Shown here: in pieces, positions 1-64,000 of the stretch | Numbering within the stretch: the stretch's first letter is position 1 | How the letters are laid out: the number at the start of each line of letters is the position of its first letter | The notes under the pieces: generated by a model | What the model was told of the DNA's origin: nothing | Seen by the model: the letters and a program-made list of their open reading frames with translations, nothing else | Databases searched by the model: none | Source of the DNA: Parabacteroides merdae ATCC 43184 | GTDB lineage: Bacteria > Bacteroidota > Bacteroidia > Bacteroidales > Tannerellaceae | Length of the DNA: 64,000 nt | Direction: 5' to 3' | Assembly: GCF_025151215.1 (NCBI RefSeq) | Contig: NZ_CP102286.1 | Location: forward strand, 1,798,001-1,862,000 | Translations under genes and position numbers: made by a program

Positions 1-1074
1 CGCAGCCATATTGACAGACCAGCCTTCATCGAGAATCACATATTCGATGCCATGTTCGGCAGCGAAGTCGATATAATATTTATAGGTTTCAGTGTTGATA
101 CCGGCACGGAAATCCACATCGTAAATGTTCCAGTCATTCCACCAATCCCATGCCACCTTACCCGGTTTCACCCAGGAAACATCCTGCAAACGGCAGGGAG
201 AAGCCAGACGATACACCATATCGCAATCGGCCAGCTGCTTGTCATTCTCAGAGACGATAAACACACGCCACGGGAAAGCACGCGTGCCGCTTGTCTTGGC
301 TATGTAATCTTCGCGTTCTTCCACTAACATCTGCAAATTATTGTGACCGCCTTGCTTTTTCACTTTCGGATAAGAGGCGAATATCGGCTTCAACACCGGC
401 TTGTCGGTCGAGTTATTCAGGAACATTCCGGGATAATCTTCCAGGTCAGCCTCGGTGATACAGAGTTTCTTGCCACCGTCCAGTTCCACCAGGAGCGGAA
501 GGATCATCAGGCGCTTGCTGTTCAGCTTCGTGATCGGTTCATGTACATACGGCTGCTCGAAAGAATTCATGAACTGTTCCTCAAATGTAGCCTTTTTACT
601 GTTCACGTAAGGCGCAAAAGCCATATGGTCGGAAGAGAAAGTATAATCGGCTTCTTCATCCACGACGACGATATCATTCTTCATCTTCGTCGTGAAACGA
701 TAGGCCAGACCGTCATTATACATACGGAAAACAAGGCCGTAGTTACCCCGGAACGAGAGTGTCATTTCATTATAGATATCCTGTACTTCCGTCTTTTTAT
801 AGAAAGGAGAAGGGATCACTTTATCAACTGCGGCTTTCAGCACTTTCGAGACTTTGGGGCTGGCCCCTAAGACAACTCCGTTTTGCAACGTCATGGAGAT
901 GGGAGATGCGGCAAGAACTTCAGTCCCGTCGTGTGTAAATGAGAAACGAATATCGTCACCAACCGTAACGACTGCTTGCAGTTTTTTGTCCGGCGATTGC
1001 AACTGATAGCTTTTCTGTGCCGTCAGTGACATGCTCCCCATCAAGAAGAACACAATAAGAGCTTTTAATTTCAT
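1..1074 (-). CDS. Glycoside hydrolase family 97 enzyme, N-terminal part (runs off the left edge)
   Basis: An alpha-glycosidase of the SusB/GH97 type, which removes alpha-linked glucose or galactose from oligosaccharides in the periplasm. The 358 codons present begin with a signal peptide (MKLKALIVFFLMG, cleavage near LTAQ at residue 20). A beta-sandwich region follows, and then the start of the catalytic barrel, where VKPGKVAWDWWNDWN and YVILDEGWS are typical GH97 strings. Family members are about 650 residues, so roughly 45% lies outside the window, including some catalytic residues. I cannot tell an inverting glucosidase from a retaining galactosidase. The start is the ATG at 1072-1074. It diverges from the SGNH gene at 1195, and a TATATTTG box lies 27 bases upstream of the start. 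Confidence 0.9.
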   Translation of the reverse strand, partial: MKLKALIVFFLMGSMSLTAQKSYQLQSPDKKLQAVVTVGDDIRFSFTHDGTEVLAASPISMTLQNGVVLGASPKVSKVLKAAVDKVIPSPFYKKTEVQDIYNEMTLSFRGNYGLVFRMYNDGLAYRFTTKMKNDIVVVDEEADYTFSSDHMAFAPYVNSKKATFEEQFMNSFEQPYVHEPITKLNSKRLMILPLLVELDGGKKLCITEADLEDYPGMFLNNSTDKPVLKPIFASYPKVKKQGGHNNLQMLVEEREDYIAKTSGTRAFPWRVFIVSENDKQLADCDMVYRLASPCRLQDVSWVKPGKVAWDWWNDWNIYDVDFRAGINTETYKYYIDFAAEHGIEYVILDEGWSVNMAA

Positions 1075-1100
1075 GGTTTTCAAATTTAATTAACTGGCGA

Positions 1101-1108
1101 CAAATATA
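1101..1108 (-). promoter_or_regulatory. Bacteroidetes -7 box for the GH97 gene
   Basis: On the minus strand this reads TATATTTG, matching TAnnTTTG. It would give a leader of about 20 bases. No well-spaced -33 TTTG was found. Confidence 0.45.
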
Positions 1109-1144
1109 CAGGATTAATCAGGAAATGCTTTTGCAAAATTGTCT

Positions 1145-1152
1145 TATCTTTG
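1145..1152 (+). promoter_or_regulatory. Bacteroidetes -7 box for the SGNH gene
   Basis: TATCTTTG matches TAnnTTTG. It lies about 42 bases before the ATG at 1195. An AAGGAG ribosome-binding site at 1180-1185 supports that start. Confidence 0.45.
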
Positions 1153-1194
1153 TAGATATTGTATCATAATACGGTTATTAAGGAGATAATATCC

Positions 1195-2946
1195 ATGAAA
1201 AAGCTTATTTGTTTATTGTTTTGTTGCCTGCTTTTCCTTCCGGCTGCCGCCCAATGGAAATGGCACAACCCGATGGAAGCCAGTTTTCCGGTTATCCAAA
1301 ATCAAGGATTCACAAAAGAGATCGGAAATTCTTACACACGCCTGCCCGAACGTGCAAAAGGCGTGGTGAGCGAACCGGTATGGAACCTGTCGCAGCATTC
1401 GGCAGGACTCGCCATTCATTTCTACAGTAATGCCCCGCAGATCAAAGTGCGCTACACCGTTACCGGTAGCCTGAATATGCCTCATATGCCTTCGACCGGA
1501 GTGTCGGGAGTCGACCTTTACAGCATTAACAGCGACGGGGAATGGCATTTTTGTTTCGGCAACTATTCTTTCAAGGATACGATCACCTATACATATAATA
1601 ATATAGGCAAAGACCGCTACCACAAACAAGGTTTCGAATACCGGCTTTATCTGCCTTTATACAACGGAGTGAAATGGCTGGAGATCGGTATACCCGAAGA
1701 TGCGAAACTGGAATTCATCCCGGTTTCTCCCGAAAAGCCGATTGTCCTGTACGGAACTTCGATCGCACAAGGGGCCTGCGCCTCCCGCCCGGCAATGGCA
1801 TGGGGAACGATCCTCCAACGTTCGCTGGATTACCCGCTCATAAACCTCGGCTTTTCCGGCAATGGCAAACTGGCGAAAGAAGTGCTGCAATTCATCGGCG
1901 AAATGGATGCCCGGCTGTACATACTGGATTGCATGCCGAACTTGCCCAATCAGAAGGAAGAAGATGTTACGGCTTTGGCCATCGCCGCCGTCAAGCAACT
2001 TCGGGAAAAACATTCGGCTCCCATCTTGCTGATCGAACACGGAGGCTATAGCAATATGTATATGGATTCAATAAAATACAACGAAGTCACCCAGGTTAAC
2101 CGTGCTTCCCGTAAAGCATACGAGCAGATTCAGTCCGAAGGAATTAAAGATGTATATTATTTGTCCCGCGAAGACCTGAACATACCGTCCGATGGTTGGG
2201 TTGACTATGTGCACCCATCCGACTTCGGAATGAAGCAACAGGCGATTGTCGTAGAAAGAAAGGTACGGGAAATCCTGCATATTCCCCTTGGCTCCCTGAC
2301 AACAACCATCCCCGTCACCCAACGCCGGGAACCGCATATGTACGAATGGCTCTCCCGTCACCGCGCTTTCCTGGAGCAGGTACGCAACCATCCGCCTAAA
2401 GCTGTAATCTTAGGCAATTCGATCACCCACTATTGGGGTGGCGAACCGGAACACCGCAACAAGAACGGACGGGAGACCTGGGAAAAAGTCATGCGTCCTG
2501 CCGGTTTCCAGAACTTGGGCTGCGGATGGGACCGTATCGAAAACGTGCTTTGGCGTATATACCATGGCGAACTGGATGGCTATAAGGCCGGAAAAGTCGT
2601 CTTGATGATCGGCACGAATAATTGTGGCCTGAACAACGACAAAGAGATCGTCGAAGGTCTCCGCTTCCTCCTTTCCGCCATCCGTCAACGGCAACCGGAA
2701 GCCTCCGTCAAAGTGATCGGCATCCTTCCCCGCCGCAATCAGGAACAATGGGTAAGGAACATCAACTTCGATATTAAAGAGATGGTGGAAACGGAAGGTT
2801 ACGAATTTGCCAATCCGGGAACAGCCCTATTGCTGCAAGACGGCAAAATAAACGAAAGCCTGTTTATCGGTGACGGTCTCCATCCAAACGATAAAGGATA
2901 TGAATTGATTGCCGGAGAGATCGCATCCTCCAACAAAAGTTATTGA
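1195..2946 (+). CDS. Exported protein with two SGNH/GDSL hydrolase domains
   Basis: Probably a periplasmic carbohydrate esterase or acetylhydrolase. The start is the ATG after AAGGAG, which gives a clean signal peptide (MKKLICLLFCCLLFLPAAAQ); an in-frame ATG at 1159 adds 12 residues with no role. A beta-sandwich region (about 30-180) is followed by a first SGNH domain with YGTSIAQG (Ser189) and DYVHPSDFG. A second SGNH domain has LGNSITHYWGG (Ser409), MIGTNNCG and DGLHPNDKGY. Both domains keep the nucleophile Ser and the C-terminal DxxH, so both may be active. At 583 residues it is about twice a single-domain enzyme. It diverges from a GH97 gene, suggesting joint removal of esters and alpha-linked sugars from one glycan. 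The substrate is not deducible. Confidence 0.85.
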   Translation: MKKLICLLFCCLLFLPAAAQWKWHNPMEASFPVIQNQGFTKEIGNSYTRLPERAKGVVSEPVWNLSQHSAGLAIHFYSNAPQIKVRYTVTGSLNMPHMPSTGVSGVDLYSINSDGEWHFCFGNYSFKDTITYTYNNIGKDRYHKQGFEYRLYLPLYNGVKWLEIGIPEDAKLEFIPVSPEKPIVLYGTSIAQGACASRPAMAWGTILQRSLDYPLINLGFSGNGKLAKEVLQFIGEMDARLYILDCMPNLPNQKEEDVTALAIAAVKQLREKHSAPILLIEHGGYSNMYMDSIKYNEVTQVNRASRKAYEQIQSEGIKDVYYLSREDLNIPSDGWVDYVHPSDFGMKQQAIVVERKVREILHIPLGSLTTTIPVTQRREPHMYEWLSRHRAFLEQVRNHPPKAVILGNSITHYWGGEPEHRNKNGRETWEKVMRPAGFQNLGCGWDRIENVLWRIYHGELDGYKAGKVVLMIGTNNCGLNNDKEIVEGLRFLLSAIRQRQPEASVKVIGILPRRNQEQWVRNINFDIKEMVETEGYEFANPGTALLLQDGKINESLFIGDGLHPNDKGYELIAGEIASSNKSY

Positions 2947-3102
2947 AAAATAATCCTTCATTCCTTTATCTGTATACCGGAATATTTCGCATTCAGGGTA
3001 TTACGGATGAAGGAAATGACATAATTCATTTTTCTGCCAGCAACTTTTAAGACCAAACAACCCAAGTCTTAACACAAAACAAACTGCTTCTTTTTCTTCC
3101 GC

Positions 3103-3171
3103 CAAATGTCGAACAAGTGTCTGACATTTGTAAAACGCTTGTTAGACTATTGAGAAACAAGCGTTTTACAA
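3103..3171. repeat. Two overlapping hairpins between convergent genes
   Basis: CAAATGTC (3103-3110) pairs with GACATTTG (3123-3130) across a 12-base loop. TTGTAAAACGCTTGTT (3128-3143) pairs perfectly with AACAAGCGTTTTACAA (3156-3171), also across 12 bases. The two stems share 3128-3130, so they compete at the base. The rest of 2947-3193 holds no gene. There is no U-tract, so this is not a classical terminator. Confidence 0.7.
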
Positions 3172-3193
3172 CTGTGGGACAAGAACGATCATA

Positions 3194-3979
3194 TTACTTA
3201 CGAAATAAAAGACTATGAGACAAGGCGGTAGAAACGTGTAATCCGTCGTAGGCCAGATGGACATGAGGCGGCAACTCCTTCTCTACCTCCGCATGCAGAC
3301 CAATGCGATGACTCATGTGGATCAGATAGGTTTCCTTCGGTTTTATCCTTTCGATATTAACAAGGGCTTCTTCCAGCGATTCATGCGTAGGGTGGGCTCC
3401 CCGGCGGAGAGCTGTCAGAATCAGCACATCCAGGCCTTCCAGTTTGGCATACTCTTCTTCCGGAAGATATTTTACATCTGTCAAGTAAGCCATATTACCG
3501 ATACGATAGCCGAAAATCGGCAGTTTCCCATGCATCACCCGGATCGGCGTAACCGAGATTCCGGCAACCACAAAAGGCTCGTTTCCGATCCGGTGAAGTT
3601 CCAGGTTCGGAACTCCGGGATATTTATGGGCACGGAACACATAAGGGATACGTGTCTCGATAGCTTCCGCCACATTATCTTCCGCATATACATCCACTCC
3701 CTTTTCACGGCAAAAAGGGCGTAGGTCGTCCAATCCGCCGACATGATCGTAATGTTCATGCGAAATCAGGACCGCATCCAAACGATACGTCTTGTTGCGG
3801 ATCACCTGCCAACGGAAATCCGGGCCACAATCCAACAAAATCCGTTTACCATCCGTCTCCACCAGTACGGACGTACGCAGACGCCAATCCCGTTTATCCG
3901 AACTGGTACACACCTCACACTGACAACCTATTTCGGGAACTCCGGTAGAAGTCCCCGTCCCTAAAAACGTTATTTCCAT
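3194..3979 (-). CDS. MBL-fold metallohydrolase, PhnP-like phosphodiesterase
   Basis: A metallo-beta-lactamase-fold hydrolase of 261 residues, closest in outline to PhnP-type cyclic phosphodiesterases. The N-terminus has GTGTSTGVPEIGCQCEVC, where the paired cysteines resemble the PhnP structural zinc site. The metal motif SHEHYDHVGG starts near residue 73. LIHMSHRIGLH near the C-terminus gives the last metal histidines. There is no signal peptide, so it is cytoplasmic. Its ATG directly abuts the murB stop codon, so the two are co-transcribed. The true substrate is unknown; a general nucleotide or phosphonate-intermediate phosphodiesterase is possible, and no phn genes are nearby. Confidence 0.8.
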   Translation of the reverse strand: MEITFLGTGTSTGVPEIGCQCEVCTSSDKRDWRLRTSVLVETDGKRILLDCGPDFRWQVIRNKTYRLDAVLISHEHYDHVGGLDDLRPFCREKGVDVYAEDNVAEAIETRIPYVFRAHKYPGVPNLELHRIGNEPFVVAGISVTPIRVMHGKLPIFGYRIGNMAYLTDVKYLPEEEYAKLEGLDVLILTALRRGAHPTHESLEEALVNIERIKPKETYLIHMSHRIGLHAEVEKELPPHVHLAYDGLHVSTALSHSLLFRK

Positions 3980-4993
3980 TTATCCTACATATTTTACCTC
4001 AGGCATAATCTCGATACCGAACCGGTCATGAACAGCCGTACGAATACTTTCGGCAACCAGTGCGATCTCGTGTCCTTTGGCTTCACCCAAATTGACCAAT
4101 ACCAATGCCTGCTTTTCATATACGCCGACCGCACCATGCGACTTGCCTTTAAAACCGCACTGCTCGATCAACCAGCCTGCAGGGACCTTCATCTTCCCCT
4201 CTCCTGCCGGATAGGACGGCATGTCCGGATATTGCCTCTTCAACTTTTCGTAATGGACAACCGGAATAACCGGGTTCATAAAGAAACTTCCGGCATTTCC
4301 CAACTCATCGGAATCAGGCAATTTTTGACGACGGATCGAGATCACAGCATCCCGCACAGCTTGCAACGTTATCTTTGGATATTTAGCCAGTTCCTCTTTC
4401 AAATTGCCGTAATTGACAGAAAACCGAGGCTTTTTGCTCAAACGTATATTTACATAAGTAACAATGTGCGGGTCGTTATGCTCATTCTTGAAGAAACTAT
4501 CCCGATAACTATAAAGACATTCTTCATTTGTAAACATACGTTTCTCGAACGAAAGCTGGTTATATGTCTCCACCGTCTCGACCACATCCTTGATTTCCGT
4601 ACCGTATGCCCCGATATTCTGGACAGCGGCTGCTCCGACTTCGCCCGGAATGCCGGACAGATTTTCTATCCCTCCCCAACCTTTGGAGACGGCATAAGCG
4701 ACTACATCGTCCCACTTCTCGGCAGCTCCGATGCGAAGCAATACCGAATCGTCTGTCTCTTTCGCAACAGAGATACCTTTTATCTGCGAATGCAAGATAA
4801 CCCCGTTAAAATCATTTATAAACAACAGATTACTGCCACTTCCGATATGCAACGACAAACATTCCTGAAAATATTCGTCCCGGAAGATCCGCCCCAGTTC
4901 TTCTTCATTCGTATATTCCATAAACCAACGGGCCTTCACCGGAAGGTGAAAAGTATTATGTTTCTCCAGCGAGTAATTCTCTTCTATTCTCAT
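3980..4993 (-). CDS. murB: UDP-N-acetylenolpyruvoylglucosamine reductase
   Basis: Reduces UDP-GlcNAc-enolpyruvate to UDP-MurNAc with NADPH and FAD in peptidoglycan synthesis. It is 337 residues, close to the E. coli length. The FAD-binding signature NLSGIPGEVGAAAVQNIGAY lies in the middle. YSYRDSFFK matches the type I tyrosine loop, and NAGSFFMNPV carries the catalytic serine region. It is cytoplasmic and the first gene of a two-gene unit with the MBL hydrolase, with no gap between them. A TACTTTTG box lies 26 bases upstream of its ATG. Confidence 0.95.
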   Translation of the reverse strand: MRIEENYSLEKHNTFHLPVKARWFMEYTNEEELGRIFRDEYFQECLSLHIGSGSNLLFINDFNGVILHSQIKGISVAKETDDSVLLRIGAAEKWDDVVAYAVSKGWGGIENLSGIPGEVGAAAVQNIGAYGTEIKDVVETVETYNQLSFEKRMFTNEECLYSYRDSFFKNEHNDPHIVTYVNIRLSKKPRFSVNYGNLKEELAKYPKITLQAVRDAVISIRRQKLPDSDELGNAGSFFMNPVIPVVHYEKLKRQYPDMPSYPAGEGKMKVPAGWLIEQCGFKGKSHGAVGVYEKQALVLVNLGEAKGHEIALVAESIRTAVHDRFGIEIMPEVKYVG

Positions 4994-5018
4994 TTCGCGT
5001 ATGTTTTATTTTGCAGGA

Positions 5019-5026
5019 CAAAAGTA
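5019..5026 (-). promoter_or_regulatory. -7 box for murB and the MBL gene
   Basis: TACTTTTG on the minus strand. The predicted leader is about 20 bases. No -33 element at the usual distance was identified. Confidence 0.45.
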
Positions 5027-5206
5027 ACGATAAATATCAAATCAATCAGCAGGTATATAAAAAAGCCTTTCAAATATAGCGACCAAAGGTTATTTAACAT
5101 TTTTTGTTTCGCAAATCGTAACAAATGCATATACGTGTTGTTAAATAAGAAATGAACGCTGATTTCTTTATATGCAAAAGGAGATACAACATATCAATGA
5201 AAAGCG

Positions 5207-5214
5207 TACATTTG
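5207..5214 (+). promoter_or_regulatory. -7 box for the HU gene
   Basis: TACATTTG lies 33 bases before the HU start codon. Confidence 0.45.
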
Positions 5215-5246
5215 CCTTGAATATCATTAATTAAATAAAAACATTC

Positions 5247-5537
5247 ATGAACAAAGCAGAATTGATTGAGGCCTTGGCCCAGAGATCGGGATTACAGAAA
5301 CAAAAAGCGAAGAAACTATTGGAGGCTTATGTAGACATCGTAACAGAAGCTATGTCCCACAACGAGGAAATCGTATTGATCGGTTTCGGAACATTGATAC
5401 CACGTCCTCAGACAGAGCGTTTAGCTCGTAACCCCAAGACAGGAACACCGGTTATGATTCCAGCCAGAACGACTGTAAAATTCAAACCGGGTAAATATTT
5501 GCTGGATGCAATTAACAAACCCGAAGAAAAGAAGTAA
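5247..5537 (+). CDS. HU/IHF-family DNA-binding protein
   Basis: A nucleoid protein of 96 residues, the usual HU length. The N-terminal helices (MNKAELIEALAQRSGL, then QKAKKLLEAYVDIV) are followed by the beta-arm segment with GFGTLIPRPQTERLARNP and KTGTPVMIPARTTVKFKPGK, which contacts the DNA minor groove. It acts as a dimer bending DNA. It is a single gene, with a TACATTTG box upstream and its own terminator downstream. Confidence 0.93.
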   Translation: MNKAELIEALAQRSGLQKQKAKKLLEAYVDIVTEAMSHNEEIVLIGFGTLIPRPQTERLARNPKTGTPVMIPARTTVKFKPGKYLLDAINKPEEKK

Positions 5538-5558
5538 GACTTTTTACCTGACAAAGGG

Positions 5559-5589
5559 AGGCAATCTGAAAAAGGTTGCCTTCTTTTTT
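5559..5589 (+). terminator. Rho-independent terminator after the HU gene
   Basis: AGGCAA pairs with TTGCCT across a purine-rich loop and is followed by TCTTTTTT. It separates HU from upp. Confidence 0.85.
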
Positions 5590-5643
5590 GCGACCTGTCC
5601 AAATTATGAGTAATTTCGGCGCCGGAAAAATGACAATTCAATC

Positions 5644-6297
5644 ATGAAAATAGTTAATCTTGGAGAATCAAACTCGGTGTTAAACCGGTTTGTCGCAGAA
5701 CTGCGCGACGTCAATATACAAAAAGACAGTATGCGCTTCCGTCGTAACATCGAGCGGATCGGTGAAATCATGGCTTACGAGATCAGTAAGGATTTCACCT
5801 ACAGCAAAAAAGGTATTCAATCTCCTCTCGGGATAGCACCAATGAACACTCCCGACGATTCAGTCGTCATCAGTACGATCCTGCGTGCCGGCCTCCCCTA
5901 CCATCAGGGTTTCCTCAGTTACCTGGACAATGCGGAAAATGCCTTTGTTTCCGCTTACAGGAAATACAAGGACCGTCTGAACTTCGATATTCATATCGAA
6001 TACATCGCATCTCCCCGATTAACAGACAAGACATTGATTATAACGGATCCGATGCTGGCAACCGGCAGTTCTATGGAACTGGCCTACGAAGCATTGCGCA
6101 CCAAAGGCCACCCGGCGCATATCCATGTCGCTTCCATCATTGCCAGCAAGCAGGCAATCGAATATCTCCAGCGTAAAATGCCGGACGACATCACGACTAT
6201 ATGGGTCGCGGCTGTCGATGACGAACTAGATGATCATTCTTACATCGTTCCGGGACTGGGAGACGCCGGCGATTTGTCCTATGGTGAAAAAGAATAA
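5644..6297 (+). CDS. upp: Uracil phosphoribosyltransferase
   Basis: Salvages uracil to UMP with PRPP in the cytoplasm. It is 217 residues. The PRPP-binding loop DPMLATGSSMELAYEAL starts near residue 135. STILRAGLPYHQG and a C-terminal YIVPGLGDAGD uracil-binding segment match the Upp family. It is monocistronic after the HU terminator and converges on the sensor-kinase gene, the stop codons being only about 10 bases apart, so antisense overlap of the 3' ends is likely. Confidence 0.93.
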   Translation: MKIVNLGESNSVLNRFVAELRDVNIQKDSMRFRRNIERIGEIMAYEISKDFTYSKKGIQSPLGIAPMNTPDDSVVISTILRAGLPYHQGFLSYLDNAENAFVSAYRKYKDRLNFDIHIEYIASPRLTDKTLIITDPMLATGSSMELAYEALRTKGHPAHIHVASIIASKQAIEYLQRKMPDDITTIWVAAVDDELDDHSYIVPGLGDAGDLSYGEKE

Positions 6298-6306
6298 GAT
6301 ATGAAT

Positions 6307-8703
6307 CTAACGGGGTAAAGTAAACCAGAAACGGGACCCCTTCCCTATCTCGGACTCTACCCCGATTTTACCGCCAACCTGTTCTATTATGCTCTTACAG
6401 ATCGAGAGCCCCAAACCTGTCCCCTGCTTGAAACTGTTTCCTTTATAGAAACGGTCGAACACATGTCGCTGCACTTCCGGCGACATACCGTCACCGGTAT
6501 CCGTCACAGAAAACTCAATCTCATCCCAGCGTATCTCGTAACCAAGCAGGATCGTTCCTTTGCTGGTGTGTTTGATGGCATTATTAATAAAGTTGGATAT
6601 GATCTGTGTCAGCCTCACCTTATCACAACGCATGATATAGGAAGGCAAGTCCGGAACCACACAGAGCGCGACTTCAGCCGGTACTTTGATACGCATCGAA
6701 ACGACCAGTTCTTTACATAGCTCCCGCAAGTCGACCTCGACAAGTTTCAATTCGATTATACCAGATTCTATCTTCGCCAGATCCAGCACATCGGAGATCA
6801 ACTGTAACAACAGTTCATTGTTTTTTTGGATAATCTCGACAAACTGCTTCTTTTCCTCCGGATCGTCCGTATCGACCAACAACGTGGAAAAACCGACAAT
6901 GGCATTCAGCGGAGTCCGGATCTCATGGCTCATATTGGCAAGGAATGCAGATTTCAAACGGTCGAGTTCTTCGGCTTTCTCACGCTGCTTCTGCGTTTCC
7001 TTCAGTTCGGTTATATCATAATTCACACAGATCATTTCAAGTCTGTCCGGATTAGTCGACTGGGTGTTCCGCATTACATTCACACGAGTCCAATGCCAAC
7101 CTTCTCCATACTTCACCCTTAATTCCCGCCGAATACTATCACACTGTCCTTTCTTTACCTGTTCAAAGAAATTAAACATAACCTTCCGGTCTTCAGGATG
7201 GATCTGGCTATAAACACCTATGACTTCCGATAGCGGCACACCTTCTTTTTCTCCTAAATTCTGATACCATTGGTCGATAGCATACCCTTCACGAGTCAAC
7301 AAATCAAATTTGGCATATCCAACTTTTGCAAAACGGCTGACCAGGCTGAAGAAATGTTCAAACTCCTCGATACGGTTATATGCGACCGCCTTATCTGTAT
7401 TATCAAGATTAATAAACATATAATTAATCAGATCTCCATATATGTCATACAACATGCAGACTTTTGTGAAAATATCGATCGTACCATTCTTCATTGTCGG
7501 ATAGAACCCTTTGTCCTCAATTGTGTTAAATGAATAATCCATGTGAAAAGAGACTGGCTCCCGACTAATCAGTTTTTCTCGTATTTCATCATTAATCATA
7601 GGATTTTCAAAGATATTAAGCCCCAAAACAGACTCTTTGGAAGGAAGGCCGAATATCTCGACATCCATATTATTCAAATCCACCAGATAGCCCTTCTTAT
7701 CATACAACTCTATTCCGACCGGTATGTTGGTATAAATATTCCGAAGTAACTTTTCACTATGGTCCAAAGCTTCATTGGTACGGGCCATCTTCGTTATTAT
7801 ACTAATGATATTGGAAATAGACGACAACCATTGATAGTCCTCCAAGCTCCACATACGATACTTATCTACTATATCGATTCCCATATACCCCCAAGACTCA
7901 CCTTTGATTATTAATGGAATTAAAATCAGAGAACAGGTTCGACGCGCTTTCAGGTAGCGCTTCTCCTCAACCGCTTCAGGAGGTAATTCATCCAGATTAT
8001 TAATTAGGATAGGATATAAATTCCGTATTTTATGTGTAGACCAAGGTAACGTAGCAACCGGAATGTTTTGCAAAAACGGACGGACAGGCTCAACTCCCTC
8101 ACTACACACCTCATATGTGCAGCCAATCTGCTTCTCATCCTCATATTCCATAATGTATACACGCCCCTTCGTATCGATCGAAAATAGAACCTCCGTAAGA
8201 GCCAAATGGATCGATTTATGCAAATCATTTGTCTGGATAAAAGAATGTAAGGCATGGGACAAACTCCCCAAATGCCTGAGAACACTATCAACCTGTCCAT
8301 TCACGACAGGTCTATTCTCCTCCATTTCACTAAAAGGAATCAACTGTAAAATACCCAATACGGTCAACTTGCCATCGGAAGCCTTTTCACGTTTATAAAT
8401 TTTTGTACGGACGAACCTATAACCATAGCAAGTCTTTATAGGGAAGATCTGTTCGTATATACCAATACCTTTAAAGAAAGCAAATTCGTTAGCGATACGA
8501 TCCCGATAGTCTCCACGGATCAACAAAAAGAAATCTACTATGGATATTTTCGGACCATCCAACTCCAAGAGACTAATCAAATAGTCAGAACAGATATAAC
8601 ATCTTTCTTCAAAATCAGCTTTCCACCAGCCAACCTGAGCATTGTCTAATATTAATTGATACTGGTCTACATCCATGAATACGACTTCTTTATTATCCTT
8701 CAT
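6307..8703 (-). CDS. Soluble multi-PAS/GAF sensor histidine kinase
   Basis: A 798-residue histidine kinase with no signal peptide and no clear membrane segment, so a cytoplasmic sensor. Domain order: a PAS-like region (about 10-130), a GAF domain (about 150-310), two further PAS domains (about 320-440 and 445-570), a HisKA domain with NMSHEIRTPLNAI (phosphorylated His593), and a HATPase domain with NFINNAIKHT (N box), DTGDGMS (G1) and GTGLGLSI (G2). It ends after the ATPase domain, so it is not a hybrid kinase. No response-regulator gene lies in the window, so it is an orphan and its partner is encoded elsewhere. It lies downstream of the DUF1080 gene on the same strand but behind a terminator. 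The ligand is unknown. Confidence 0.88.
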   Translation of the reverse strand: MKDNKEVVFMDVDQYQLILDNAQVGWWKADFEERCYICSDYLISLLELDGPKISIVDFFLLIRGDYRDRIANEFAFFKGIGIYEQIFPIKTCYGYRFVRTKIYKREKASDGKLTVLGILQLIPFSEMEENRPVVNGQVDSVLRHLGSLSHALHSFIQTNDLHKSIHLALTEVLFSIDTKGRVYIMEYEDEKQIGCTYEVCSEGVEPVRPFLQNIPVATLPWSTHKIRNLYPILINNLDELPPEAVEEKRYLKARRTCSLILIPLIIKGESWGYMGIDIVDKYRMWSLEDYQWLSSISNIISIITKMARTNEALDHSEKLLRNIYTNIPVGIELYDKKGYLVDLNNMDVEIFGLPSKESVLGLNIFENPMINDEIREKLISREPVSFHMDYSFNTIEDKGFYPTMKNGTIDIFTKVCMLYDIYGDLINYMFINLDNTDKAVAYNRIEEFEHFFSLVSRFAKVGYAKFDLLTREGYAIDQWYQNLGEKEGVPLSEVIGVYSQIHPEDRKVMFNFFEQVKKGQCDSIRRELRVKYGEGWHWTRVNVMRNTQSTNPDRLEMICVNYDITELKETQKQREKAEELDRLKSAFLANMSHEIRTPLNAIVGFSTLLVDTDDPEEKKQFVEIIQKNNELLLQLISDVLDLAKIESGIIELKLVEVDLRELCKELVVSMRIKVPAEVALCVVPDLPSYIMRCDKVRLTQIISNFINNAIKHTSKGTILLGYEIRWDEIEFSVTDTGDGMSPEVQRHVFDRFYKGNSFKQGTGLGLSICKSIIEQVGGKIGVESEIGKGSRFWFTLPR

Positions 8704-8781
8704 ACAAAAGTCGTTATAATAAACCGAACTAACAAATTTTATTTTCCTTAATATTCAAGGATTTTCCACACACATTAATCA

Positions 8782-8826
8782 TAAAAAAATAGCAACATAA
8801 GCTAATTTCTGCTTATGCTGCTATTT
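8782..8826 (-). terminator. Terminator after the DUF1080 operon
   Basis: On the minus strand ATAGCAGCATAAGC pairs with GCTTATGTTGCTAT (one G-T pair), followed by a run of seven T. It ends the 14570-8846 transcript before the kinase gene. Confidence 0.8.
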
Positions 8827-8845
8827 AACTATAGATAAAAAAACG

Positions 8846-11800
8846 TTATTTCAACTCTTTAATGCGAATATTACGGAACTTGACAGGAGAGCCATGACCT
8901 AAGAAACCGATATGTCCTTTCTTATTGAACAGGCCCGGATGTTCCTTATGATCGGCAGTACCGTTCTTTGTCGCTTCGCGGATATTGCCTTCCATGATTA
9001 CCACCCCGTTGACCGTTACCTTGATGTTATCCCCATTAGCTACAATTTCTTCATAATTCCATTCACCCGCAGGTTTAAACGCACTATGATGTTCCGCCTT
9101 AGCCGGGATAATTCCATAAACGGAACCGTGATGCTGCAAAGGAGTAATATCCTTATAAATCGGATGTTCGCAATCCAGAATCTGGATTTCCATACCAACA
9201 TAAGCGGCATCCCCTTCCATCGGGGTACGGATACCGACACCGTTATTAGCACCCGGCGTCAACTGGAATTCGAAACGGTACACGAAGTTGCCATACTCGT
9301 CTTTCGTATACAGGTTTCCACCATAGCTCTTGCTCGGTATCATGGAAATGCAACCGTCTTCCAGGGTATAATCAACCGTGTTACCTGTCCATTCATGCAT
9401 ATTCGTACCGTCAAACAGAACTTTAAAACCTTCCTTCTCTTCTTCGGCTGAAAGCTTGAACGGTTCCTTGCGTTCGAGTTCTTTTACATAAATATTCCGG
9501 TAATAAACCTTGCTGCCATGAGCCTGCAATTCAATCTGTTCGACCGGGAAGATCGGGAGCTTGCGATCCCAATAGTTTTCCAGAATCACATCATCCACCA
9601 CTTTCTCTCCGTTCAGTACGACTGTCACACGGTCACCGACCATCTTGATGTAGAAACTGTTCCATTCACCCAACTTATTATCGGCCACTTTCGTCGGCTT
9701 GCTCTCGTTCATCTGGTTGTTGTATAATCCACCGGAACCGACTTGCGCTCCTACGTTTACACGCGAAGTATCCCATATCTGCACCTGAGGCGTACCACGC
9801 AAGTAAATACCGGCATCCGCTTCAGGACCGGCCGGATCAAGCATCCAGTCCACATACATTTCAAAATCACCGTATTGTTTTTCCGTGCACAGATTGTCAC
9901 CCTTGCCATTGAATATCAGCATACCGTCTTCCACGCTCCAGCCTTTACGCATGACCTCATCGGCTTTCGCCTGCTCTTTGGCCAACTGTCCCGGTTTCAT
10001 CTTCGCACGGGCAATCGGATTCTGTACCAGACCTTTCCAGCCGGTCAAATCCTTGCCATTGAACAAAGAAACGAATCCTTCACCTTGCGGCATCTCTGCC
10101 AGATGTTTCTTGATTGCTTCCCTTTGATAGCCGGCATCCGGATTGTCGAGCACCTCCATCACCTTATTCAACAGGGTACGGACATTCGCCCCCATATACT
10201 CCTTATTACCCAAAGCAATATTCATGACTGCATTGGCGGCCGCCTGTTGTACAGGTTTCTGATCCAGAAATTCGCCGGCATACAGCATACCCAAGAATGT
10301 TCCGGTTTTTTCAATCTGTTGTAAAATCGCGATCTTCTGTGCATCCGTTTTGGCAATTTCCATTGCCTTACGCAAGCTTAACAAACGGTTTTCACCTGTA
10401 AATGCCGGATTGGAAACCAGTTTCACATAAGTAGTGAGAGCCGGATCAAAATAGTTGGACGACGGGCTTTCCTTACAGATCGTATATAATTCGTCCGCCA
10501 CTTCAATACCCTTCCAGTTCAACAGGGCTTCGAAGGCTGCATCCCTTTTGACACCCGTATTAGAACGGAAACCTTTCACGACTGTCGCCAGCGCATCCGG
10601 TTGTCCGGTAGAAGCCAACACCAGATAATACAAATAATCTTTATTGCCGGCCTGCAACATACGACGTGTCACCGTTTCGACCCGGTCGGCAACCGGAAGA
10701 GAGGACAATGCTGAAATAACAGCCCGCTGCATGGGAGGAACAGCCAATGCGTCAGCCGTTTCCAGCATACCGCACATATTGGTTATATCACGTTCTCCCA
10801 CTACATCCTTCAAAGCCACATAAGCCGCGGCTTTCACTTCTGGAGAGCCTATCTGTATCTGATCAAGTACGGTATTGATATTGGCAGTAGCTTTGCGCAT
10901 GGCCAACAACTCAAGTCCAGCTATTTTTCCCGCATTAGCAGCAGAAGAGACGGCCTTTGCCACTGCCCCGTCGATATCTCCAGGGAAGGCAGCCAAAGCA
11001 TCCTGTCCCAACAGGACGACTTGCTTGTCATTGCTCTTCAGCAATTCGGCCAACGAAGGAATATAGGACTTATCGCCTATCTTCACCAATGTCCAGGTTG
11101 CAGCCTGCTTCACGTCAAAGTTAACATCACCGAGCTGCTCCAACAGGATCTGCTTGGCAGGAAGATCGAAACGAATTTCCAGATTCTGGATAATGTCATG
11201 TTTGACAGGTTTCTTGGCCTCGCGTCCGATCCAGTTCAAGATGTCTATTTTCAGTTCCGGTTTGGCTTTAGGAACCATTTTCATAAGTTCTATATACAAC
11301 TCTTTATCTGCAAAACCGGAAGCATAGCTCAAAGCCGCATTCCGGTAGTTCTTGCTCGGATCTTTCATGGCAGCAATAACCATCTTAGATACTTTAGCCG
11401 GTTCCTCGGCTGCTAAAAGTATTTGCAAGGCAGCTTCCCGTGTCTGCTCCTGTCCGGCTTTAGCCGCTGCTTTCTGCAATTTCTTTGCAGCTTTCATCAC
11501 CGCATCACGATCACTCTGGACCAATCGCTTCAACAAAGCGATATAAGCTTCGTTGGCACCAGTCACTTCCATCGTGTAACCGGCATTCTCGGCCGCTTTT
11601 GCTAACACTGGCAATGAATTAGAACTTCCGACACAACTCAAGGCATACAATACCTCTTTCTGCATATTCGGATCAGACGCTCCCTGCAATACCAACAAAA
11701 CAGGTTCAGCCCCATCCACCCGGGCATCGGCAATCGCACGGATCACATCCTTTTGTGTTTTAGAAGAACCGGTACGACTCTTCAAAGCAGCAACCAATGC

Positions 11801-12298
11801 CTGACCTGCTTTTTGACTGCCATTAGAAGCCAGCGCACGAGCGGCGGGACCGCTCAACGACTCATCGTTCAGATAAGAAGCCAGTACATCTATACATTCG
11901 TCTTTCCCCAACATCTGAAGTTGGCGGATAATAAACGCTTTTGTTTCACGCTCGTTCACCATTTCCAAAGCCTTCAGATAAGCCTTTGCAGTCACTAACC
12001 GGGCATTCTCCTCCCCTTTCGCCATGACATAATGCGTAAGACCACTCAAAGCGTAGTCGACATTTGCGTTACTGCCTTTGCCCGGAGCATTTATCATGTT
12101 TACCAGCATCAGAACACCTTCTTCGCCAGTAGAACTCAAATCACCAATCAATTTATTGTACGCCGCTTGTTTCGCCGCAGGCATCTGAGCCAACACATCG
12201 GCAGCGGTCGTTTTGGCCGTACGGTTGGCCGGAGTCTGCGCCATCAGCATGCTTCCGCAAAGCAACAGGGCAGCTATTGAAATATATGCTTTTCTCAT
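8846..12298 (-). CDS. Exported HEAT-repeat protein with two DUF1080 (3-keto-disaccharide hydrolase-type) domains
   Basis: A 1150-residue exported protein: signal peptide (MRKAYISIAALLLCGSMLMAQ), then a long alpha-helical HEAT-like solenoid (about 30-735) with repeated 'AAxALxxIGD' units such as VNFDVKQAATWTLVKIGD. Two DUF1080 domains follow, starting with FVSLFNGKDLTGWKG (about 740-945) and FKVLFDGTNMHEWTGN (about 950-1150). DUF1080 has a concanavalin-like fold; characterised members act on 3-keto-glycosides. The HEAT part probably serves as a scaffold. It is the last gene of a three-gene unit with a Gfo/Idh/MocA oxidoreductase and a sugar-isomerase-like protein, which fits oxidise-then-cleave chemistry on glycosides in the periplasm. 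The reaction itself is inferred. Confidence 0.85.
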   Translation of the reverse strand: MRKAYISIAALLLCGSMLMAQTPANRTAKTTAADVLAQMPAAKQAAYNKLIGDLSSTGEEGVLMLVNMINAPGKGSNANVDYALSGLTHYVMAKGEENARLVTAKAYLKALEMVNERETKAFIIRQLQMLGKDECIDVLASYLNDESLSGPAARALASNGSQKAGQALVAALKSRTGSSKTQKDVIRAIADARVDGAEPVLLVLQGASDPNMQKEVLYALSCVGSSNSLPVLAKAAENAGYTMEVTGANEAYIALLKRLVQSDRDAVMKAAKKLQKAAAKAGQEQTREAALQILLAAEEPAKVSKMVIAAMKDPSKNYRNAALSYASGFADKELYIELMKMVPKAKPELKIDILNWIGREAKKPVKHDIIQNLEIRFDLPAKQILLEQLGDVNFDVKQAATWTLVKIGDKSYIPSLAELLKSNDKQVVLLGQDALAAFPGDIDGAVAKAVSSAANAGKIAGLELLAMRKATANINTVLDQIQIGSPEVKAAAYVALKDVVGERDITNMCGMLETADALAVPPMQRAVISALSSLPVADRVETVTRRMLQAGNKDYLYYLVLASTGQPDALATVVKGFRSNTGVKRDAAFEALLNWKGIEVADELYTICKESPSSNYFDPALTTYVKLVSNPAFTGENRLLSLRKAMEIAKTDAQKIAILQQIEKTGTFLGMLYAGEFLDQKPVQQAAANAVMNIALGNKEYMGANVRTLLNKVMEVLDNPDAGYQREAIKKHLAEMPQGEGFVSLFNGKDLTGWKGLVQNPIARAKMKPGQLAKEQAKADEVMRKGWSVEDGMLIFNGKGDNLCTEKQYGDFEMYVDWMLDPAGPEADAGIYLRGTPQVQIWDTSRVNVGAQVGSGGLYNNQMNESKPTKVADNKLGEWNSFYIKMVGDRVTVVLNGEKVVDDVILENYWDRKLPIFPVEQIELQAHGSKVYYRNIYVKELERKEPFKLSAEEEKEGFKVLFDGTNMHEWTGNTVDYTLEDGCISMIPSKSYGGNLYTKDEYGNFVYRFEFQLTPGANNGVGIRTPMEGDAAYVGMEIQILDCEHPIYKDITPLQHHGSVYGIIPAKAEHHSAFKPAGEWNYEEIVANGDNIKVTVNGVVIMEGNIREATKNGTADHKEHPGLFNKKGHIGFLGHGSPVKFRNIRIKELK

Positions 12299-12316
12299 AT
12301 TATTATCTATTTATGT

Positions 12317-12348
12317 AATTGTCAATTGTTAATTATCAATTGTCAATT
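12317..12348. repeat. Direct repeat AATTGTCAATT
   Basis: Two 11-base copies, at 12317-12327 and 12338-12348, flank GTTAATTATC in the short gap between two genes. Similar CAATTGTCAATT strings are common intergenic filler in Bacteroidetes, and no function is evident. Confidence 0.6.
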
Positions 12349-12350
12349 CG

Positions 12351-13607
12351 TTATATATTCCAGGGTGCTCTCATCGGCTGGTCCAGCAAACGATTTGCAG
12401 CCTCGTCGTCAATAAATTCAAGTTTTACAGGATCGAAATTCAGCGTCCGGTTCAAACGCAGAGCCACTGCTCCCATATTGACAATAGTAGCCGAACGGAA
12501 ACCATTCTTTTCGTTCAGGGCGAAAGGCTGGCGTGTCTTCACACATTCTATAAAGTCCGTAACCTGAGGTTCGGGTTCGGGGAAATCGGCAAGTTTCCTC
12601 TCCCAATCGGGAATATCGCATACAAAATTTTTATAAACATTACCCTTCGGTCCGGCAATATACGGCGTATTCGGATCACCGAAGTCCCCCCCCCAAAGGA
12701 CAATCTGACAACCATCGTCATACGTGTAGGTAATGGAACGCCAAGTACCGACAGCATCCGGATGCTGTTGCGGGGCATCAACCTCCACTTTAATAGGACT
12801 GGTATCGTCTTTACCTAGTATATATTGTACGGGGTCGATGTAATGCTGCCCCATGTCTCCGAGCCCTCCACCGTCATAATCCCAGTATCCGCGGAAAGTC
12901 TGGTGTACGCGATGCGGGTTATAAGGCTTGTAAGGAGCCGGGCCGAGCCACATGTCGTAGTCCAACTCTGCCGGAACCGGTTGCGGTTCGAGATATTCTT
13001 TTCCTACCCAGAAAAACTTCCAGTTGAAACCGGTATGCGCACTGATCGTCACCTTCAACGGCCATCCCAACAATCCGCTTTGCACCAGTTTCTTCAACGG
13101 TTTGACAGGAGTGCCCAGTCCATAGAACTGGTCTGTAAAACGGAACCATGTATTCAGGCGGAACATACGTCCGTATTGCTGTACGGCCTCCATCACACGC
13201 TTTCCTTCACCGATCGTACGCGTCATCGGCTTTTCACACCAGATGTCTTTCCCGGCTTTAGCGGCCTCGACAGACATGATACCATGCCAATGAGGTGGAG
13301 TGGCGATGTGCACAATATCGACATTCGGGTCCAGAATCAAATCGCGGAAATCATGATAAGCGGCTATTTTTTCCTTCACCAGTTTCTTTCCCAATTCAAG
13401 GTGATTTTTATCAACGTCACAAACGGCAACCAAACGTGTACCGGCATAATTGACATGGCCTCTTCCCATCCCTCCGGTACCAATAATACCTTTAGTCAAT
13501 TGATCACTCGGAGCGATATACCCATTTCCCAATACGTGACGCGGCACAATCGAAAAGAGCGCAACCCCTCCAAGAGTTTTCAGAAAACCTCTTCTGCTTG
13601 TTCTCAT
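12351..13607 (-). CDS. Gfo/Idh/MocA-family oxidoreductase with a twin-arginine-like leader
   Basis: An NAD(P)-dependent sugar dehydrogenase-like protein of 418 residues. The leader MRTSRRGFLKTLGGVALFS resembles a Tat signal, suggesting export with bound cofactor. The Rossmann motif is IGTGGMGRGH, VAVCDVD is the second strand, and CEKPMTRT carries the conserved EKP. The C-terminal half is the substrate-binding sheet domain. It sits between an isomerase-like gene (69-base gap) and the DUF1080 gene (52-base gap), so it is probably the oxidation step of a glycoside-processing set. A run of nine G on the coding strand (12686-12694 on the plus strand) falls inside the gene and could slip. The substrate is not known. 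Confidence 0.87.
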   Translation of the reverse strand: MRTSRRGFLKTLGGVALFSIVPRHVLGNGYIAPSDQLTKGIIGTGGMGRGHVNYAGTRLVAVCDVDKNHLELGKKLVKEKIAAYHDFRDLILDPNVDIVHIATPPHWHGIMSVEAAKAGKDIWCEKPMTRTIGEGKRVMEAVQQYGRMFRLNTWFRFTDQFYGLGTPVKPLKKLVQSGLLGWPLKVTISAHTGFNWKFFWVGKEYLEPQPVPAELDYDMWLGPAPYKPYNPHRVHQTFRGYWDYDGGGLGDMGQHYIDPVQYILGKDDTSPIKVEVDAPQQHPDAVGTWRSITYTYDDGCQIVLWGGDFGDPNTPYIAGPKGNVYKNFVCDIPDWERKLADFPEPEPQVTDFIECVKTRQPFALNEKNGFRSATIVNMGAVALRLNRTLNFDPVKLEFIDDEAANRLLDQPMRAPWNI

Positions 13608-13676
13608 AGTAAATTATAATTTATATAGATTAGCAACCTATTATTTTAATAATATAAATAATATCTGACAAATATA

Positions 13677-14570
13677 CTAATTATCTAATAATCCTTGCAG
13701 ATATTCACGTGTTTTTATCACATAATCATGTCTTGCACCATTCAATTCGCATTCAATAGTCAATGCTCCTTGAAATCCTTGCTTCTTCAGTTCTGCAATG
13801 ACAGCCGGGAAATTCACCTCTCCGGTAGGAATGGGTACTTCAGCTCCCAATTCATACGGATTGTTCGGGTCCGGATATCTACCGTCTTTAGCATGGAATT
13901 CCTTAATAAGGCTGCCGAACTGCTTCACGGCATCAAGAGAATTCGCTTTTCCGTACATCAATAAATTAGCCAGGTCGCAATTGATAAACACATTACCTGT
14001 AGCGATATCTTTAATGGCACGAATCAAAGTCGTCGGCGTTTCCTGTCCGGTCTCAAAATAGATCATCACACCGCGCTGCTTGGCATAATTCGCCAAATCC
14101 TGCATGACCTTGATAAAATCTTTATATTGTTCGGAAGAGGGATCTTCCGGTATAAAACCGAAATGAGAGTGCATAGCGGGAATTTCCGCCATTGCACAGA
14201 AATCAATCATTTCATGATATACTTTAATTTTTTCTGCCCGTTCTTCTTTTGGCACTAGACCAATCGTAGCCGGTCCCTGGCGAAAATTCCAAACACAATG
14301 GCTTCCGGGCACACCGACAACCGTTGTTACCTTTATATTATGTTTCTTGGAGGCCGCCTTTACTTTTTCAGCAAAATCTTTTGTAAACTTGTTTTTCTGA
14401 TAATTAAGTTCACAAGAACCAAATCCCTGATCATGCAAATCCTTAAAGCTTTTATCTACATCGCCCAAGTCATATTGGATAACCCCAATCGTTATCTTAT
14501 CCTGAGCCATCATTCCGGAACACACAAACAGCAATGCAAAAATCAATAAAGAGAATTTAGTTTTCATCAT
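13677..14570 (-). CDS. Exported sugar phosphate isomerase/epimerase-like TIM barrel
   Basis: A 297-residue protein of the xylose-isomerase-like TIM-barrel (AP endonuclease 2) superfamily. A signal peptide (MMKTKFSLLIFALLFVCSGMMAQ) places it in the periplasm, unlike ordinary sugar-phosphate isomerases. MIYFETGQETPTT, FINCDLANLLMYG, EFHAKDGRY and ALTIECELNGARHDY supply the usual Glu, Asp, His and Glu metal ligands of this fold. It is the first gene of the three-gene unit with the oxidoreductase and the DUF1080 protein. Relatives in such clusters act as epimerases, hydratases or lyases on keto-sugars; which one applies here is not visible. The upstream SusD gene is separated by a terminator. Confidence 0.82.
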   Translation of the reverse strand: MMKTKFSLLIFALLFVCSGMMAQDKITIGVIQYDLGDVDKSFKDLHDQGFGSCELNYQKNKFTKDFAEKVKAASKKHNIKVTTVVGVPGSHCVWNFRQGPATIGLVPKEERAEKIKVYHEMIDFCAMAEIPAMHSHFGFIPEDPSSEQYKDFIKVMQDLANYAKQRGVMIYFETGQETPTTLIRAIKDIATGNVFINCDLANLLMYGKANSLDAVKQFGSLIKEFHAKDGRYPDPNNPYELGAEVPIPTGEVNFPAVIAELKKQGFQGALTIECELNGARHDYVIKTREYLQGLLDN

Positions 14571-14600
14571 CTGATATAGATTAAGTTATAAATAAAGAAA

Positions 14601-14651
14601 ATTAAAAAGAGGGACAACCAAAGGGTTGTAAGTCTTTTTGGCCTCCCTCTT
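14601..14651 (-). terminator. Terminator after the first SusC/SusD operon
   Basis: On the minus strand AAGAGGGA pairs with TCCCTCTT, enclosing a second ACAACC/GGTTGT stem, and is followed by a T-rich tail. It lies between the SusD gene and the isomerase-like gene. Confidence 0.7.
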
Positions 14652-14678
14652 CATTTATGAAAAAACAAAAGTAATAAT

Positions 14679-16460
14679 TTATTCCATTGTCGGATTAAAA
14701 GTTCCGCCCCAATTATTGTTTTGTTCGAGATTCGGATTTTCCAATATTTTACTTTCTTGGATTGGAAAGAAATAATAGGATTCTTGAATTAAGAATTTAT
14801 TTTCAGCAATAGCACTGATAGGAACCATTCTAAGAACATATTTGAAATTTTCAGGAGTCAACAAATAGGAATTCGCTTTTCTCTGAGCCTCTGTTATCGT
14901 CATTTCAGATCCATCTTCATTAATAGCAATCGCTTCAATTCCATATTTTTGTAATCCATTTAATTGCATCATATTACGAGTTCTTCTAAGATCCATAAAA
15001 CGATGCCCTTCAAAACAAAGTTCCACATTACGTTCATCCAAAATTGCCTGTCGAATTTCTTCTCGACCACCAACTTTTAATCCATACAATCCATCCTCTC
15101 CGGCTTCGATCCCTGCACGCTTCCGGATTTGCTTCAACATATCAACTGCAACATCCCGGTGCCCCACTTCATTAGCCGCTTCTGCATAAATAAACATAAC
15201 TTCTGCTAATCTCATAAATGGATAATCATGATCAAAAGTAGATACCAAATCTTGACTCAAAGAAACATCAGAACCTTTACGGACATACATCCCACTAATA
15301 ACGTCATTTTGCGTAGCTGTACTTCCTACATTCGGATTAATTCCATATGAATCCTCCCGAACAGCAATCCCAACAGATGTATATTGACGGTATCCAGTCG
15401 ATGTACCAGATACGGGATACAAAGCTGCGTTATATAAAATACAATCTTCAAACCGAGGATCTCTATTCATCCAATATCTCTGTAAAAAAACATCCTCATT
15501 TCCTACATAATACTTGCCAGTTGGATCATCAAAGCTTTTACCATCTAACATTGGAAAAGCTTTTACCATATCCCAAGTTGGCGTGTTATTAGCATTACTC
15601 CGACTCAATGAAGCCGGTCGAATCGTATTCTCCCAACCTGCAGTTTTATCAGGATTACTATATATAATAGGAAATACAACCTCCGAGTTCCCATCCACAA
15701 GCCAATTGTCACTATATTTATCGGTCAATTTAATTCCTTGAGAGATACAAAAATCATAAGCTTCTTTTGCTGCCTCATATGCTTCATTCCAATACTTATT
15801 ATCATATCTATTTGAAGGATTAAATTGCGGAGAAGCTTTATAAAGTAACATTTTCGCCTTATAAGCCTTTGCAAAGCACTGATCTATACGTCCATAATCA
15901 TTTCCTTTCGCTTTTGCAGGAAGCAAACTAATAGCATCATCCAGATCTTTTATAAGCAAATCAAAACACTCAGCTGTAGAATTTCGAGTCACAAATAAAT
16001 CGTCCTTATCTTTATCCTGTACTTTTGTAATATAAGGCATTCCCCCATGATAAACAATCATTTCACCATATTGATAAGCTCTCATAAAAAGCATTTGTCC
16101 TGTCAAGCTATTTTTTACAGACTCAGAACAAGTCCCTTCAGCAAGATACTCTATTCCTAAATTTATATTACGTATATTCGTATAATTCCAACGTTTATAG
16201 CCACTACCAGAAGTCGTAATCGTGCTTAACATAAAAGGAATACCTGTCTGTTGTTCGGCCGTATTATCTGCACCAGTATCCCAACCTTTAAAAATATCTC
16301 CATAAAGATCTGTAACATATGCAGTTGCCAAATTATCATCATTCCAAACCAATTCAGCATCATAATTCCACAAATTCGATATATCTAAGCTATTGCATCC
16401 ATTAAAAAATAGAACGATAGCCAAACCGACTAATGAATCTTTTAATTTATTCAGTTTCAT
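14679..16460 (-). CDS. SusD/RagB-family glycan-binding lipoprotein (module 1)
   Basis: A surface lipoprotein of 593 residues that captures a ligand and caps its SusC partner. The lipobox is LFFNGC (Cys22). The TPR-rich core includes ARAYQYGEMI and FPMLDGKSFDDPTGKYYVGN. The SusD C-terminal signature appears as ERNVELCFEGHRFMDLRRT, followed by a PIQESKILENPNLEQNNNW tail. It starts 11 bases after the SusC stop, the same spacing as in module 2. The coding sequence is visibly richer in A+T than the flanking metabolic genes, which could mean transfer or simple drift. The ligand is unknown; the neighbouring downstream genes suggest an oligosaccharide or glycoside. Confidence 0.93.
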   Translation of the reverse strand: MKLNKLKDSLVGLAIVLFFNGCNSLDISNLWNYDAELVWNDDNLATAYVTDLYGDIFKGWDTGADNTAEQQTGIPFMLSTITTSGSGYKRWNYTNIRNINLGIEYLAEGTCSESVKNSLTGQMLFMRAYQYGEMIVYHGGMPYITKVQDKDKDDLFVTRNSTAECFDLLIKDLDDAISLLPAKAKGNDYGRIDQCFAKAYKAKMLLYKASPQFNPSNRYDNKYWNEAYEAAKEAYDFCISQGIKLTDKYSDNWLVDGNSEVVFPIIYSNPDKTAGWENTIRPASLSRSNANNTPTWDMVKAFPMLDGKSFDDPTGKYYVGNEDVFLQRYWMNRDPRFEDCILYNAALYPVSGTSTGYRQYTSVGIAVREDSYGINPNVGSTATQNDVISGMYVRKGSDVSLSQDLVSTFDHDYPFMRLAEVMFIYAEAANEVGHRDVAVDMLKQIRKRAGIEAGEDGLYGLKVGGREEIRQAILDERNVELCFEGHRFMDLRRTRNMMQLNGLQKYGIEAIAINEDGSEMTITEAQRKANSYLLTPENFKYVLRMVPISAIAENKFLIQESYYFFPIQESKILENPNLEQNNNWGGTFNPTME

Positions 16461-16471
16461 AATTTCAACTT

Positions 16472-19400
16472 TTAGAATGAAAAATTAAGTCCAAATGTAA
16501 ATGATCTCATCAAAGGAAATGAATCATAATATTTTTGCTCCGGATCCATGAATTCATTCATGGCCGATATAGAAAACAAATTTGTTGCATTCATAAACAC
16601 CTGAGCATGAAGTAATCCCAGCGGACGTAAGATCGAAGCTGGCAAATTATACCCTATATTCAAATTTTTTAAGCGAACATAAGCTCCATTACGCATCCAA
16701 AAATCTGTATTTCCATAACCCGACTCATACTGATTTTTACCGATCACCCGAGGATAAACACCATTTGGATTTTCAGGACTCCAACATTTATCACTAGTCC
16801 AAATTGGATAATAAGGACGAGTGTTTCCGCCATATTGCGGAATACCTTTAGTTGCATCACAACCAACTAGACGATCATAGCTACCCACTCCTTGGAAATG
16901 CATGTCGATTGTTATTCCTTTCCAACTAAAACTTCCCCCAAAACCATAATTAATACGAGGAGTTCCATTTTCACTTAGTAAATTATAAGCGTCATTTCCA
17001 TCAATCTTTCCATCCGGTCCTAAAGAATAACCATCACCACGAGTATCTTGGAACAAAAGTCCACCCAAATAAGGATCTCGTCCATATTGTTTAAAACCTT
17101 TAGCAATCAACTCATCAACTTCTGCTTGATCTGTCAATAAATGATCTACCTTCAATCCTGTAATACGACCTGCCGACATACCGACCAAAGATAAATCCTT
17201 TAGATTTCCCGTCATGTAAATAACAGATTCGTCTAATACATCCCAACGATCTTTAGAATATCCGATATTCATATACAAAGAATAATTTATGCCATGTTGC
17301 ACTTTATCTCTCCAAGTCAAAGTAAACTCCCCTCCTCTCCATGAACGTTCTGCATAATTTTCAGGGGCTAAAGAAGCACCATAAGTACTAGGCAAAGTAG
17401 TAGTTCGAGACCCCAAAATATCTGTTTCTTTCCGATAAAAGCCATCGATCGTTCCGCTCAATCTATTACTCAACAGAGTAAAATCTATTCCTCCATTAAT
17501 TGTTGCCGATGTGGCCCAAGTTAAATCAGTAGTAGGCATACTACCCGTTTGAATACCATTTGCCAATCCTTTTCCAAACATATAACTACTTCCGGTAGTA
17601 TACCTTTCTATGTATTGAAAATACCCAATCGATTTATTAGAAGTATTCAAATCATTACCAGTCGTACCATAAGAAGCACGTATTTTCAAATCATCAAGCC
17701 ACTCCGAAGTATTTTCCATAAAAGCTTCCCTGCTAATACGCCATCCAAGAGAAGCTGAAGGGAAAAAACCCCATCGGCGATCTTTCGGAAACTTATTATT
17801 TCCATCATAACGAAATGAAAATTCTGCCATATATTTGGAATCATAATTATAAGTAGCACGTCCAATCCAAGAAAGATGCGAACCTAAATTTTCGGATTCA
17901 TTAACAGAGACTGTCCGTCTTTCTGGATCTGTAGAAAATACAAACCACTGATCATAATCTGTCAAAGGATCATTAGCTGTAGCATAGATCGCTTCACCTT
18001 GACTTTCTGCTTGTTCAAAAGTAATCATTCCACCGACTTCATGTTTTCCGAATGAATTTTTGTAGTTTAATGTCCAGTCAAATTGTTCATTCCAAAACTG
18101 ACGAGCACCATACGTTAAGTTCTCATAGTTAGAACCAAATGTATAAATATTATATTTATTCAAATCTAATGGTCCCGGTATAAATCTGTTATCAGGATCT
18201 CCAGACTGAAAATTATATGCTTTTTGATGAGACATATACTTCTTACGAGCATAGTCGTTTATAATGTAATTTCCCGTGATTTTAGTTGACAATCCCGGCA
18301 AAATTTTACCTAAATCAATATTTAAAGATAAAATTCCATTCACATTACGCCTACGTGTCTTAATATAACGGTCACCTAACACAACATCAGCAACATTCCA
18401 ACCTTTAAAGTTGCTTACATCCGGATAAATTGGATAATCTGTTTTTTCATTCGCAGGAGTACCATCTAAATAAGCATAAGAAGGAACTGTTCTCAAACAA
18501 TTAAATGTAGTCCGATAAAAATCAAATATATCTTCACTATCATCTCCACTTCCTGGCCAATTAAATCGTCTATCATCTTTTTGATATCCAGATATATTTG
18601 CATTCAAAGATATATATTTAGACAAATTCACTGTTAAGTTTGAACGGAAAGAGTATTTATTATTTTCCAAGTTTTTATAAGAGCCTTCTTCTCTGATAAA
18701 GTTGCCTAACACATAATATTTTACCTTTTCTGTTCCTCCTGTAGCACTAATAGAATGCTTCGTATTCCACGGATTCTGCCAAATCAAATCATTGACATTA
18801 TAATCATGTGTTTTTGCATATTCCATCTCTTCTTCATTATTCGGTAAAGGCAACCCGTTTGCTTCAGCAACCAAATTCTGATACACCAATTCTTTATAAG
18901 CACTCATTTCATCCGAAAAAAGCTTACGCGTTGGCCTATTAAATGTGTAAGATCCTTGATATTCAAATTTAGGTTTACCCATTGCATCTGCACCAGACTT
19001 CGTTGTCACCAACACAACCCCATTTCCAGCTTTAGACCCATAAACAGAAGCTGTAGCAGCATCTTTCAAAAAACTAAGTTGGTCTATTTCATTTGGCTCA
19101 AGAGCATCAAATGCGGCCTTATCCCTAATAATCCCATCAATAACAAACAACGGATCTCCGAAGCCACCACGCATACGGATTTCAGAACTAGCCCCCATAA
19201 AGCCAGAACTTCCAACAATAGTCAACCCAGGAGCACGTCCAGCTAACGTATTTGATAAATTAGTTGTTGAAATCGTTGAGAGCTCTTCCGTTTTCACATT
19301 CGTTATTGCACCAGTTAAATTAACCTTTTTTTCAACACCATATCCAATTACAATAACTTCATCCAATTTCTGAGTATCCTCAAGCAGTGTTATCTGATAA

Positions 19401-19984
19401 GAATTTTGTCCTCCATCTATCTTAATTTTTTGATCTATATAACCAATATATGAAATAAGTAGAATTGCCCCATTCGATATTCCATTCAGAACGAATTTTC
19501 CATCTACATCTGTTATTGTACCAATTCCTTTGTTATCTTCAAGCGTAACATTCGCACCGATTATCGCTAAACCTTCTTTATCGACAATCCTTCCTGATAT
19601 TGTGTGTTTTTCTTGCTGTACTCCATTTTGTGCAAACTCTGACCTCTTTATTTTTTTTACACTATCATCCTTCAGAAATACACGATTATTTACTATTTTA
19701 TAAGAGATCCCTGTATTCTTAAATACCTCTTTCAGAACATTTTCTATATGTTCATTTTTAAGATTAACAGAGACTTTGGAGATTTTCTTATTTAATAAAG
19801 TCTCATCATAAGAAAATTCATACCCAGTTTGTTCACTAATACTTCGTATGACGGTACCGACTGTCGTTTGATTCAAGGCCAGTTCCAGATTCACATACAA
19901 AGAATGCGCATCGCTTGTCGCCATAGCGGGCGATGCAGCTGACAAAAACATTGCTAATGTAGCAATTGATGCATTTTTAATCAT
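16472..19984 (-). CDS. SusC/RagA-family TonB-dependent transporter with an STN signalling domain (module 1)
   Basis: An outer-membrane importer of 1170 residues. After a signal peptide (cleavage near SPAMA) comes an STN domain (about 30-100: LALNQTTVGTVIRSISEQTG), a carboxypeptidase-regulatory-like domain (HTISGRIVDKEGLAIIGANV), a TonB-box region near KLDEVIVIGYG, the plug, and a 22-strand barrel ending in aromatic Phe. The STN domain implies signalling to a FecR anti-sigma factor, and a FecR gene lies 107 bases upstream. The N-terminal 100 residues are very similar to those of the second SusC at 24614, much more than the barrels are. The two also share a short leader element. The partner SusD follows. 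Confidence 0.95.
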   Translation of the reverse strand: MIKNASIATLAMFLSAASPAMATSDAHSLYVNLELALNQTTVGTVIRSISEQTGYEFSYDETLLNKKISKVSVNLKNEHIENVLKEVFKNTGISYKIVNNRVFLKDDSVKKIKRSEFAQNGVQQEKHTISGRIVDKEGLAIIGANVTLEDNKGIGTITDVDGKFVLNGISNGAILLISYIGYIDQKIKIDGGQNSYQITLLEDTQKLDEVIVIGYGVEKKVNLTGAITNVKTEELSTISTTNLSNTLAGRAPGLTIVGSSGFMGASSEIRMRGGFGDPLFVIDGIIRDKAAFDALEPNEIDQLSFLKDAATASVYGSKAGNGVVLVTTKSGADAMGKPKFEYQGSYTFNRPTRKLFSDEMSAYKELVYQNLVAEANGLPLPNNEEEMEYAKTHDYNVNDLIWQNPWNTKHSISATGGTEKVKYYVLGNFIREEGSYKNLENNKYSFRSNLTVNLSKYISLNANISGYQKDDRRFNWPGSGDDSEDIFDFYRTTFNCLRTVPSYAYLDGTPANEKTDYPIYPDVSNFKGWNVADVVLGDRYIKTRRRNVNGILSLNIDLGKILPGLSTKITGNYIINDYARKKYMSHQKAYNFQSGDPDNRFIPGPLDLNKYNIYTFGSNYENLTYGARQFWNEQFDWTLNYKNSFGKHEVGGMITFEQAESQGEAIYATANDPLTDYDQWFVFSTDPERRTVSVNESENLGSHLSWIGRATYNYDSKYMAEFSFRYDGNNKFPKDRRWGFFPSASLGWRISREAFMENTSEWLDDLKIRASYGTTGNDLNTSNKSIGYFQYIERYTTGSSYMFGKGLANGIQTGSMPTTDLTWATSATINGGIDFTLLSNRLSGTIDGFYRKETDILGSRTTTLPSTYGASLAPENYAERSWRGGEFTLTWRDKVQHGINYSLYMNIGYSKDRWDVLDESVIYMTGNLKDLSLVGMSAGRITGLKVDHLLTDQAEVDELIAKGFKQYGRDPYLGGLLFQDTRGDGYSLGPDGKIDGNDAYNLLSENGTPRINYGFGGSFSWKGITIDMHFQGVGSYDRLVGCDATKGIPQYGGNTRPYYPIWTSDKCWSPENPNGVYPRVIGKNQYESGYGNTDFWMRNGAYVRLKNLNIGYNLPASILRPLGLLHAQVFMNATNLFSISAMNEFMDPEQKYYDSFPLMRSFTFGLNFSF

Positions 19985-20011
19985 ACATGTGATTCAATAA
20001 TGTTAGTACTA
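19985..20011 (-). promoter_or_regulatory. Leader element shared by both susC genes (copy 1)
   Basis: On the minus strand TAGTACTAACA, a short AT spacer and GAATCACATG run directly into the susC start. The same arrangement precedes the second susC at 27944-27971. The core TAGTACTA is a palindrome. This may be an operator, a translation-control site or ancestral sequence kept by duplication. Confidence 0.55.
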
Positions 20012-20091
20012 AGTTTTTAAGTTTATAGTTTTCTTTTGTTGTGTGTGTTACTTTTCTAATCTGTCATTTCATCATAGGCATTCATTTTTTA

Positions 20092-21057
20092 TTATTCATA
20101 TATAAAGATTTCTTTCCCCTCTATCCGATATTGGATGGGAGCTAAATATTTCAAGAGTTTCAAGATGTCAGGCAAGCTTTCATCTTCATTGATCACACAT
20201 CGGAACTTACGCTGGGCAAGCTTCGTTGATTCTAAATTTATGTTTACATTAAATTTTACGGAGAGTTGGTTAACTATTTCCCTCAACGTGACATTTTCGA
20301 AGACAAACTGGTTCAGTCGCCACGCCGTACATACATTCACATCCACAACCTCTGTGGCATATTCGTTCTTATTGTTGTCATATGTCACCTTTTCTCCCGG
20401 TGACATATCTAAAATGGGGTTCCACTGCTTATCGAGTAAAGCAACTTTACCTCTTGCTAAAACGGTTTCTACGTTTTGGTGTTTCTCGTCTGTTTTTACA
20501 TTGAAAGCGGTTCCAAGAACCTTAATATTTACATAATTGGTCGAAACATATAGTGGGTACTGAGCATTCTTTGCAACGTCAAAGAATGCTTCTCCTTGCA
20601 AGGAGAGCTTTCGGTTATTTTCGGCAAAAACCTTAGGTATCCTCAAAGAAGACCCCTCCTTTAACCAAACAGCCGATCCATCCGCAAGCACGATTTTTTT
20701 CACATCTTCCCCTTGTTCCACCCTGATCGTTACACAATTGTCCGGTTTCAGATAGCCCCATCCCACATAAGAAAAAGAGACAAATAACAAGATTACGGCT
20801 GCGTATCTCATCACAGAGCGAAGTATTTGAAATCGCCTTCTACTATTTATCTTGGCATTCAATCCATTCAATGCCTCTTCGATATGCTCAGGCGTATTAT
20901 ATTGAGTGAACTTCCACGAAACGCGAAGTTTCATCAATTCAGAGAAAACCTCCTCATTATCAATTGATAATTTACGCCATTCTTCCACCTGTTTCATTTC
21001 TTCAGGAGAAAGCATGCCTGTCAAATATTTTGCTAAAAGTCTATAATCAAAATCCAT
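20092..21057 (-). CDS. FecR-family anti-sigma factor (module 1, without an adjacent sigma gene)
   Basis: An inner-membrane signal transducer of 321 residues. The cytoplasmic N-terminal part (MDFDYRLLAKYLTGMLSPEE, then an EWRKLS segment) should hold the sigma factor. One membrane helix (AVILLFVSFSYVGWGYL, about 88-105) precedes the FecR domain (VRVEQGEDVKKIVLADGS is not exact; the clear part is KIVLADGSAVWLKEGSSLR) and a C-terminal STN-contacting domain (NQFVFENVTLREIVNQLS). It is close to the FecR at 28125 over its whole length. In this lineage such genes normally follow an ECF sigma gene, but the 650 bases upstream hold none. It either responds to the sigma factor at 29187 or has lost its own. 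Confidence 0.93.
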   Translation of the reverse strand: MDFDYRLLAKYLTGMLSPEEMKQVEEWRKLSIDNEEVFSELMKLRVSWKFTQYNTPEHIEEALNGLNAKINSRRRFQILRSVMRYAAVILLFVSFSYVGWGYLKPDNCVTIRVEQGEDVKKIVLADGSAVWLKEGSSLRIPKVFAENNRKLSLQGEAFFDVAKNAQYPLYVSTNYVNIKVLGTAFNVKTDEKHQNVETVLARGKVALLDKQWNPILDMSPGEKVTYDNNKNEYATEVVDVNVCTAWRLNQFVFENVTLREIVNQLSVKFNVNINLESTKLAQRKFRCVINEDESLPDILKLLKYLAPIQYRIEGKEIFIYE

Positions 21058-21321
21058 TTTTATTTCCTATTACTTATACTAAACGAACAACTTCAGAAAA
21101 ATACGGAGCAAAAAAGCATTTTTTTCATACAATTAATGGGCAGTCATTCATCAGGCAAATAAGACATTAATAATTAACCACTTACAACAAAAACAAAAGT
21201 TTCAATCTCAGGCAACCGGACAAACTAACTCGTTTCCTGTCGCAAACTAAGTCAAATCACCCGAAGAACTAAATGAAAACATATAGTAAAGTAGCCGTTA
21301 GCAGTTACTATCTATTACCCT

Positions 21322-21383
21322 TATGTAGTACTACCTATTGTCGATTGGTAGTACTATATAAGGACGATAGGTAGTACTACATA
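21322..21383. repeat. Large inverted repeat with a TAGTACTA core upstream of the orphan fecR
   Basis: The arms 21322-21342 and 21363-21383 match over 21 bases with one G-T position. The inner 16 bases (ATGTAGTACTACCTAT) pair perfectly. The 20-base loop contains a third GGTAGTACTA. The surrounding gap 21058-21707 holds no credible gene; the short open frames there have no family resemblance. It may be an operator, or the scar of an element that replaced a sigma gene. Confidence 0.7.
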
Positions 21384-21638
21384 TCAATAATATATTATAT
21401 GCTTTGAGTTAGTTTACTATGACTTTCGAATTAGTTTCCGGCATGTTCCGTATTAATTACTCCGTGAAAACGAGGAAACTCCGGACAAACCGCCGGAAAC
21501 AAAAAGGTGTCGGTTCTATGCCAGTTACAAAGTTCAACCGACATCCTTTAATTAAATGTTTATTAGAGAGATACGAGCAAAAATGCCAGATGTCGGTTTC
21601 CTGTGTGTTTTTATTTATATTTTTACGCAAAATGAGAC

Positions 21639-21678
21639 AAGTGCGATTACCCGGATCTCTGTCAGAGTAATCGCACTT
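21639..21678 (-). terminator. Terminator-like hairpin after the phosphoesterase gene
   Basis: AAGTGCGATTAC pairs perfectly with GTAATCGCACTT. The loop holds a second small palindrome, CTCTGTCAGAG. Read on the minus strand, the tail is only moderately T-rich. It ends the 29786-21708 unit. Confidence 0.6.
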
Positions 21679-21707
21679 ATGCGAAGTGTAGCATTGAATG
21701 ATGAAGA

Positions 21708-22883
21708 TTACTTTGCCGTATATGACTTCTTTGTAACGACTTTACCATCCAAATCAAGAACCTCCAGATTCATCTGATCACCATTAGTCTCCACAGAAAC
21801 CACACTGTTATTTGAATTTACCAATACCGGAAATTTGATACCAGCACTCGGTTCCTCATATTTGTTTCGATGGAGATGTCCGCATAGCATCAGATCCACT
21901 CCGAGTTCATTTAGGATAGGTACGAATTTCTTCAAGACGTCTTTCTGTCCATGCCAGATATTGAGGTCAGCAGAAGGAGGCATATGTGCAATGACAACTT
22001 TAAATTTAGCCTGCTTGAAATCTTCATTTTTATATAGTTCCTTCATCCATTCCACCTGATCCGTACGATAACCGTCATAATCGGTAATACCGCTGTACTC
22101 GATATCGGAATCCGGTTTGTCTTCCCCCGTATCCAACATTATGAAACATACAGGTCCTTGTCTGAAAAGATAATATAGGAACGGTTCTTTCGGAGAGAAA
22201 TATTTCTGGAACGAAGTGGCGAACTCACCACGGGTTTCATGATTTCCGCGAGCGTAATACATAGGTTTCTCCGAAGCGAACAAATCGATGCTTTCTTTCA
22301 TGAATCCATTAAAGATTGTTTGTTCGTCCTTAAATTCCGAAACCATATCCCCATTGAAAATAATCAAGTCTTTATCCTTGTAGTTCGCATTATTCAGCAG
22401 TTTCGTAATGATGTTTTCACGTCCGTGAATATCATTGATCATGACAAAAGAGGTTTCTTTTTTATTTGGATCGCACGTTGTAAACGTCAAAGCATTCTTT
22501 TTGTAAACATCCGATGCTGCCACACGTCCGTATATGACATTAATCCCTTCATGCGACAACACTTCCTGAGAATAAATACGATAACGATAGGTTGTTCCGG
22601 GAGTCAACGCTTTTACCTTCACGGCATGCAGCAAGGAGGTATTTTTAACCCCATTAGTTGTATCGAAATACTTAGGCCGTTCTTCTCCATAATAATGAGT
22701 TCCGTCATTCGGAGCCAACTCTACCCAGCCGATAGACGGTTTATCCGCTACCCAGACAATAGTTGCCTCATTCTCTTTTACATTCTGCAGATAAGGCCCG
22801 TAAAGGATCTTTATCTGCGCAGTTGCCACCTGAGTGGCAACTGTGAGTAAAAGGACATATATCAATTTTTTAATATACTTCAT
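21708..22883 (-). CDS. Exported metallophosphoesterase with a purple-acid-phosphatase-like N-terminal domain
   Basis: A 391-residue periplasmic phosphoesterase. The signal peptide is MKYIKKLIYVLLLTVATQVATAQ. A fibronectin-like domain of the purple acid phosphatase type follows (ILYGPYLQNVKENEATIVWV to TPGTTYRYRIYS, about 25-120). The calcineurin-like domain has NDIHGRE, NGDMVSEF, ARGNHETRGE, IAHMPPS and CGHLHRN, which gives a complete two-metal site. It is 24 bases downstream of SusD of module 2, so it is the last gene of that operon. This suggests the imported ligand carries phosphate (a phosphorylated glycan or phosphate ester). The exact substrate is open. Confidence 0.88.
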   Translation of the reverse strand: MKYIKKLIYVLLLTVATQVATAQIKILYGPYLQNVKENEATIVWVADKPSIGWVELAPNDGTHYYGEERPKYFDTTNGVKNTSLLHAVKVKALTPGTTYRYRIYSQEVLSHEGINVIYGRVAASDVYKKNALTFTTCDPNKKETSFVMINDIHGRENIITKLLNNANYKDKDLIIFNGDMVSEFKDEQTIFNGFMKESIDLFASEKPMYYARGNHETRGEFATSFQKYFSPKEPFLYYLFRQGPVCFIMLDTGEDKPDSDIEYSGITDYDGYRTDQVEWMKELYKNEDFKQAKFKVVIAHMPPSADLNIWHGQKDVLKKFVPILNELGVDLMLCGHLHRNKYEEPSAGIKFPVLVNSNNSVVSVETNGDQMNLEVLDLDGKVVTKKSYTAK

Positions 22884-22907
22884 TGTAAATAAGTTTTATT
22901 GCATCTA

Positions 22908-24602
22908 TTAATAACCATCGTTCTGAACCAATTGAGGGTTCGCATCCATTTCCGCCTGCATAATAGGCAGATGGAATTGCTTCTTGTCAAAATAACGAAC
23001 TTCAACCAAACGGTCTTCACGAGAAGCATTCACATCGATCACGGCGCGACGGTCCGGATCCGGTTCATCATAGTCGACAGTACCACACAAACGATACAAG
23101 TCACCCGGCATAACAGTCTCTGCCACCTTCTTTCCGGTTTTGGCTCCGCTCTGGTCATACTCGTCCCAGCGAACGATATCTTCAAAACGGAAACCTTCAC
23201 CAGCCAATTCTATCGTACGTTCTCTCCTTACCAGTTCACGTACTTTGGCCTGTGTATCATATTTAGAACGGTCAACAGCGATATGACCTCCGCGCAAACG
23301 TAACCGGTCGATGATGTTCATAGCTTCCTGCAAATCCTGATTCAGTTCGACCAAACATTCGGCTTTTGTCAACAATATTTCTGCATACCGGAAGATAATC
23401 GGGCACAAGGCATCGTCATTCATTGCAGCTGAATATTGTCCCTGGTTGGGATACAAATACTTAGCCCACAACATACCGGTATGGGAAGCATTATCCGCCG
23501 CCGTATAATAATCTTTATTCGAAGAGCCGTTCGGCAGCGTCTTGTCGAGCGTATTGAAAACCCGGGATACATTATTACGCCCCACCCAATCCAATCCGGA
23601 ATAAATAACCGTATTTTTCAATCGTGGATCACGATTGAAAAACGGATGGACCGGGTCATAACCGGAACCAGCTTCATCGATCAACTTGCCATCTGCCATT
23701 TCAAACATATCAACCATGTTTTGAGTCGGCACAAAAGAAGCCCAGCCACCATCCGAATTATTATAGAAACGGATCACATCACCATAAGCATAAGTCGTTT
23801 GGACATGTTCATAAGTACAAATAATTTCTTTTGAATTCTGTCCGGCCATAGAAAACATATTCAGAAAATCAGGATCTAATTCATACTGATTCAGAGCTAT
23901 TACTTTATTGGCAGCATCCAAAGCCTCCGTATAGTTGCCCCACAACAAATTGAAGCGGGCGATCATCGAGAGGACCGTTCCTTTGGCAATGCGTCCTTTT
24001 TCTGCCGGTTTCTCCGCTATATGTTCGGCACTCCACATCAAGTCGTTCATAGCATGCTCCTTCACCTTTGCTTCTGGTTCACGCGGCAGTTTAGCATCAT
24101 CAGCCGTTGCTGGTACAAAATCCATAATAACAGCATCCCCATACCAAGTTGCCAAATAAGCATGACTATATCCCCTAATTGCCCGTACTTGCGCCAGAAA
24201 ATCATTCTTCTCCGTTTCTGTCATGGCTGAAGCCGGAACCAAATCGATATTTTCAATTACGAAATTACAACGACGTATCGTTTCATACTGCCTCCAATAA
24301 TTCGGAGCCGCAGTAGGAGAAACGCTACCTCTGCCCATGTTTCTCATGTTAGAAGCATTCGTATAATTGAAGCCGATATCCGAATAGCTGTCTTCGTAGA
24401 AGATAAACTTCGATCCAACATAGTTATTGACCCACCAATTGTAGGCAGCGGTTACTGCTGCATCGACATCCTCGGACGTGTTCCAGAATGTGTTTGTCGT
24501 CAACTGATCTTTCGGATTCAAATCAAAAAAATCATCACAAGAAGTAAAGATACCTGTCCCGACCAAGCAAACAGCAAGACCTAATATATTTTTCAGTTTC
24601 AT
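22908..24602 (-). CDS. SusD/RagB-family lipoprotein (module 2)
   Basis: A surface ligand-binding lipoprotein of 564 residues. The lipobox is IFTSC (Cys22) followed by acidic residues, as in surface-exposed Bacteroides lipoproteins. N-terminal SusD helices (FWNTSEDVDAAVTAAYNWW), LPREPEAKVKEHAMNDL, and the C-terminal RRERTIELAGEGFRFEDIVR match the family. It starts 11 bases after its SusC partner. The phosphoesterase gene follows, tying this pair to a phosphorylated ligand. It is only loosely similar to the module 1 SusD, so the two modules probably handle different ligands. Confidence 0.94.
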   Translation of the reverse strand: MKLKNILGLAVCLVGTGIFTSCDDFFDLNPKDQLTTNTFWNTSEDVDAAVTAAYNWWVNNYVGSKFIFYEDSYSDIGFNYTNASNMRNMGRGSVSPTAAPNYWRQYETIRRCNFVIENIDLVPASAMTETEKNDFLAQVRAIRGYSHAYLATWYGDAVIMDFVPATADDAKLPREPEAKVKEHAMNDLMWSAEHIAEKPAEKGRIAKGTVLSMIARFNLLWGNYTEALDAANKVIALNQYELDPDFLNMFSMAGQNSKEIICTYEHVQTTYAYGDVIRFYNNSDGGWASFVPTQNMVDMFEMADGKLIDEAGSGYDPVHPFFNRDPRLKNTVIYSGLDWVGRNNVSRVFNTLDKTLPNGSSNKDYYTAADNASHTGMLWAKYLYPNQGQYSAAMNDDALCPIIFRYAEILLTKAECLVELNQDLQEAMNIIDRLRLRGGHIAVDRSKYDTQAKVRELVRRERTIELAGEGFRFEDIVRWDEYDQSGAKTGKKVAETVMPGDLYRLCGTVDYDEPDPDRRAVIDVNASREDRLVEVRYFDKKQFHLPIMQAEMDANPQLVQNDGY

Positions 24603-24613
24603 ATATAATTCAT

Positions 24614-27600
24614 TTAAAAAGTTACATTAATACCGAATGAATGGCTTCTGCTAATAGGATAAACATCCAAGTTTCCCGACGGCGACTCCGGATCAGCATT
24701 GAACGGCAAACTGTCGAATGTAAACAGATTTTCGCCTGTATAATAAATCTTCGCATTGGCTATTCCTAACTTATTCGTCCAACTCTTCGGCAACGTATAA
24801 CCCAAATTGACGTTCTTAATACGCAGGTAATTCGTGTTCATACACCAAAAAGATGAATTCACGCGCTGAGGAGAACTGATCGAGTTTTCCTCTAGGAACA
24901 GACGCGGCCATTCCGCATTTGTATTTTCAGGAGTCCAGGCATCCAACCAATTCGTACTCGGATGTGAAGTATCCCCGATAAATGAACCGACGACATCTCT
25001 TGAGAAATAACGGTTTGTTCCAGTCACACCCTGCATAAATACCGACAAGTCAAAATTTTTCCAACCAGCACTCAGTGTCAAACCAAAAGTCGTTTTAGGC
25101 TGTTGCGTGCCTTTCACCACCCGGTCTTTATCTGTCAACTTTCCATCTCCATCCGCATCTTTAATCCGAAAATCGCCGCCTTTGAAAGGCAAAGACCATG
25201 GATTGCCATACTGTTTTTCGTAAGCGGCAGCCTCCTCGTCGCTTTTGAACAACCCATCTACTTCATATACATAAAAAGATTGATAGGGCTCTCCGATTCG
25301 ATTAATCATATAGCCATCGATAATCTCATTGACCCCAGCCAAATCCAACAACTCATTCTTATTATAGGAGAAATTCGCATTGATTCCCATTCTCCAATCC
25401 TTATTGAAGGAATGATTCCAAGCAAAGCTTGCTTCCACACCACTGTTCCGTAAAGAGCCTTTATTGTCCTGATACGTCCCCGATATACCAAACGTATCAG
25501 AAACAGGAATATCCATAATGATGTCAGAGGTCTTACGATTATAATATTCGGCACTCAGCATAAACTCGTTCAAGAAATTTGCATCAAAGCCGATTCCCCA
25601 GTTTGTCGAATTTTCCCAGGAAATAGTCGTCACCTTATGGCTTACAACCGTAATACCTTGATGAACAGAGCCGCCAAACGGGAAATTCTTTCCTATATAT
25701 AACGTAGGTAAATAAGGATAATATTCATCCGATACGGCATCCTGGTTTCCGAGCAACCCCCAAGATCCTCTAAGTTTCAGTGACTGCAACCAGCCATGCG
25801 TGTTTTCCATAAAATCTTCTTCGGAAATGCGCCATCCAGCAGAGAAAGAAGGAAAATATCCCCAACGATAGCCTTTTGCAAAGCGAGAAGAAGCATCGGC
25901 GCGGAAATTGGCTTCCAAAAGATACTTGCCTTTATAGTCATAATTGAGACGTCCGAAATAAGATAACAAAGCCAGTTCACGGGAATAACCACTGTTCGTT
26001 TGTGTCGAAGAATCGCCACCGTTCAAATCGGTCACTTCACTATTCGGGAAACTTTTGCGGAAAGCGTATAAATTCCGATAATCATACTTCTCGATCTTAT
26101 AACCAACCATTGCCTTGAAATGATGATCTTGGTTAAAAGTCTTGTCATAATTCAACAATGCATCCAACGTATAACGGCTCCATCTCGAAATCGTTTCACC
26201 CAATTGATCAGGTCCATGATAATTCACATCGTCATACCAACATTCCTTACGATAATCTTTTGTTTCCTTTATATTCGTTACATAAGCTCCTTGTAATGTG
26301 AATGTCAGACCGTCTATAATATGATAGTCAAAGGCCAGTATTCCAGAGAAGTTTTGCAACAAATGATATTTCCGACTATTAATATCGACCCAAGCGGCAG
26401 GATTTCCATCTGAGATCGAACCGTAAGAACCATCTTCCTTCTTATATGGAATCCAAGGGGCTATACGGTCCGCTTGACGTATCAATTGAGTAGAACCGCC
26501 TCCATAAGACGCATTCGGTTCGGAATAGTCGTTATGAATAAAAGCCATGTTAGTCCTCATGGTAAATTTATCCGACAATTTGATATCCAGATTCGTTCGC
26601 AAATTAAATTGTTGACGATCCGAATTCCTCAATGTGCCTTCCTGCCCTAAGAAACCTGCAGAAGCCATATATTTCACATCTTCCGACCCACCACTGACAT
26701 TGAGGCTATGTTTATGCATAAAACCGGTCCGATAAATATAGTCTGTCCAAACTGTATTCGGATGCCCATAAGGATCCGTTCCATCCTGAAATAAACGGAG
26801 ATCTTCGTCTGTAAAACGAGGAGACGCCCCATCCTGTGTCAATAACTGATTATAAAGACGGGCATAATCATAAGAACTTAAGCGATCAATCAAAGTCGAT
26901 ACATTCGAAAAACTAACATTACCATTATAAGAGACTGTTGCTTTTCCGGCTTTCCCTCGCTTGGTCGTAACCAAGATTACCCCATTGGCAGCTTTAGAAC
27001 CATAAATAGCAGCCGAAGCGGCATCTTTCAAAACCGAAATCGATTCGATATCGTTAGGATCGATCGAATCGAAAGTTCCAGTTTCTATCCCATCCACCAG
27101 AATATAAGGGTTAGCATTGTTCAAGGTTCCGACTCCACGAACACGTATAGTTGCCCCGTCACTACCAGGCTGCCCTGTTCCAGATGTTATCGTAACCCCC
27201 GGAGTCAATCCCTGGAGAGCAGAAGATACATTCGTCACCGGCCGGTTGATCAATTCATCTTTACCAATTGTGCTTACCGCTCCTGTCAGGTTTACTTTCG
27301 TTTGTGTTCCATAACCGACAACAACCACCTCATCCAAATTCTGTGTATCTTCGTGAATTGTGATTTTATAATCGTTTTTTCCTTTCGCTACAGCAACCTC
27401 CTGATCTACATAACCAATATAGGAAATCATCAATGTCGCACCGTCTTCAATTCCCTCCAATGTAAAATCACCGTCGACATTTGTCACCGTACCAACACCA
27501 GCACTTCCTTTCACTATGACATTTGCCCCGATAACAGGAAGACCGGTATTATCGACAACCGTACCTCTGATCGTTCTCTTGACTTGTTGAACACTTGCAA

Positions 27601-27943
27601 AAGACACATTTTCTGTCTTTGCGTTATCTTGTAGGAAAATCCGATTATCGACTATCCGATAAGAAATATCCGTATTCTTAAAGACTTTCTTTAAAACACT
27701 TTCGATGTGTTCATTTTTTACACGGACGGATACTTTTGAAATTTCTTTACTTAAAATAGATTCATCATAAGAAAATTCATAGCCCGTTTGCTCGCTGATA
27801 CTTTGTATGATCATACCTACAGTTGTCCTGTTCAAAGACAATTCCAGATTCACATACAAAGTATTCGCTTCATTTACCGCCATCGCAGGCGATGTTGCGA
27901 CTAAAAATGCTGATAATGTCGCAATAGATACTTTTTTATTCAT
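24614..27943 (-). CDS. SusC/RagA-family TonB-dependent transporter with an STN domain (module 2)
   Basis: An outer-membrane importer of 1109 residues. The ATG at 27943 is chosen because it starts a signal peptide (MNKKVSIATLSAFLVATSPAMA) that aligns with module 1; an upstream GTG at 28021 would add a 26-residue non-signal extension. An STN domain (LSLNRTTVGMIIQSISEQTG) is followed by a carboxypeptidase-regulatory-like domain, a TonB-box region (NLDEVVVVGYG), the plug with GVGTLNNANPYILVDG, and a barrel ending in VTF. Its FecR lies 181 bases upstream and its sigma gene before that. It forms an operon with SusD and the phosphoesterase. The STN domain is near-identical in pattern to module 1, while the barrels diverge. 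Confidence 0.95.
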   Translation of the reverse strand: MNKKVSIATLSAFLVATSPAMAVNEANTLYVNLELSLNRTTVGMIIQSISEQTGYEFSYDESILSKEISKVSVRVKNEHIESVLKKVFKNTDISYRIVDNRIFLQDNAKTENVSFASVQQVKRTIRGTVVDNTGLPVIGANVIVKGSAGVGTVTNVDGDFTLEGIEDGATLMISYIGYVDQEVAVAKGKNDYKITIHEDTQNLDEVVVVGYGTQTKVNLTGAVSTIGKDELINRPVTNVSSALQGLTPGVTITSGTGQPGSDGATIRVRGVGTLNNANPYILVDGIETGTFDSIDPNDIESISVLKDAASAAIYGSKAANGVILVTTKRGKAGKATVSYNGNVSFSNVSTLIDRLSSYDYARLYNQLLTQDGASPRFTDEDLRLFQDGTDPYGHPNTVWTDYIYRTGFMHKHSLNVSGGSEDVKYMASAGFLGQEGTLRNSDRQQFNLRTNLDIKLSDKFTMRTNMAFIHNDYSEPNASYGGGSTQLIRQADRIAPWIPYKKEDGSYGSISDGNPAAWVDINSRKYHLLQNFSGILAFDYHIIDGLTFTLQGAYVTNIKETKDYRKECWYDDVNYHGPDQLGETISRWSRYTLDALLNYDKTFNQDHHFKAMVGYKIEKYDYRNLYAFRKSFPNSEVTDLNGGDSSTQTNSGYSRELALLSYFGRLNYDYKGKYLLEANFRADASSRFAKGYRWGYFPSFSAGWRISEEDFMENTHGWLQSLKLRGSWGLLGNQDAVSDEYYPYLPTLYIGKNFPFGGSVHQGITVVSHKVTTISWENSTNWGIGFDANFLNEFMLSAEYYNRKTSDIIMDIPVSDTFGISGTYQDNKGSLRNSGVEASFAWNHSFNKDWRMGINANFSYNKNELLDLAGVNEIIDGYMINRIGEPYQSFYVYEVDGLFKSDEEAAAYEKQYGNPWSLPFKGGDFRIKDADGDGKLTDKDRVVKGTQQPKTTFGLTLSAGWKNFDLSVFMQGVTGTNRYFSRDVVGSFIGDTSHPSTNWLDAWTPENTNAEWPRLFLEENSISSPQRVNSSFWCMNTNYLRIKNVNLGYTLPKSWTNKLGIANAKIYYTGENLFTFDSLPFNADPESPSGNLDVYPISRSHSFGINVTF

Positions 27944-27971
27944 ACCATGTGATTCGTTTTTGTTAGTACTA
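27944..27971 (-). promoter_or_regulatory. Leader element shared by both susC genes (copy 2)
   Basis: On the minus strand TAGTACTAACA, then a spacer and GAATCACATGG, directly before the ATG. It matches 19985-20011. The bases around it are otherwise unlike module 1, so this stretch looks selectively kept. Confidence 0.55.
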
Positions 27972-28124
27972 TAAAAAACAGTTAACTTTTTACCGGATAC
28001 ACCCGTACCCGCCAATAACACTTCCCATACCGGACAGCATTTTTTTAATTAACCGCTGCAAAGGAATATCCCCGATATTACGGAACTGTTTACCTCAGAT
28101 TACATTTCAATTTCCCATAGACAT

Positions 28125-29105
28125 TCATTTTTTTGTTTGTTTTTCAGATATATAAATTTCGGAACTCTCAATTCGATAGGTAATCGGCGCCAAATAGCAA
28201 AGCTGCTCCAAAACATCCGGCAAGCGCTCGTCTTCATTGATCACGCAACGAAACCTGCGTTGAGCCAGCCTCGACGACTCGATGTTTACATTTACATTAT
28301 ATTTGATTGATAATTGATTGGCGATTTCACGAAGTGTAGTATTCTCAAAAACCAGTTGGTTAAACCGCCATACAGCACAGACATTCACATCGACATGATC
28401 CGTAAAACAGGTATTTTCATCCCAGGAATAGGCAACACGTTCTCCCGGATTCATTTCTAAGATTTTCTTTCCGTTCAAGGCATGCAAGCTGATACATCCT
28501 CTTACTAAAACGGTTTCTACAGACTTATTTCCAGCATTAACATTAACATGAAAAGAAGTTCCATGTACCTCTACTTTCACATAATCGGTAGCAACGATAA
28601 ATAGTGAATTAGCATTCTTTGCGATGTCAAAGAATGCTTCTCCTTGCAAGGAGACCGTCCGGTTGACGGCACTGAATGACTGCGGTATTTTCAATACGGA
28701 ATTTCCCCTTAACCAAACTATCGAACCATCATCCAGCGTTACTTTTTTTACGCCTTCACTATCTCCTAAAGCGATAGTCATATAAGTTTCCGGCTTAAAA
28801 TAATTCCATCCGACAGCTGAAAACGAAACAAGCAGCAAGATAACAGCTGCATATTTCAACAAAGACCGGGCAATCCGGTAACGCCTTGCCCGGTTAATCC
28901 GGGCATTTACCTTTTCCAAAGCCATATCTATCCGCTCGTTATCCGCATACTTTGCTGTATTCCACGAAAGACGCAAACGTAACACTTCAGAAAAAACAGT
29001 TTCATTCTCAGCCGACAAATCACGCCACCTCATCACTTCTTCCATTTCTTCCGAGGAAAGGCTGCCAATCAAATATTTTACTAAAAGTGCGTAATTAAAC
29101 TCCAT
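28125..29105 (-). CDS. FecR-family anti-sigma factor (module 2)
   Basis: An inner-membrane anti-sigma protein of 326 residues. The start is the ATG at 29105 (MEFNYALLVKYLIGSLSSEE), which aligns with the paralogue at 20092; a GTG two codons earlier is less likely because AAGGTG there is the ribosome-binding site. An N-terminal sigma-binding region is followed by one membrane helix (AVILLLVSFSAVGWNYF), the FecR domain (KKVTLDDGSIVWLRGNS) and a C-terminal domain that contacts the transporter STN domain (QLVFENTTLREIANQLS). It lies 81 bases after the sigma gene, the standard order. Confidence 0.94.
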   Translation of the reverse strand: MEFNYALLVKYLIGSLSSEEMEEVMRWRDLSAENETVFSEVLRLRLSWNTAKYADNERIDMALEKVNARINRARRYRIARSLLKYAAVILLLVSFSAVGWNYFKPETYMTIALGDSEGVKKVTLDDGSIVWLRGNSVLKIPQSFSAVNRTVSLQGEAFFDIAKNANSLFIVATDYVKVEVHGTSFHVNVNAGNKSVETVLVRGCISLHALNGKKILEMNPGERVAYSWDENTCFTDHVDVNVCAVWRFNQLVFENTTLREIANQLSIKYNVNVNIESSRLAQRRFRCVINEDERLPDVLEQLCYLAPITYRIESSEIYISEKQTKK

Positions 29106-29186
29106 TTTCACCTTGTTATATTAGGCAAAACGACCAGCAACGAAAAACTACTGAGCTAAAATGATTTTTTCGTTCATCTTAATTTA

Positions 29187-29786
29187 TCAAGCGTATGTGC
29201 CATGCGAAAGAAAAACGGCACAAAGCATATAATAATCATTTCTGGACATATGTCCCTTTAAAAACCGGAGCGCCAAATACAAATGACTCTCCACCGTACG
29301 TTGCGGCATCTGGGTCTGCTCCGCAACTTCTTTAGCCGTCAGCCCTTTTATATAAGTAAGGATGAAAACTTCACGACGCTGCGCTGGCAGGTGCTCCAGT
29401 AATTCATACAAATGGCGATAAAAATCCTTAACGGAAAGCTCCTCTATAACAGAATCATCACCTTTCAATAGATTTTGATAATCTTCCAAATACTTCTCGT
29501 AAGTATGAGAATGGTATTTTTCAATCGAGAGGTTTTTCTTGAAATAGTCCAGACAACGAGTATAAGCGGATTGAAAAAGATAAGAATGGAAACCATCACT
29601 GACATATAGCTTTTCACGATTTTCCCAAACATACAGAAAAACATCCTGAACAATATCCTCCGCTGCTTTTTGCTCAACCATAGAAGCAGTATAAGCCATT
29701 ATCCGGGGATAATAGTAACGGAAAACACCATTAAAGGCTTCTCTATTCCCTTTCTTCAGTTCATACAATAAAGAAATATCGAACAT
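29187..29786 (-). CDS. ECF-type RNA polymerase sigma factor
   Basis: A 199-residue sigma-70 family factor of the Bacteroidetes SusCD-linked ECF group. Region 2 (about 20-95) has EAFNGVFRYYYPRIMAYT and AAEDIVQDVFLYVWENR, which binds the -10-like element and core polymerase. Region 4 (about 130-185) has LPAQRREVFILTYIKGLTAKE and the helix-turn-helix QMPQRTVESHLYLALRFL. It heads module 2 and should be released by FecR when SusC binds ligand. It is the only sigma gene for two FecR/SusCD modules in the window. A TATTTTTG box lies 42 bases upstream. Confidence 0.94.
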   Translation of the reverse strand: MFDISLLYELKKGNREAFNGVFRYYYPRIMAYTASMVEQKAAEDIVQDVFLYVWENREKLYVSDGFHSYLFQSAYTRCLDYFKKNLSIEKYHSHTYEKYLEDYQNLLKGDDSVIEELSVKDFYRHLYELLEHLPAQRREVFILTYIKGLTAKEVAEQTQMPQRTVESHLYLALRFLKGHMSRNDYYMLCAVFLSHGTYA

Positions 29787-29827
29787 ACTACCAGCGATTT
29801 AAGACCATTCAATTAACATTTCACCCA

Positions 29828-29835
29828 CAAAAATA
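29828..29835 (-). promoter_or_regulatory. -7 box for the ECF sigma gene
   Basis: TATTTTTG on the minus strand. The predicted leader is about 35 bases. Confidence 0.35.
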
Positions 29836-29908
29836 ATAATATTTTTACAAACTTTGCTTGTTTACAGACATTCTCCTTTAATAAAATGCAAGACAATGGT
29901 ATTTTTTA

Positions 29909-29916
29909 TACTTTTG
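29909..29916 (+). promoter_or_regulatory. -7 box for the small membrane protein gene
   Basis: TACTTTTG lies 20 bases before the ATG at 29936. Confidence 0.4.
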
Positions 29917-29935
29917 TAGATAATACTTTAAAAAC

Positions 29936-30181
29936 ATGAATAATTTCACAAAATATATCTGTGCCGGATTGGCTATCGCCTTACTCATAATACAAGCGAT
30001 TATGATTTGGGGATTATATGGAAACTTCAGCGGTTCTCTGAACGAATTATCCGACTGCACAAGAAAGCAGCTACCGCAGCTAATCGACCTGTTCACGACA
30101 ATGATTGTCACGAACTGGGTTATCATTGCAGCCCTGCTTTTCACCCTGTTCCGCCCGAACAGAAAACAGAATAACTGTTAA
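29936..30181 (+). CDS. Small two-helix membrane protein, unknown function
   Basis: 81 residues with two predicted membrane helices: YICAGLAIALLIIQAIMIWG (about 7-26) and MIVTNWVIIAALLFTLF (about 56-72). The 30-residue loop between them contains LSDCTRKQLPQ, and the C-terminus is basic (RPNRKQNNC). I do not recognise a family. It has its own TACTTTTG box and diverges from the sigma gene. Its stop lies 3 bases from the stop of the convergent outer-membrane protein gene. It is a likely real gene because of the promoter and the clean membrane topology. Confidence 0.6.
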   Translation: MNNFTKYICAGLAIALLIIQAIMIWGLYGNFSGSLNELSDCTRKQLPQLIDLFTTMIVTNWVIIAALLFTLFRPNRKQNNC

Positions 30182-30184
30182 CTA

Positions 30185-31435
30185 CTAGAATTTCTTTATC
30201 AGGAAAGACGGGGTTACCCTCAGATAAATCCCGGCAGAGAAACTGGTTTTGGCAAATGATTTATAGCCATTCTGCTCCGTACCGCGAAACACGACAGGCA
30301 AATGCTCATAGATATCCAAATCAATGCCAAGCGAAAAACCTTTTGCCAATTCACGCGAATACTCTAAGCCAAAGTAAACACAAGAAGGATCATCGAAGGT
30401 AAGACCTTCATCGGATGTCGAGACAGCTCCATAAAACGGACTGCCGAACATGGAAATAAACTGATGACACCTCCAATAGGAAGTCTTCACACGGAAATCG
30501 TAAATATCGGCAGATGCACGTGCATACACACCATAGCCGTTATCGAAAGACCACAACTTACCGGCCTGCTGATAATAGCCGGCAACATCCAGTTCCACAT
30601 TTACACTCTTGAATATCTTATGCCCCGTGTTCCACACTCCCCCAATTCCGACAGCACCGTTCATCAATGTCTGGACAGAATTGGTCAGGATCGTATCAAT
30701 CTCTCCTCCTCTGTGCTGGGCCAAAACTTGCAAAGGAGCATAAAAATGAAAACGCGAATCCGGATCGTTAAACTTGAAACGGGTAGACAAACCAACCGTA
30801 AAAGCCTCCTGATGGATATCTTCCCTGAAGATAAAACTTTCCCAATTCACCCACACATCCAAATCGAACCGGCAGGAATTATACAACAATTGCAATCCCA
30901 TCTCCGGATCGGCGACCATATTCAATTCCGGATTGTACAATGGCTCTATCAGATTATGATTGGCCGCCCCATACAAATCGCCCAGCACGATATTCACATG
31001 ATCAGACAAGGCCACCTGCGCCCGGAACCAAGGAAGTGCATGAAAACCTTTCTGATACTGATCACCTTTCCAATGCGCAATATCCTGATAAGCCATATTC
31101 GGATAGCGATTCGCCCCCCAAAAACGTTGCAAATGAACACCTGCTTCGAGTTTCAGCATTTCCAACGGATAATAGACAGCCTTTGCCTGCAACCAAAGTC
31201 CCGGCAATGTATAGCCTTTCATAAACGAACCGGTATACTCATCATCCTTAAAGAAACTCAGATTATCAAATTCGACCGAAAGTTCCCCTTTCTTTTCCGG
31301 ATCTATCTGGAAATCCGTCTTGAAAACGCGGTCCGGAATCTGGGCATAAAGTGTGTAGATAAATGAAGTACCCGCCAAACAGAACAGGAGACACAAACTA
31401 ATGCGCAAACAAGAAATATTTAAAAGACTTTTCAT
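30185..31435 (-). CDS. Putative outer-membrane beta-barrel protein
   Basis: 416 residues. The signal peptide runs to about residue 31 (LFCLAGTSFIYTLYAQ). The rest is rich in alternating hydrophobic/polar strands with aromatic ends, for example LKLEAGVHLQRFWGANRYP, RFDLDVWVNWESFIFRED and VKTSYWRCHQFISMFG. It ends in a beta-strand (FSAGIYLRVTPSFLIKKF). This pattern indicates a barrel in the outer membrane. I do not recognise a named family. It is monocistronic and converges on the small membrane protein gene. Confidence 0.72.
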   Translation of the reverse strand: MKSLLNISCLRISLCLLFCLAGTSFIYTLYAQIPDRVFKTDFQIDPEKKGELSVEFDNLSFFKDDEYTGSFMKGYTLPGLWLQAKAVYYPLEMLKLEAGVHLQRFWGANRYPNMAYQDIAHWKGDQYQKGFHALPWFRAQVALSDHVNIVLGDLYGAANHNLIEPLYNPELNMVADPEMGLQLLYNSCRFDLDVWVNWESFIFREDIHQEAFTVGLSTRFKFNDPDSRFHFYAPLQVLAQHRGGEIDTILTNSVQTLMNGAVGIGGVWNTGHKIFKSVNVELDVAGYYQQAGKLWSFDNGYGVYARASADIYDFRVKTSYWRCHQFISMFGSPFYGAVSTSDEGLTFDDPSCVYFGLEYSRELAKGFSLGIDLDIYEHLPVVFRGTEQNGYKSFAKTSFSAGIYLRVTPSFLIKKF

Positions 31436-31484
31436 CTATTACAAATTTAAGTACAAACGTAACAATTAAAAAGGAATAAACGAA

Positions 31485-31520
31485 GAACGGGGATACAGAA
31501 TCTTGTCCATATCCCCGTTC
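31485..31520 (-). terminator. Terminator after the RRM gene
   Basis: GAACGGGGATA pairs perfectly with TATCCCCGTTC. On the minus strand it is followed by TTCGTTTATTCCTTTTT. Confidence 0.7.
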
Positions 31521-31543
31521 GTATACTTTGATGCTATTATTTA

Positions 31544-31789
31544 TTAGCGTCTCGGTGTTGCTTCTTTTACAACCATCTGGCGACCTTCGTATTCAGCGCC
31601 GTTTAATTCTTCGATAGCGTTTCTTGCTTCGTTTTCGTTAGGAAGTTCTGCAAAAGCAAAGCCTTTAGAACGACGAGTATCGCGGTCAATGATCAATTTA
31701 ACTGATTCAACCGTACCGTACTCTTCCAAAACCTGTTGTAAGTCTGATTCTCTAACCCGATAGTTCAGGTTACCAATGTAAATATTCAT
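31544..31789 (-). CDS. RRM-type RNA-binding protein
   Basis: A single RNA recognition motif of 81 residues. RNP2 is IYIGNL (3-8) and RNP1 is KGFAFAEL (42-49); both carry the aromatic residues that stack on RNA. The tail KEATPRR is short and basic. Small RRM proteins are common in Bacteroidetes and cyanobacteria and are thought to act as RNA chaperones or post-transcriptional regulators; their targets are mostly unknown. It has its own terminator and an unusually long gap upstream. Confidence 0.93.
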   Translation of the reverse strand: MNIYIGNLNYRVRESDLQQVLEEYGTVESVKLIIDRDTRRSKGFAFAELPNENEARNAIEELNGAEYEGRQMVVKEATPRR

Positions 31790-32154
31790 ACAAAAAATGA
31801 TATAAAATAATTAATAAAAAATTGAAACAATAAAACTTTTAGGAAAGATCAATGTCTGCTAAATCATATTCTGCAATGAATATTAAGTCGGAGATAAAGA
31901 ACTACACAAACAGTTTTGCTTGTCGGGTACAAAGAAAAGCATTAAAAATGGATATTGCACCATGAAACCAAGATTTAATTCATAACAATTCAAAAAAAAC
32001 ACATAGAAAAGACTTTTCCCTAAGAACATCCTTAATAACCATAAAAAGTTTGAAAAAGAGGCTTCAATACAATAATATGTAAAAAAAGCCTATTTTATAG
32101 TATTTCTGACCAATTAAGCCAGCATATAGCCTTTTATGTCTCAACCAGAAAACC
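31790..32154. other. Gene-free AT-rich gap between two divergent genes
   Basis: No credible open reading frame was seen. The part next to the RRM gene is very AT-rich and may hold its promoter and a long leader, as is usual for cold-inducible RNA-binding proteins. Only a short GAAAAGACTTTTC palindrome near 32008 was noticed. Confidence 0.5.
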
Positions 32155-32162
32155 TAATTTTG
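32155..32162 (+). promoter_or_regulatory. -7 box for the inositol-3-phosphate synthase gene
   Basis: TAATTTTG lies 27 bases before the ATG at 32190. Confidence 0.4.
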
Positions 32163-32189
32163 CCCCAATCATTTTGAACTTAATTTGAC

Positions 32190-33482
32190 ATGGAAAAAAT
32201 CGAAGTTAAAGAAGCCAAAGGAAAACTTGGTATTCTGGTTGTTGGGGTAGGCGGTGCAGTTGCGACTACCATGATTACAGGTACGTTGGCTGCACGTAAA
32301 GGATTGGCTAAGCCTATCGGCTCAATCTCACAGTTAGCTACAATGCGTTTAGAAAACGGAGAAGAAAAAGCGATCAAAGATATTGTTCCTCTGACCGACC
32401 TGAATGACATCGTTTTCGGCGGATGGGATATTTTCCCTGATAATGCATACGAAGCGGCCCTATACGCAGAAGTCTTGAAAGAAAAAGACCTGAACGGCGT
32501 AAAAGACGAATTGGAGGCAATCAAACCGATGCCGGCCGCATTCGACCATAACTGGGCAAAACGTCTGAACGGCACACACATCAAACAGGCCGCTACCCGT
32601 TGGGACATGGTTGAACAGCTCCGCCAGGATATCCGTGAATTCAAGGCAGCCAACAACTGTGAACGTATCGCCGTTCTATGGGCTGCAAGTACGGAAATCT
32701 ATATTCCGCTGTCTGACGAGCACATGTCGCTTGCCGCTTTGGAAAAAGCAATGAAGGACAACAATACGGAAGCCGTTTCTCCAAGTATGTGCTACGCTTA
32801 TGCCGCTATAGCAGAAGGTGCTCCGTTCATCATGGGTGCTCCTAACCTGTGTGTAGACACTCCCGCCATGTGGGAATTCTCTAAAAAGATGAATGTGCCT
32901 ATCTCCGGTAAGGACTTCAAGAGCGGACAGACTTTAATGAAGACAGTACTGGCTCCGATGTTCAAAACCCGTATGTTAGGTGTAAGCGGCTGGTTCTCTA
33001 CCAATATCTTAGGAAACCGTGACGGCGAGGTATTGGACGATCCTGCAAACTTCAAGACAAAAGAGGTCAGCAAGCTATCTGTCATTGACAACATCTTCGA
33101 ACCCGAAAAATTCCCGGACCTGTATGGAGACGTATATCATAAGGTACGCATCAATTACTATCCTCCCCGCAAGGACAATAAAGAAGCATGGGACAATATC
33201 GACATCTTCGGCTGGATGGGTTACCCGATGGAAATCAAGGTAAACTTCCTTTGCCGCGACTCCATCCTAGCTGCCCCTATCGCACTCGACCTGGTGTTGT
33301 TCAGCGATCTGGCCCTGCGTGCCGGTATGTATGGTATCCAGACTTGGTTGTCTTTCTTCTGCAAGAGTCCGATGCACGACTTCGAACATCAGCCCGTACA
33401 TGACCTCTTCCAGCAATGGAGAATGGTTAAGCAGACGTTGCGCGATATGATCGGAGAAAAAGCCCCTAATTATTTGGACTAA
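32190..33482 (+). CDS. myo-Inositol-3-phosphate synthase
   Basis: Converts glucose-6-phosphate to L-myo-inositol-1-phosphate (1D-myo-inositol 3-phosphate) with NAD in the cytoplasm, the first step to inositol lipids. It is 430 residues. The NAD-binding motif GILVVGVGGAVATTMITGT is near residue 10. SGWFSTNILGNRDGEVL (about 265) and DSILAAPIALDLVLF are core catalytic and domain-closing segments of the family. The MIPS/PgpA/CDP-alcohol-transferase/PAP2 set matches the B. thetaiotaomicron BT_1522-BT_1526 inositol-lipid cluster. A terminator separates it from the next four genes, so it may be controlled separately. Confidence 0.95.
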   Translation: MEKIEVKEAKGKLGILVVGVGGAVATTMITGTLAARKGLAKPIGSISQLATMRLENGEEKAIKDIVPLTDLNDIVFGGWDIFPDNAYEAALYAEVLKEKDLNGVKDELEAIKPMPAAFDHNWAKRLNGTHIKQAATRWDMVEQLRQDIREFKAANNCERIAVLWAASTEIYIPLSDEHMSLAALEKAMKDNNTEAVSPSMCYAYAAIAEGAPFIMGAPNLCVDTPAMWEFSKKMNVPISGKDFKSGQTLMKTVLAPMFKTRMLGVSGWFSTNILGNRDGEVLDDPANFKTKEVSKLSVIDNIFEPEKFPDLYGDVYHKVRINYYPPRKDNKEAWDNIDIFGWMGYPMEIKVNFLCRDSILAAPIALDLVLFSDLALRAGMYGIQTWLSFFCKSPMHDFEHQPVHDLFQQWRMVKQTLRDMIGEKAPNYLD

Positions 33483-33500
33483 AATTCAGGGTAATATAAA

Positions 33501-33570
33501 TTTAGTTTCATAGGGATGAAACATTTGTTCCATCTTAGCGAAACTTTTGTTCCATGCCTATGAAACTAAA
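33501..33570. repeat. Inverted repeat with internal GAAAC-TTTGTTCCAT copies
   Basis: TTTAGTTTCATAGG (33501-33514) pairs perfectly with CCTATGAAACTAAA (33557-33570). The loop contains two near-direct copies, TGAAACATTTGTTCCAT and CGAAACTTTTGTTCCAT, which are themselves nearly palindromic. This looks like an interspersed intergenic element in the 3' region of the inositol phosphate synthase gene. Confidence 0.7.
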
Positions 33571-33593
33571 ATTTCATGCTGATGGAATTCTCG

Positions 33594-33639
33594 ATATAAC
33601 TTTCTCCCGGACGAGGGGGAAAGTTATATTATTTTTATA
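33594..33639 (+). terminator. Terminator between the inositol phosphate synthase and PgpA-like genes
   Basis: ATATAACTTTCTCCC (33594-33608) pairs with GGGGGAAAGTTATAT (33615-33629) with one G-T pair and a 6-base loop. TATTATTTTTAT follows. Confidence 0.8.
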
Positions 33640-33645
33640 ACTTTG
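33638..33645 (+). promoter_or_regulatory. -7 box for the PgpA-GtrA-transferase-PAP2 operon
   Basis: TAACTTTG lies 20 bases before the PgpA-like start, directly after the terminator. Confidence 0.5.
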
Positions 33646-33664
33646 CACACATTTTACTGACAGG

Positions 33665-34138
33665 ATGAAAAGAGTTCCACTAATTCATATTATTATTGCA
33701 ACAGGCTTTGGTTCCGGTTTTTCTCCGTTTGCTCCGGGAACGGCGGGAGCCTTGTTAGCTACGCTGATCTGGCTTGCATTGTCGTGCGCCGTATCTCCTA
33801 CTCTACTTCTTATTATAACCGCGTTATTGATCGGTATTTTTACGATTGCCGGTATCCGTTCGGCAAACGCAGTCGAACCTATTTGGGGAGAAGACCCTTC
33901 GCGGGTAGTAGTAGACGAAATGGTAGGTGTCTGGATTCCGCTTTTGGCAGCACCGGCCGGTAACTTGTGGTATGCTCTGGCAGCATTCGCGCTATTCCGC
34001 CTGTTCGATATTTTCAAGCCATTGGGTATACGCAAAATGGAATATCTCAAGGGAGGAGTCGGAGTAATGATGGATGATATTTTGGCTGGAATATATAGCC
34101 TCATCCTGCTAATAGTTGCAAGATGGTTGATTGGATAA
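33665..34138 (+). CDS. PgpA-family phosphatase, probably dephosphorylating phosphatidylinositol phosphate
   Basis: A 157-residue integral membrane phosphatase of the phosphatidylglycerophosphatase A family. GFGSGFSPFAPGTAGALLATL, DPSRVVVDEMVGVW and FRLFDIFKPLGIRKME carry the conserved acidic and basic residues of PgpA, and three to four hydrophobic segments are visible. In the inositol-lipid locus its likely substrate is phosphatidylinositol phosphate made by the CDP-alcohol transferase at 34647, rather than phosphatidylglycerophosphate. It overlaps the GtrA-like gene by 16 bases. The context-based substrate is an inference. Confidence 0.85.
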   Translation: MKRVPLIHIIIATGFGSGFSPFAPGTAGALLATLIWLALSCAVSPTLLLIITALLIGIFTIAGIRSANAVEPIWGEDPSRVVVDEMVGVWIPLLAAPAGNLWYALAAFALFRLFDIFKPLGIRKMEYLKGGVGVMMDDILAGIYSLILLIVARWLIG

Positions 34139-34629
34139 AGAAAAGTGCAAGAGCGTTTTCGGAGAAAGGCGGGATATTCATGTTTATACGAGCCCAATTT
34201 TCTTCACAAGTCGCCAGTACGACAGACTTTCTGGTCACAATCTTGTTGGTTAAATTATTTGGAGTTTATTACGTGTATGCAACCTTCACCGGTTCTGTCT
34301 GCGGCGGAATCGTAAATTGCATCATCAATTACAAATGGACATTCAAATCCAAAGAATGCAAGAAACGACATGTAATAGTCAAATATCTGCTAGTCTGGAT
34401 TGGTAGTATCTTATTGAATACCTGGGGAATTTACTTCATGACGGAAACGATCAGCCGGAATCCCTGGGTCCAGGAGACACTGAAACATTATATTGATGAC
34501 TTGTTCGTATTTTCCAAGATAGTAGTCTCACTGCTTGTCGGATTTCTTTGGAACTATAATATGCAACGTATCTTTGTCTACAAGAACTGTAGGATCAGGG
34601 ACCGTTTTCAGAAAGCGAACTCAAAATAA
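34123..34629 (+). CDS. GtrA-like four-helix membrane protein
   Basis: 168 residues with four membrane helices: TDFLVTILLVKLFGVYYVYA, GSVCGGIVNCIINY, VKYLLVWIGSILLNTWGIYF and SKIVVSLLVGFLWNYNMQ. NCIINYKWTF and WNYNMQRIFVYK are the two NxxxxxxxF-type motifs of the GtrA family. GtrA proteins are thought to flip polyprenyl-linked sugars. Within an inositol-lipid operon it could flip or deliver a lipid intermediate, for example phosphatidylinositol, to the PAP2 synthase. The first 15 residues are soluble and basic. The overlap with the PgpA-like gene shows translational coupling. The role is unproven. Confidence 0.82.
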   Translation: MVDWIKKSARAFSEKGGIFMFIRAQFSSQVASTTDFLVTILLVKLFGVYYVYATFTGSVCGGIVNCIINYKWTFKSKECKKRHVIVKYLLVWIGSILLNTWGIYFMTETISRNPWVQETLKHYIDDLFVFSKIVVSLLVGFLWNYNMQRIFVYKNCRIRDRFQKANSK

Positions 34630-34646
34630 AAACAAAATAGTAATAT

Positions 34647-35330
34647 ATGAAATTCAAAGTTTTTAGAGATTGGTTGCAACAGATGATCTACAAGATCATC
34701 AACCCGATCGTACATGGAATGATTAAAATTGGGATCACTCCCAATTTTATTACGACAACAGGATTAATCCTGAATATTGTGGCTGCTTGCATATTCCTTT
34801 ATGCCGGAATGAAAGGAGAACGAGGTGATTTCTACTATATCGGCTGGGGTGGCGGCATCATCTTGTTTGCCGGACTGTTCGACATGATGGACGGACAGGT
34901 TGCGCGTATCGGCAAAATGAGTTCCACATTCGGAGCCTTGTACGATTCGGTACTGGACCGCTACAGCGAACTGACGGTTTTCTTCGGGATATGTTTCTAC
35001 CTGATCAATCAGGGATATGTCATCAGTTCGATCGTCGCTTTCATTGCTTTGATCGGCTCATTAATGGTAAGCTATGTCCGCGCCCGTGCCGAAGGATTGG
35101 GACTTGAATGCAAAGTCGGTTTCATGCAACGTCCCGAACGCGTAGTGTTGACCGGATTAGGGGCTCTCTGCTGCGGTATCTTTGCACCCATGATGGAAAA
35201 CAACGAGATATTCGAACCGATCATGATATTCGTCATTCCTTTGCTGATCGTTGCGATATTCTCCAACATCACGGCATTCGCACGCCTGAATCATTGTCGT
35301 AAACTATTGAGCAGCAAAGATAACGAATGA
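34647..35330 (+). CDS. CDP-alcohol phosphatidyltransferase, probable phosphatidylinositol phosphate synthase
   Basis: Joins CDP-diacylglycerol to an alcohol, here most likely inositol phosphate, at the inner membrane. 227 residues with about six membrane helices. The full metal motif is present: Asp79, then Asp82-Gly83, Ala86-Arg87, Gly96, Asp100 and Asp104, with the exact D-x2-DG-x2-AR-x8-G-x3-D-x3-D spacing. [19 protein letters not shown] carries the basic residues expected to bind the phosphate of the inositol phosphate acceptor. It follows the GtrA gene by 17 bases and overlaps the PAP2 gene by 4 bases (ATGA). Confidence 0.92.
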
Positions 35331-36262
35331 AAGGAACAATTGTACTCCCGTCAAAGAAGGAGGCAGGGACTGTTATCGGCTTGACAGCGCTGTTTCTTTT
35401 GCTGACAGCCGTATGTATCGGATTACGCCCGGAGCATGTGTTCATGGTTGGGCTTTACCTCCTCCTCTTCTTCGCTGGCAAGACAACCCGTAAATTAGCT
35501 GTTGCCTTATTGCCATTCGCTCTTTTCGGCATTTCATACGACTGGATGCGTGTTTTCCCAAATTACGAGGCTAACTCGATTGACGTGGAAAACCTATATA
35601 ATCTGGAAAAAAGCTTGTTCGGTATAAATGATAATGGGAATATCCTAATTCCTTGTGAATATTTCGCGATCCATAATTGCCGGATTGCGGACATCCTTGC
35701 AGGTATATTTTATCTCTGCTGGGTTCCTGTTCCGATAGCTTTCGGATTGTGGCTCTATCTCAAGGGATACCGTAATTTGTACCTCCATTTCTCGATGGTA
35801 TTCCTGTTCGTCAACCTGATTGGCTTTGCCGGATACTATCTCCATCCGGCAGCACCACCTTGGTATGCAATCAATTATGGTTTTGAACCGATACTCGACA
35901 CACCGGGCAATGTTGCCGGTCTCGGCAGGTTCGACACATTGACCGGCCTTTCTATCTTCGATTCCATCTATGGCCGCAACGCAAACGTATTCGCAGCAGT
36001 TCCATCATTACATGCTGCATATATGGTTGTGGCACTATGTTATGCGATTGTCAATAAATGCAATAAATTTGTGATTATCCTGTTTGCCATCATCATGGCG
36101 GGAATTTGGGGAACAGCAGTTTACACCTCACATCACTATATTATAGATGTGACATTGGGAATCTGTTGCGCTCTTTTAGGAATCCTGCTTTTCGAAAAAG
36201 GATTGATGAAGACAGGCTGGTTCAAAAACTTCTTCAACCGATATTATAATTACATTAAATAA
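35327..36262 (+). CDS. PAP2-superfamily synthase, probable inositol phosphorylceramide synthase (AUR1-like)
   Basis: A 311-residue membrane enzyme with about seven helices, predicted to move inositol phosphate from phosphatidylinositol to ceramide. The PAP2 motifs are [12 protein letters not shown] (about 168), [10 protein letters not shown] (about 224, first catalytic His) and [10 protein letters not shown] (about 266, second His and Asp). The order and spacing are those of fungal AUR1 and the Bacteroides enzyme encoded beside MIPS. Ceramide synthesis genes are not in the window. The stop codon opens the hairpin at 36261, which probably ends the operon. Confidence 0.88.
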
Positions 36263-36298
36263 TGTGCCAATGAAAGAATTTCTTCGTATTGGCACATT
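36261..36298 (+). terminator. Hairpin terminator after the PAP2 gene
   Basis: AATGTGCCAAT (36261-36271) pairs with ATTGGCACATT (36288-36298), with extra pairing near the loop. The downstream ATTATTCATT is only weakly U-rich, so termination may be partial. Confidence 0.6.
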
Positions 36299-36329
36299 AT
36301 TCATTGCATCTTGACCTTTTTTGAAGTAG

Positions 36330-36373
36330 CATGACATCCTAACTTTGCCACAAATAAAAGTTAGGATGTCATG
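36330..36373 (+). promoter_or_regulatory. Perfect 17-bp palindrome spanning the -7 box and start codon of the lipoprotein phosphoesterase
   Basis: CATGACATCCTAACTTT (36330-36346) pairs perfectly with AAAGTTAGGATGTCATG (36357-36373) across a 10-base loop. The left arm contains the -7 box TAACTTTG (36340-36347); the right arm ends on the ATG of the next gene. A transcript would start near 36353 and have a leader of about 18 bases. As DNA it is a candidate repressor operator. As RNA only the right arm would be transcribed, so it is not a simple attenuator. Confidence 0.7.
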
Positions 36374-37177
36374 TATAAACAAACTCTACCATTATTCCTA
36401 TGCATATTCTTGTCTGCATGTGATCTGATCGATTACCATCCGTATGACGGCCGGCTCACCATTTCCGAACGCGATATCAACGACCACAACATCCCGCTTA
36501 TCGAGGCAGCAACAAAAGATAAAGACACGATCCGCTTCGTCCTGATGGGCGATACCCAACGTAGCTACGACGAGACAGAAGATTTCGTAAAACATATCAA
36601 TACTAAAAAAGACAGCATCGATTTCATCATACACGGAGGAGACTATACCGAGTTCGGCATGAAGAAAGAGTACGAGTGGACTGTCAATATCCTGTCGAAG
36701 CTCGATATCCCGTATGTCGGATTGATCGGTAACCATGACGTAATCGGCAATGGTGACCAGGTTTTCAACAAATTGTTCGGAGAAGAAAACTTTTCCTTTA
36801 TCGTCCGGGACGTCAAATTCGTTTGCCTCAATACCAATGCGATCGAATACGACTACTCCCACCCTGTCCCTGATTTCGGTTTTCTGAAAGAAGAGCTGCA
36901 AGACAGTACCCGGCATTACAGCCGCACGATCGTCGCCATGCATGCACGTCCCGGAAGCGAACAGTTCGATAACAATGTAAAAGACGTATTTCAGCTATAT
37001 ATCCGTGAATTTCCCTCTTTGCTGTTTTGCCTGAACGCACATAACCATCAGTTACAGGTGGAAGACCTTTTTGACGATGGGATCATCTACTACGGCTGTA
37101 GCAATATAGCCAAACGTAACTACCTATTATTTACCCTAACCCCGGACGGCTACACGTATGAAATTATCAATTTTTAA
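36371..37177 (+). CDS. Lipoprotein metallophosphoesterase
   Basis: A 268-residue lipoprotein (lipobox LSAC, Cys17) with a calcineurin-like fold. The metal motifs are MGDTQRSY (Gln replacing the usual His of DxH), HGGDYTEFG, GNHDVIGN, MHARPG and NAHNHQ. It lies directly after the inositol-lipid genes and overlaps the following gene by 20 bases. A phosphoesterase on the periplasmic side beside inositol phospholipid genes could remodel or degrade inositol phosphate headgroups; that is inference. It starts within a perfect palindrome that also covers its promoter, which suggests tight control. Its relation to BT_1522-1526-type clusters in other species is unknown to me. Confidence 0.85.
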   Translation: MYKQTLPLFLCIFLSACDLIDYHPYDGRLTISERDINDHNIPLIEAATKDKDTIRFVLMGDTQRSYDETEDFVKHINTKKDSIDFIIHGGDYTEFGMKKEYEWTVNILSKLDIPYVGLIGNHDVIGNGDQVFNKLFGEENFSFIVRDVKFVCLNTNAIEYDYSHPVPDFGFLKEELQDSTRHYSRTIVAMHARPGSEQFDNNVKDVFQLYIREFPSLLFCLNAHNHQLQVEDLFDDGIIYYGCSNIAKRNYLLFTLTPDGYTYEIINF

Positions 37178-37799
37178 ATGGATGCTCTTATTTCTTTTCC
37201 TGGCCGGCACTTTACAGGCACAGGAGGAAATCGAGGATGATGTGCGATATAAAAAACGCGTAGAAAAATATATATCCAGATGGGAAAAACTCATTCCCCA
37301 CTATACCAAGCTACAGTTCGCCGGATCAATGGGTATGCTTTCCCTCGGAACAGGTTGGAATTATTATCGTAATCACTGGGAAACAGATGTATATTTGGGG
37401 ATAGTTCCCCGCAACTCGGATCGCCATGCTATGGCAACCCTTACACTCAAACAGAATTATTACCCTTGGAACATCCGTATCGCCGACAAGTTATCTTTCG
37501 AACCTCTCGCCTGCGGTGTCTATATCAATACTCTTTTAGATCGCGATTTCTGGGGCAAGCAGCCGGACAAATATCCGCAAGGCTATTACTGGTTCTCTAC
37601 TCGCATCCGTACCCATGTTTTCATTGGAGAGCGATTCACATTGAAGCTAGACACAAAAAAGAGCTGGCATAAATCCATCTCTTTCTTTTACGAACTCAGT
37701 ACCTGTGACCTATATCTGATAAACAAGATCGGGAACGGTTATCTGAAACCCAAAGACTATCTGAGCCTCTCGTTCGGTCTCAAACTACAAATCTTGTAA
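37158..37799 (+). CDS. Exported protein of unknown function, probably outer membrane
   Basis: 213 residues with a signal peptide (MKLSIFKWMLLFLFLAGTLQAQ). A charged segment (EEIEDDVRYKKRVEKYISRWEKL) precedes a series of beta-strand-like stretches: LQFAGSMGMLSLGTGWNYY, WETDVYLGIVP, ATLTLKQNYYPWNIRI and a final DYLSLSFGLKLQIL. This looks like a small 8-strand barrel with an N-terminal helix. I do not recognise the family. The 20-base overlap with the phosphoesterase gene implies the two are translated together and act together. Confidence 0.75.
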   Translation: MKLSIFKWMLLFLFLAGTLQAQEEIEDDVRYKKRVEKYISRWEKLIPHYTKLQFAGSMGMLSLGTGWNYYRNHWETDVYLGIVPRNSDRHAMATLTLKQNYYPWNIRIADKLSFEPLACGVYINTLLDRDFWGKQPDKYPQGYYWFSTRIRTHVFIGERFTLKLDTKKSWHKSISFFYELSTCDLYLINKIGNGYLKPKDYLSLSFGLKLQIL

Positions 37800-37800
37800 A

Positions 37801-37838
37801 GCAAAAAACGGGAGGTGTCATTACGACAGCCTCCCGTT
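37801..37838 (-). terminator. Rho-independent terminator of the beta-barrel/DUF4136 unit
   Basis: On the minus strand AACGGGAGGCTGTC pairs with GACACCTCCCGTT around GTAAT, followed by TTTTTT. The stem may also stop plus-strand transcription from 37799. Confidence 0.88.
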
Positions 37839-37879
37839 CCCCATAAACTACATAAAACACTTAAAAGAACAAACTTCCA

Positions 37880-38518
37880 TTAGAAGGCAAGACCTAATCG
37901 GATGCCCCAGTTATTCAATCCATCGATCGAATAACTCAGGACTTCTCCTTTATTGGTTGCATAATTATAGTAGGCAGCGACATGCAGACCGATCTGTTTC
38001 TGAGGTGTAAAATACATAGTCATACCGATTTCGGGAGATACATAGAAACCCCAATTACGGTCGTATACTTTCATTACATTCATATAAGTCGACATTTCAC
38101 TATAGCTTGCACCTAACTGCACACCAGCATAAGGCTGGAACTGGCTTTCGGGAGCTACGTTGTAACGAAAAGCTGCACCAAAAGGCAACTGAAAGATAGA
38201 ATGCTGCTGATCAGAAGTGATGGCCGATGTAGAACTTACCGGCAACGTCTGACGGTCGATATACTTATTGTTGGTATGATAAGAGATAAATGCACCTACC
38301 GAGAAATTAGGAATTACATAATAACCGGCTTCCGCATGTGCTCCCCAACCACTTGTCTTGTCTGAGAAATCCTGGCTGAACGGAGAATTAATCTGCCAGT
38401 CAACATTAAAATACATGTTCTTTACAACCTGGGCACCAGCCAGGGAAGGTATCGCTAAACAGGCAACAAGTAAAGCGATTAATTTTATTGATTTATATAT
38501 CTTTTTCATAAGACTCAT
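37880..38518 (-). CDS. Outer-membrane beta-barrel protein (OMP_b-brl type)
   Basis: 212 residues. The signal peptide (MKKIYKSIKLIALLVACLAIPSLAGAQ) begins at the fourth residue; a start at 38509 is equally possible. Strand-like segments HAEAGYYVIPNFSVGAFISY, LPFGAAFRYNVAPESQFQPY, LQLGAS-type turns and the C-terminal NNWGIRLGLAF mark a small 8-strand porin-like barrel. It lies 24 bases after the DUF4136 lipoprotein gene and ends at a strong terminator, so the two form one unit. The function is unknown. Confidence 0.8.
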   Translation of the reverse strand: MSLMKKIYKSIKLIALLVACLAIPSLAGAQVVKNMYFNVDWQINSPFSQDFSDKTSGWGAHAEAGYYVIPNFSVGAFISYHTNNKYIDRQTLPVSSTSAITSDQQHSIFQLPFGAAFRYNVAPESQFQPYAGVQLGASYSEMSTYMNVMKVYDRNWGFYVSPEIGMTMYFTPQKQIGLHVAAYYNYATNKGEVLSYSIDGLNNWGIRLGLAF

Positions 38519-38542
38519 ATTTATCTTTTAATTCGCGTTTAA

Positions 38543-39196
38543 TTATTTTTTCAGGTACGGTGACTGTACAAAAGCCTGCTCAATAGCACGAGTAGAAAGT
38601 TCGATATTTACCTTGTCGGAACCGGACAGCAAGCCAGTCATGTAAGCAGTCCAGAGAACCGGAAGTTTAGCATCTGCAGATTTTGGCAGCGGAGCTTTCA
38701 AATTGACCAGTTCAACCAATAAAGAACCTACGCTATAGCTGTATACAACAGGATACGGATAATACCATCCATTCCATGCGCCAGTCCAGTTACCCCAGTA
38801 GCCATACCACCAGTTATATCCCGGATACCCCCACCACCAGTAAGGATTGTCATGATAGTTTGTAAAGTAATTTACATTTTTCACAAAAGAAACCTGCAAA
38901 CCCAAATCCGCAGATTCTTTATCCGATGCACGTGTGTAACCACGGCCTTCCATGCCACTAACCAAAGTAGAGACGATATCGTCAGCTTCTGTTGCACTCC
39001 AGAATTCCGGTTTTTCACTGCTACCGATAACCATTACACTATCAGGGATGTAGAAAGTTGTAAAGGATTCGAAATTAGCATCCTTGTTGTGATCAGTGAA
39101 TACTACGAAATCATCGCTTAGTTTTGACATGTCTGGATCCTTCTGGCAAGACGCCAGTAAAAGAACCAATAAGAAAAAAGGAAGAATCTTTTTCAT
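38543..39196 (-). CDS. DUF4136-family lipoprotein
   Basis: 217 residues from the ATG at 39196; a TTG three codons upstream is less likely. The lipobox is LLASC (Cys17). FTTFYIPDSVMVIG, VSTLVSGMEGRGYTRAS and ADLGLQVSFVKN match the DUF4136 pattern. An aromatic stretch rich in W, Y and G (NPYWWWGYPGYNWWYGYWGN, about 120-140) precedes the conserved SVGSLLVELVNLK and ILW-TAYMTG-like end. DUF4136 proteins are periplasmic-side lipoproteins without a firm function. It is co-transcribed with the barrel protein. Confidence 0.85.
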   Translation of the reverse strand: MKKILPFFLLVLLLASCQKDPDMSKLSDDFVVFTDHNKDANFESFTTFYIPDSVMVIGSSEKPEFWSATEADDIVSTLVSGMEGRGYTRASDKESADLGLQVSFVKNVNYFTNYHDNPYWWWGYPGYNWWYGYWGNWTGAWNGWYYPYPVVYSYSVGSLLVELVNLKAPLPKSADAKLPVLWTAYMTGLLSGSDKVNIELSTRAIEQAFVQSPYLKK

Positions 39197-39374
39197 CTCA
39201 TTCAACGTTTAAAACAGTTTATACTATTATTTATGCACTTATATATAAGTTACTATTTAAACAACATGAACTAAAAAAGGTTTGCATTCTCCCTTTTCAA
39301 GAGTGTTAATTAACTTGTCTGAAGATTTTAGAACGGTTATAAACGACTGTTAATGAACACAGCAATCTCGTGTA

Positions 39375-39647
39375 TTATCCAGTGATAAGGCCGTCCATTC
39401 TTAGTGGACAGTAGTGCATCGGGGTATATTTTAATCCATCTGTTTCCTGTTCTTCAGAAGTCTTTGAAAAGCCTAAACTTTCATAGAACTTCACAGCGTA
39501 TGACGATGAATTGACAGTTATCTGCATTTGAAGCTGATCGGCATAGACAGAATCAAACATTTCACCTATTACTTCAATAAGTTTTTGATTTTCAATAAAA
39601 TTTTGCCCATACTTCAACCAACGATTTGCAAAACTTTTGAATTTATT
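39375..39647 (-). pseudogene. C-terminal remnant of a second GNAT acetyltransferase, in frame after the upstream GNAT stop
   Basis: Directly behind the TGA (39648-39650) of the intact GNAT gene, the same frame stays open for 90 codons. The C-terminal part (YADQLQMQITVNSSSYAVKF then YESLGFSKTSEEQ) is a clear GNAT C-terminal half with the AVxFYExLGF motif, but there is no N-terminal half and no acetyl-CoA loop. It is either a decayed tandem copy joined to the first gene or a readthrough extension. I favour decay. Confidence 0.65.
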
Positions 39648-40145
39648 TCATTTGCTCAGATTCTTTGCCATCCAAAAATTGGTGAGAGAAAGCTGATTTG
39701 CTCTCCGTTTTTGTTCTTCCGTTACTATATACCCCCTTTGTTCAAAGAATGGACGGGCTGTTAAACTTACTTCTGATGTAATCCGTATGATTCCTGTTGC
39801 AGTTGCATACCGTTCTATTTCATTTAGAAGTATCGTAGCAATACCTTTACCTTGAAAATCTTTATGAACAAACATAGAATGCAAATAACCTTGTTGGGTA
39901 ATGGATGCAAAGCCGACAACCTGTAACTGTTGATTAGTTGCTACAATGAAAAAATGCGTTCTAATCATTTCTTTTATATGGGAGATATCGTTTCCGCACG
40001 ATGCCCAATCTTCCACTTCTGCTTTTGAATAATCACGCCTGTTTATATTGAGGACTGTATCTTGAAATAAGTCTTTGAGCTCAAGGACATCAGCAGGTTG
40101 GGCAATTCTAATTGTAAAATCTGTATTCATATTCTTAACACTCAT
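39648..40145 (-). CDS. GNAT-family N-acetyltransferase
   Basis: Transfers acetyl from acetyl-CoA to an amine in the cytoplasm. 165 residues. The N-terminal IRIAQPADVLELKDLFQDTV leads to VVGFASITQQGYLHSMFVHK (strand 4), then the acetyl-CoA loop DFQGKGIATILLNEIE and SLTARPFFEQRGYIV. It is complete. The region after its stop continues open in the same frame and encodes a GNAT remnant. The substrate is unknown. Confidence 0.88.
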   Translation of the reverse strand: MSVKNMNTDFTIRIAQPADVLELKDLFQDTVLNINRRDYSKAEVEDWASCGNDISHIKEMIRTHFFIVATNQQLQVVGFASITQQGYLHSMFVHKDFQGKGIATILLNEIERYATATGIIRITSEVSLTARPFFEQRGYIVTEEQKRRANQLSLTNFWMAKNLSK

Positions 40146-40285
40146 ATTATCTATGGCAAGGCTTTATATACTTGATAATTGCTATTTATCAATAGTTATC
40201 AAACACTACAATACAAATATATGGACATTTCTCAGATAAACATGTTTTATTACCGGTTTATGTTTAAGTAGATGTGTTTATCGTC

Positions 40286-40320
40286 AAAAAAAGGGATGCC
40301 CGGCTTTCGGACATCCCTTT
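40286..40320 (-). terminator. Terminator after the OmpA-family gene
   Basis: On the minus strand AAAGGGATGTCCG pairs with CGGGCATCCCTTT, followed by a T run. It is short of perfect by one base. Confidence 0.88.
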
Positions 40321-40344
40321 CTTGATTCTGCTTTCTATTATTTC

Positions 40345-41028
40345 TTATCGCAAAGTTCCTTGCTGTGCTTCCTGTACCATTTTTGAGTTGGGAAGGATAA
40401 GGATTTCTACTCGGCGGTTCAAAGCACGTCCCTCAGGAGTGCTGTTATCGGCAACCGGTTCATGTACTCCCTTGCCTTCATAAGTCATGCGCTTACTGCT
40501 CACACCTTGGTCTTCCATCAGATAATCGAATACGCTCTTTGCACGTTTTTCTGACAACGTCTGATTATAATCAACTTTTCCTGTATTATCCGTATGTCCT
40601 ATGATTTTTATGTCCGTATCCGGATTTGCATTCAAACTGGCAGCCAAGTCACGCAACGCACTCTTGGAAGCGGCACTGACAGTGCTTGAATTGGTTGCGA
40701 ACAAGATACCCGAATCAAACGTAACCTTCAGTGCCTCGCCATTATTAATGGTTTCGACAGTCGTTTCTTCCGGCAACGTAGCTTCCAATTCCTTCTTCTG
40801 TTTGTCCATCTTTTTACCGATTAGGGCACCTGCAGTACCGCCCACGGCAGCACCGATTATCGAACCCAATGCAGTATTACCAGCCAAAGCACCGACTCCG
40901 GCACCTACAGCCGCACCTCCGCCGACTCCGATAGCCGTACCTTTAGCGGTATTATTCCATGTTCCACAACTCGTAAAAACGACTGCCATACAAAGCAGTA
41001 AAACTGATAACAACTTAAAATTTCTCAT
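40345..41028 (-). CDS. OmpA-family peptidoglycan-associated lipoprotein with glycine zipper
   Basis: 227 residues, outer-membrane lipoprotein (lipobox VFTSC, Cys21). A glycine-zipper region (GTAIGVGGGAAVGAGVGALA and AAVGGTAGALIGKKM, about 30-75) is followed by an OmpA domain (about 105-215) with HTDNTGKVDYNQTLSEKRAK and GRALNRRVEIL, which bind diaminopimelate in peptidoglycan. It anchors the outer membrane to the wall. It is monocistronic with a strong terminator. Confidence 0.93.
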   Translation of the reverse strand: MRNFKLLSVLLLCMAVVFTSCGTWNNTAKGTAIGVGGGAAVGAGVGALAGNTALGSIIGAAVGGTAGALIGKKMDKQKKELEATLPEETTVETINNGEALKVTFDSGILFATNSSTVSAASKSALRDLAASLNANPDTDIKIIGHTDNTGKVDYNQTLSEKRAKSVFDYLMEDQGVSSKRMTYEGKGVHEPVADNSTPEGRALNRRVEILILPNSKMVQEAQQGTLR

Positions 41029-41073
41029 CTTCTTATTCTTTTATAAACTATATTGTAACTATACAACAGTCTA

Positions 41074-41400
41074 TTAATCGAACATGTTGATGGAATCGCA
41101 ATATTCAAGTTCTCCCTGTACAATAAAAGTGATGTCTTCAGGTGAGAACTTGCCTACACCGTCTTTTTGCGCATTCTTTACAACAAACCCGATCAATTCA
41201 TCTTCATCAATATCAATTTCAGCATTGTCATCGGAATTTTCATCAAGGAAACCCTTCGACTCATAAAATTCATAAATCAGATCCACAATATAATTAATAT
41301 CGTCATTACTGAATTTTCCTTTCAATTCCTGGGGAAGATAGTTCTGGATAAATGCTACAGAATCATCTTCATCATAAATTAAATCATCTTTGTCACTCAT
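41074..41400 (-). CDS. Acidic protein of unknown function
   Basis: 108 residues, strongly acidic, with no signal peptide. It looks like a duplication: SVAFIQNYLPQELKGKFSND then DDINYIVDLIYEFYESKGF, and LIGFVVKNAQKDGVGKFSPE then DITFIVQGELEY share the pattern 'hydrophobic-x-K-GKFSxxDIxxIV'. The linker is ENSDDNAEIDIDEDE. I do not recognise a family. A TATGTTTG box lies 31 bases upstream of the ATG. It is probably a cytoplasmic helical adaptor. Confidence 0.75.
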   Translation of the reverse strand: MSDKDDLIYDEDDSVAFIQNYLPQELKGKFSNDDINYIVDLIYEFYESKGFLDENSDDNAEIDIDEDELIGFVVKNAQKDGVGKFSPEDITFIVQGELEYCDSINMFD

Positions 41401-41430
41401 ATCTTTTTAATTTTTGGTTGATAGATGCTA

Positions 41431-41438
41431 CAAACATA
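41431..41438 (-). promoter_or_regulatory. -7 box for the acidic protein gene
   Basis: TATGTTTG on the minus strand; a second TATTTTTG lies at 41441-41448. Confidence 0.35.
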
Positions 41439-41501
41439 AACAAAAATATTCGTTATCCATACAGGTACTCAAAAAAATCAATTCGAATCTTAAACAGGTT
41501 C

Positions 41502-41561
41502 CTAATGCATAGCTTTACGAGGACTAACCCTATGCATTAGCCTCCGTAACGCATAGGGTTA
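41502..41561. repeat. Two mutually exclusive hairpins downstream of recQ
   Basis: CTAATGCATAG (41502-41512) pairs with CTATGCATTAG (41530-41540). TAACCCTATGC (41525-41535) pairs with GCATAGGGTTA (41551-41561). Both are perfect 11-base stems and share 41530-41535, so only one can form at a time. There is no clear U-tract. Confidence 0.65.
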
Positions 41562-41575
41562 AGTTGAACCACCTT

Positions 41576-43282
41576 TTACCGCTTCTGCAAGCAATTATCA
41601 CAACATCCGCATCGTGTCCCTTCCATACCGAAATATTCGGAAATAAACTCCTGACGGCAACCGTGAGTCTCAAGATATTCCGCCACCTTTTCAATTCGCA
41701 TTTTGAAAGCAGCCAAACGATTTTCATAAGATGCAGTCGTAATGACAAGACGGTCCAAAGGGACGCGGATCATCTTAAAAGTGATCCGGGGTTCTTTTCG
41801 AGGAGGGACATAATAGAAGCCGACATTCCGCAGATACCCTAAGACTTTCGCCACCTCACGAGCTTCCAGCCCGGTTTTTCGCGCCAGCATATCGACACTG
41901 ACGAAAACCCCGGTAGAAAAAAGACCTTCATAATTTCGTAAAACCTCAACAGCGACTTTGGCTGCCGGAGAATCGTCACTCAGGAAACGATCCATCATCC
42001 AACGAGGTTGGTCATACCGCAGATAAGGTTGTGAATTAGGATAGGGTTCAAAAGTAAGATAGTTCGACAAAGATAAAATTTCAAGAGAAGAACGTAAACG
42101 ACCTTTATCGAAATGCCAATCTCTCAAAAATTCCGGTTCGTCGAGATAGACCGACACCCCTTCCCCATCACCTTCCGCGATCTGGAAACGGTTGCACAAA
42201 GCTTCATAAACCCGTTTGATATATTCGATTGTCGGGAAAGCATTGGAAGGACGCCTTTTTATATCCGTTATGTCCTGCGGTCCCAACAAAGCGACAGCGT
42301 AGGCCCGTTTCCCGTCACGACCAGCACGTCCCGCCTCTTGGTAATAAGCCTCCATCGAGTCAGGAAACTCCGTGTGGATCACCACACGCACGTCCCCTTT
42401 ATCAATCCCCATTCCGAACGCGTTAGTGGCAACCAGCACACGCGTAAATCCTTTTACCCAATCGGCCTGCCGCTCTGTCTTCAGAACCGGGTCCAGGCCA
42501 GCATGGAAATATTCAGCAGAAATGCCCGCCGCCCGTAATTTTCCGGCATATTCTTCCACTCCTTTGCGGGTACGGCTGTAGATCACCGCGGAGCCGGGTA
42601 CGGCAGATAAGATATGACAAATTTCCTTTAATTTATTGTCTGTCTTACGAACTACAAACGAAAGATTCTTCCGCTCGAAAGAGGTCTTGAATATCCTATA
42701 TCCTTTGCGAAAATGGAGCTGCTCGCAGATATCGGCAACCACAGCTGCCGTGGCTGAAGCTGTTACGGCAATTACCTGAACATGCGGTATGGCATCGCGG
42801 ATATCCGCAATCAAACGGTAATCCCTACGAAAATCGTTTCCCCATTGAGAGATACAGTGCGCCTCATCCACAACCAGCAAATTCACTTTGCTGGACAACG
42901 TCTTCAACTTCTCCTGAAACAGTTCGGAAGAAATACGTTCAGGAGAAATGTAAAGGAACTTATAATCTCCCAAGATACAATTATCCAGTTGTTGCAAAAT
43001 CTCCCAATGCGGCATTTCGGAACTGATAAACGCCGACAGAATCCCTCGCTTTTGCAGGTTCTTCACCTGGTCCTTCATTAAAGCAACAAGCGGACTGATC
43101 ACAAGGCAAATACCCGGATTCGCCAATGCAGGCACCTGGAAGGTAATGGATTTACCTCCTCCCGTCGGCATAAGCGCCAATGTATCATGCCCGGACAGAA
43201 TACTGTCTATGACTTCTGCCTGTCCCGGCCGGAACCCGTCATAGCCCCAGTAGTGCTTCAGAACTTGTAATGGATGGTGCAT
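41576..43282 (-). CDS. recQ: RecQ-family ATP-dependent DNA helicase
   Basis: A 3'-5' DNA helicase of 568 residues; the ATG at 43282 is preferred over a TTG two codons earlier. Motif 0 is YDGFRPGQAEVI, Walker A MPTGGGKS (about 38-45), the DEAH box VDEAHCISQWG (about 137-147), SAT-like VTASAT and motif VI QEAGRAGRDG. Instead of zinc site, winged helix and HRDC, the C-terminus has winged-helix-like segments and only then a cysteine cluster (HGCRQEF and CGCCDNC) at the very end. No HRDC domain is present. A TATCTTTG box lies 16 bases upstream of the start. Confidence 0.9.
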   Translation of the reverse strand: MHHPLQVLKHYWGYDGFRPGQAEVIDSILSGHDTLALMPTGGGKSITFQVPALANPGICLVISPLVALMKDQVKNLQKRGILSAFISSEMPHWEILQQLDNCILGDYKFLYISPERISSELFQEKLKTLSSKVNLLVVDEAHCISQWGNDFRRDYRLIADIRDAIPHVQVIAVTASATAAVVADICEQLHFRKGYRIFKTSFERKNLSFVVRKTDNKLKEICHILSAVPGSAVIYSRTRKGVEEYAGKLRAAGISAEYFHAGLDPVLKTERQADWVKGFTRVLVATNAFGMGIDKGDVRVVIHTEFPDSMEAYYQEAGRAGRDGKRAYAVALLGPQDITDIKRRPSNAFPTIEYIKRVYEALCNRFQIAEGDGEGVSVYLDEPEFLRDWHFDKGRLRSSLEILSLSNYLTFEPYPNSQPYLRYDQPRWMMDRFLSDDSPAAKVAVEVLRNYEGLFSTGVFVSVDMLARKTGLEAREVAKVLGYLRNVGFYYVPPRKEPRITFKMIRVPLDRLVITTASYENRLAAFKMRIEKVAEYLETHGCRQEFISEYFGMEGTRCGCCDNCLQKR

Positions 43283-43297
43283 ATTCAAATGTTTTCA

Positions 43298-43305
43298 CAA
43301 AGATA
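43298..43305 (-). promoter_or_regulatory. -7 box for recQ
   Basis: TATCTTTG on the minus strand, giving a leader of about 10 bases. Confidence 0.4.
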
Positions 43306-43321
43306 GAACATCCGGACCAAC

Positions 43322-43357
43322 AAAAAAAGGCCTACTCCTTTTGGGAGCAGAGCCTTT
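43322..43357 (-). terminator. Terminator after clpB
   Basis: On the minus strand AAAGGCTCTGCTCC pairs with GGAGTAGGCCTTT around CAAAA, followed by TTTT. Confidence 0.85.
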
Positions 43358-43390
43358 CACATAAACATATATCAATCCAACCATCTTCGG

Positions 43391-45979
43391 TCAATTCTTG
43401 AAGACCAAACCGGCACCGTTGCTGTCGATTGTGATCGGGCGATCTTTGTTGATCTTTCCGCCCAACAACTCTTTGGACAGTTCGTTCAGGACATACTTCT
43501 GGATGACACGTTTTACAGGGCGGGCACCAAACTGCGGGTCGAACCCTTTGTCAGAAATAAATGTCAGAGCTGCATCCGTAAATTCCAGCGCAATCCCATT
43601 CTGAGCCAGCATCTTCTTCACACTATTCAGCTGAACAATCACGATCTTGCGGATCTCTTCTTCGTTGAGCGGAGTAAACATGATGATGTCATCGATACGG
43701 TTCAGGAACTCTGGGCGAATTGTCTTCTTCAGTAATTCCAACACCTGGACCTTCGTTTCATCGACAACCTTGTCGTGTGTTTCGGGAGTCATCTTCTCGA
43801 AGTTTTCACGAATCAAGGACGATCCCATGTTACTGGTCATAATAATGATCGTATTCTTGAAGTTGACGACACGTCCCTTATTGTCGGTCAGCCGTCCATC
43901 ATCCAACACCTGCAAAAGGATATTGAATACATCCGGATGAGCCTTTTCGATTTCATCAAACAGGACGACCGAATAAGGTTTACGGCGGATCGCTTCCGTC
44001 AACTGGCCACCTTCATCATAGCCGACATATCCCGGAGGCGCACCAATCAGACGAGTCGCACTAAACTTTTCCTGATATTCACTCATATCGATACGAGTCA
44101 TCATATTCTCGTCGTCGAACAGATATTCCGCCAACGCTTTAGCCAGCTCTGTCTTACCGACACCTGTCGTACCGAGGAAAATAAATGAACCGATCGGTCG
44201 TTTCGGGTCCTGTAATCCGGCACGGCTACGACGCACAGCATCAGCAATAGCACTGATGGCCTCCTCCTGCCCGATAACACGCGTGTGCAATTCAGATTCC
44301 AGATGGAGTAATTTTTCCTTTTCACTCTGCATCATCTTGCTGACAGGAATTCCCGTCCAACGAGATACCACATCGGCGATATCTTCACTGTCCACTTCCT
44401 CCTTGATCATGGCGGAAGCACCTTGCATCGTCTTCAGTTTCTCCTGGACTTCCCTGATCTCTTCCTCCTTTTGTTTGATCTTTCCGTAACGGATTTCGGC
44501 TACTTTACCGTAGTCGCCTTCACGTTCGGCCTTATCGGCTTCAAACTTCAGGTTTTCGATATCAATCTTATTCTGCTGAATCTTATTGATCTGCTCTTTT
44601 TCGCTTTGCCACTGAGCCTTCTGTTTCGTTTCTTCGTCCTTCAGGTCGGCAATTTCCTTATTGAGCTGTTCCAGCTTTCCTTTATCATTTTCACGCTTGA
44701 TCGCTTCACGCTCGATTTCCAGTTGCTTGATACGGCGGGAAACCTCGTCGAGAGATTCCGGCACAGAGTCGATCTGCAAACGCAAACGGGCTGCTGCCTC
44801 ATCCATCAGGTCGATCGCCTTATCGGGCAAGAACCGGTCAGTGATGTATCGTGTAGACAACTGGACGGCAGCAATGATGGCATCATCTTTGATACGGACC
44901 TTATGGTGGTTTTCATATTTTTCCTTCAAACCACGCAGGATGGAAATGGCATCCAATTCGTTCGGTTCGTCCACCATAACAATCTGGAAACGACGTTCGA
45001 GCGCCTTATCTTTCTCAAAATACTTCTGATATTCATCCAACGTCGTCGCACCGATCGAGCGCAATTCACCACGAGCCAAAGCAGGTTTCAGGATATTGGC
45101 GGCATCCATCGCACCTTCACCCTTACCGGCACCGACCAATGTATGGATCTCATCGATAAAAAGAATGATTTCCCCATCCGATTTAGTCACTTCACCCACT
45201 ACAGCTTTCAAACGTTCTTCAAATTCGCCCTTATATTTGGCCCCGGCAACCAAAGCTCCCATATCCAAAGAGAAAATCTGTTTCGATTTCAAATTTTCCG
45301 GTACGTCACCCCGGACGATACGATGAGCAAGCCCCTCGGCAATCGCCGTCTTACCAACACCCGGTTCACCAATCAAAATCGGGTTGTTTTTCGTACGACG
45401 ACTCAGGATCTGAAGTACACGGCGAATTTCGTCGTCACGACCGATCACCGGATCCAACTTGCCGCTACGGGCACGTTCGTTCAGATTGATCGCATATTTC
45501 CCCAGTGCATCATATGTGTCTTCGGCCGACTGGCTGGTTACTTTATTCCCTTTCCGCAATTCTTCAATCGCTTGGCGTAATTCATTCTCCGTCATACCGG
45601 CATCTTTCAGAATTTGAGAAGCAGTGCTCTTTTCCGTGAACAAGGCCAAAATAATCGGCTCCAAAGACACATACTGGTCTCCCATTTTGGATGAATAGCC
45701 GATTGCTTTCTGCAAAACAGTATTTGCTTCACTTGACAGGTAAGGTTCTCCGCCTGATACCTTCGGTAGCGAACTGATCTGCGCATCCAATACACGATTC
45801 AGATTCTGGATATTGACACCCAGTTTCTGGAAGATGAAATTGGTCACACTTTCACCCGTCATAATGACACCTTTCAGCAAATGTACGGCTTCGATCGCCT
45901 GCTGCCCATTCTGGGTAGCAAGTTGCACGGCCTGCTGAACTGCCTCCTGTGATTTAATTGTAAAATTGTTTAAATTCAT
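43391..45979 (-). CDS. clpB: ATP-dependent disaggregase ClpB
   Basis: A hexameric AAA+ chaperone of 862 residues that pulls proteins out of aggregates with DnaK. The Clp N domain (1-145, FTIKSQEAVQQAVQLATQNG) is followed by NBD1 with GEPGVGKT (about 203), the long coiled-coil middle domain (about 405-525, with EREAIKRENDKGKLEQLNKE), NBD2 with GTTGVGKT (about 601), and the C-terminal domain with FGARPVKRVIQ. The length is as expected. It is monocistronic with a strong terminator. It is probably heat-induced, though no known heat-shock operator was identified. Confidence 0.97.
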   Translation of the reverse strand: MNLNNFTIKSQEAVQQAVQLATQNGQQAIEAVHLLKGVIMTGESVTNFIFQKLGVNIQNLNRVLDAQISSLPKVSGGEPYLSSEANTVLQKAIGYSSKMGDQYVSLEPIILALFTEKSTASQILKDAGMTENELRQAIEELRKGNKVTSQSAEDTYDALGKYAINLNERARSGKLDPVIGRDDEIRRVLQILSRRTKNNPILIGEPGVGKTAIAEGLAHRIVRGDVPENLKSKQIFSLDMGALVAGAKYKGEFEERLKAVVGEVTKSDGEIILFIDEIHTLVGAGKGEGAMDAANILKPALARGELRSIGATTLDEYQKYFEKDKALERRFQIVMVDEPNELDAISILRGLKEKYENHHKVRIKDDAIIAAVQLSTRYITDRFLPDKAIDLMDEAAARLRLQIDSVPESLDEVSRRIKQLEIEREAIKRENDKGKLEQLNKEIADLKDEETKQKAQWQSEKEQINKIQQNKIDIENLKFEADKAEREGDYGKVAEIRYGKIKQKEEEIREVQEKLKTMQGASAMIKEEVDSEDIADVVSRWTGIPVSKMMQSEKEKLLHLESELHTRVIGQEEAISAIADAVRRSRAGLQDPKRPIGSFIFLGTTGVGKTELAKALAEYLFDDENMMTRIDMSEYQEKFSATRLIGAPPGYVGYDEGGQLTEAIRRKPYSVVLFDEIEKAHPDVFNILLQVLDDGRLTDNKGRVVNFKNTIIIMTSNMGSSLIRENFEKMTPETHDKVVDETKVQVLELLKKTIRPEFLNRIDDIIMFTPLNEEEIRKIVIVQLNSVKKMLAQNGIALEFTDAALTFISDKGFDPQFGARPVKRVIQKYVLNELSKELLGGKINKDRPITIDSNGAGLVFKN

Positions 45980-46232
45980 ATAGTTATGCTCCTTTCAATT
46001 CTATTTTTATTTCTAAATTCCACAGACATTCCTACAAAACAAGTACCAGAAACAAAATATGCCATTTTGTCATATATTTTAAAACTTCGCATTAAAAGAG
46101 CCTGTCGAACAGTCTCGTTTCACGCCGTTTTTTACATGTTTTCGGGAAAAGAACAAGGCGGCTGGGAAAAAGGTTTACTTTTACCTTGTCAAGACGGGAC
46201 TTTTCTACTTATAGAATTTCAGAAATATAAAT

Positions 46233-47099
46233 CTAAGAAATATCTTCGGCAATAGTGTATCCTAATTCCCGGTCATCATTCTTATCTTGGAAAAAATAGG
46301 CATTCCCTTCAGGAGATTCAATATAATAAAGGTTTGTATAAACAAAATCGGGATTGTCCCGTTTCAAGACCCTGGCCACATTATCAGGGACTTTCGTATC
46401 TAAACTGATTTCATACCTTGTCTCTTTCCAAAAATAATAATCAGTTTCAACCTCTCCTCTAAAAGAAACAAATTTAAGGGTGTCGTTATGAAGGACAAAA
46501 TAATCATAATATCCTCCATTATTCTGATATCCTCTAATTTCAGAACCGTCATATTTCTTATAGATAAAGTCAAAATGAGCCTTCGGCAAATCAACAAACC
46601 AGGTAGAGTCATTCGGTGTCCATGTATATACAGCCAAGAACATCCCGTCATCATTCAGACAAACGTAATGTGTCATATCTTTAACATTTTTCCACTGATA
46701 CAGGAAATGTAATGTATAAAGGCTTCTATCCATCCCCTCCCGCTCCGTTTTGTATATATTTTCAAATTGGGCAAAACGATACTTGGAATTTTCAAAAACA
46801 GTTTGTGCTTCAAGCGAAAGCTGGTTGAAATCAGCAATCTTCGTGCGAGTCATTTTCCAAATATCATCCACATACCAGATCGAAGCTTCATTTTGGTCTT
46901 TATCTATAACATTTATTTGAGAAAAATTCGAATATTCCTGATAATTCAGGATTTCCACAGAAGGATATCTTTTTGAGAGATCAGCCTTAATCATCTCCGG
47001 GATTTCATCTTCAATCAATTGCTCTTCCTTATCACACGCAGTAATGCATATGGATAACAGGCATGCCATGATATAGTAAAAAAAGGGAACTCGTTTCAT
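46233..47099 (-). CDS. Lipoprotein with PepSY-like domains, unknown function
   Basis: 288 residues from the ATG at 47099 (a TTG two codons earlier is unlikely). The lipobox is ITACD. The N-terminal stretch MIKADLSKRYPSVEILNYQE through ASIWYVDDIWKMTRTKI resembles the 'putative beta-lactamase-inhibitor-like' PepSY fold. The C-terminus (VPDNVARVLKRDNPDFVYTN, then GNAYFFQDKND) repeats the pattern. The middle region is not recognised. A TACATTTG box lies about 42 bases upstream. The role is unknown. Confidence 0.75.
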   Translation of the reverse strand: MKRVPFFYYIMACLLSICITACDKEEQLIEDEIPEMIKADLSKRYPSVEILNYQEYSNFSQINVIDKDQNEASIWYVDDIWKMTRTKIADFNQLSLEAQTVFENSKYRFAQFENIYKTEREGMDRSLYTLHFLYQWKNVKDMTHYVCLNDDGMFLAVYTWTPNDSTWFVDLPKAHFDFIYKKYDGSEIRGYQNNGGYYDYFVLHNDTLKFVSFRGEVETDYYFWKETRYEISLDTKVPDNVARVLKRDNPDFVYTNLYYIESPEGNAYFFQDKNDDRELGYTIAEDIS

Positions 47100-47140
47100 A
47101 TTCAAATGTATAAATAGGTTTTCATCAATAAAGAATATCG

Positions 47141-47148
47141 CAAATGTA
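47141..47148 (-). promoter_or_regulatory. -7 box for the PepSY-like lipoprotein gene
   Basis: TACATTTG on the minus strand. A second TACATTTG at 47103-47110 is too close to the start to serve. Confidence 0.4.
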
Positions 47149-47168
47149 CAAAAAAAGAAATCCTACAA

Positions 47169-47936
47169 TCATATTTTTTGATAAAATTCTTCAACAACTT
47201 CGACAAAAGCCTCTGGCAACCGTCTCAACACTTCGATTTTCCAATCTTCAGACATTCCATAAAAAGCTTCTGCTATCCCTCCCGTAATGCAGGCCAACGT
47301 GTCTGAATCGCCACCGAGAGAAATGACCAAACGAATTGCAGTTTCAAAATCCGTACTTTCCAAAAAAGCGACAATCGCCTCCGGGACAGTTCCCTGACAA
47401 CTTGGGTTAAAGCAATAGTCCGGCCGGATCTCGTCACAGGAAAAATTCAAATCATATAAAAAAGTCGTTTCAATGTATTCCCGGATAGCTTGCTTGCTTT
47501 TTCCTGTACGAGCCAGATAGATGGCAGCAGCCACAGCTTGAGCCCCTTTGATCCCTTCCGGATGGTTATGGGAAACGGCAGCCGTTTCTTCAGCCACTTG
47601 CAATGTTTTTTCCAATGAACCAAAAGCCCACCCAACTGCGCTAACCCGCATAGCCGAACCATTCCCCCAACTGTTATAAGGCTGTGGATTCGTTTCACAA
47701 AGCCATTGCCCGAAACGTGCTCCATAGCCTCCCATCGGACACGGAAACTCCCTGCCATAACGATGCATAACTTGCACGAGATTCCCTCCATACAATAGCC
47801 AGTCAGTCACAGCGACCGTCATAATCGTGTCGTCCGTATAATTGCTTTTCCTGGTAAATAACGGAAAAACCGTTGTCTTTATATTATCAAACTCATATAC
47901 GGAACCGATAATATCTCCGGCTATTGCTCCTATCAT
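47169..47936 (-). CDS. ADP-ribosylglycohydrolase-family protein
   Basis: 255 residues of the DraG/ARH fold. GAIAGDIIGSVYEF opens the protein. TDDT (34-37) and the C-terminal GGDSDTLACITGG supply the two-Mg site. GNGSAMRVSAVGW is another family hallmark. Members remove ADP-ribose from protein or nucleic-acid targets or from O-acetyl-ADP-ribose. No ADP-ribosyltransferase lies nearby, so the target is unknown. It starts 44 bases after the Ntn hydrolase gene on the same strand and may be co-transcribed with it. Confidence 0.88.
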   Translation of the reverse strand: MIGAIAGDIIGSVYEFDNIKTTVFPLFTRKSNYTDDTIMTVAVTDWLLYGGNLVQVMHRYGREFPCPMGGYGARFGQWLCETNPQPYNSWGNGSAMRVSAVGWAFGSLEKTLQVAEETAAVSHNHPEGIKGAQAVAAAIYLARTGKSKQAIREYIETTFLYDLNFSCDEIRPDYCFNPSCQGTVPEAIVAFLESTDFETAIRLVISLGGDSDTLACITGGIAEAFYGMSEDWKIEVLRRLPEAFVEVVEEFYQKI

Positions 47937-47980
47937 ATTACTCTCATTTTTATTCGGACATAAAAATACAAAACAACCTT

Positions 47981-49030
47981 CTATATCCCAAACAGAAAGT
48001 GAAGTGACTTTCCAGCCTGAAACCTTCCGGCGGCATTACCCGCATAAATCTCTCTACCCGTGAGCGTCAACTTCTTCACCGGAGCTCCGGTTTTAAAATT
48101 CAAATCTTTGAAATTGATCCAAAAAATATCGGGGCTAAGCGTTGACTCGAAATAATACACTTTATTTTTTTGATCCGCTACCGTACGCCAGCGAGTCGAA
48201 GCAATATTGGGCTGTTCGGGGATAGAGATTCCCAAAGGAATCGAAACATTGCGCATCACACCAAAAACTCCGGCAACAACCTGCCTGAAATTATCGGTTT
48301 GCGGTAATGCCTGGATATAAAACGATGCACGGACAAAGCGATCAGAAGCACGGTTTGTCCCGGGTAGCATAACCAGACCGCCAATCTCTTTCCAGTAATC
48401 ATTCAAAGTCAACTGTTTGTCATAGGTAGGGGAATTTGTCATTATCTGGCATTCTCGTCCCTCATGAATAATCAGATTGCCGTTGATATATTCAAAGATG
48501 GCACTATTCCCGGTCGCATCCGAAATCGAGAGGTGCAAAGTCGATTTTGCTCCGTTAGGTAAATCAGGGTCATCGATACGGAAAATTTCCAGGCTCAATT
48601 CATTCACAGCTTCGTCCACCGTCGCAAAATTATCCAAGACATATTGTGTCCAGATGCTCAATCCCATCACCGGACGACTATCATTCGGACGATGATAAGA
48701 GGATTCGGTCAAGAAAAGCAAGTTCGCCACCAGGCCTTTCTCATTCATACCGTCACAAACTCCGATATCATATCCGGCAGTCACGACACTCCCATATTTG
48801 GAAGTCCACGTCACCGTATTGTCCGTAATCCCTCCCCGTTTCTCCATTCCCCGAGGGAAAAGGTAAATATTCGATTGCGGATCCTCTTTCCAATCCATCG
48901 TCCGCCCTGTCACGATCATATCATCCGGTCCCAGATAGACCGCACGCGTACAAGCTTTGTTTTGCTCTGCAAAAAACATCATGCCTAAAGCTACCACTGA
49001 AAAGACGGCTAACTTATTTCTTTTTGCCAT
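47981..49030 (-). CDS. Choloylglycine-hydrolase-family linear amide C-N hydrolase
   Basis: An exported N-terminal-nucleophile hydrolase, 349 residues from the ATG at 49030 (a TTG eight codons upstream is rejected). The signal peptide ends at NKA, leaving Cys27 as the new N-terminus. Relative to it, Arg43 and Asp46 (GRTMDW) sit at +16 and +19, exactly as Cys2/Arg18/Asp21 in bile salt hydrolases. Also present are MNEKGLVANLLF, the MTNSPTYDKQL asparagine loop and GTNRASDRFVRASFY with the C-terminal arginine. Bile salt or other N-acyl amides may be the substrate; the family also contains penicillin V acylases. It is periplasmic, which suits gut bile. Confidence 0.88.
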   Translation of the reverse strand: MAKRNKLAVFSVVALGMMFFAEQNKACTRAVYLGPDDMIVTGRTMDWKEDPQSNIYLFPRGMEKRGGITDNTVTWTSKYGSVVTAGYDIGVCDGMNEKGLVANLLFLTESSYHRPNDSRPVMGLSIWTQYVLDNFATVDEAVNELSLEIFRIDDPDLPNGAKSTLHLSISDATGNSAIFEYINGNLIIHEGRECQIMTNSPTYDKQLTLNDYWKEIGGLVMLPGTNRASDRFVRASFYIQALPQTDNFRQVVAGVFGVMRNVSIPLGISIPEQPNIASTRWRTVADQKNKVYYFESTLSPDIFWINFKDLNFKTGAPVKKLTLTGREIYAGNAAGRFQAGKSLHFLFGI

Positions 49031-49381
49031 AACTATAATTTTAAATATGTCCAAACTATATTTATAACAGGGATATGAGAATGATAGTTCCAGTTGTTCA
49101 AAACAACTTGTAACAGAACAAAATCAACAATCCCTCCTTTTTGCACCATTTTTCTATTTCATCGAAAATTCCGATCCATACTGTTCTTACGTTTTGGCAA
49201 GATTAGGATGCCCTATTAATTCAATTTAGATAGGAAAGAGGTGTCATTTTGATGACTGTGCCGAAAGTTTCCTCCCTGTGAAAAAGGAGAAATTATATTT
49301 TGGTGAGGTTACCTCACTGAAAATATGTCAATAGAAGAAAATACATTACATTTGTCTTATCATTAAAATAAGTATTAGGAG
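49031..49381. other. Intergenic region with a short perfect palindrome
   Basis: No gene was seen here. It contains GTGAGGT-T-ACCTCAC (49303-49317), a perfect 7-base inverted repeat with a 1-base centre, 30 bases upstream of the xth -7 box. This is a possible regulator site. The rest is AT-rich. Confidence 0.5.
49347..49354 (+). promoter_or_regulatory. -7 box for xth
   Basis: TACATTTG lies 27 bases before the ATG, and AGGAG directly precedes the start codon. Confidence 0.5.
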
Positions 49382-50143
49382 ATGAAAATTATAACATACA
49401 ATGTAAACGGCCTGCGTGCTGCCGTAGGAAAAGGATTGCCCGAATGGCTGGCACAAGAACAACCCGACGTACTTTGCCTGCAGGAGACCAAGTTACAACC
49501 GGAACAATATCCAGCCGAAGCATTTGAAGCACTTGGCTACAAAGCGTGGCTTTTCAGTGCACAGAAGAAAGGCTACAGCGGAGTCGCAATCCTGAGCCGC
49601 CGAGAACCGGACCATGTAGAATATGGAATGGGAATCGAAAAATACGATAACGAGGGGCGCTTCATCCGGGCCGATTTCGGGGATCTGTCGGTGATCAGCG
49701 TTTACCACCCTTCGGGTACGAGCGGCGATGAGCGTCAGGCATTCAAGATGGAATGGTTGGAAGATTTCCAGAACTATGTAGTGGAACTACAAAAATCGCG
49801 TCCGAAACTGATCTTATGCGGGGACTACAATATCTGCCACGAACCGATTGATATTCATGACCCGGTACGCAATGCGACGAACAGCGGCTTCCTTCCGGAA
49901 GAGCGGGAATGGATGACTCGTTTCCTGGATGCCGGCTATATCGACACGTTCCGCCTCCTCAATCCGGACAAACAGGAATATACTTGGTGGAGTTATCGTT
50001 TCAGTGCCCGTGCCAAAAACAAGGGCTGGCGTATTGACTATTGCATGGTCAGCGAACCGATGAAAGCACAAGTGGAAAAAGCGTATATTTTAAATGAGGC
50101 TGTTCATTCGGATCATTGTCCGGCAGTGATCGAGGTGTCGTAA
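49382..50143 (+). CDS. xth: Exodeoxyribonuclease III
   Basis: A base-excision-repair AP endonuclease and 3'-5' exonuclease of 253 residues. MKIITYNVNGLRA, LCLQETKLQPEQYP (metal Glu), YSGVAILSR, LCGDYNICHEPIDIHDP (catalytic Asp/Asn), WRIDYCMVSEP and the closing HSDHCPAVIEV are the full set of exonuclease III motifs. It is cytoplasmic. It is a single gene and its 3' end overlaps the convergent dus gene by 31 bases. Confidence 0.95.
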   Translation: MKIITYNVNGLRAAVGKGLPEWLAQEQPDVLCLQETKLQPEQYPAEAFEALGYKAWLFSAQKKGYSGVAILSRREPDHVEYGMGIEKYDNEGRFIRADFGDLSVISVYHPSGTSGDERQAFKMEWLEDFQNYVVELQKSRPKLILCGDYNICHEPIDIHDPVRNATNSGFLPEEREWMTRFLDAGYIDTFRLLNPDKQEYTWWSYRFSARAKNKGWRIDYCMVSEPMKAQVEKAYILNEAVHSDHCPAVIEVS

Positions 50144-51075
50144 ATCAAATTCCGCACTGCCTCTTGATAATCTGCCAACCGGGAACTTTTCAATATTTTT
50201 TTCCGGAGCCGTTTTTCTGCATCCAGCAACAGGTAATCCCAAAGGGTCTTCATCTTGTCGAGTACCTGGTGTTCGCCTCCCTCCAGACGGGAAGAATAGC
50301 CCGCTAACAGTAAGGCATGGAAAGCAGACAACTTCTCTATCTTCTCCTGAGCGGTAAGCGGGGTATCGGATATATATTCCGTTGCCAGCCAGGGAGAAGA
50401 CAGCAGACCACGTCCTATCATGATACCTTTCAAACGGGGAAAACGTCCGGTTAACGAACGAATATCCGGCAAAGTCCGGATGTCTCCATTATAGAAAAGC
50501 GGAAGCGTGCATGAATCATAAAATCGGGAGAAGGCACTCAGGTCAGTCTTTCCTTTATATTGCTGCGTACCGATCCTGGGATGCAATGTGAGATGTGTGA
50601 GGGGCAATCCGTTCAAAAAAGGAAGAAGCGCTTGCGCCTCCTCAGGAGAATCCCAACCTAACCGCAGTTTGACCGAGAATTGTATCTCCGGGAATTCAAA
50701 AATCGTTTCCAACAACACTTTCACCTCATCCGGATAAGGCAGGATACCCGCTCCCCGATGTTGTCGTGCCTGCATCGGGAAAGGACAACCCAAATTAATA
50801 TCAGCACGCCGGTACCCTGATTCACGAAACAAACCAGCAATCCGGCGGAACTCTTCGGGCGAAGCTGCGATCATCTGGGGAACAAGTGAGGCGGATGTAT
50901 TTGCTTCCGGTACAAGATCCCGCAACTCCTTATTGCGAAAGCCAGTCTTTTCGAGACGGACAAACGGAGTGTAATAGGTTTCGACACCTCCGAATATTTG
51001 TGCATGTGCTTCCCTATAAACCGAGTCGGTATAACCCTGCAATGGGGCAAAATGAATAACATACGGTTCCATCAT
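50113..51075 (-). CDS. dus: tRNA-dihydrouridine synthase
   Basis: Reduces uridine to dihydrouridine in tRNA with FMN and NADPH. 320 residues. The TIM barrel opens with FAPLQGYTDSVYRE. The catalytic cysteine is Cys97 in NLGCPFPMQ. FSVKLRLGW, HPRIGTQQYKG, LFYNGDIR and IMIGRGLLSSPW are FMN-binding and family motifs. The DusA/B/C subtype is not clear. Its start codon overlaps the lipB stop (ATGATG arrangement), so it is translationally coupled to lipB. It converges on xth with a 31-base overlap of coding regions. Confidence 0.92.
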   Translation of the reverse strand: MMEPYVIHFAPLQGYTDSVYREAHAQIFGGVETYYTPFVRLEKTGFRNKELRDLVPEANTSASLVPQMIAASPEEFRRIAGLFRESGYRRADINLGCPFPMQARQHRGAGILPYPDEVKVLLETIFEFPEIQFSVKLRLGWDSPEEAQALLPFLNGLPLTHLTLHPRIGTQQYKGKTDLSAFSRFYDSCTLPLFYNGDIRTLPDIRSLTGRFPRLKGIMIGRGLLSSPWLATEYISDTPLTAQEKIEKLSAFHALLLAGYSSRLEGGEHQVLDKMKTLWDYLLLDAEKRLRKKILKSSRLADYQEAVRNLIYDTSITAGQ

Positions 51076-51740
51076 TCCGGAAACATTTCAGTGAAAAGTG
51101 AATGAAGACGTGCTTTGGCCTCTTCAAAATCCTGCTCCATCCCCATCTCTTTCTCAAGCGAAGTAACCCCTTTATCTTTGAAGCCGCAAGGGTTGATCAA
51201 AGAGAAGTAATCCAAGTCGGTATTTATATTCAAAGCAAAACCGTGCATGGTGACAAAACGGCTGCTTTTCACACCGATCGCACAAATCTTACGGGCTTTT
51301 CTCGGTACACCAGGATCAATCCACACACCTGTAGCTCCCGCGAGCCGCTCCCCTTTAATGCCATAGATAGCTAAAAAGCGGATAATGGTTTCTTCCAACC
51401 TGTCGATATATTGCTTGAGTCCCAACTTCCAGGTATCGAGATCGAAGACCGGATATCCGGTAATTTGTCCGGGACCGTGATACGTGATATCCCCTCCCCG
51501 GTTGATATGGTAAAAAGAGATACCCCGCTGCACAAGCTGTTCTTCCGGGATCAGTAGGTTGGTGTCCTTACCACTTTTTCCAATAGTCAGTACCGGCTGA
51601 TGTTCGCAGAAAAACAACCGGTTTTCCCCGGTCCTGCCTTGTGCTTTCGCTTCCAACAAGGCGTTGAAAGCAACCGTCTGGCGTTCCAATGCCTTCTCAT
51701 ATTCGATACGTCCGAGGTCGTGATATATAAAATGACTCAT
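51072..51740 (-). CDS. lipB: Lipoyl(octanoyl) transferase
   Basis: Moves octanoate from acyl carrier protein to lipoyl domains. 222 residues. RGGDITYHGPGQITGYPVFD is the LipB signature, and ICAIGVKSSRFVTMHGFALN and LINPCGFKDKGVTSLEKEMG carry the catalytic Lys and Cys. It overlaps mtgA by 4 bases upstream and dus downstream, forming a tight mtgA-lipB-dus unit on the minus strand. lipA is not in the window. Confidence 0.95.
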   Translation of the reverse strand: MSHFIYHDLGRIEYEKALERQTVAFNALLEAKAQGRTGENRLFFCEHQPVLTIGKSGKDTNLLIPEEQLVQRGISFYHINRGGDITYHGPGQITGYPVFDLDTWKLGLKQYIDRLEETIIRFLAIYGIKGERLAGATGVWIDPGVPRKARKICAIGVKSSRFVTMHGFALNINTDLDYFSLINPCGFKDKGVTSLEKEMGMEQDFEEAKARLHSLFTEMFPE

Positions 51741-52555
51741 ATGATTATCGTTCTTATGTAAATATTTTTTTCGGGCAGACGGACCGTCGTGTCGGATTCC
51801 GCCCGGAGCTTCTTCCGTCTACGCACCTTCCTACTGCCGGATTCAGAATCGGGATCACCACTGTCATACCCCATTTCGATCTTAAGCAGTTTCCCCATCA
51901 GCGACATGATCTTCGTCTGCCGTTTCAGCATATAAGGAGAAGGTTTTGCAGAGTTGAACTTGCGGGGATTCGGCAAGGTCGCAGCGATCAAAGCCGCTTC
52001 CGCCTTTGTCAGTTTATAGGCCGGCTTTTTGAAATGAGCCTGTGCGACTGCTTCAGCACCATAAATACCGTCTCCCATTTCGATCGAGTTCAGATAAACT
52101 TCCATGATACGTTCTTTCCCCCAAATCCATTCGATCAGGACGGTGAAATAAGCCTCGATGCCTTTGCGCAAATAAGTCCTTCCGGGCCAGAGAAACACGT
52201 TCTTGGCAGTCTGTTGCGAGATAGTGCTCGCTCCTCGTACACGTTTGCCTTTTTCGGCATCGGCACGGGCTTTCTGAATCTGTATCATATCGAAACCGTC
52301 ATGGTCGAGAAAAAGATTGTCTTCCGAAGCCACGACCGCCTGTACCAATGGCTGGGCAATTTGCTTCAAAGGCATCCATTTGTGTTCCAGCTTGATGGGC
52401 TTGCTATCCCGCACCTGTTCGTAGACGCGGATGAACATCAGCGGAGTGTAGTAAACAGGTATGAACTTATATGCCACCACAGCCAACAAACTAGAAACAA
52501 ACAGGAACAGCAACAGGTTCCGGCTTCCTATCAGTATTTTTTTCAATATGCGCAT
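51737..52555 (-). CDS. mtgA: Monofunctional biosynthetic peptidoglycan transglycosylase
   Basis: Polymerises lipid II into glycan strands at the inner membrane. 272 residues, glycosyltransferase 51. One N-terminal membrane anchor (LLLFLFVSSLLAVVAYKFIP, about 14-33) precedes the catalytic domain with VVASEDNLFLDHDG (catalytic Glu near 75), GASTISQQTAKNVFLW, YLNSIEMGDGIYGAEA and AALIAATLPNP. The C-terminal 40 residues are basic and low in complexity (SGSRKVRRRKKLR). It overlaps lipB by 4 bases. xylE ends 35 bases upstream on the same strand with no clear terminator, so some readthrough is possible. Confidence 0.95.
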   Translation of the reverse strand: MRILKKILIGSRNLLLFLFVSSLLAVVAYKFIPVYYTPLMFIRVYEQVRDSKPIKLEHKWMPLKQIAQPLVQAVVASEDNLFLDHDGFDMIQIQKARADAEKGKRVRGASTISQQTAKNVFLWPGRTYLRKGIEAYFTVLIEWIWGKERIMEVYLNSIEMGDGIYGAEAVAQAHFKKPAYKLTKAEAALIAATLPNPRKFNSAKPSPYMLKRQTKIMSLMGKLLKIEMGYDSGDPDSESGSRKVRRRKKLRAESDTTVRLPEKNIYIRTIII

Positions 52556-52590
52556 CGATTCTTGTCTTTTCGGACAGCAAACTTACGGAT

Positions 52591-54135
52591 TTATTTCCAA
52601 TATTGTTCCATCTGCTCTAGTGTCCTACCTTTTGTTTCGGGAACGAATTTCCAGATAAATAAGGCAGCCAGAACTCCCATGACACCATAAACCCAGTAGG
52701 CCATGCCATGATTGAACGTATCGGTCAGATACTGGTTCTTATCGAGCATCGGGAAAGTCCAGGAGACAAGGAAATTGGCAATCCACTGCCCGGCAACGGC
52801 AATACTCATAACAGTCGAACGGATCGTATTCGGGAAAATCTCTGCCAGCAATACCCAACAGACCGGCCCCCACGACATCGCGAAACCAGCCGTGTACACC
52901 AACATACAAACTAACGAACCGATACCGACAGAATGCGTATAGAAAGTCGTCCCCAAGATCATCATCGAGACGGCCATGACCAATGCTCCGATAATCATCA
53001 ACGGACGGCGACCGAACCGATCGACCGTAAAGATAGCCAGCACGGTAAAAGAGAGGTTCACGGCTCCTACCACGATCTGTTGTAACAAGGCGGCATCAGT
53101 GGCGGCCCCCATTGTCTTAAAGATCTCCGGCGCATAATACAACACGACGTTGATCCCGACAAACTGCTGGAAACCGGACAAAAGGACACCGACAAATATG
53201 ATCAGCACGCCGAATGAACGCACCGGGAAGACCAGAGATACAAAAAAGCTACCAATCAAAGCGATCTCCAAAGCACTCGTGTTTCCAGCCAGTTCCAATG
53301 CTCCATACAAAAGCAGAAACAACACCAGCCACATCCCCATAAACAGAAAATAGGGACGCATGGAGGATTCCTGTTTCCTGAAACTTTCTTTTATTTCCAC
53401 CAATTCAGGTGCTGCTCTTTCTTTTCCCATCAAACGATCCAATACAGACAATGCCTTATCCGTCTTACCGCGCATCACCAAATAACGAGGCGTTTCCGGT
53501 ACAAACATCAGAAGGGCCAGAAAGAGCAAAGCCGGGACGATTTCGGACGCGAACATCCAACGCCAGCCGATCGTATGCAACCAGGCGGCATCTCCCTGCA
53601 ACGCGATACTGTAATTCACAAAATAGACGACAAGCATACCGAAAATAATCGCGAACTGATTCCATGACACCAGATTTCCTCGTTTCTCCGCCGGGGCCAT
53701 CTCAGCAATATACATCGGGGAAACCATAGAAGCCAAACCGACTCCTACTCCTCCGACAATCCGGTAAAGCACAAAAAGGTACATGAACGTGTGATCTCCG
53801 CTACCAGGCATCCCGACAAACAACTCCGGCCACGCCGAACCGATTGCCGACAACAAAAACAGGATGGCAGCCAACACAAGCGTAGGTTTCCGTCCATACC
53901 GCTGGCTGATCCAACCGGCAAAAGAAGCACCTAAGATACAACCGATCAGGGCACTGCTTACAACGAATCCTTCAAGCGCATTTGCCTGATCCAATGGTAG
54001 CCCGAAAGGTTCGATAAAGAATTTACGCAGCGATTCAACCGTCCCGGATATCACCGCTGTATCATATCCGAATAATAATCCCCCCAATGTCGCCACGAGG
54101 GTAATTCCAAAAATGTAATAGTTGTTGTTTTTCAC
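52591..54135 (-). CDS. xylE: D-xylose-proton symporter (MFS sugar porter)
   Basis: A 12-helix MFS transporter of 514 residues in the inner membrane. GYDTAVISGTVESLR, the loop GWISQRYGRKPTL (G-x3-D/R-RxGRR type), RIVGGVGVGLASMVSPMYIA, PETPRYLVMRGK, VDRFGRRPLMIIGA and the closing PETKGRTLEQ are sugar-porter signatures. A central insertion (about 250-310) with extra hydrophobic segments makes it slightly longer than E. coli XylE. It is the last gene of the xylose operon, behind a strong hairpin after xylA. Confidence 0.92.
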   Translation of the reverse strand: MKNNNYYIFGITLVATLGGLLFGYDTAVISGTVESLRKFFIEPFGLPLDQANALEGFVVSSALIGCILGASFAGWISQRYGRKPTLVLAAILFLLSAIGSAWPELFVGMPGSGDHTFMYLFVLYRIVGGVGVGLASMVSPMYIAEMAPAEKRGNLVSWNQFAIIFGMLVVYFVNYSIALQGDAAWLHTIGWRWMFASEIVPALLFLALLMFVPETPRYLVMRGKTDKALSVLDRLMGKERAAPELVEIKESFRKQESSMRPYFLFMGMWLVLFLLLYGALELAGNTSALEIALIGSFFVSLVFPVRSFGVLIIFVGVLLSGFQQFVGINVVLYYAPEIFKTMGAATDAALLQQIVVGAVNLSFTVLAIFTVDRFGRRPLMIIGALVMAVSMMILGTTFYTHSVGIGSLVCMLVYTAGFAMSWGPVCWVLLAEIFPNTIRSTVMSIAVAGQWIANFLVSWTFPMLDKNQYLTDTFNHGMAYWVYGVMGVLAALFIWKFVPETKGRTLEQMEQYWK

Positions 54136-54153
54136 GATAGAGATTCATATAGG

Positions 54154-54215
54154 TAAATAATGTTTTATCCGTTACTTTTGGTTTGATTCAAAAGTAACGG
54201 ATAAAACATTATTTA
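54154..54215 (-). promoter_or_regulatory. 27-bp perfect hairpin between xylA and xylE
   Basis: The arms 54154-54180 and 54189-54215 are perfect reverse complements over 27 bases around an 8-base loop (GTTTGATT). The stem core includes TTATCCGTTACTTTTG. On the minus strand no T-run follows, so it is not a canonical terminator. It could be a partial terminator, an RNase site or an mRNA-stabilising element that sets xylE lower than xylA, or a DNA operator. Confidence 0.7.
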
Positions 54216-54222
54216 TATGTTA

Positions 54223-55551
54223 TTAAATGTACTGATTGATAATCATCTCATACAATTCCTGCTTCCCGCTGATTTGCTTCGGTTCGCCAGAGGCAAGAGC
54301 GATTGTACGCAGGTCTTCGAGGAGAAGTTTACCTTCTTCGAACTTCTTACCGTCACCCTGGTCGAAACTAGCGTAACGTTCGGCACGCATTTTCTTGTAA
54401 TCAGAATGTTCCAGGATATCGGCAGCAGCCATCAAAGCACGGGCAAAAGAATCCATACCACTGATATGAGCCAGAAAAATATCATCCAGATCGGTCGAGT
54501 TACGACGTGTCTTGGCATCGAAGTTCGTACCTCCGGTAGTCAAACCGCCTGCTTCGAGGATAACCAGCCAAGCCTGTGTCAGTTCGTAGATGTCAACCGG
54601 GAACTGATCCGTATCCCAACCATTCTGATAATCACCACGGTTGGCATCGATACTGCACAACATACCGGCATCGGCGGCAGCCTGAAGTTCATGCTCAAAT
54701 GTATGCCCGGCCAATGTGGCATGGTTCACTTCGATATTAATGGCAAAATCCTTGTCGAGACCATAATGGCGCAAGAAGCCGATAACCGTTTCCGTATCCA
54801 CGTCATACTGGTGTTTAGTCGGTTCCATCGGTTTAGGCTCAACCAGAAAAGTACCTTTGAACCCGTTCTTGCGGGCATAGTCACGTGCCATCGTCAACAT
54901 CATGGCAAGATGTTCCTTTTCGCGTTTCATATTGGTGTTCAGCAAGCTCATATACCCTTCACGTCCCCCCCAGAACACATAGTTTTCGCCACCTAAAGCG
55001 ATACAAGCATCGATCGCGTTCTTGATCTGCGTGCCGGCACAAGCCACAGCAGGGAAATAAGGATTTGTGGCAGCCCCGTTCATATAACGTTTATGCCCGA
55101 ACACATTGGCGGTAGACCACAACAGCTTCTTCCCCGTCGCTTCCTGATGTTGTTTGGCATATTCGACCATCGTATGCAGGTCCTTTTCAAATTCGGCCAA
55201 CGTCGGTGCTTCATCTACGACATCCACATCGTGGAAACAATAGTAAGGTATGTTACATTTCGTCATAAATTCGAAAGCAGCATCCATCTTATACTTGGCA
55301 CGGGAAATACGGTCTGCGCCCGCATTCCAAGGAAATGTCTTCGTTCCGCCACCGAACTGGTCGGCTCCCTCCGCACATAATGTATGCCAATAGGCCATAG
55401 CGAAACGCAGGTGGTCTTTCAGAGTTTTACCCATTACGACCTTGTTTTCATCATAGTAATGAAAAGCCATCGGATTTTTTGACTCGCGTCCTTCAAACTC
55501 TATTTTTCCAATTCCCGGAAAAAATTCTTTTTCACCTTTAAAGTAATTCAT
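54223..55551 (-). CDS. xylA: Xylose isomerase
   Basis: Converts D-xylose to D-xylulose with divalent metal. 442 residues, close to the class II length. [15 protein letters not shown] (catalytic His and Asp), [38 protein letters not shown] (metal Glu), [37 protein letters not shown] and [15 protein letters not shown] are all present. It is cytoplasmic. It follows xylB by 40 bases and precedes xylE, separated by the hairpin. The operon is headed by a Nudix regulator. Confidence 0.97.
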
Positions 55552-55591
55552 GATAATAAGTATTTTATTGATTATACAATGCTTTCGTTTA

Positions 55592-57079
55592 TTACGCCAA
55601 TGCTTTCTCCAACCGTTCTTTCCAGACCTCGAAAGCCCCGCAGTATTTATCCGCTTTCAGTCCGTCCGGCTCTATCACATTGATCTTTTTCAGGGAAGCA
55701 AACGCCTCTTCCGCCGACGCATAGATGCCGGCCCCGATACCGGCGCCTTTGGCAGCCCCGACAGCCCCGTTCGTATCGTAAAGTTCGATCACCGTTCCTG
55801 TCACACCAGCCAACGCATCCCGGAAAATAGGGCTTAGGAACAGGTTGGCATTACCGGCACGGATCACCCCGATATCGATCCCCATCTCATTCATGATATC
55901 CATGCCATATTTGAAAGAGAAGACAATCCCTTCCTGTGCGGCACGGGCGACATGAGCTTTATTATGAATGTTGAAATTCAGCCCGTGAATGGAGCAATCC
56001 ACCTGCTTGTTCTGTAACATACGCTCCGCACCGTTCCCGAAAGGCAGAATCGAGAGGCCCTCCGAACCGATCGGAACAGTCGCCGCCAGCTCGTTCAATG
56101 CAGGATAGCTTATACCTTCCGGAGCTACATTCCGCTTCACCCACGAATTGAGGATTCCGACCCCGTTGATACACAGAAGGACCCCTAAACGCGTCCGGTC
56201 GGCCGAATGGTTCACATGCGCAAACGTATTCACACGGGACAGCATGTCGTAGTTCACCTTGCCGTTCACACCATACACGACCCCCGACGTACCGCCCGTA
56301 GCGGCTATCTCGCCCGGATTCAGGACATTTAGCGACAACGCATTGTTCGGCTGGTCACCGGCCCGATAGGTAACCGGCGTACCCTTCTTCAAACCCAACT
56401 CCGAAGCGACCGATCCGAGCAATTCCCCCTGCACACCGAAAGTCGGACGGATATCCGGAACCAGTTCCTTGCTGAACCCGAAATAGTTCATCAGATCTTC
56501 AGAAACGCTATTATTCCGGAAATCCCAGAAAATTCCTTCCGAAAGGCCTGAAACAGTCGTGACAATATCGCCCGTCATGCGCATGGCAATAAAGTCACCA
56601 GGCAACATGAATTTATGCACCTGTCCGAATATCTGCGGTTCATACTCTTTTACCCATGCCAATTTGGAAGCCGTAAAGTTTCCGGGAGAATTCAAAAGAT
56701 GTGCCAGGCATTGCTTTTCGCCGATCGACTTGAAAGCGCGATCCCCATAAGGCACCGCACGACTGTCGCACCAGATCACCGACGGACGCAGCACCTGCAT
56801 CTTCCTGTCCACCAATACAAGCCCATGCATCTGGTACGAGATGCCGATCGCATCTATCTCCGTTCCCTTGATGCCCGCCTTCGCGATCGCACCCTTTATC
56901 GCTTCTTTCAGATACATCCACCAGTCATCCGGATTCTGCTCCGCCCATCCGGGACGCACGGCTTTGATCGCCGCCTCTTCTTTCGGATAAAAATCAGAGG
57001 CAAGCGTCAACCCCGTATCTTTATCGACAATAGAAGCCTTCACCGAAGAACTTCCGATATCACAACCTAATAAACACAT
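55592..57079 (-). CDS. xylB: Xylulokinase
   Basis: Phosphorylates D-xylulose for the pentose phosphate pathway. 495 residues of the FGGY kinase family. [19 protein letters not shown] is the N-terminal phosphate-binding motif; [20 protein letters not shown] and [13 protein letters not shown] (adenosine region) match. [12 protein letters not shown] lies near the C-terminus. It follows the regulator gene by 6 bases. Confidence 0.95.
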
Positions 57080-57085
57080 ACTATA

Positions 57086-57826
57086 TCATATCTTATTAAA
57101 CTTCGAATGCAACTTGTTATATTTCACCTTATCGAACCGGTAATAGCGGGCTGCCCGATGATTCACTCCCGTTTCCACTTCATCCGTCTGCACGACATAT
57201 TCCATCGCCGTCATCTTTTTATGGAAATTGCGTACATCTATCGTCTTATTATAAATGATCTCAAAAATGCGCCGCAACTGATAGGCCGTAAACTTTGACG
57301 GAAGATAATCGAAAACGATACCCGGTTCGACATCCACCCACCGCCGTATCTCTTCGCCGGCAGCTTCAACAATTTCCTTATGGTCGAATGGCAGATGTGG
57401 CAATTCATTTACAGGTGCCCAAATAAGGGTATCGGACATCTCCCCCATCGTCATTTTCTTCCCAAACTTACACAACGCCAGATAAGCGACCGTCACGATT
57501 CGTGTGATTTTCATTTTGGAAGCATTTTCCAGCCATTGCACATCCTCTTTATTCTTGGTACGGGCAGGAGAGCCGAAACTGCGGAACTGTTTCAAGGCTA
57601 CACGTTTCAGACCTGTCGCTTCGTTCAAGACACGATAAGCGGCCGTATCCAGATCTTCACTCTCATAAATCAAGCTTCCCGGCAATTTGTAGTGTTTCTC
57701 GTTACTACCGGCAACTTGTCTTTCGACGAGCAACACGCACAGTTTATCTTCGTTTGTCCCAAGCAATACGCAATCGACCGAAACGTGCGGATAAAACATT
57801 TCATGCTTATTTTCCTGTGTTTCCAT
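57086..57826 (-). CDS. Nudix-type transcriptional regulator of xylose genes (NrtR/XylR family)
   Basis: 246 residues from the ATG at 57826 (METQENKHEMFYPHVSVDCV); an in-frame start at 57895 would add 23 residues that cover the promoter. The N-terminal Nudix-like domain (about 15-165) reads LPGSLIYESEDLDTAAYRVL then NEATGL, which lacks the full GX5EX7REUXEEXGU box, so catalysis is unlikely. The C-terminal winged helix (about 170-240) has SKFTAYQLRRIFEIIYNKTI and NFHKKMTAMEYVVQTDEVET. In Bacteroides this family regulates arabinose and xylose genes. It heads xylB-xylA-xylE, so it probably senses a sugar and controls its own operon. Confidence 0.88.
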   Translation of the reverse strand: METQENKHEMFYPHVSVDCVLLGTNEDKLCVLLVERQVAGSNEKHYKLPGSLIYESEDLDTAAYRVLNEATGLKRVALKQFRSFGSPARTKNKEDVQWLENASKMKITRIVTVAYLALCKFGKKMTMGEMSDTLIWAPVNELPHLPFDHKEIVEAAGEEIRRWVDVEPGIVFDYLPSKFTAYQLRRIFEIIYNKTIDVRNFHKKMTAMEYVVQTDEVETGVNHRAARYYRFDKVKYNKLHSKFNKI

Positions 57827-57849
57827 AATATCCCAATAAAGATTCTCCG

Positions 57850-57857
57850 CAAATATA
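57850..57857 (-). promoter_or_regulatory. -7 box for the xylose operon
   Basis: TATATTTG on the minus strand, 24 bases before the ATG at 57826. It supports that start. Confidence 0.5.
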
Positions 57858-58023
57858 AGGTTAAAACGATATACGACATAATGTAATTCGAACAATATCT
57901 ACTCAAAAGGCTAAAAAGCCCGTTATTTAACATACATTATCACTCACAGAAAAAGGAACTGTACCAAACCTGAATTTTAATGCGATTATCCGGAAAGGGA
58001 AGAAACTTCTAACATTTATTCAA

Positions 58024-58031
58024 TACATTTG
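58024..58031 (+). promoter_or_regulatory. -7 box for the Trk genes
   Basis: TACATTTG lies 21 bases before the trkH start. Confidence 0.5.
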
Positions 58032-58051
58032 TTATTAAAAAAAGACGTACT

Positions 58052-59872
58052 ATGGATATCAAACATCTACAGTTCTCATTCCGAATGTACTGGGCGAATA
58101 TGAAGGGCTTGCTGAACATGGTGGCCGAAGGGATCATACTCGTCGCCTCTCTCGCCTCCCTCTTCATCCTGGTCTATCAGTTCGGATTCAAATATTCGGC
58201 CCATGTCACCCATATGTTGGAAACCAGCCGGGTTTACCTCCTGCTGGCTTTCTTTACCGGGATATCGCTTCGGTATATTTTGAAATTCAAAGAGATCATA
58301 CAAGAGAAAATGTTATACCTGGATATCGGCATTTATTTTTTCCTCTTTGCCGTGCTATCGGGCAAAGTATTCTTCAAAGAAGCCATTCACCAGTCGCTGC
58401 CCTACCTCGGTTTCCTCACGGAACCGCTGTTCGTTTATTTCCTCCTGCTGTTGCTGAGCGCCATCCATTTGTCGCGGCAGACATTCACGCTGTTACAAAG
58501 CCATATCAAGCCGTCCCTCCTGTTCCTGCTGAGTTTCGTGTTCGTCATCCTTGTCGGTTCGGGATTGCTGATGTTGCCAAACGCCACGGTGCACGGGATT
58601 CATTTCGTAGATGCCCTGTTCATCTCGACCACCTCCGTCTGTGTGACCGGACTGACGACAGTCGATGTGGCAACGACATTCACGCATACAGGACATATCA
58701 TCATCATGTTTCTTATCCAGATCGGCGGTATAGGAGTCATGACTTTCACCAGCTTTTTTGCCCTTTCTTTCATGGGGCATTCATCTTTCACCAGCAAGCT
58801 CGTTCTGAAAGACATGCTGAACGAAGACCGGGTGAACGGGCTGTTCCGGGTGATCCTTAACATCCTGTTCGTGACACTGTTTATCGAAGGCGTAGGGGCC
58901 TACCTGATTTATCTGGATATAAAGGGAGGGCTGCCGGGAGGCACGCAGGAAGAAGTGTTCTACGCTGTGTTTCATGCCGTTTCGGCTTTCTGCAATGCTG
59001 GGATCTCGACGCTGAGCGGAAACATGTATGACCCGCTGGTCGCCCAAAAATACAACCTGCATGTCTGGATCGCCCTGCTCATCGTATTCGGCGGGCTAGG
59101 TTTCCCGATTGTTTTCAACTACCTGAAGCTGTTACGACATCTGCTTGTCAATACATTCAAGATCGTAATCGGACAGCAGAAGCATTATATCCATACCCCC
59201 AGAATTATCAATATCAACACGTACATCGTGATGATCAGCACGTTGGTATTGCTTGCCGGCGGTACATTTTTCTACTATCTGCTGGAAATAGACAATACGC
59301 TCGCCGGATTGCCGTTCAGAGGACAGCTTGCCAATGCATTCCTGGGAGCCGTCACCCCGCGTACGGCCGGATTCTGCGTCGCGGATATGGGGACGCTGAC
59401 TACCGGAACACTCATGCTGACACTGATCCTGATGATAATAGGCGCCGCTCCCATGTCTACCGGCGGCGGTTTGAAAGTAACGACCGTCTGTGTCGCCCTG
59501 CTGACCGCACACAACGCCGCCCGCGGGAAAGAGAATGTGGAAATCCGCAAACGTGAAATATCACCGGAAACCATACGCAGGGCTTTCGCCACAATCGTTT
59601 TCTATTTCTGCTGGCTGGGGGCGGCCGTCTGGATATTGTCCATTACCGAAAAAGACGTACCGGTCTTCACCTTGATCTTCGAAGTCGTGTCGGCACTCAG
59701 CACGGTAGGGTTAAGTTTGAACTTCAGCCCGTTACTGAGCATTTCGGGAAAACTGGTCATCATCTTCACCATGCTGGTCGGACGTATCGGCATACTGGCC
59801 TTCTTTATCAGTTTCTACAAGGAATACAAAAAGAAGAATTACACCTATCCACAGGAAAATATATTAATGTAA
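58052..59872 (+). CDS. TrkH/KtrB-family potassium uptake membrane protein
   Basis: A K+ channel-like subunit of 606 residues in the inner membrane. Four pore loops are visible: TTSVCVTGLTTVD, SAFCNAGISTLSG, TPRTAGFCVADMG and SALSTVGLSLNFS, each with the selectivity-filter glycine. About 100 N-terminal residues with three extra helices precede the conserved core, making it longer than typical KtrB. It is followed after 15 bases by an RCK subunit gene, so the two form a complete uptake system. Confidence 0.95.
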   Translation: MDIKHLQFSFRMYWANMKGLLNMVAEGIILVASLASLFILVYQFGFKYSAHVTHMLETSRVYLLLAFFTGISLRYILKFKEIIQEKMLYLDIGIYFFLFAVLSGKVFFKEAIHQSLPYLGFLTEPLFVYFLLLLLSAIHLSRQTFTLLQSHIKPSLLFLLSFVFVILVGSGLLMLPNATVHGIHFVDALFISTTSVCVTGLTTVDVATTFTHTGHIIIMFLIQIGGIGVMTFTSFFALSFMGHSSFTSKLVLKDMLNEDRVNGLFRVILNILFVTLFIEGVGAYLIYLDIKGGLPGGTQEEVFYAVFHAVSAFCNAGISTLSGNMYDPLVAQKYNLHVWIALLIVFGGLGFPIVFNYLKLLRHLLVNTFKIVIGQQKHYIHTPRIININTYIVMISTLVLLAGGTFFYYLLEIDNTLAGLPFRGQLANAFLGAVTPRTAGFCVADMGTLTTGTLMLTLILMIIGAAPMSTGGGLKVTTVCVALLTAHNAARGKENVEIRKREISPETIRRAFATIVFYFCWLGAAVWILSITEKDVPVFTLIFEVVSALSTVGLSLNFSPLLSISGKLVIIFTMLVGRIGILAFFISFYKEYKKKNYTYPQENILM

Positions 59873-59887
59873 CATAAAGAATACAAT

Positions 59888-60574
59888 ATGAAATATTTAG
59901 TAATCGGATTAGGAAACCTGGGACGCGCCATCGCCGAAAGCCTGACACGCATCGGCAATGAAGTGATCGGCGTAGATATCAACCCGCACAAGACCGAAGC
60001 GGTCAAACACACCATATCCGGAGCAATCAGCCTCGACACGACGGACAAAGACGCCTTGAACACGCTACCACTGAACGAGATGGATGCCATCTTCGTCACC
60101 TTCGGCAAGGACTTCGGGACCTCCATACAGACTGTAGCCCTGCTAAAGAACTTAGATGTGAACAAACTGATCGTACGAGGGATTTCTCCCATCCACGAGG
60201 CAGTGATCCGTTCGATCGGTGTAGCGGAGATCATCACTCCGGAAGATGATTTCGCCGGTATGTACGCATCCCAATCCTTACTTGGGGAACTCTTCAAACA
60301 ATGGTACAGAGTGACGGACACACACCATCTCTACAAGATAAAAGCACCAGTCACCTTTGTCGGACAGACCCTGCAGACCATAGACCTGGAAGAGAATTTC
60401 GGAGTGCGCCTTGTCGGCATCGAACGCCCCAAGACAGAACGCAACCTGATCGGGTTAAAACAAACCCAATACTCCGTCATCGACAAAATCACCGGAGACC
60501 TGAGAGTCGAAGAAGGTGATCTGCTCATCCTTTTCGGCAAGATGGAAGTGTTGCACAGGCTGGCAGATATCTGA
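59888..60574 (+). CDS. TrkA/KtrA-type RCK regulatory subunit
   Basis: A cytoplasmic gating subunit of 228 residues. One RCK_N domain has the nucleotide motif GLGNLG (7-12) and GNEVIGVDINPHK, followed by one RCK_C domain (about 140-225, FVGQTLQTIDLEENFGVRL to GDLLILFGKM). The single-domain form is KtrA-like; E. coli TrkA has two. It binds NAD(H) or ATP to gate the channel. It converges on the CorC-family gene, stop codons 7 bases apart. Confidence 0.93.
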   Translation: MKYLVIGLGNLGRAIAESLTRIGNEVIGVDINPHKTEAVKHTISGAISLDTTDKDALNTLPLNEMDAIFVTFGKDFGTSIQTVALLKNLDVNKLIVRGISPIHEAVIRSIGVAEIITPEDDFAGMYASQSLLGELFKQWYRVTDTHHLYKIKAPVTFVGQTLQTIDLEENFGVRLVGIERPKTERNLIGLKQTQYSVIDKITGDLRVEEGDLLILFGKMEVLHRLADI

Positions 60575-60581
60575 CGCCGGT

Positions 60582-61859
60582 TTATTCTTTCTGAGGTATC
60601 TTGGAAACCAAAACCTTATCTATACGGGCGCCGTCCATATCGACGATCTCGAATTCGAAGTTCAACCAGCTCAATTTCTCACCGGTCTTCGGAACCCGTT
60701 CCAGAATCTCCAGGATCAGGCCGCTGAGCGTATTATAGTCATGCTCGGCATACAAATCTTCCATGTCGAAATATTCAAGGAAGTCATAGAAGTTGTACTG
60801 CCCGTCCACCAGCCAGGTCCCGTCGGACCGCTCGACGATCTCGGCCTCTTCCCCCACATCGGGAACCTGCCCGATCAGACCTTCCATGATATCTTTCAAG
60901 GTGACAATCCCTTGGATGCCTCCGAACTCGTCCGTGACGATGCCATATTTCACACGTGCCTGCTTGAACTGTTCCAACGCATTATACACACTCTGGTTTT
61001 CCGGCATAAACTCCGCCGGACGAATCACCTGCGACAAAGAGAAATCCGGCTCGTCGATACGGCCGAACAAGTCTTTCAGATAGACGACGCCTTTGATATC
61101 GTCAAACTTTCCGGCAGCAACCGGATAGATGTTGAAAAGATTTTCCTGGACTTTCTCGCGTATCTGCTCGATACTGTCCGTCAGGTCCAGCCAGACAAGC
61201 TCGCTGCGGTGTGTCATGATAGAACCGACATTACGGTCGCCCAGATTGAACACGCGTTCCACGATGTCCTGCTCGACTTCCTGCACTTCGCCGACATCAA
61301 AGCCTTCTTTGACAATCGCCTTGATCTCCTCCTCCGTCACCTTGTTTTCTTCAGTCGCATCGGTTCCGATCAGTCTGACGGTCAACGCCGTACTCTTGGA
61401 TAACAGCCACACGAAAGGCGAGGCGACCAGCGAAAGGAAATTCATCGGTTTGGCAACGAGCATCGACACACGCTCAGCATAGCCCATACCGATACGTTTG
61501 GGGACCAGCTCGCCCATAATCAATGTCAGATAAGTGACGATCACGACAATTGTGGTTTTGGAAACCCCCAACGCATAAGGTTCCAGAAAAGGAATGCGGC
61601 GGACATGCTCGGCCAGGTCATAGGCAAAAGCCTCGCCCGAATACAAACCGGTCAGAATACCGATAAGCGTAATCCCGATCTGGATGGTAGAGAGAAACCG
61701 GTCCGGTTCGTTTGCCAGCTTCAAAGCAGTCTTGGCAGATTTGTTTCCACGTTTTGCTTCCAGCTCAAGACGAGCCTTACGAGCTGACACCAAAGCAATT
61801 TCCGACATAGAAAGAAGGCCGTTCAATAAGATAAGACCGATAATAATAAATATTTCCAT
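60582..61859 (-). CDS. CNNM/CorC-family membrane protein with CBS domains (HlyC/CorC type)
   Basis: 425 residues. The N-terminal DUF21/CNNM membrane domain (about 1-190; IIIGLILLNGLLSMSEIALV and GELVPKRIGMGYAERV) is followed by a CBS pair (about 205-325; NVGSIMTHRSELVWLDLTDS and GIVTDEFGGIQGIVTLKDIM) and a CorC_HlyC domain (about 340-425; EHDYNTLSGLILEILERVP). Such proteins take part in Mg2+/Co2+ transport; the older 'hemolysin' label is misleading. It is monocistronic. Confidence 0.93.
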   Translation of the reverse strand: MEIFIIIGLILLNGLLSMSEIALVSARKARLELEAKRGNKSAKTALKLANEPDRFLSTIQIGITLIGILTGLYSGEAFAYDLAEHVRRIPFLEPYALGVSKTTIVVIVTYLTLIMGELVPKRIGMGYAERVSMLVAKPMNFLSLVASPFVWLLSKSTALTVRLIGTDATEENKVTEEEIKAIVKEGFDVGEVQEVEQDIVERVFNLGDRNVGSIMTHRSELVWLDLTDSIEQIREKVQENLFNIYPVAAGKFDDIKGVVYLKDLFGRIDEPDFSLSQVIRPAEFMPENQSVYNALEQFKQARVKYGIVTDEFGGIQGIVTLKDIMEGLIGQVPDVGEEAEIVERSDGTWLVDGQYNFYDFLEYFDMEDLYAEHDYNTLSGLILEILERVPKTGEKLSWLNFEFEIVDMDGARIDKVLVSKIPQKE

Positions 61860-61953
61860 TTGCTATATACACAGCGATTGATTAGAGAGGCGAAGATATG
61901 AATTATTCGAACTCTCACATCTAACAAGATGAAAATAAATCTAATTAATATAT

Positions 61954-61990
61954 AAAAAAAGCCATTCTATCTTCGCAGACAGAACGGCTT
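61954..61990 (-). terminator. Terminator after the PepSY-like periplasmic protein gene
   Basis: On the minus strand AGCCGTTCTGTCT pairs with AGATAGAATGGCT (with G-T pairs), followed by TTTTTTTA. Confidence 0.8.
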
Positions 61991-62063
61991 CATGTGTCGA
62001 TAAGTTTCACTAACTCTTATTTAAAATTTTATTAGAAAACAGTATCGGGAGATAGATACATAC

Positions 62064-62369
62064 TTACTCGATTACCTCGCCCTTCTCATTCAGAACAACC
62101 GTCTGTTCCTTCTGATCTTTGTCGACAAGGACGACTTTATACTTCTTAGCACCGTCGGCACCGGCAACATAGGCTTCCTTCACCGTACTGCCCTCGTAAG
62201 ACTTGGCGATTGCATCCTGCACGGCCTGGGGAAGTTCCTTTACCTCGATTTTCACAAAATCGTCCTGCATTACGTTTTCGACTGATACCTGTACAGCTGA
62301 TGCCTGTACACCTTGTGATGCGAATGCCACACATGCTACTACCGCTACCATTAAAACAATCTTTTTCAT
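62064..62369 (-). CDS. Small exported PepSY-like protein
   Basis: 101 residues. The signal peptide (MKKIVLMVAVVACVAFASQGVQA) ends near residue 23. The mature part has FVKIEVKELPQAVQDAIAKS and KKYKVVLVDKDQKEQTVVLN, the repeating helix-strand pattern of the PepSY-like fold seen in many short Bacteroidetes periplasmic proteins. It may bind a partner protein; the target is unknown. It is monocistronic with its own terminator. Confidence 0.82.
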   Translation of the reverse strand: MKKIVLMVAVVACVAFASQGVQASAVQVSVENVMQDDFVKIEVKELPQAVQDAIAKSYEGSTVKEAYVAGADGAKKYKVVLVDKDQKEQTVVLNEKGEVIE

Positions 62370-62659
62370 GACTCTAACAATTTAAAAATTAATACCTAAG
62401 TGATTACTAAAACCTTTATTCAATCTGATCAAACAAGTACAAGGATCGTACCACAACAGCATGCCAAAAACATGATAAAGTGTCCCAGAGCTTACAAAAT
62501 AAGGGGTAGAAAAAGAGCAAACCATCGGATGCCCAACCATAAAACATGGGAAAAAGTGTAGAAGTCCGTGTATTTTTTCTACAATAAATGTGGCACACCT
62601 CTTCCAATCTCCATTTTAATTGTTAATTTAGCCACATCATTAATGAAATCTAATAAAAT

Positions 62660-63088
62660 ATGAATTTAAGTGATCCCAAAGATTGTCTGTATTGCCAGAA
62701 CAATCAGACTTTACACGAGCTGATGATCGAAATCGCTCCTCTCTCGGTATCCAGACTGTTCCTGTTCAAGGAACAAACGTATCGCGGGCGTTGCCTGGTT
62801 GCCTACAAAGACCACGTACACGACTTGAACATGCTCAGCGACGAAGAACGGAACGCATTCATGGCCGATGTCGTACGGGTGACCCGCGCGATGCAGAAAG
62901 TATTCAATCCACAAAAGATCAATTACGGCGCTTATTCGGATAAACTGTCGCACCTTCATTTCCACCTGGCCCCGAAATATGAAGGAGGCCCTGACTTCGG
63001 CGGGACATTTACCATGAACCCGCAAAAAGTATACTTGACGGATGCGGAATACCAGGATATGGTTGAAAAGATCAAAGAGGCGTTATAA
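62660..63088 (+). CDS. HIT-family protein
   Basis: A histidine-triad nucleotide hydrolase or transferase of 142 residues. The catalytic triad is HLHFHLAPKY (His98, His100, His102). CLYCQNNQ at 9-16 resembles the zinc CxxC of HIT proteins. RGRCLVAYKDHVHDLNMLSD is the strand before the helix. It is cytoplasmic. HIT proteins cleave phosphoramidates or dinucleoside polyphosphates; the exact substrate is not deducible. It stands alone. Confidence 0.9.
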   Translation: MNLSDPKDCLYCQNNQTLHELMIEIAPLSVSRLFLFKEQTYRGRCLVAYKDHVHDLNMLSDEERNAFMADVVRVTRAMQKVFNPQKINYGAYSDKLSHLHFHLAPKYEGGPDFGGTFTMNPQKVYLTDAEYQDMVEKIKEAL

Positions 63089-63146
63089 GGTAGGCACAGA
63101 AGTTGCAAAAGTGGACGCGGAAGATTTCCGGACATAACATATAGGA

Positions 63147-63283
63147 AGGTGTGTCAAAATCTCCTTATCCTCGCACTTGATGCGGGGATGCAAAAGGACA
63201 GACCTTATCAATCAGACTTTTATAGGGCTGGTTTTAATGCGATCCCGCGTCAAGCGCGGGAACAGGATAGTTTCGACACACCT
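63147..63283. repeat. MITE-like palindromic element
   Basis: 137 bases bounded by AGGTGTGTC (63147-63155) and GACACACCT (63275-63283); pairing resumes for AAA/TTT after one mismatch. Inside are two hairpins: ATCCTCGC/GCGGGGAT (63167-63189) and TCCCGCG/CGCGGGA (63243-63261). No gene is present. No clear target-site duplication was seen. It lies between convergent genes. Confidence 0.65.
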
Positions 63284-63311
63284 CTTACTCTATTAATGCT
63301 TCCGTGTCTGC

Positions 63312-64000
63312 TTACTTTACAAACGAAGACTTCAGCAGGTAATCGGCACTTTTCTTCACGCCTTCGAACTGATGTCCGCTACCCGTACCTTCCATTTCAA
63401 CGAAATAGTCCTTATGGCCGTTTGCATAGAAATGCTTGAATATCTGCTCGAAGTTCATCATGCCGGAATCCCCCAGGACATAGCGGTCTTTGATATGGAG
63501 CACTTTGATACGGTCTGCATATTTCGTGATATACTCGACCGGATCCTGCTGGCCCATCACGGCCCAGTAAACGTCCATCTCAAAGAAAACCAATGACGGG
63601 TCCGTATTCGCCAGGAAGATGTCATACACTTTTTCGCCTTTGTTATGGCGTCCGAACTTCATTTCCGTGCCGCCGGGAACCACCTTGGCAAATTCCATGT
63701 CGTGATTGTGGTAACCGAACGGTATGCCGGCCGCTTTCACGATCTTTCCGGCTTCGTTGAAGACTTCACAAACAAATTTCGTTTCTTCCACGTTACGGGT
63801 ACTGGGCTGGCCGGGCTGCACCAGATATTTCACTCCTAACTTGGCATGGTCGTCAGCCGTTTTCTTCCAGTATTCCTTTATTGTATTCAGGTTGTCTTTC
63901 GTGTATTCGCGAACAGGAGGATTCACATGCGAACTCAGAATCGTAATGCCGGCATCATCCGCCATCTTCTTGAAATCCATCAATTCGATATCACGGATCT
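63312..64000 (-). CDS. Sugar phosphate isomerase/epimerase-like TIM barrel, C-terminal part (runs off the right edge)
   Basis: The frame is open to the window edge, so the 5' end is missing; about 229 codons are present. It belongs to the same superfamily as the gene at 13677. IRDIELMDFKKMADDAGI, GYHNHDMEFAKV (metal His/Glu), SLVFFEMDVYWAV, IKVLHIKDRYVLGDSGM and DYFVEMEGTGSGHQFEGVK carry the expected ligands. Any signal peptide lies outside. The two proteins are not close copies: motifs match in order but not in sequence. It may belong to a second keto-sugar cluster beyond the window. Confidence 0.85.
   Translation of the reverse strand, partial: IRDIELMDFKKMADDAGITILSSHVNPPVREYTKDNLNTIKEYWKKTADDHAKLGVKYLVQPGQPSTRNVEETKFVCEVFNEAGKIVKAAGIPFGYHNHDMEFAKVVPGGTEMKFGRHNKGEKVYDIFLANTDPSLVFFEMDVYWAVMGQQDPVEYITKYADRIKVLHIKDRYVLGDSGMMNFEQIFKHFYANGHKDYFVEMEGTGSGHQFEGVKKSADYLLKSSFVK

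Follow-up and report, generated by a model that had tools for sequence, protein, structure and literature searches.

We propose that positions 32190-37799 of the window (the whole stretch analysed, 64,000 nt of Parabacteroides merdae ATCC 43184; NZ_CP102286.1, 1,798,001-1,862,000, forward strand, assembly GCF_025151215.1) hold two units: a BT_1522-1526-type inositol-lipid cluster, which is already a known kind, and an autonomous envelope phosphodiesterase-barrel module that has been repeatedly recruited beside inositol-lipid clusters. We put the probability of this reading at about one half. The seven open reading frames are all intact, lie on the + strand and keep the coordinates of the initial annotation; they and the two elements between the units are as follows.

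32190..33482, + strand: MIPS, myo-inositol-phosphate synthase (PF07994, 342 bits; PF01658, 122 bits)
33665..34138, + strand: PgpA-like phosphatase, counterpart of the BT_1525 PIP phosphatase (PF04608, 142 bits)
34123..34629, + strand: GtrA-like membrane protein, counterpart of BT_1524 (PF04138, 56 bits)
34647..35330, + strand: CDP-alcohol transferase, a phosphatidylinositol-phosphate (PIP) synthase of the BT_1523 type (PF01066; NF052561 PIPSynBT1523, 388 bits, cut-off 350)
35327..36262, + strand: PAP2/AUR1-like protein, a phosphoinositol dihydroceramide (PI-DHC) synthase of the BT_1522 type (PF14378; NF052609 PhinosDhcerSyn, 559 bits, cut-off 480)
36258..36301, + strand: hairpin across the end of the synthase gene (folding energy against shuffles)
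36330..36373, + strand: 17-bp perfect inverted repeat around a promoter-like box, reaching the MPE start codon
36371..37177, + strand: MPE, lipoprotein (Cys17) with a calcineurin-like phosphoesterase fold, predicted envelope phosphodiesterase (PF00149)
37158..37799, + strand: BAR, exported, predicted eight-stranded outer-membrane barrel with an N-terminal helix (AlphaFold2 model; family-less)

The initial annotation had recognised a BT_1522-BT_1526-like set, and the profile searches bear this out. The genes for MIPS, PIP phosphatase, the GtrA-like protein, PIP synthase and PI-DHC synthase are adjacent, the same five in the same order as in B. thetaiotaomicron (order and names from PMC9246714 and PMC8791184). 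Matches to PF07994, PF01658, PF04608, PF04138, PF01066 and PF14378 all exceed the Pfam cut-offs, and the two synthases also exceed those of their NCBIfam models. The function of the PgpA-like gene at 33665..34138 is assigned from its position and from PMC9246714. The initial annotation had put forward the GtrA-like protein as a candidate lipid flippase. Homologues of BT_1521 and BT_1527 are accessory and are reported to be common neighbours of BT-like clusters; no homologue of either was found among the ten genes at 30185-38518 in a Pfam and NCBIfam scan, and a DUF5686 protein was absent by tblastn from 8/8 BT-like loci (BT_1521 and BT_1527 themselves not being the queries). The cluster would make PI and phosphoinositol dihydroceramide, its predicted products; in gut Bacteroidota, inositol lipids influence the capsule, resistance to antimicrobial peptides and fitness in the host (PMC9246714). 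No mention of the MPE-BAR pair was found in the accounts covered of the B. thetaiotaomicron genes; the terms “metallophosph” and “calcineurin” are absent from the main text of PMC9246714, and “phosphoesterase” from that of PMC8791184.

The synthase and MPE genes are separated by 108 nt containing a strong hairpin and a promoter-like box. The 76 nt at 36255-36330 fold with -20.3 kcal/mol (z -4.0 against shuffles). Because the hairpin at 36258..36301 is not among the matches of a terminator pattern scan and has no U-tract directly 3' of it, we withheld the label of a terminator between the synthase gene and the pair. Ahead of MPE, a conserved promoter-like box, TAACTTTG, occupies 36340-36347. 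The core of the palindrome around it recurs in loci L109, L111, L149, L160 and L163 (arms of 17, 16, 14, 11 and 11 bp, respectively) and does not do so in L146, L147 and L148.

MPE matches PF00149 at 47.9 bits (cut-off 21.5) and its metal site (D61, D91, N121, H122, H191, H224 and H226) is conserved and intact, so that it shows both the family match and the Asp/Asn/His site of the calcineurin-like metallophosphoesterase superfamily; the lipoprotein phosphoesterase of the initial annotation is supported. MPE has its fold and metal-site residues in common with GpdQ, Rv0805, acid sphingomyelinase and SMPDL3, but is only 14-19% identical to them and differs by its lipid anchor, a conserved stretch after the cysteine and a partner barrel. 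In class III phosphodiesterases of the GpdQ/Rv0805 type, motif I is D-x-H. MPE has GDTQ rather than GDxH, and among 103 relatives this position holds Q in 77, H in 24 and G in 2. The phosphodiesterase activity of MPE is predicted from similarity of fold. Surface exposure, which had also been suggested for the phosphoesterase, was rejected as far as the known export route is concerned: the signal of Bacteroidetes surface lipoproteins is K-(D/E)2, Q-A-(D/E)2 or an SDDDD-like run at +2 to +6 (PMC5080379), and Cys17 of MPE is followed by DLIDY, without two adjacent acidic residues.

The MPE and BAR genes overlap by 20 nt, and the AlphaFold2 model of BAR has eight strands (mean pLDDT 76, pTM 0.63), in keeping with the overlapping exported barrel-like protein that had been claimed. 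No Pfam or NCBIfam family was found for BAR at E 0.1, a profile search of PDB sequences returned chance-level matches only, and Foldseek gave generic structural matches with no E-value of 0.001 or better. Outer-membrane lipid enzymes of the PagP, PagL and OMPLA type carry an invariant catalytic histidine on the barrel. No BAR histidine is conserved in at least 80% of 57 rows or in 90% of 95 rows, the commonest, H153, being present in 67 of 103 relatives; with no invariant histidine and with generic structural matches, a PagP-, PagL- or OMPLA-like enzyme was rejected. The absence of a histidine shared by at least 80% of the family, together with the lack of any PDB sequence relative above chance, sets BAR apart from the small outer-membrane barrels of the OprF/OmpA domain, PagP, PagL and NspA.

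MPE and BAR form a near-obligate pair, found together in all 27 barrel-positive genomes of an order-wide sample of 159. For 16 of these 27 carriers, a search for MIPS with a threshold of E 1e-30 drew a blank. For the wider comparison we used 123 pair loci including that of the P. merdae window (103 once near-identical ones were dropped), drawn from a set of 57 loci and a set of the best 80 of 115, of which 4 and 11, respectively, had no usable pair; the two sets overlap, as several genomes of one belong to the same species as genomes of the other, and no more than 12 candidates per genome were scored when the phylum was searched. At 86 of the 123 loci, tblastn found no inositol-lipid gene within the fetched stretch (E 1e-10 over 40% of the length, with a protein of the window or of locus L122 as query), a count in which short contigs and distant homologues were scored as “none”. 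Many pairs stand amid genes unrelated to lipid synthesis, some of them efflux- or signalling-like as judged by eye.

Where the pair does adjoin inositol-lipid genes, it does so at three places of its tree, in neighbourhoods of three sorts (BT-like, CDP-inositol-type and MIPS-only). In Parabacteroides the pair is kept while the core between it and MIPS is of either the BT or the CDP-inositol type. The latter, an alternative cluster of NTP transferase, CDP-alcohol transferase and HAD genes (PMC9246714), is flanked by MIPS on one side and the MPE-BAR pair on the other in both Parabacteroides and Massilibacteroides; its core enzymes are unlike those of the BT-type core present in P. merdae, except for the CDP-alcohol transferase superfamily. 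A tie to inositol lipids, as the initial annotation had supposed, is supported as linkage at three tree places and to two cores. A role as a step of the pathway is not supported, since the pair occurs elsewhere without the lipid genes, which is an outcome that the initial annotation itself had named as refuting.

Published transposon phenotypes of P. merdae show that its inositol-lipid genes affect resistance to the pollutant PFNA; the five synthesis genes form one phenotypic block, the phenotype given being chemical sensitivity (PMC12669032). The tags of the next two genes, MPE and BAR, which by inference are NQ542_07560 and NQ542_07565 after NQ542_07555, are absent from the main text of that paper. 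Because the pair has its own promoter-like box, is unlinked at most loci, is carried by B. fragilis and goes unnamed in the main text of this screen, it probably takes no part in inositol-lipid synthesis itself.

One possibility for the recurrent linkage, which we consider unlikely, is dedicated turnover or remodelling: MPE would be a phospholipase-C-like enzyme or glycerophosphodiesterase for outer-membrane PI and PI-dihydroceramide, BAR would present the lipid, and the other pairs would be paralogues with other substrates. The three linked tree places with their three sorts of neighbourhood, the 19 of 32 pair-bearing genomes linked in the family sample and the fold common with acid sphingomyelinase are consistent with this, as is the above-chance co-occurrence of pair and MIPS in the order sample (MIPS in 11/27 genomes with the pair versus 12/132 without; p 1.7e-4, kinship uncorrected). 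However, the two are adjacent in only three of those 11 genomes (G000, G105 and G078), 16 carriers lack a MIPS match, and although six genomes there exceed the NF052609 cut-off, the pair is present in four of them and adjoins the synthase gene in only two; nor are the pair genes named alongside the PFNA block in the main text of PMC12669032. Residues were compared between 21 linked Tannerellaceae pairs and 45 unlinked ones from named genomes, and then in two other linked lineages. BAR Ser57 (25/25 linked versus 10/78 unlinked pairs) would favour turnover, and Asp128 (22/25 versus 9/78) behaves alike. Both were picked out of every column of the two proteins. Supported branches of the tree offer only three independent comparisons, with which no test could reach 0.05, and Ser57 tracks linkage in at most one of them; we take the two residues as a lead and not as evidence. 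MPE N127 and Q198 seemed shared among linked pairs but are also frequent in distant unlinked ones, and were discarded.

Improbable too, in our judgement, is that the pair merely hitchhikes beside the cluster through ancestral Parabacteroides gene order, unrelated to inositol lipids. Its own promoter-like box, the placement of 21/25 linked rows in a single clade and the flanks common to both core types (LpxZ and RRM on the upstream side, two genes for small exported proteins on the downstream side) would fit, but two more linked lineages (L091 with L174, and L128 with L130) have different flanks. Very remote is nutrient scavenging, by which the pair would work at the cell surface and obtain phosphate or inositol by splitting phosphodiesters from the diet or the host (glycerophosphoinositol, nucleotides, sphingomyelin): the GpdQ-like fold and the many pairs among non-lipid-synthesis genes suit it, while the lack of the published surface-export signal after Cys17 speaks against it, and no recurrence of Sus-like uptake genes beside the pair was noticed by eye.

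Under the two-unit reading, 36371-37799 would be an autonomous two-gene outer-membrane module, transcribed from its own promoter and dispensable for inositol-lipid synthesis. MPE, with a predicted two-metal phosphodiesterase domain, would be kept beside the small closed eight-stranded BAR, probably contacting it through the conserved stretch directly after the lipidated cysteine, and would most likely act on the periplasmic side of the outer membrane, cleaving phosphodiester head groups or fragments of them. Beside inositol-lipid clusters it may plausibly, though not exclusively, hydrolyse inositol phospholipids or what is left of them after breakdown.

No paper was found to bring together three or more of the subjects metallophosphoesterase, lipoprotein, Parabacteroides merdae and inositol lipid, titles and abstracts among the matches listed mention no MPE-BAR-like pair, and the literature covered yielded no description of the post-synthesis fate of inositol lipids. 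Conserved and standing beside two unrelated synthetic routes, the pair offers a concrete, deletable candidate for what happens to inositol lipids after synthesis. MPE and BAR also make up a recurrent module of two proteins, and for its barrel neither Pfam nor NCBIfam has a family. Quite tentatively, and with the odds against it, the pair may be an undescribed outer-membrane lipid-handling complex, with a phosphodiesterase working on or through a barrel, that in Parabacteroides and its kin serves envelope-stage turnover or head-group release of inositol lipids from either pathway. If so, the synthetic core would be exchangeable in place while the envelope stage, MPE-BAR, is retained.

All seven genes of the locus were found intact on one shared strand in a check of the window's open reading frames; the host genome is a single contig of 4.38 Mb. 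The first five proteins all scored above their Pfam family cut-offs, and two reached NCBIfam equivalog cut-offs: NF052561 (PIP synthase, BT_1523 type) and NF052609 (phosphoinositol dihydroceramide synthase). These assignments bear out the proposed Bacteroides thetaiotaomicron-type ("BT-like") inositol-lipid cluster, which is itself of an already known kind. The sixth protein (MPE, 36371-37177) carries PF00149 and a lipobox-like cysteine, Cys17. The seventh (BAR, 37158-37799) has a signal-like N-terminus and is 97% identical to its Parabacteroides massiliensis counterpart; it matched no family when Pfam and NCBIfam were searched at E 0.1.

MPE and BAR are one conserved, self-contained module, a predicted phosphodiesterase lipoprotein with a small barrel. 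Among 159 genomes sampled across the order, BAR occurred in 27 and MPE in 29, and by the listed coordinates all 27 BAR genomes had a same-strand MPE within about 600 nt. Of the two genomes with MPE only, G088 gave a weak match within a 644-aa frame and G098 a frame carrying two stops. MPE lay immediately 5' of BAR in 78 of 80 named loci (the best 80 of 115 relatives); at the two exceptions, L150 and L197, the contig ended 108 and 360 bases from the BAR start. The two genes overlap by 20 nt in the window, and an overlap of exactly this length recurred in 19/25 inositol-linked and 34/78 unlinked pairs. BAR was present in 24 of 38 genomes of the genus (three of the 24 by fragments of <125 residues), and an alignment search of the phylum sample found it in at least 8 of 247 genomes, with at most 12 candidates scored per genome.

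The pair adjoined an inositol-lipid cluster in 19 of the 32 BAR-bearing genomes in a family sample of 98. Five of these clusters were BT-like and 14 were of an alternative, CDP-inositol type comprising an NTP transferase, a 285-aa protein, a CDP-alcohol transferase and a HAD protein; the named set (best 80 of 115) held 6 BT-like, 11 alternative and 1 with myo-inositol-phosphate synthase (MIPS) only. The 285-aa protein (L122, 6132-6989, and counterparts) occurred in all 14 alternative clusters. It has no Pfam family and gave weak matches to the ATP-grasp-like RimK/MptN ligases; the excerpted text of PMC9246714 does not list it as a member of the set. At two loci, L111 (genome G241) and L127 (G181), the alternative set and the pair occur with MIPS absent, and whole-genome searches at E 1e-30 found no MIPS match in either.

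Upstream of the inositol-lipid cluster in the window lies the following gene:

30185-31435, minus strand, LpxZ-family protein (NF052651, 539 bits over a cut-off of 460)

The family is named for a Porphyromonas gingivalis lipid A deacylase, according to PMC11784228. LpxZ flanked 8/8 BT-like and 8/15 alternative rows, and a small exported gene pair stood on the downstream flank in 6/8 and 4/15, respectively. The two core types thus sit within similar flanks; in Parabacteroides the core therefore appears to have been swapped in place between MIPS and the pair, both of which stayed along with their surroundings.

Away from such clusters the pair is widespread. Of 123 readable loci, 86 had no inositol-lipid gene in the fetched stretch (short contigs and distant homologues count as none), 24 had the alternative set, 11 the BT-like set and 2 MIPS only. 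In the order sample MIPS was found in 11/27 pair genomes versus 12/132 others (Fisher p = 1.7e-4, kinship ignored), and 16/27 pair genomes had no MIPS match at E 1e-30; among the 11 with both, the two stood side by side only in G000, G105 and G078. NF052609 exceeded its cut-off in six order-sample genomes: the pair was adjacent in G000 and G105, elsewhere in the genome in G059 and G139, and absent from G019 and G068. B. fragilis has the pair (L201, L209), and PMC9246714 reports it as a non-producer of inositol lipids. In P. merdae, PMC12669032 gives the synthesis genes as BT_1522-6 homologues and NQ542_07540 as a putative PIP phosphatase. From gene order, MPE and BAR should be the next two locus tags after the synthesis genes; tags 07560 and 07565 are absent from the main text of that paper, which suggests that the pair was neutral in the P. 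merdae screen.

At four loci in other families (L099, L100, L101 and L108), the neighbourhood of the pair includes a transporter of the MMPL family and a protein resembling LolA. L099 and L101 also encode a 299-aa protein without a Pfam match, whose HSNGQ motif is like that of outer-membrane phospholipase A. These neighbours hint at a lipid-transport setting.

A FastTree tree of 103 joined MPE-BAR pairs, in which 32 of 100 inner branches were weak, put linked rows at three separate points. The largest is a 28-row Tannerellaceae clade (support 88), in which 13 rows have the alternative set, 8 the BT-like set and 7 neither. At the second, L091 groups with L174 (support 99); here MIPS lies directly upstream of the pair and the fetched stretch holds no PI-synthesis core. 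The third joins L128 and L130 (support 100), in the order pair, DUF5686-type protein, MIPS, alternative set. Four-state context labels required 8 changes versus a shuffled mean of 24. Linkage may have had a single origin, followed by losses. Ser57 of BAR (37326-37328) was present in 25/25 inositol-linked versus 10/78 unlinked pairs; this correlation is a lead at best, since the tree gives just 3 independent comparisons.

The 108-nt gap between the synthase gene and MPE contains a strong hairpin and a TAACTTTG box within an inverted repeat:

36330-36373, inverted repeat (17 bp, perfect) flanking the promoter-like box, up to the MPE start codon

Palindromes with the same core precede the pair at L109 (17 bp), L111 (16), L149 (14), and L160 and L163 (11); the near relatives L146, L147 and L148 keep the box and lack the palindrome. 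TAnnTTTG is the Bacteroidetes -7 element. It occurred in the last 130 nt examined upstream of 53/103 pairs versus 7.6% of mononucleotide shuffles. The pair is therefore likely to be transcribed from a promoter of its own, including where it stands beside inositol genes. At the Massilibacteroides loci L165, L166 and L168, gaps of 8 to 40 nt without a box precede the pair, which may be co-transcribed with the inositol genes there.

The initial annotation had tied the add-on genes to inositol lipids as a missing step of the pathway. That claim is weakened because the pair is so widely found without the pathway, while a functional association, recurring beside two unrelated pathways, stands. A complex dedicated to inositol-lipid turnover seems unlikely, and it is similarly doubtful that the pair is a mere neighbour of the cluster; a role in nutrient scavenging is very improbable. 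The reading we prefer, at roughly even odds (about 0.5), is that the pair would be an autonomous outer-membrane phosphodiester module, for which inositol lipids are one possible substrate.
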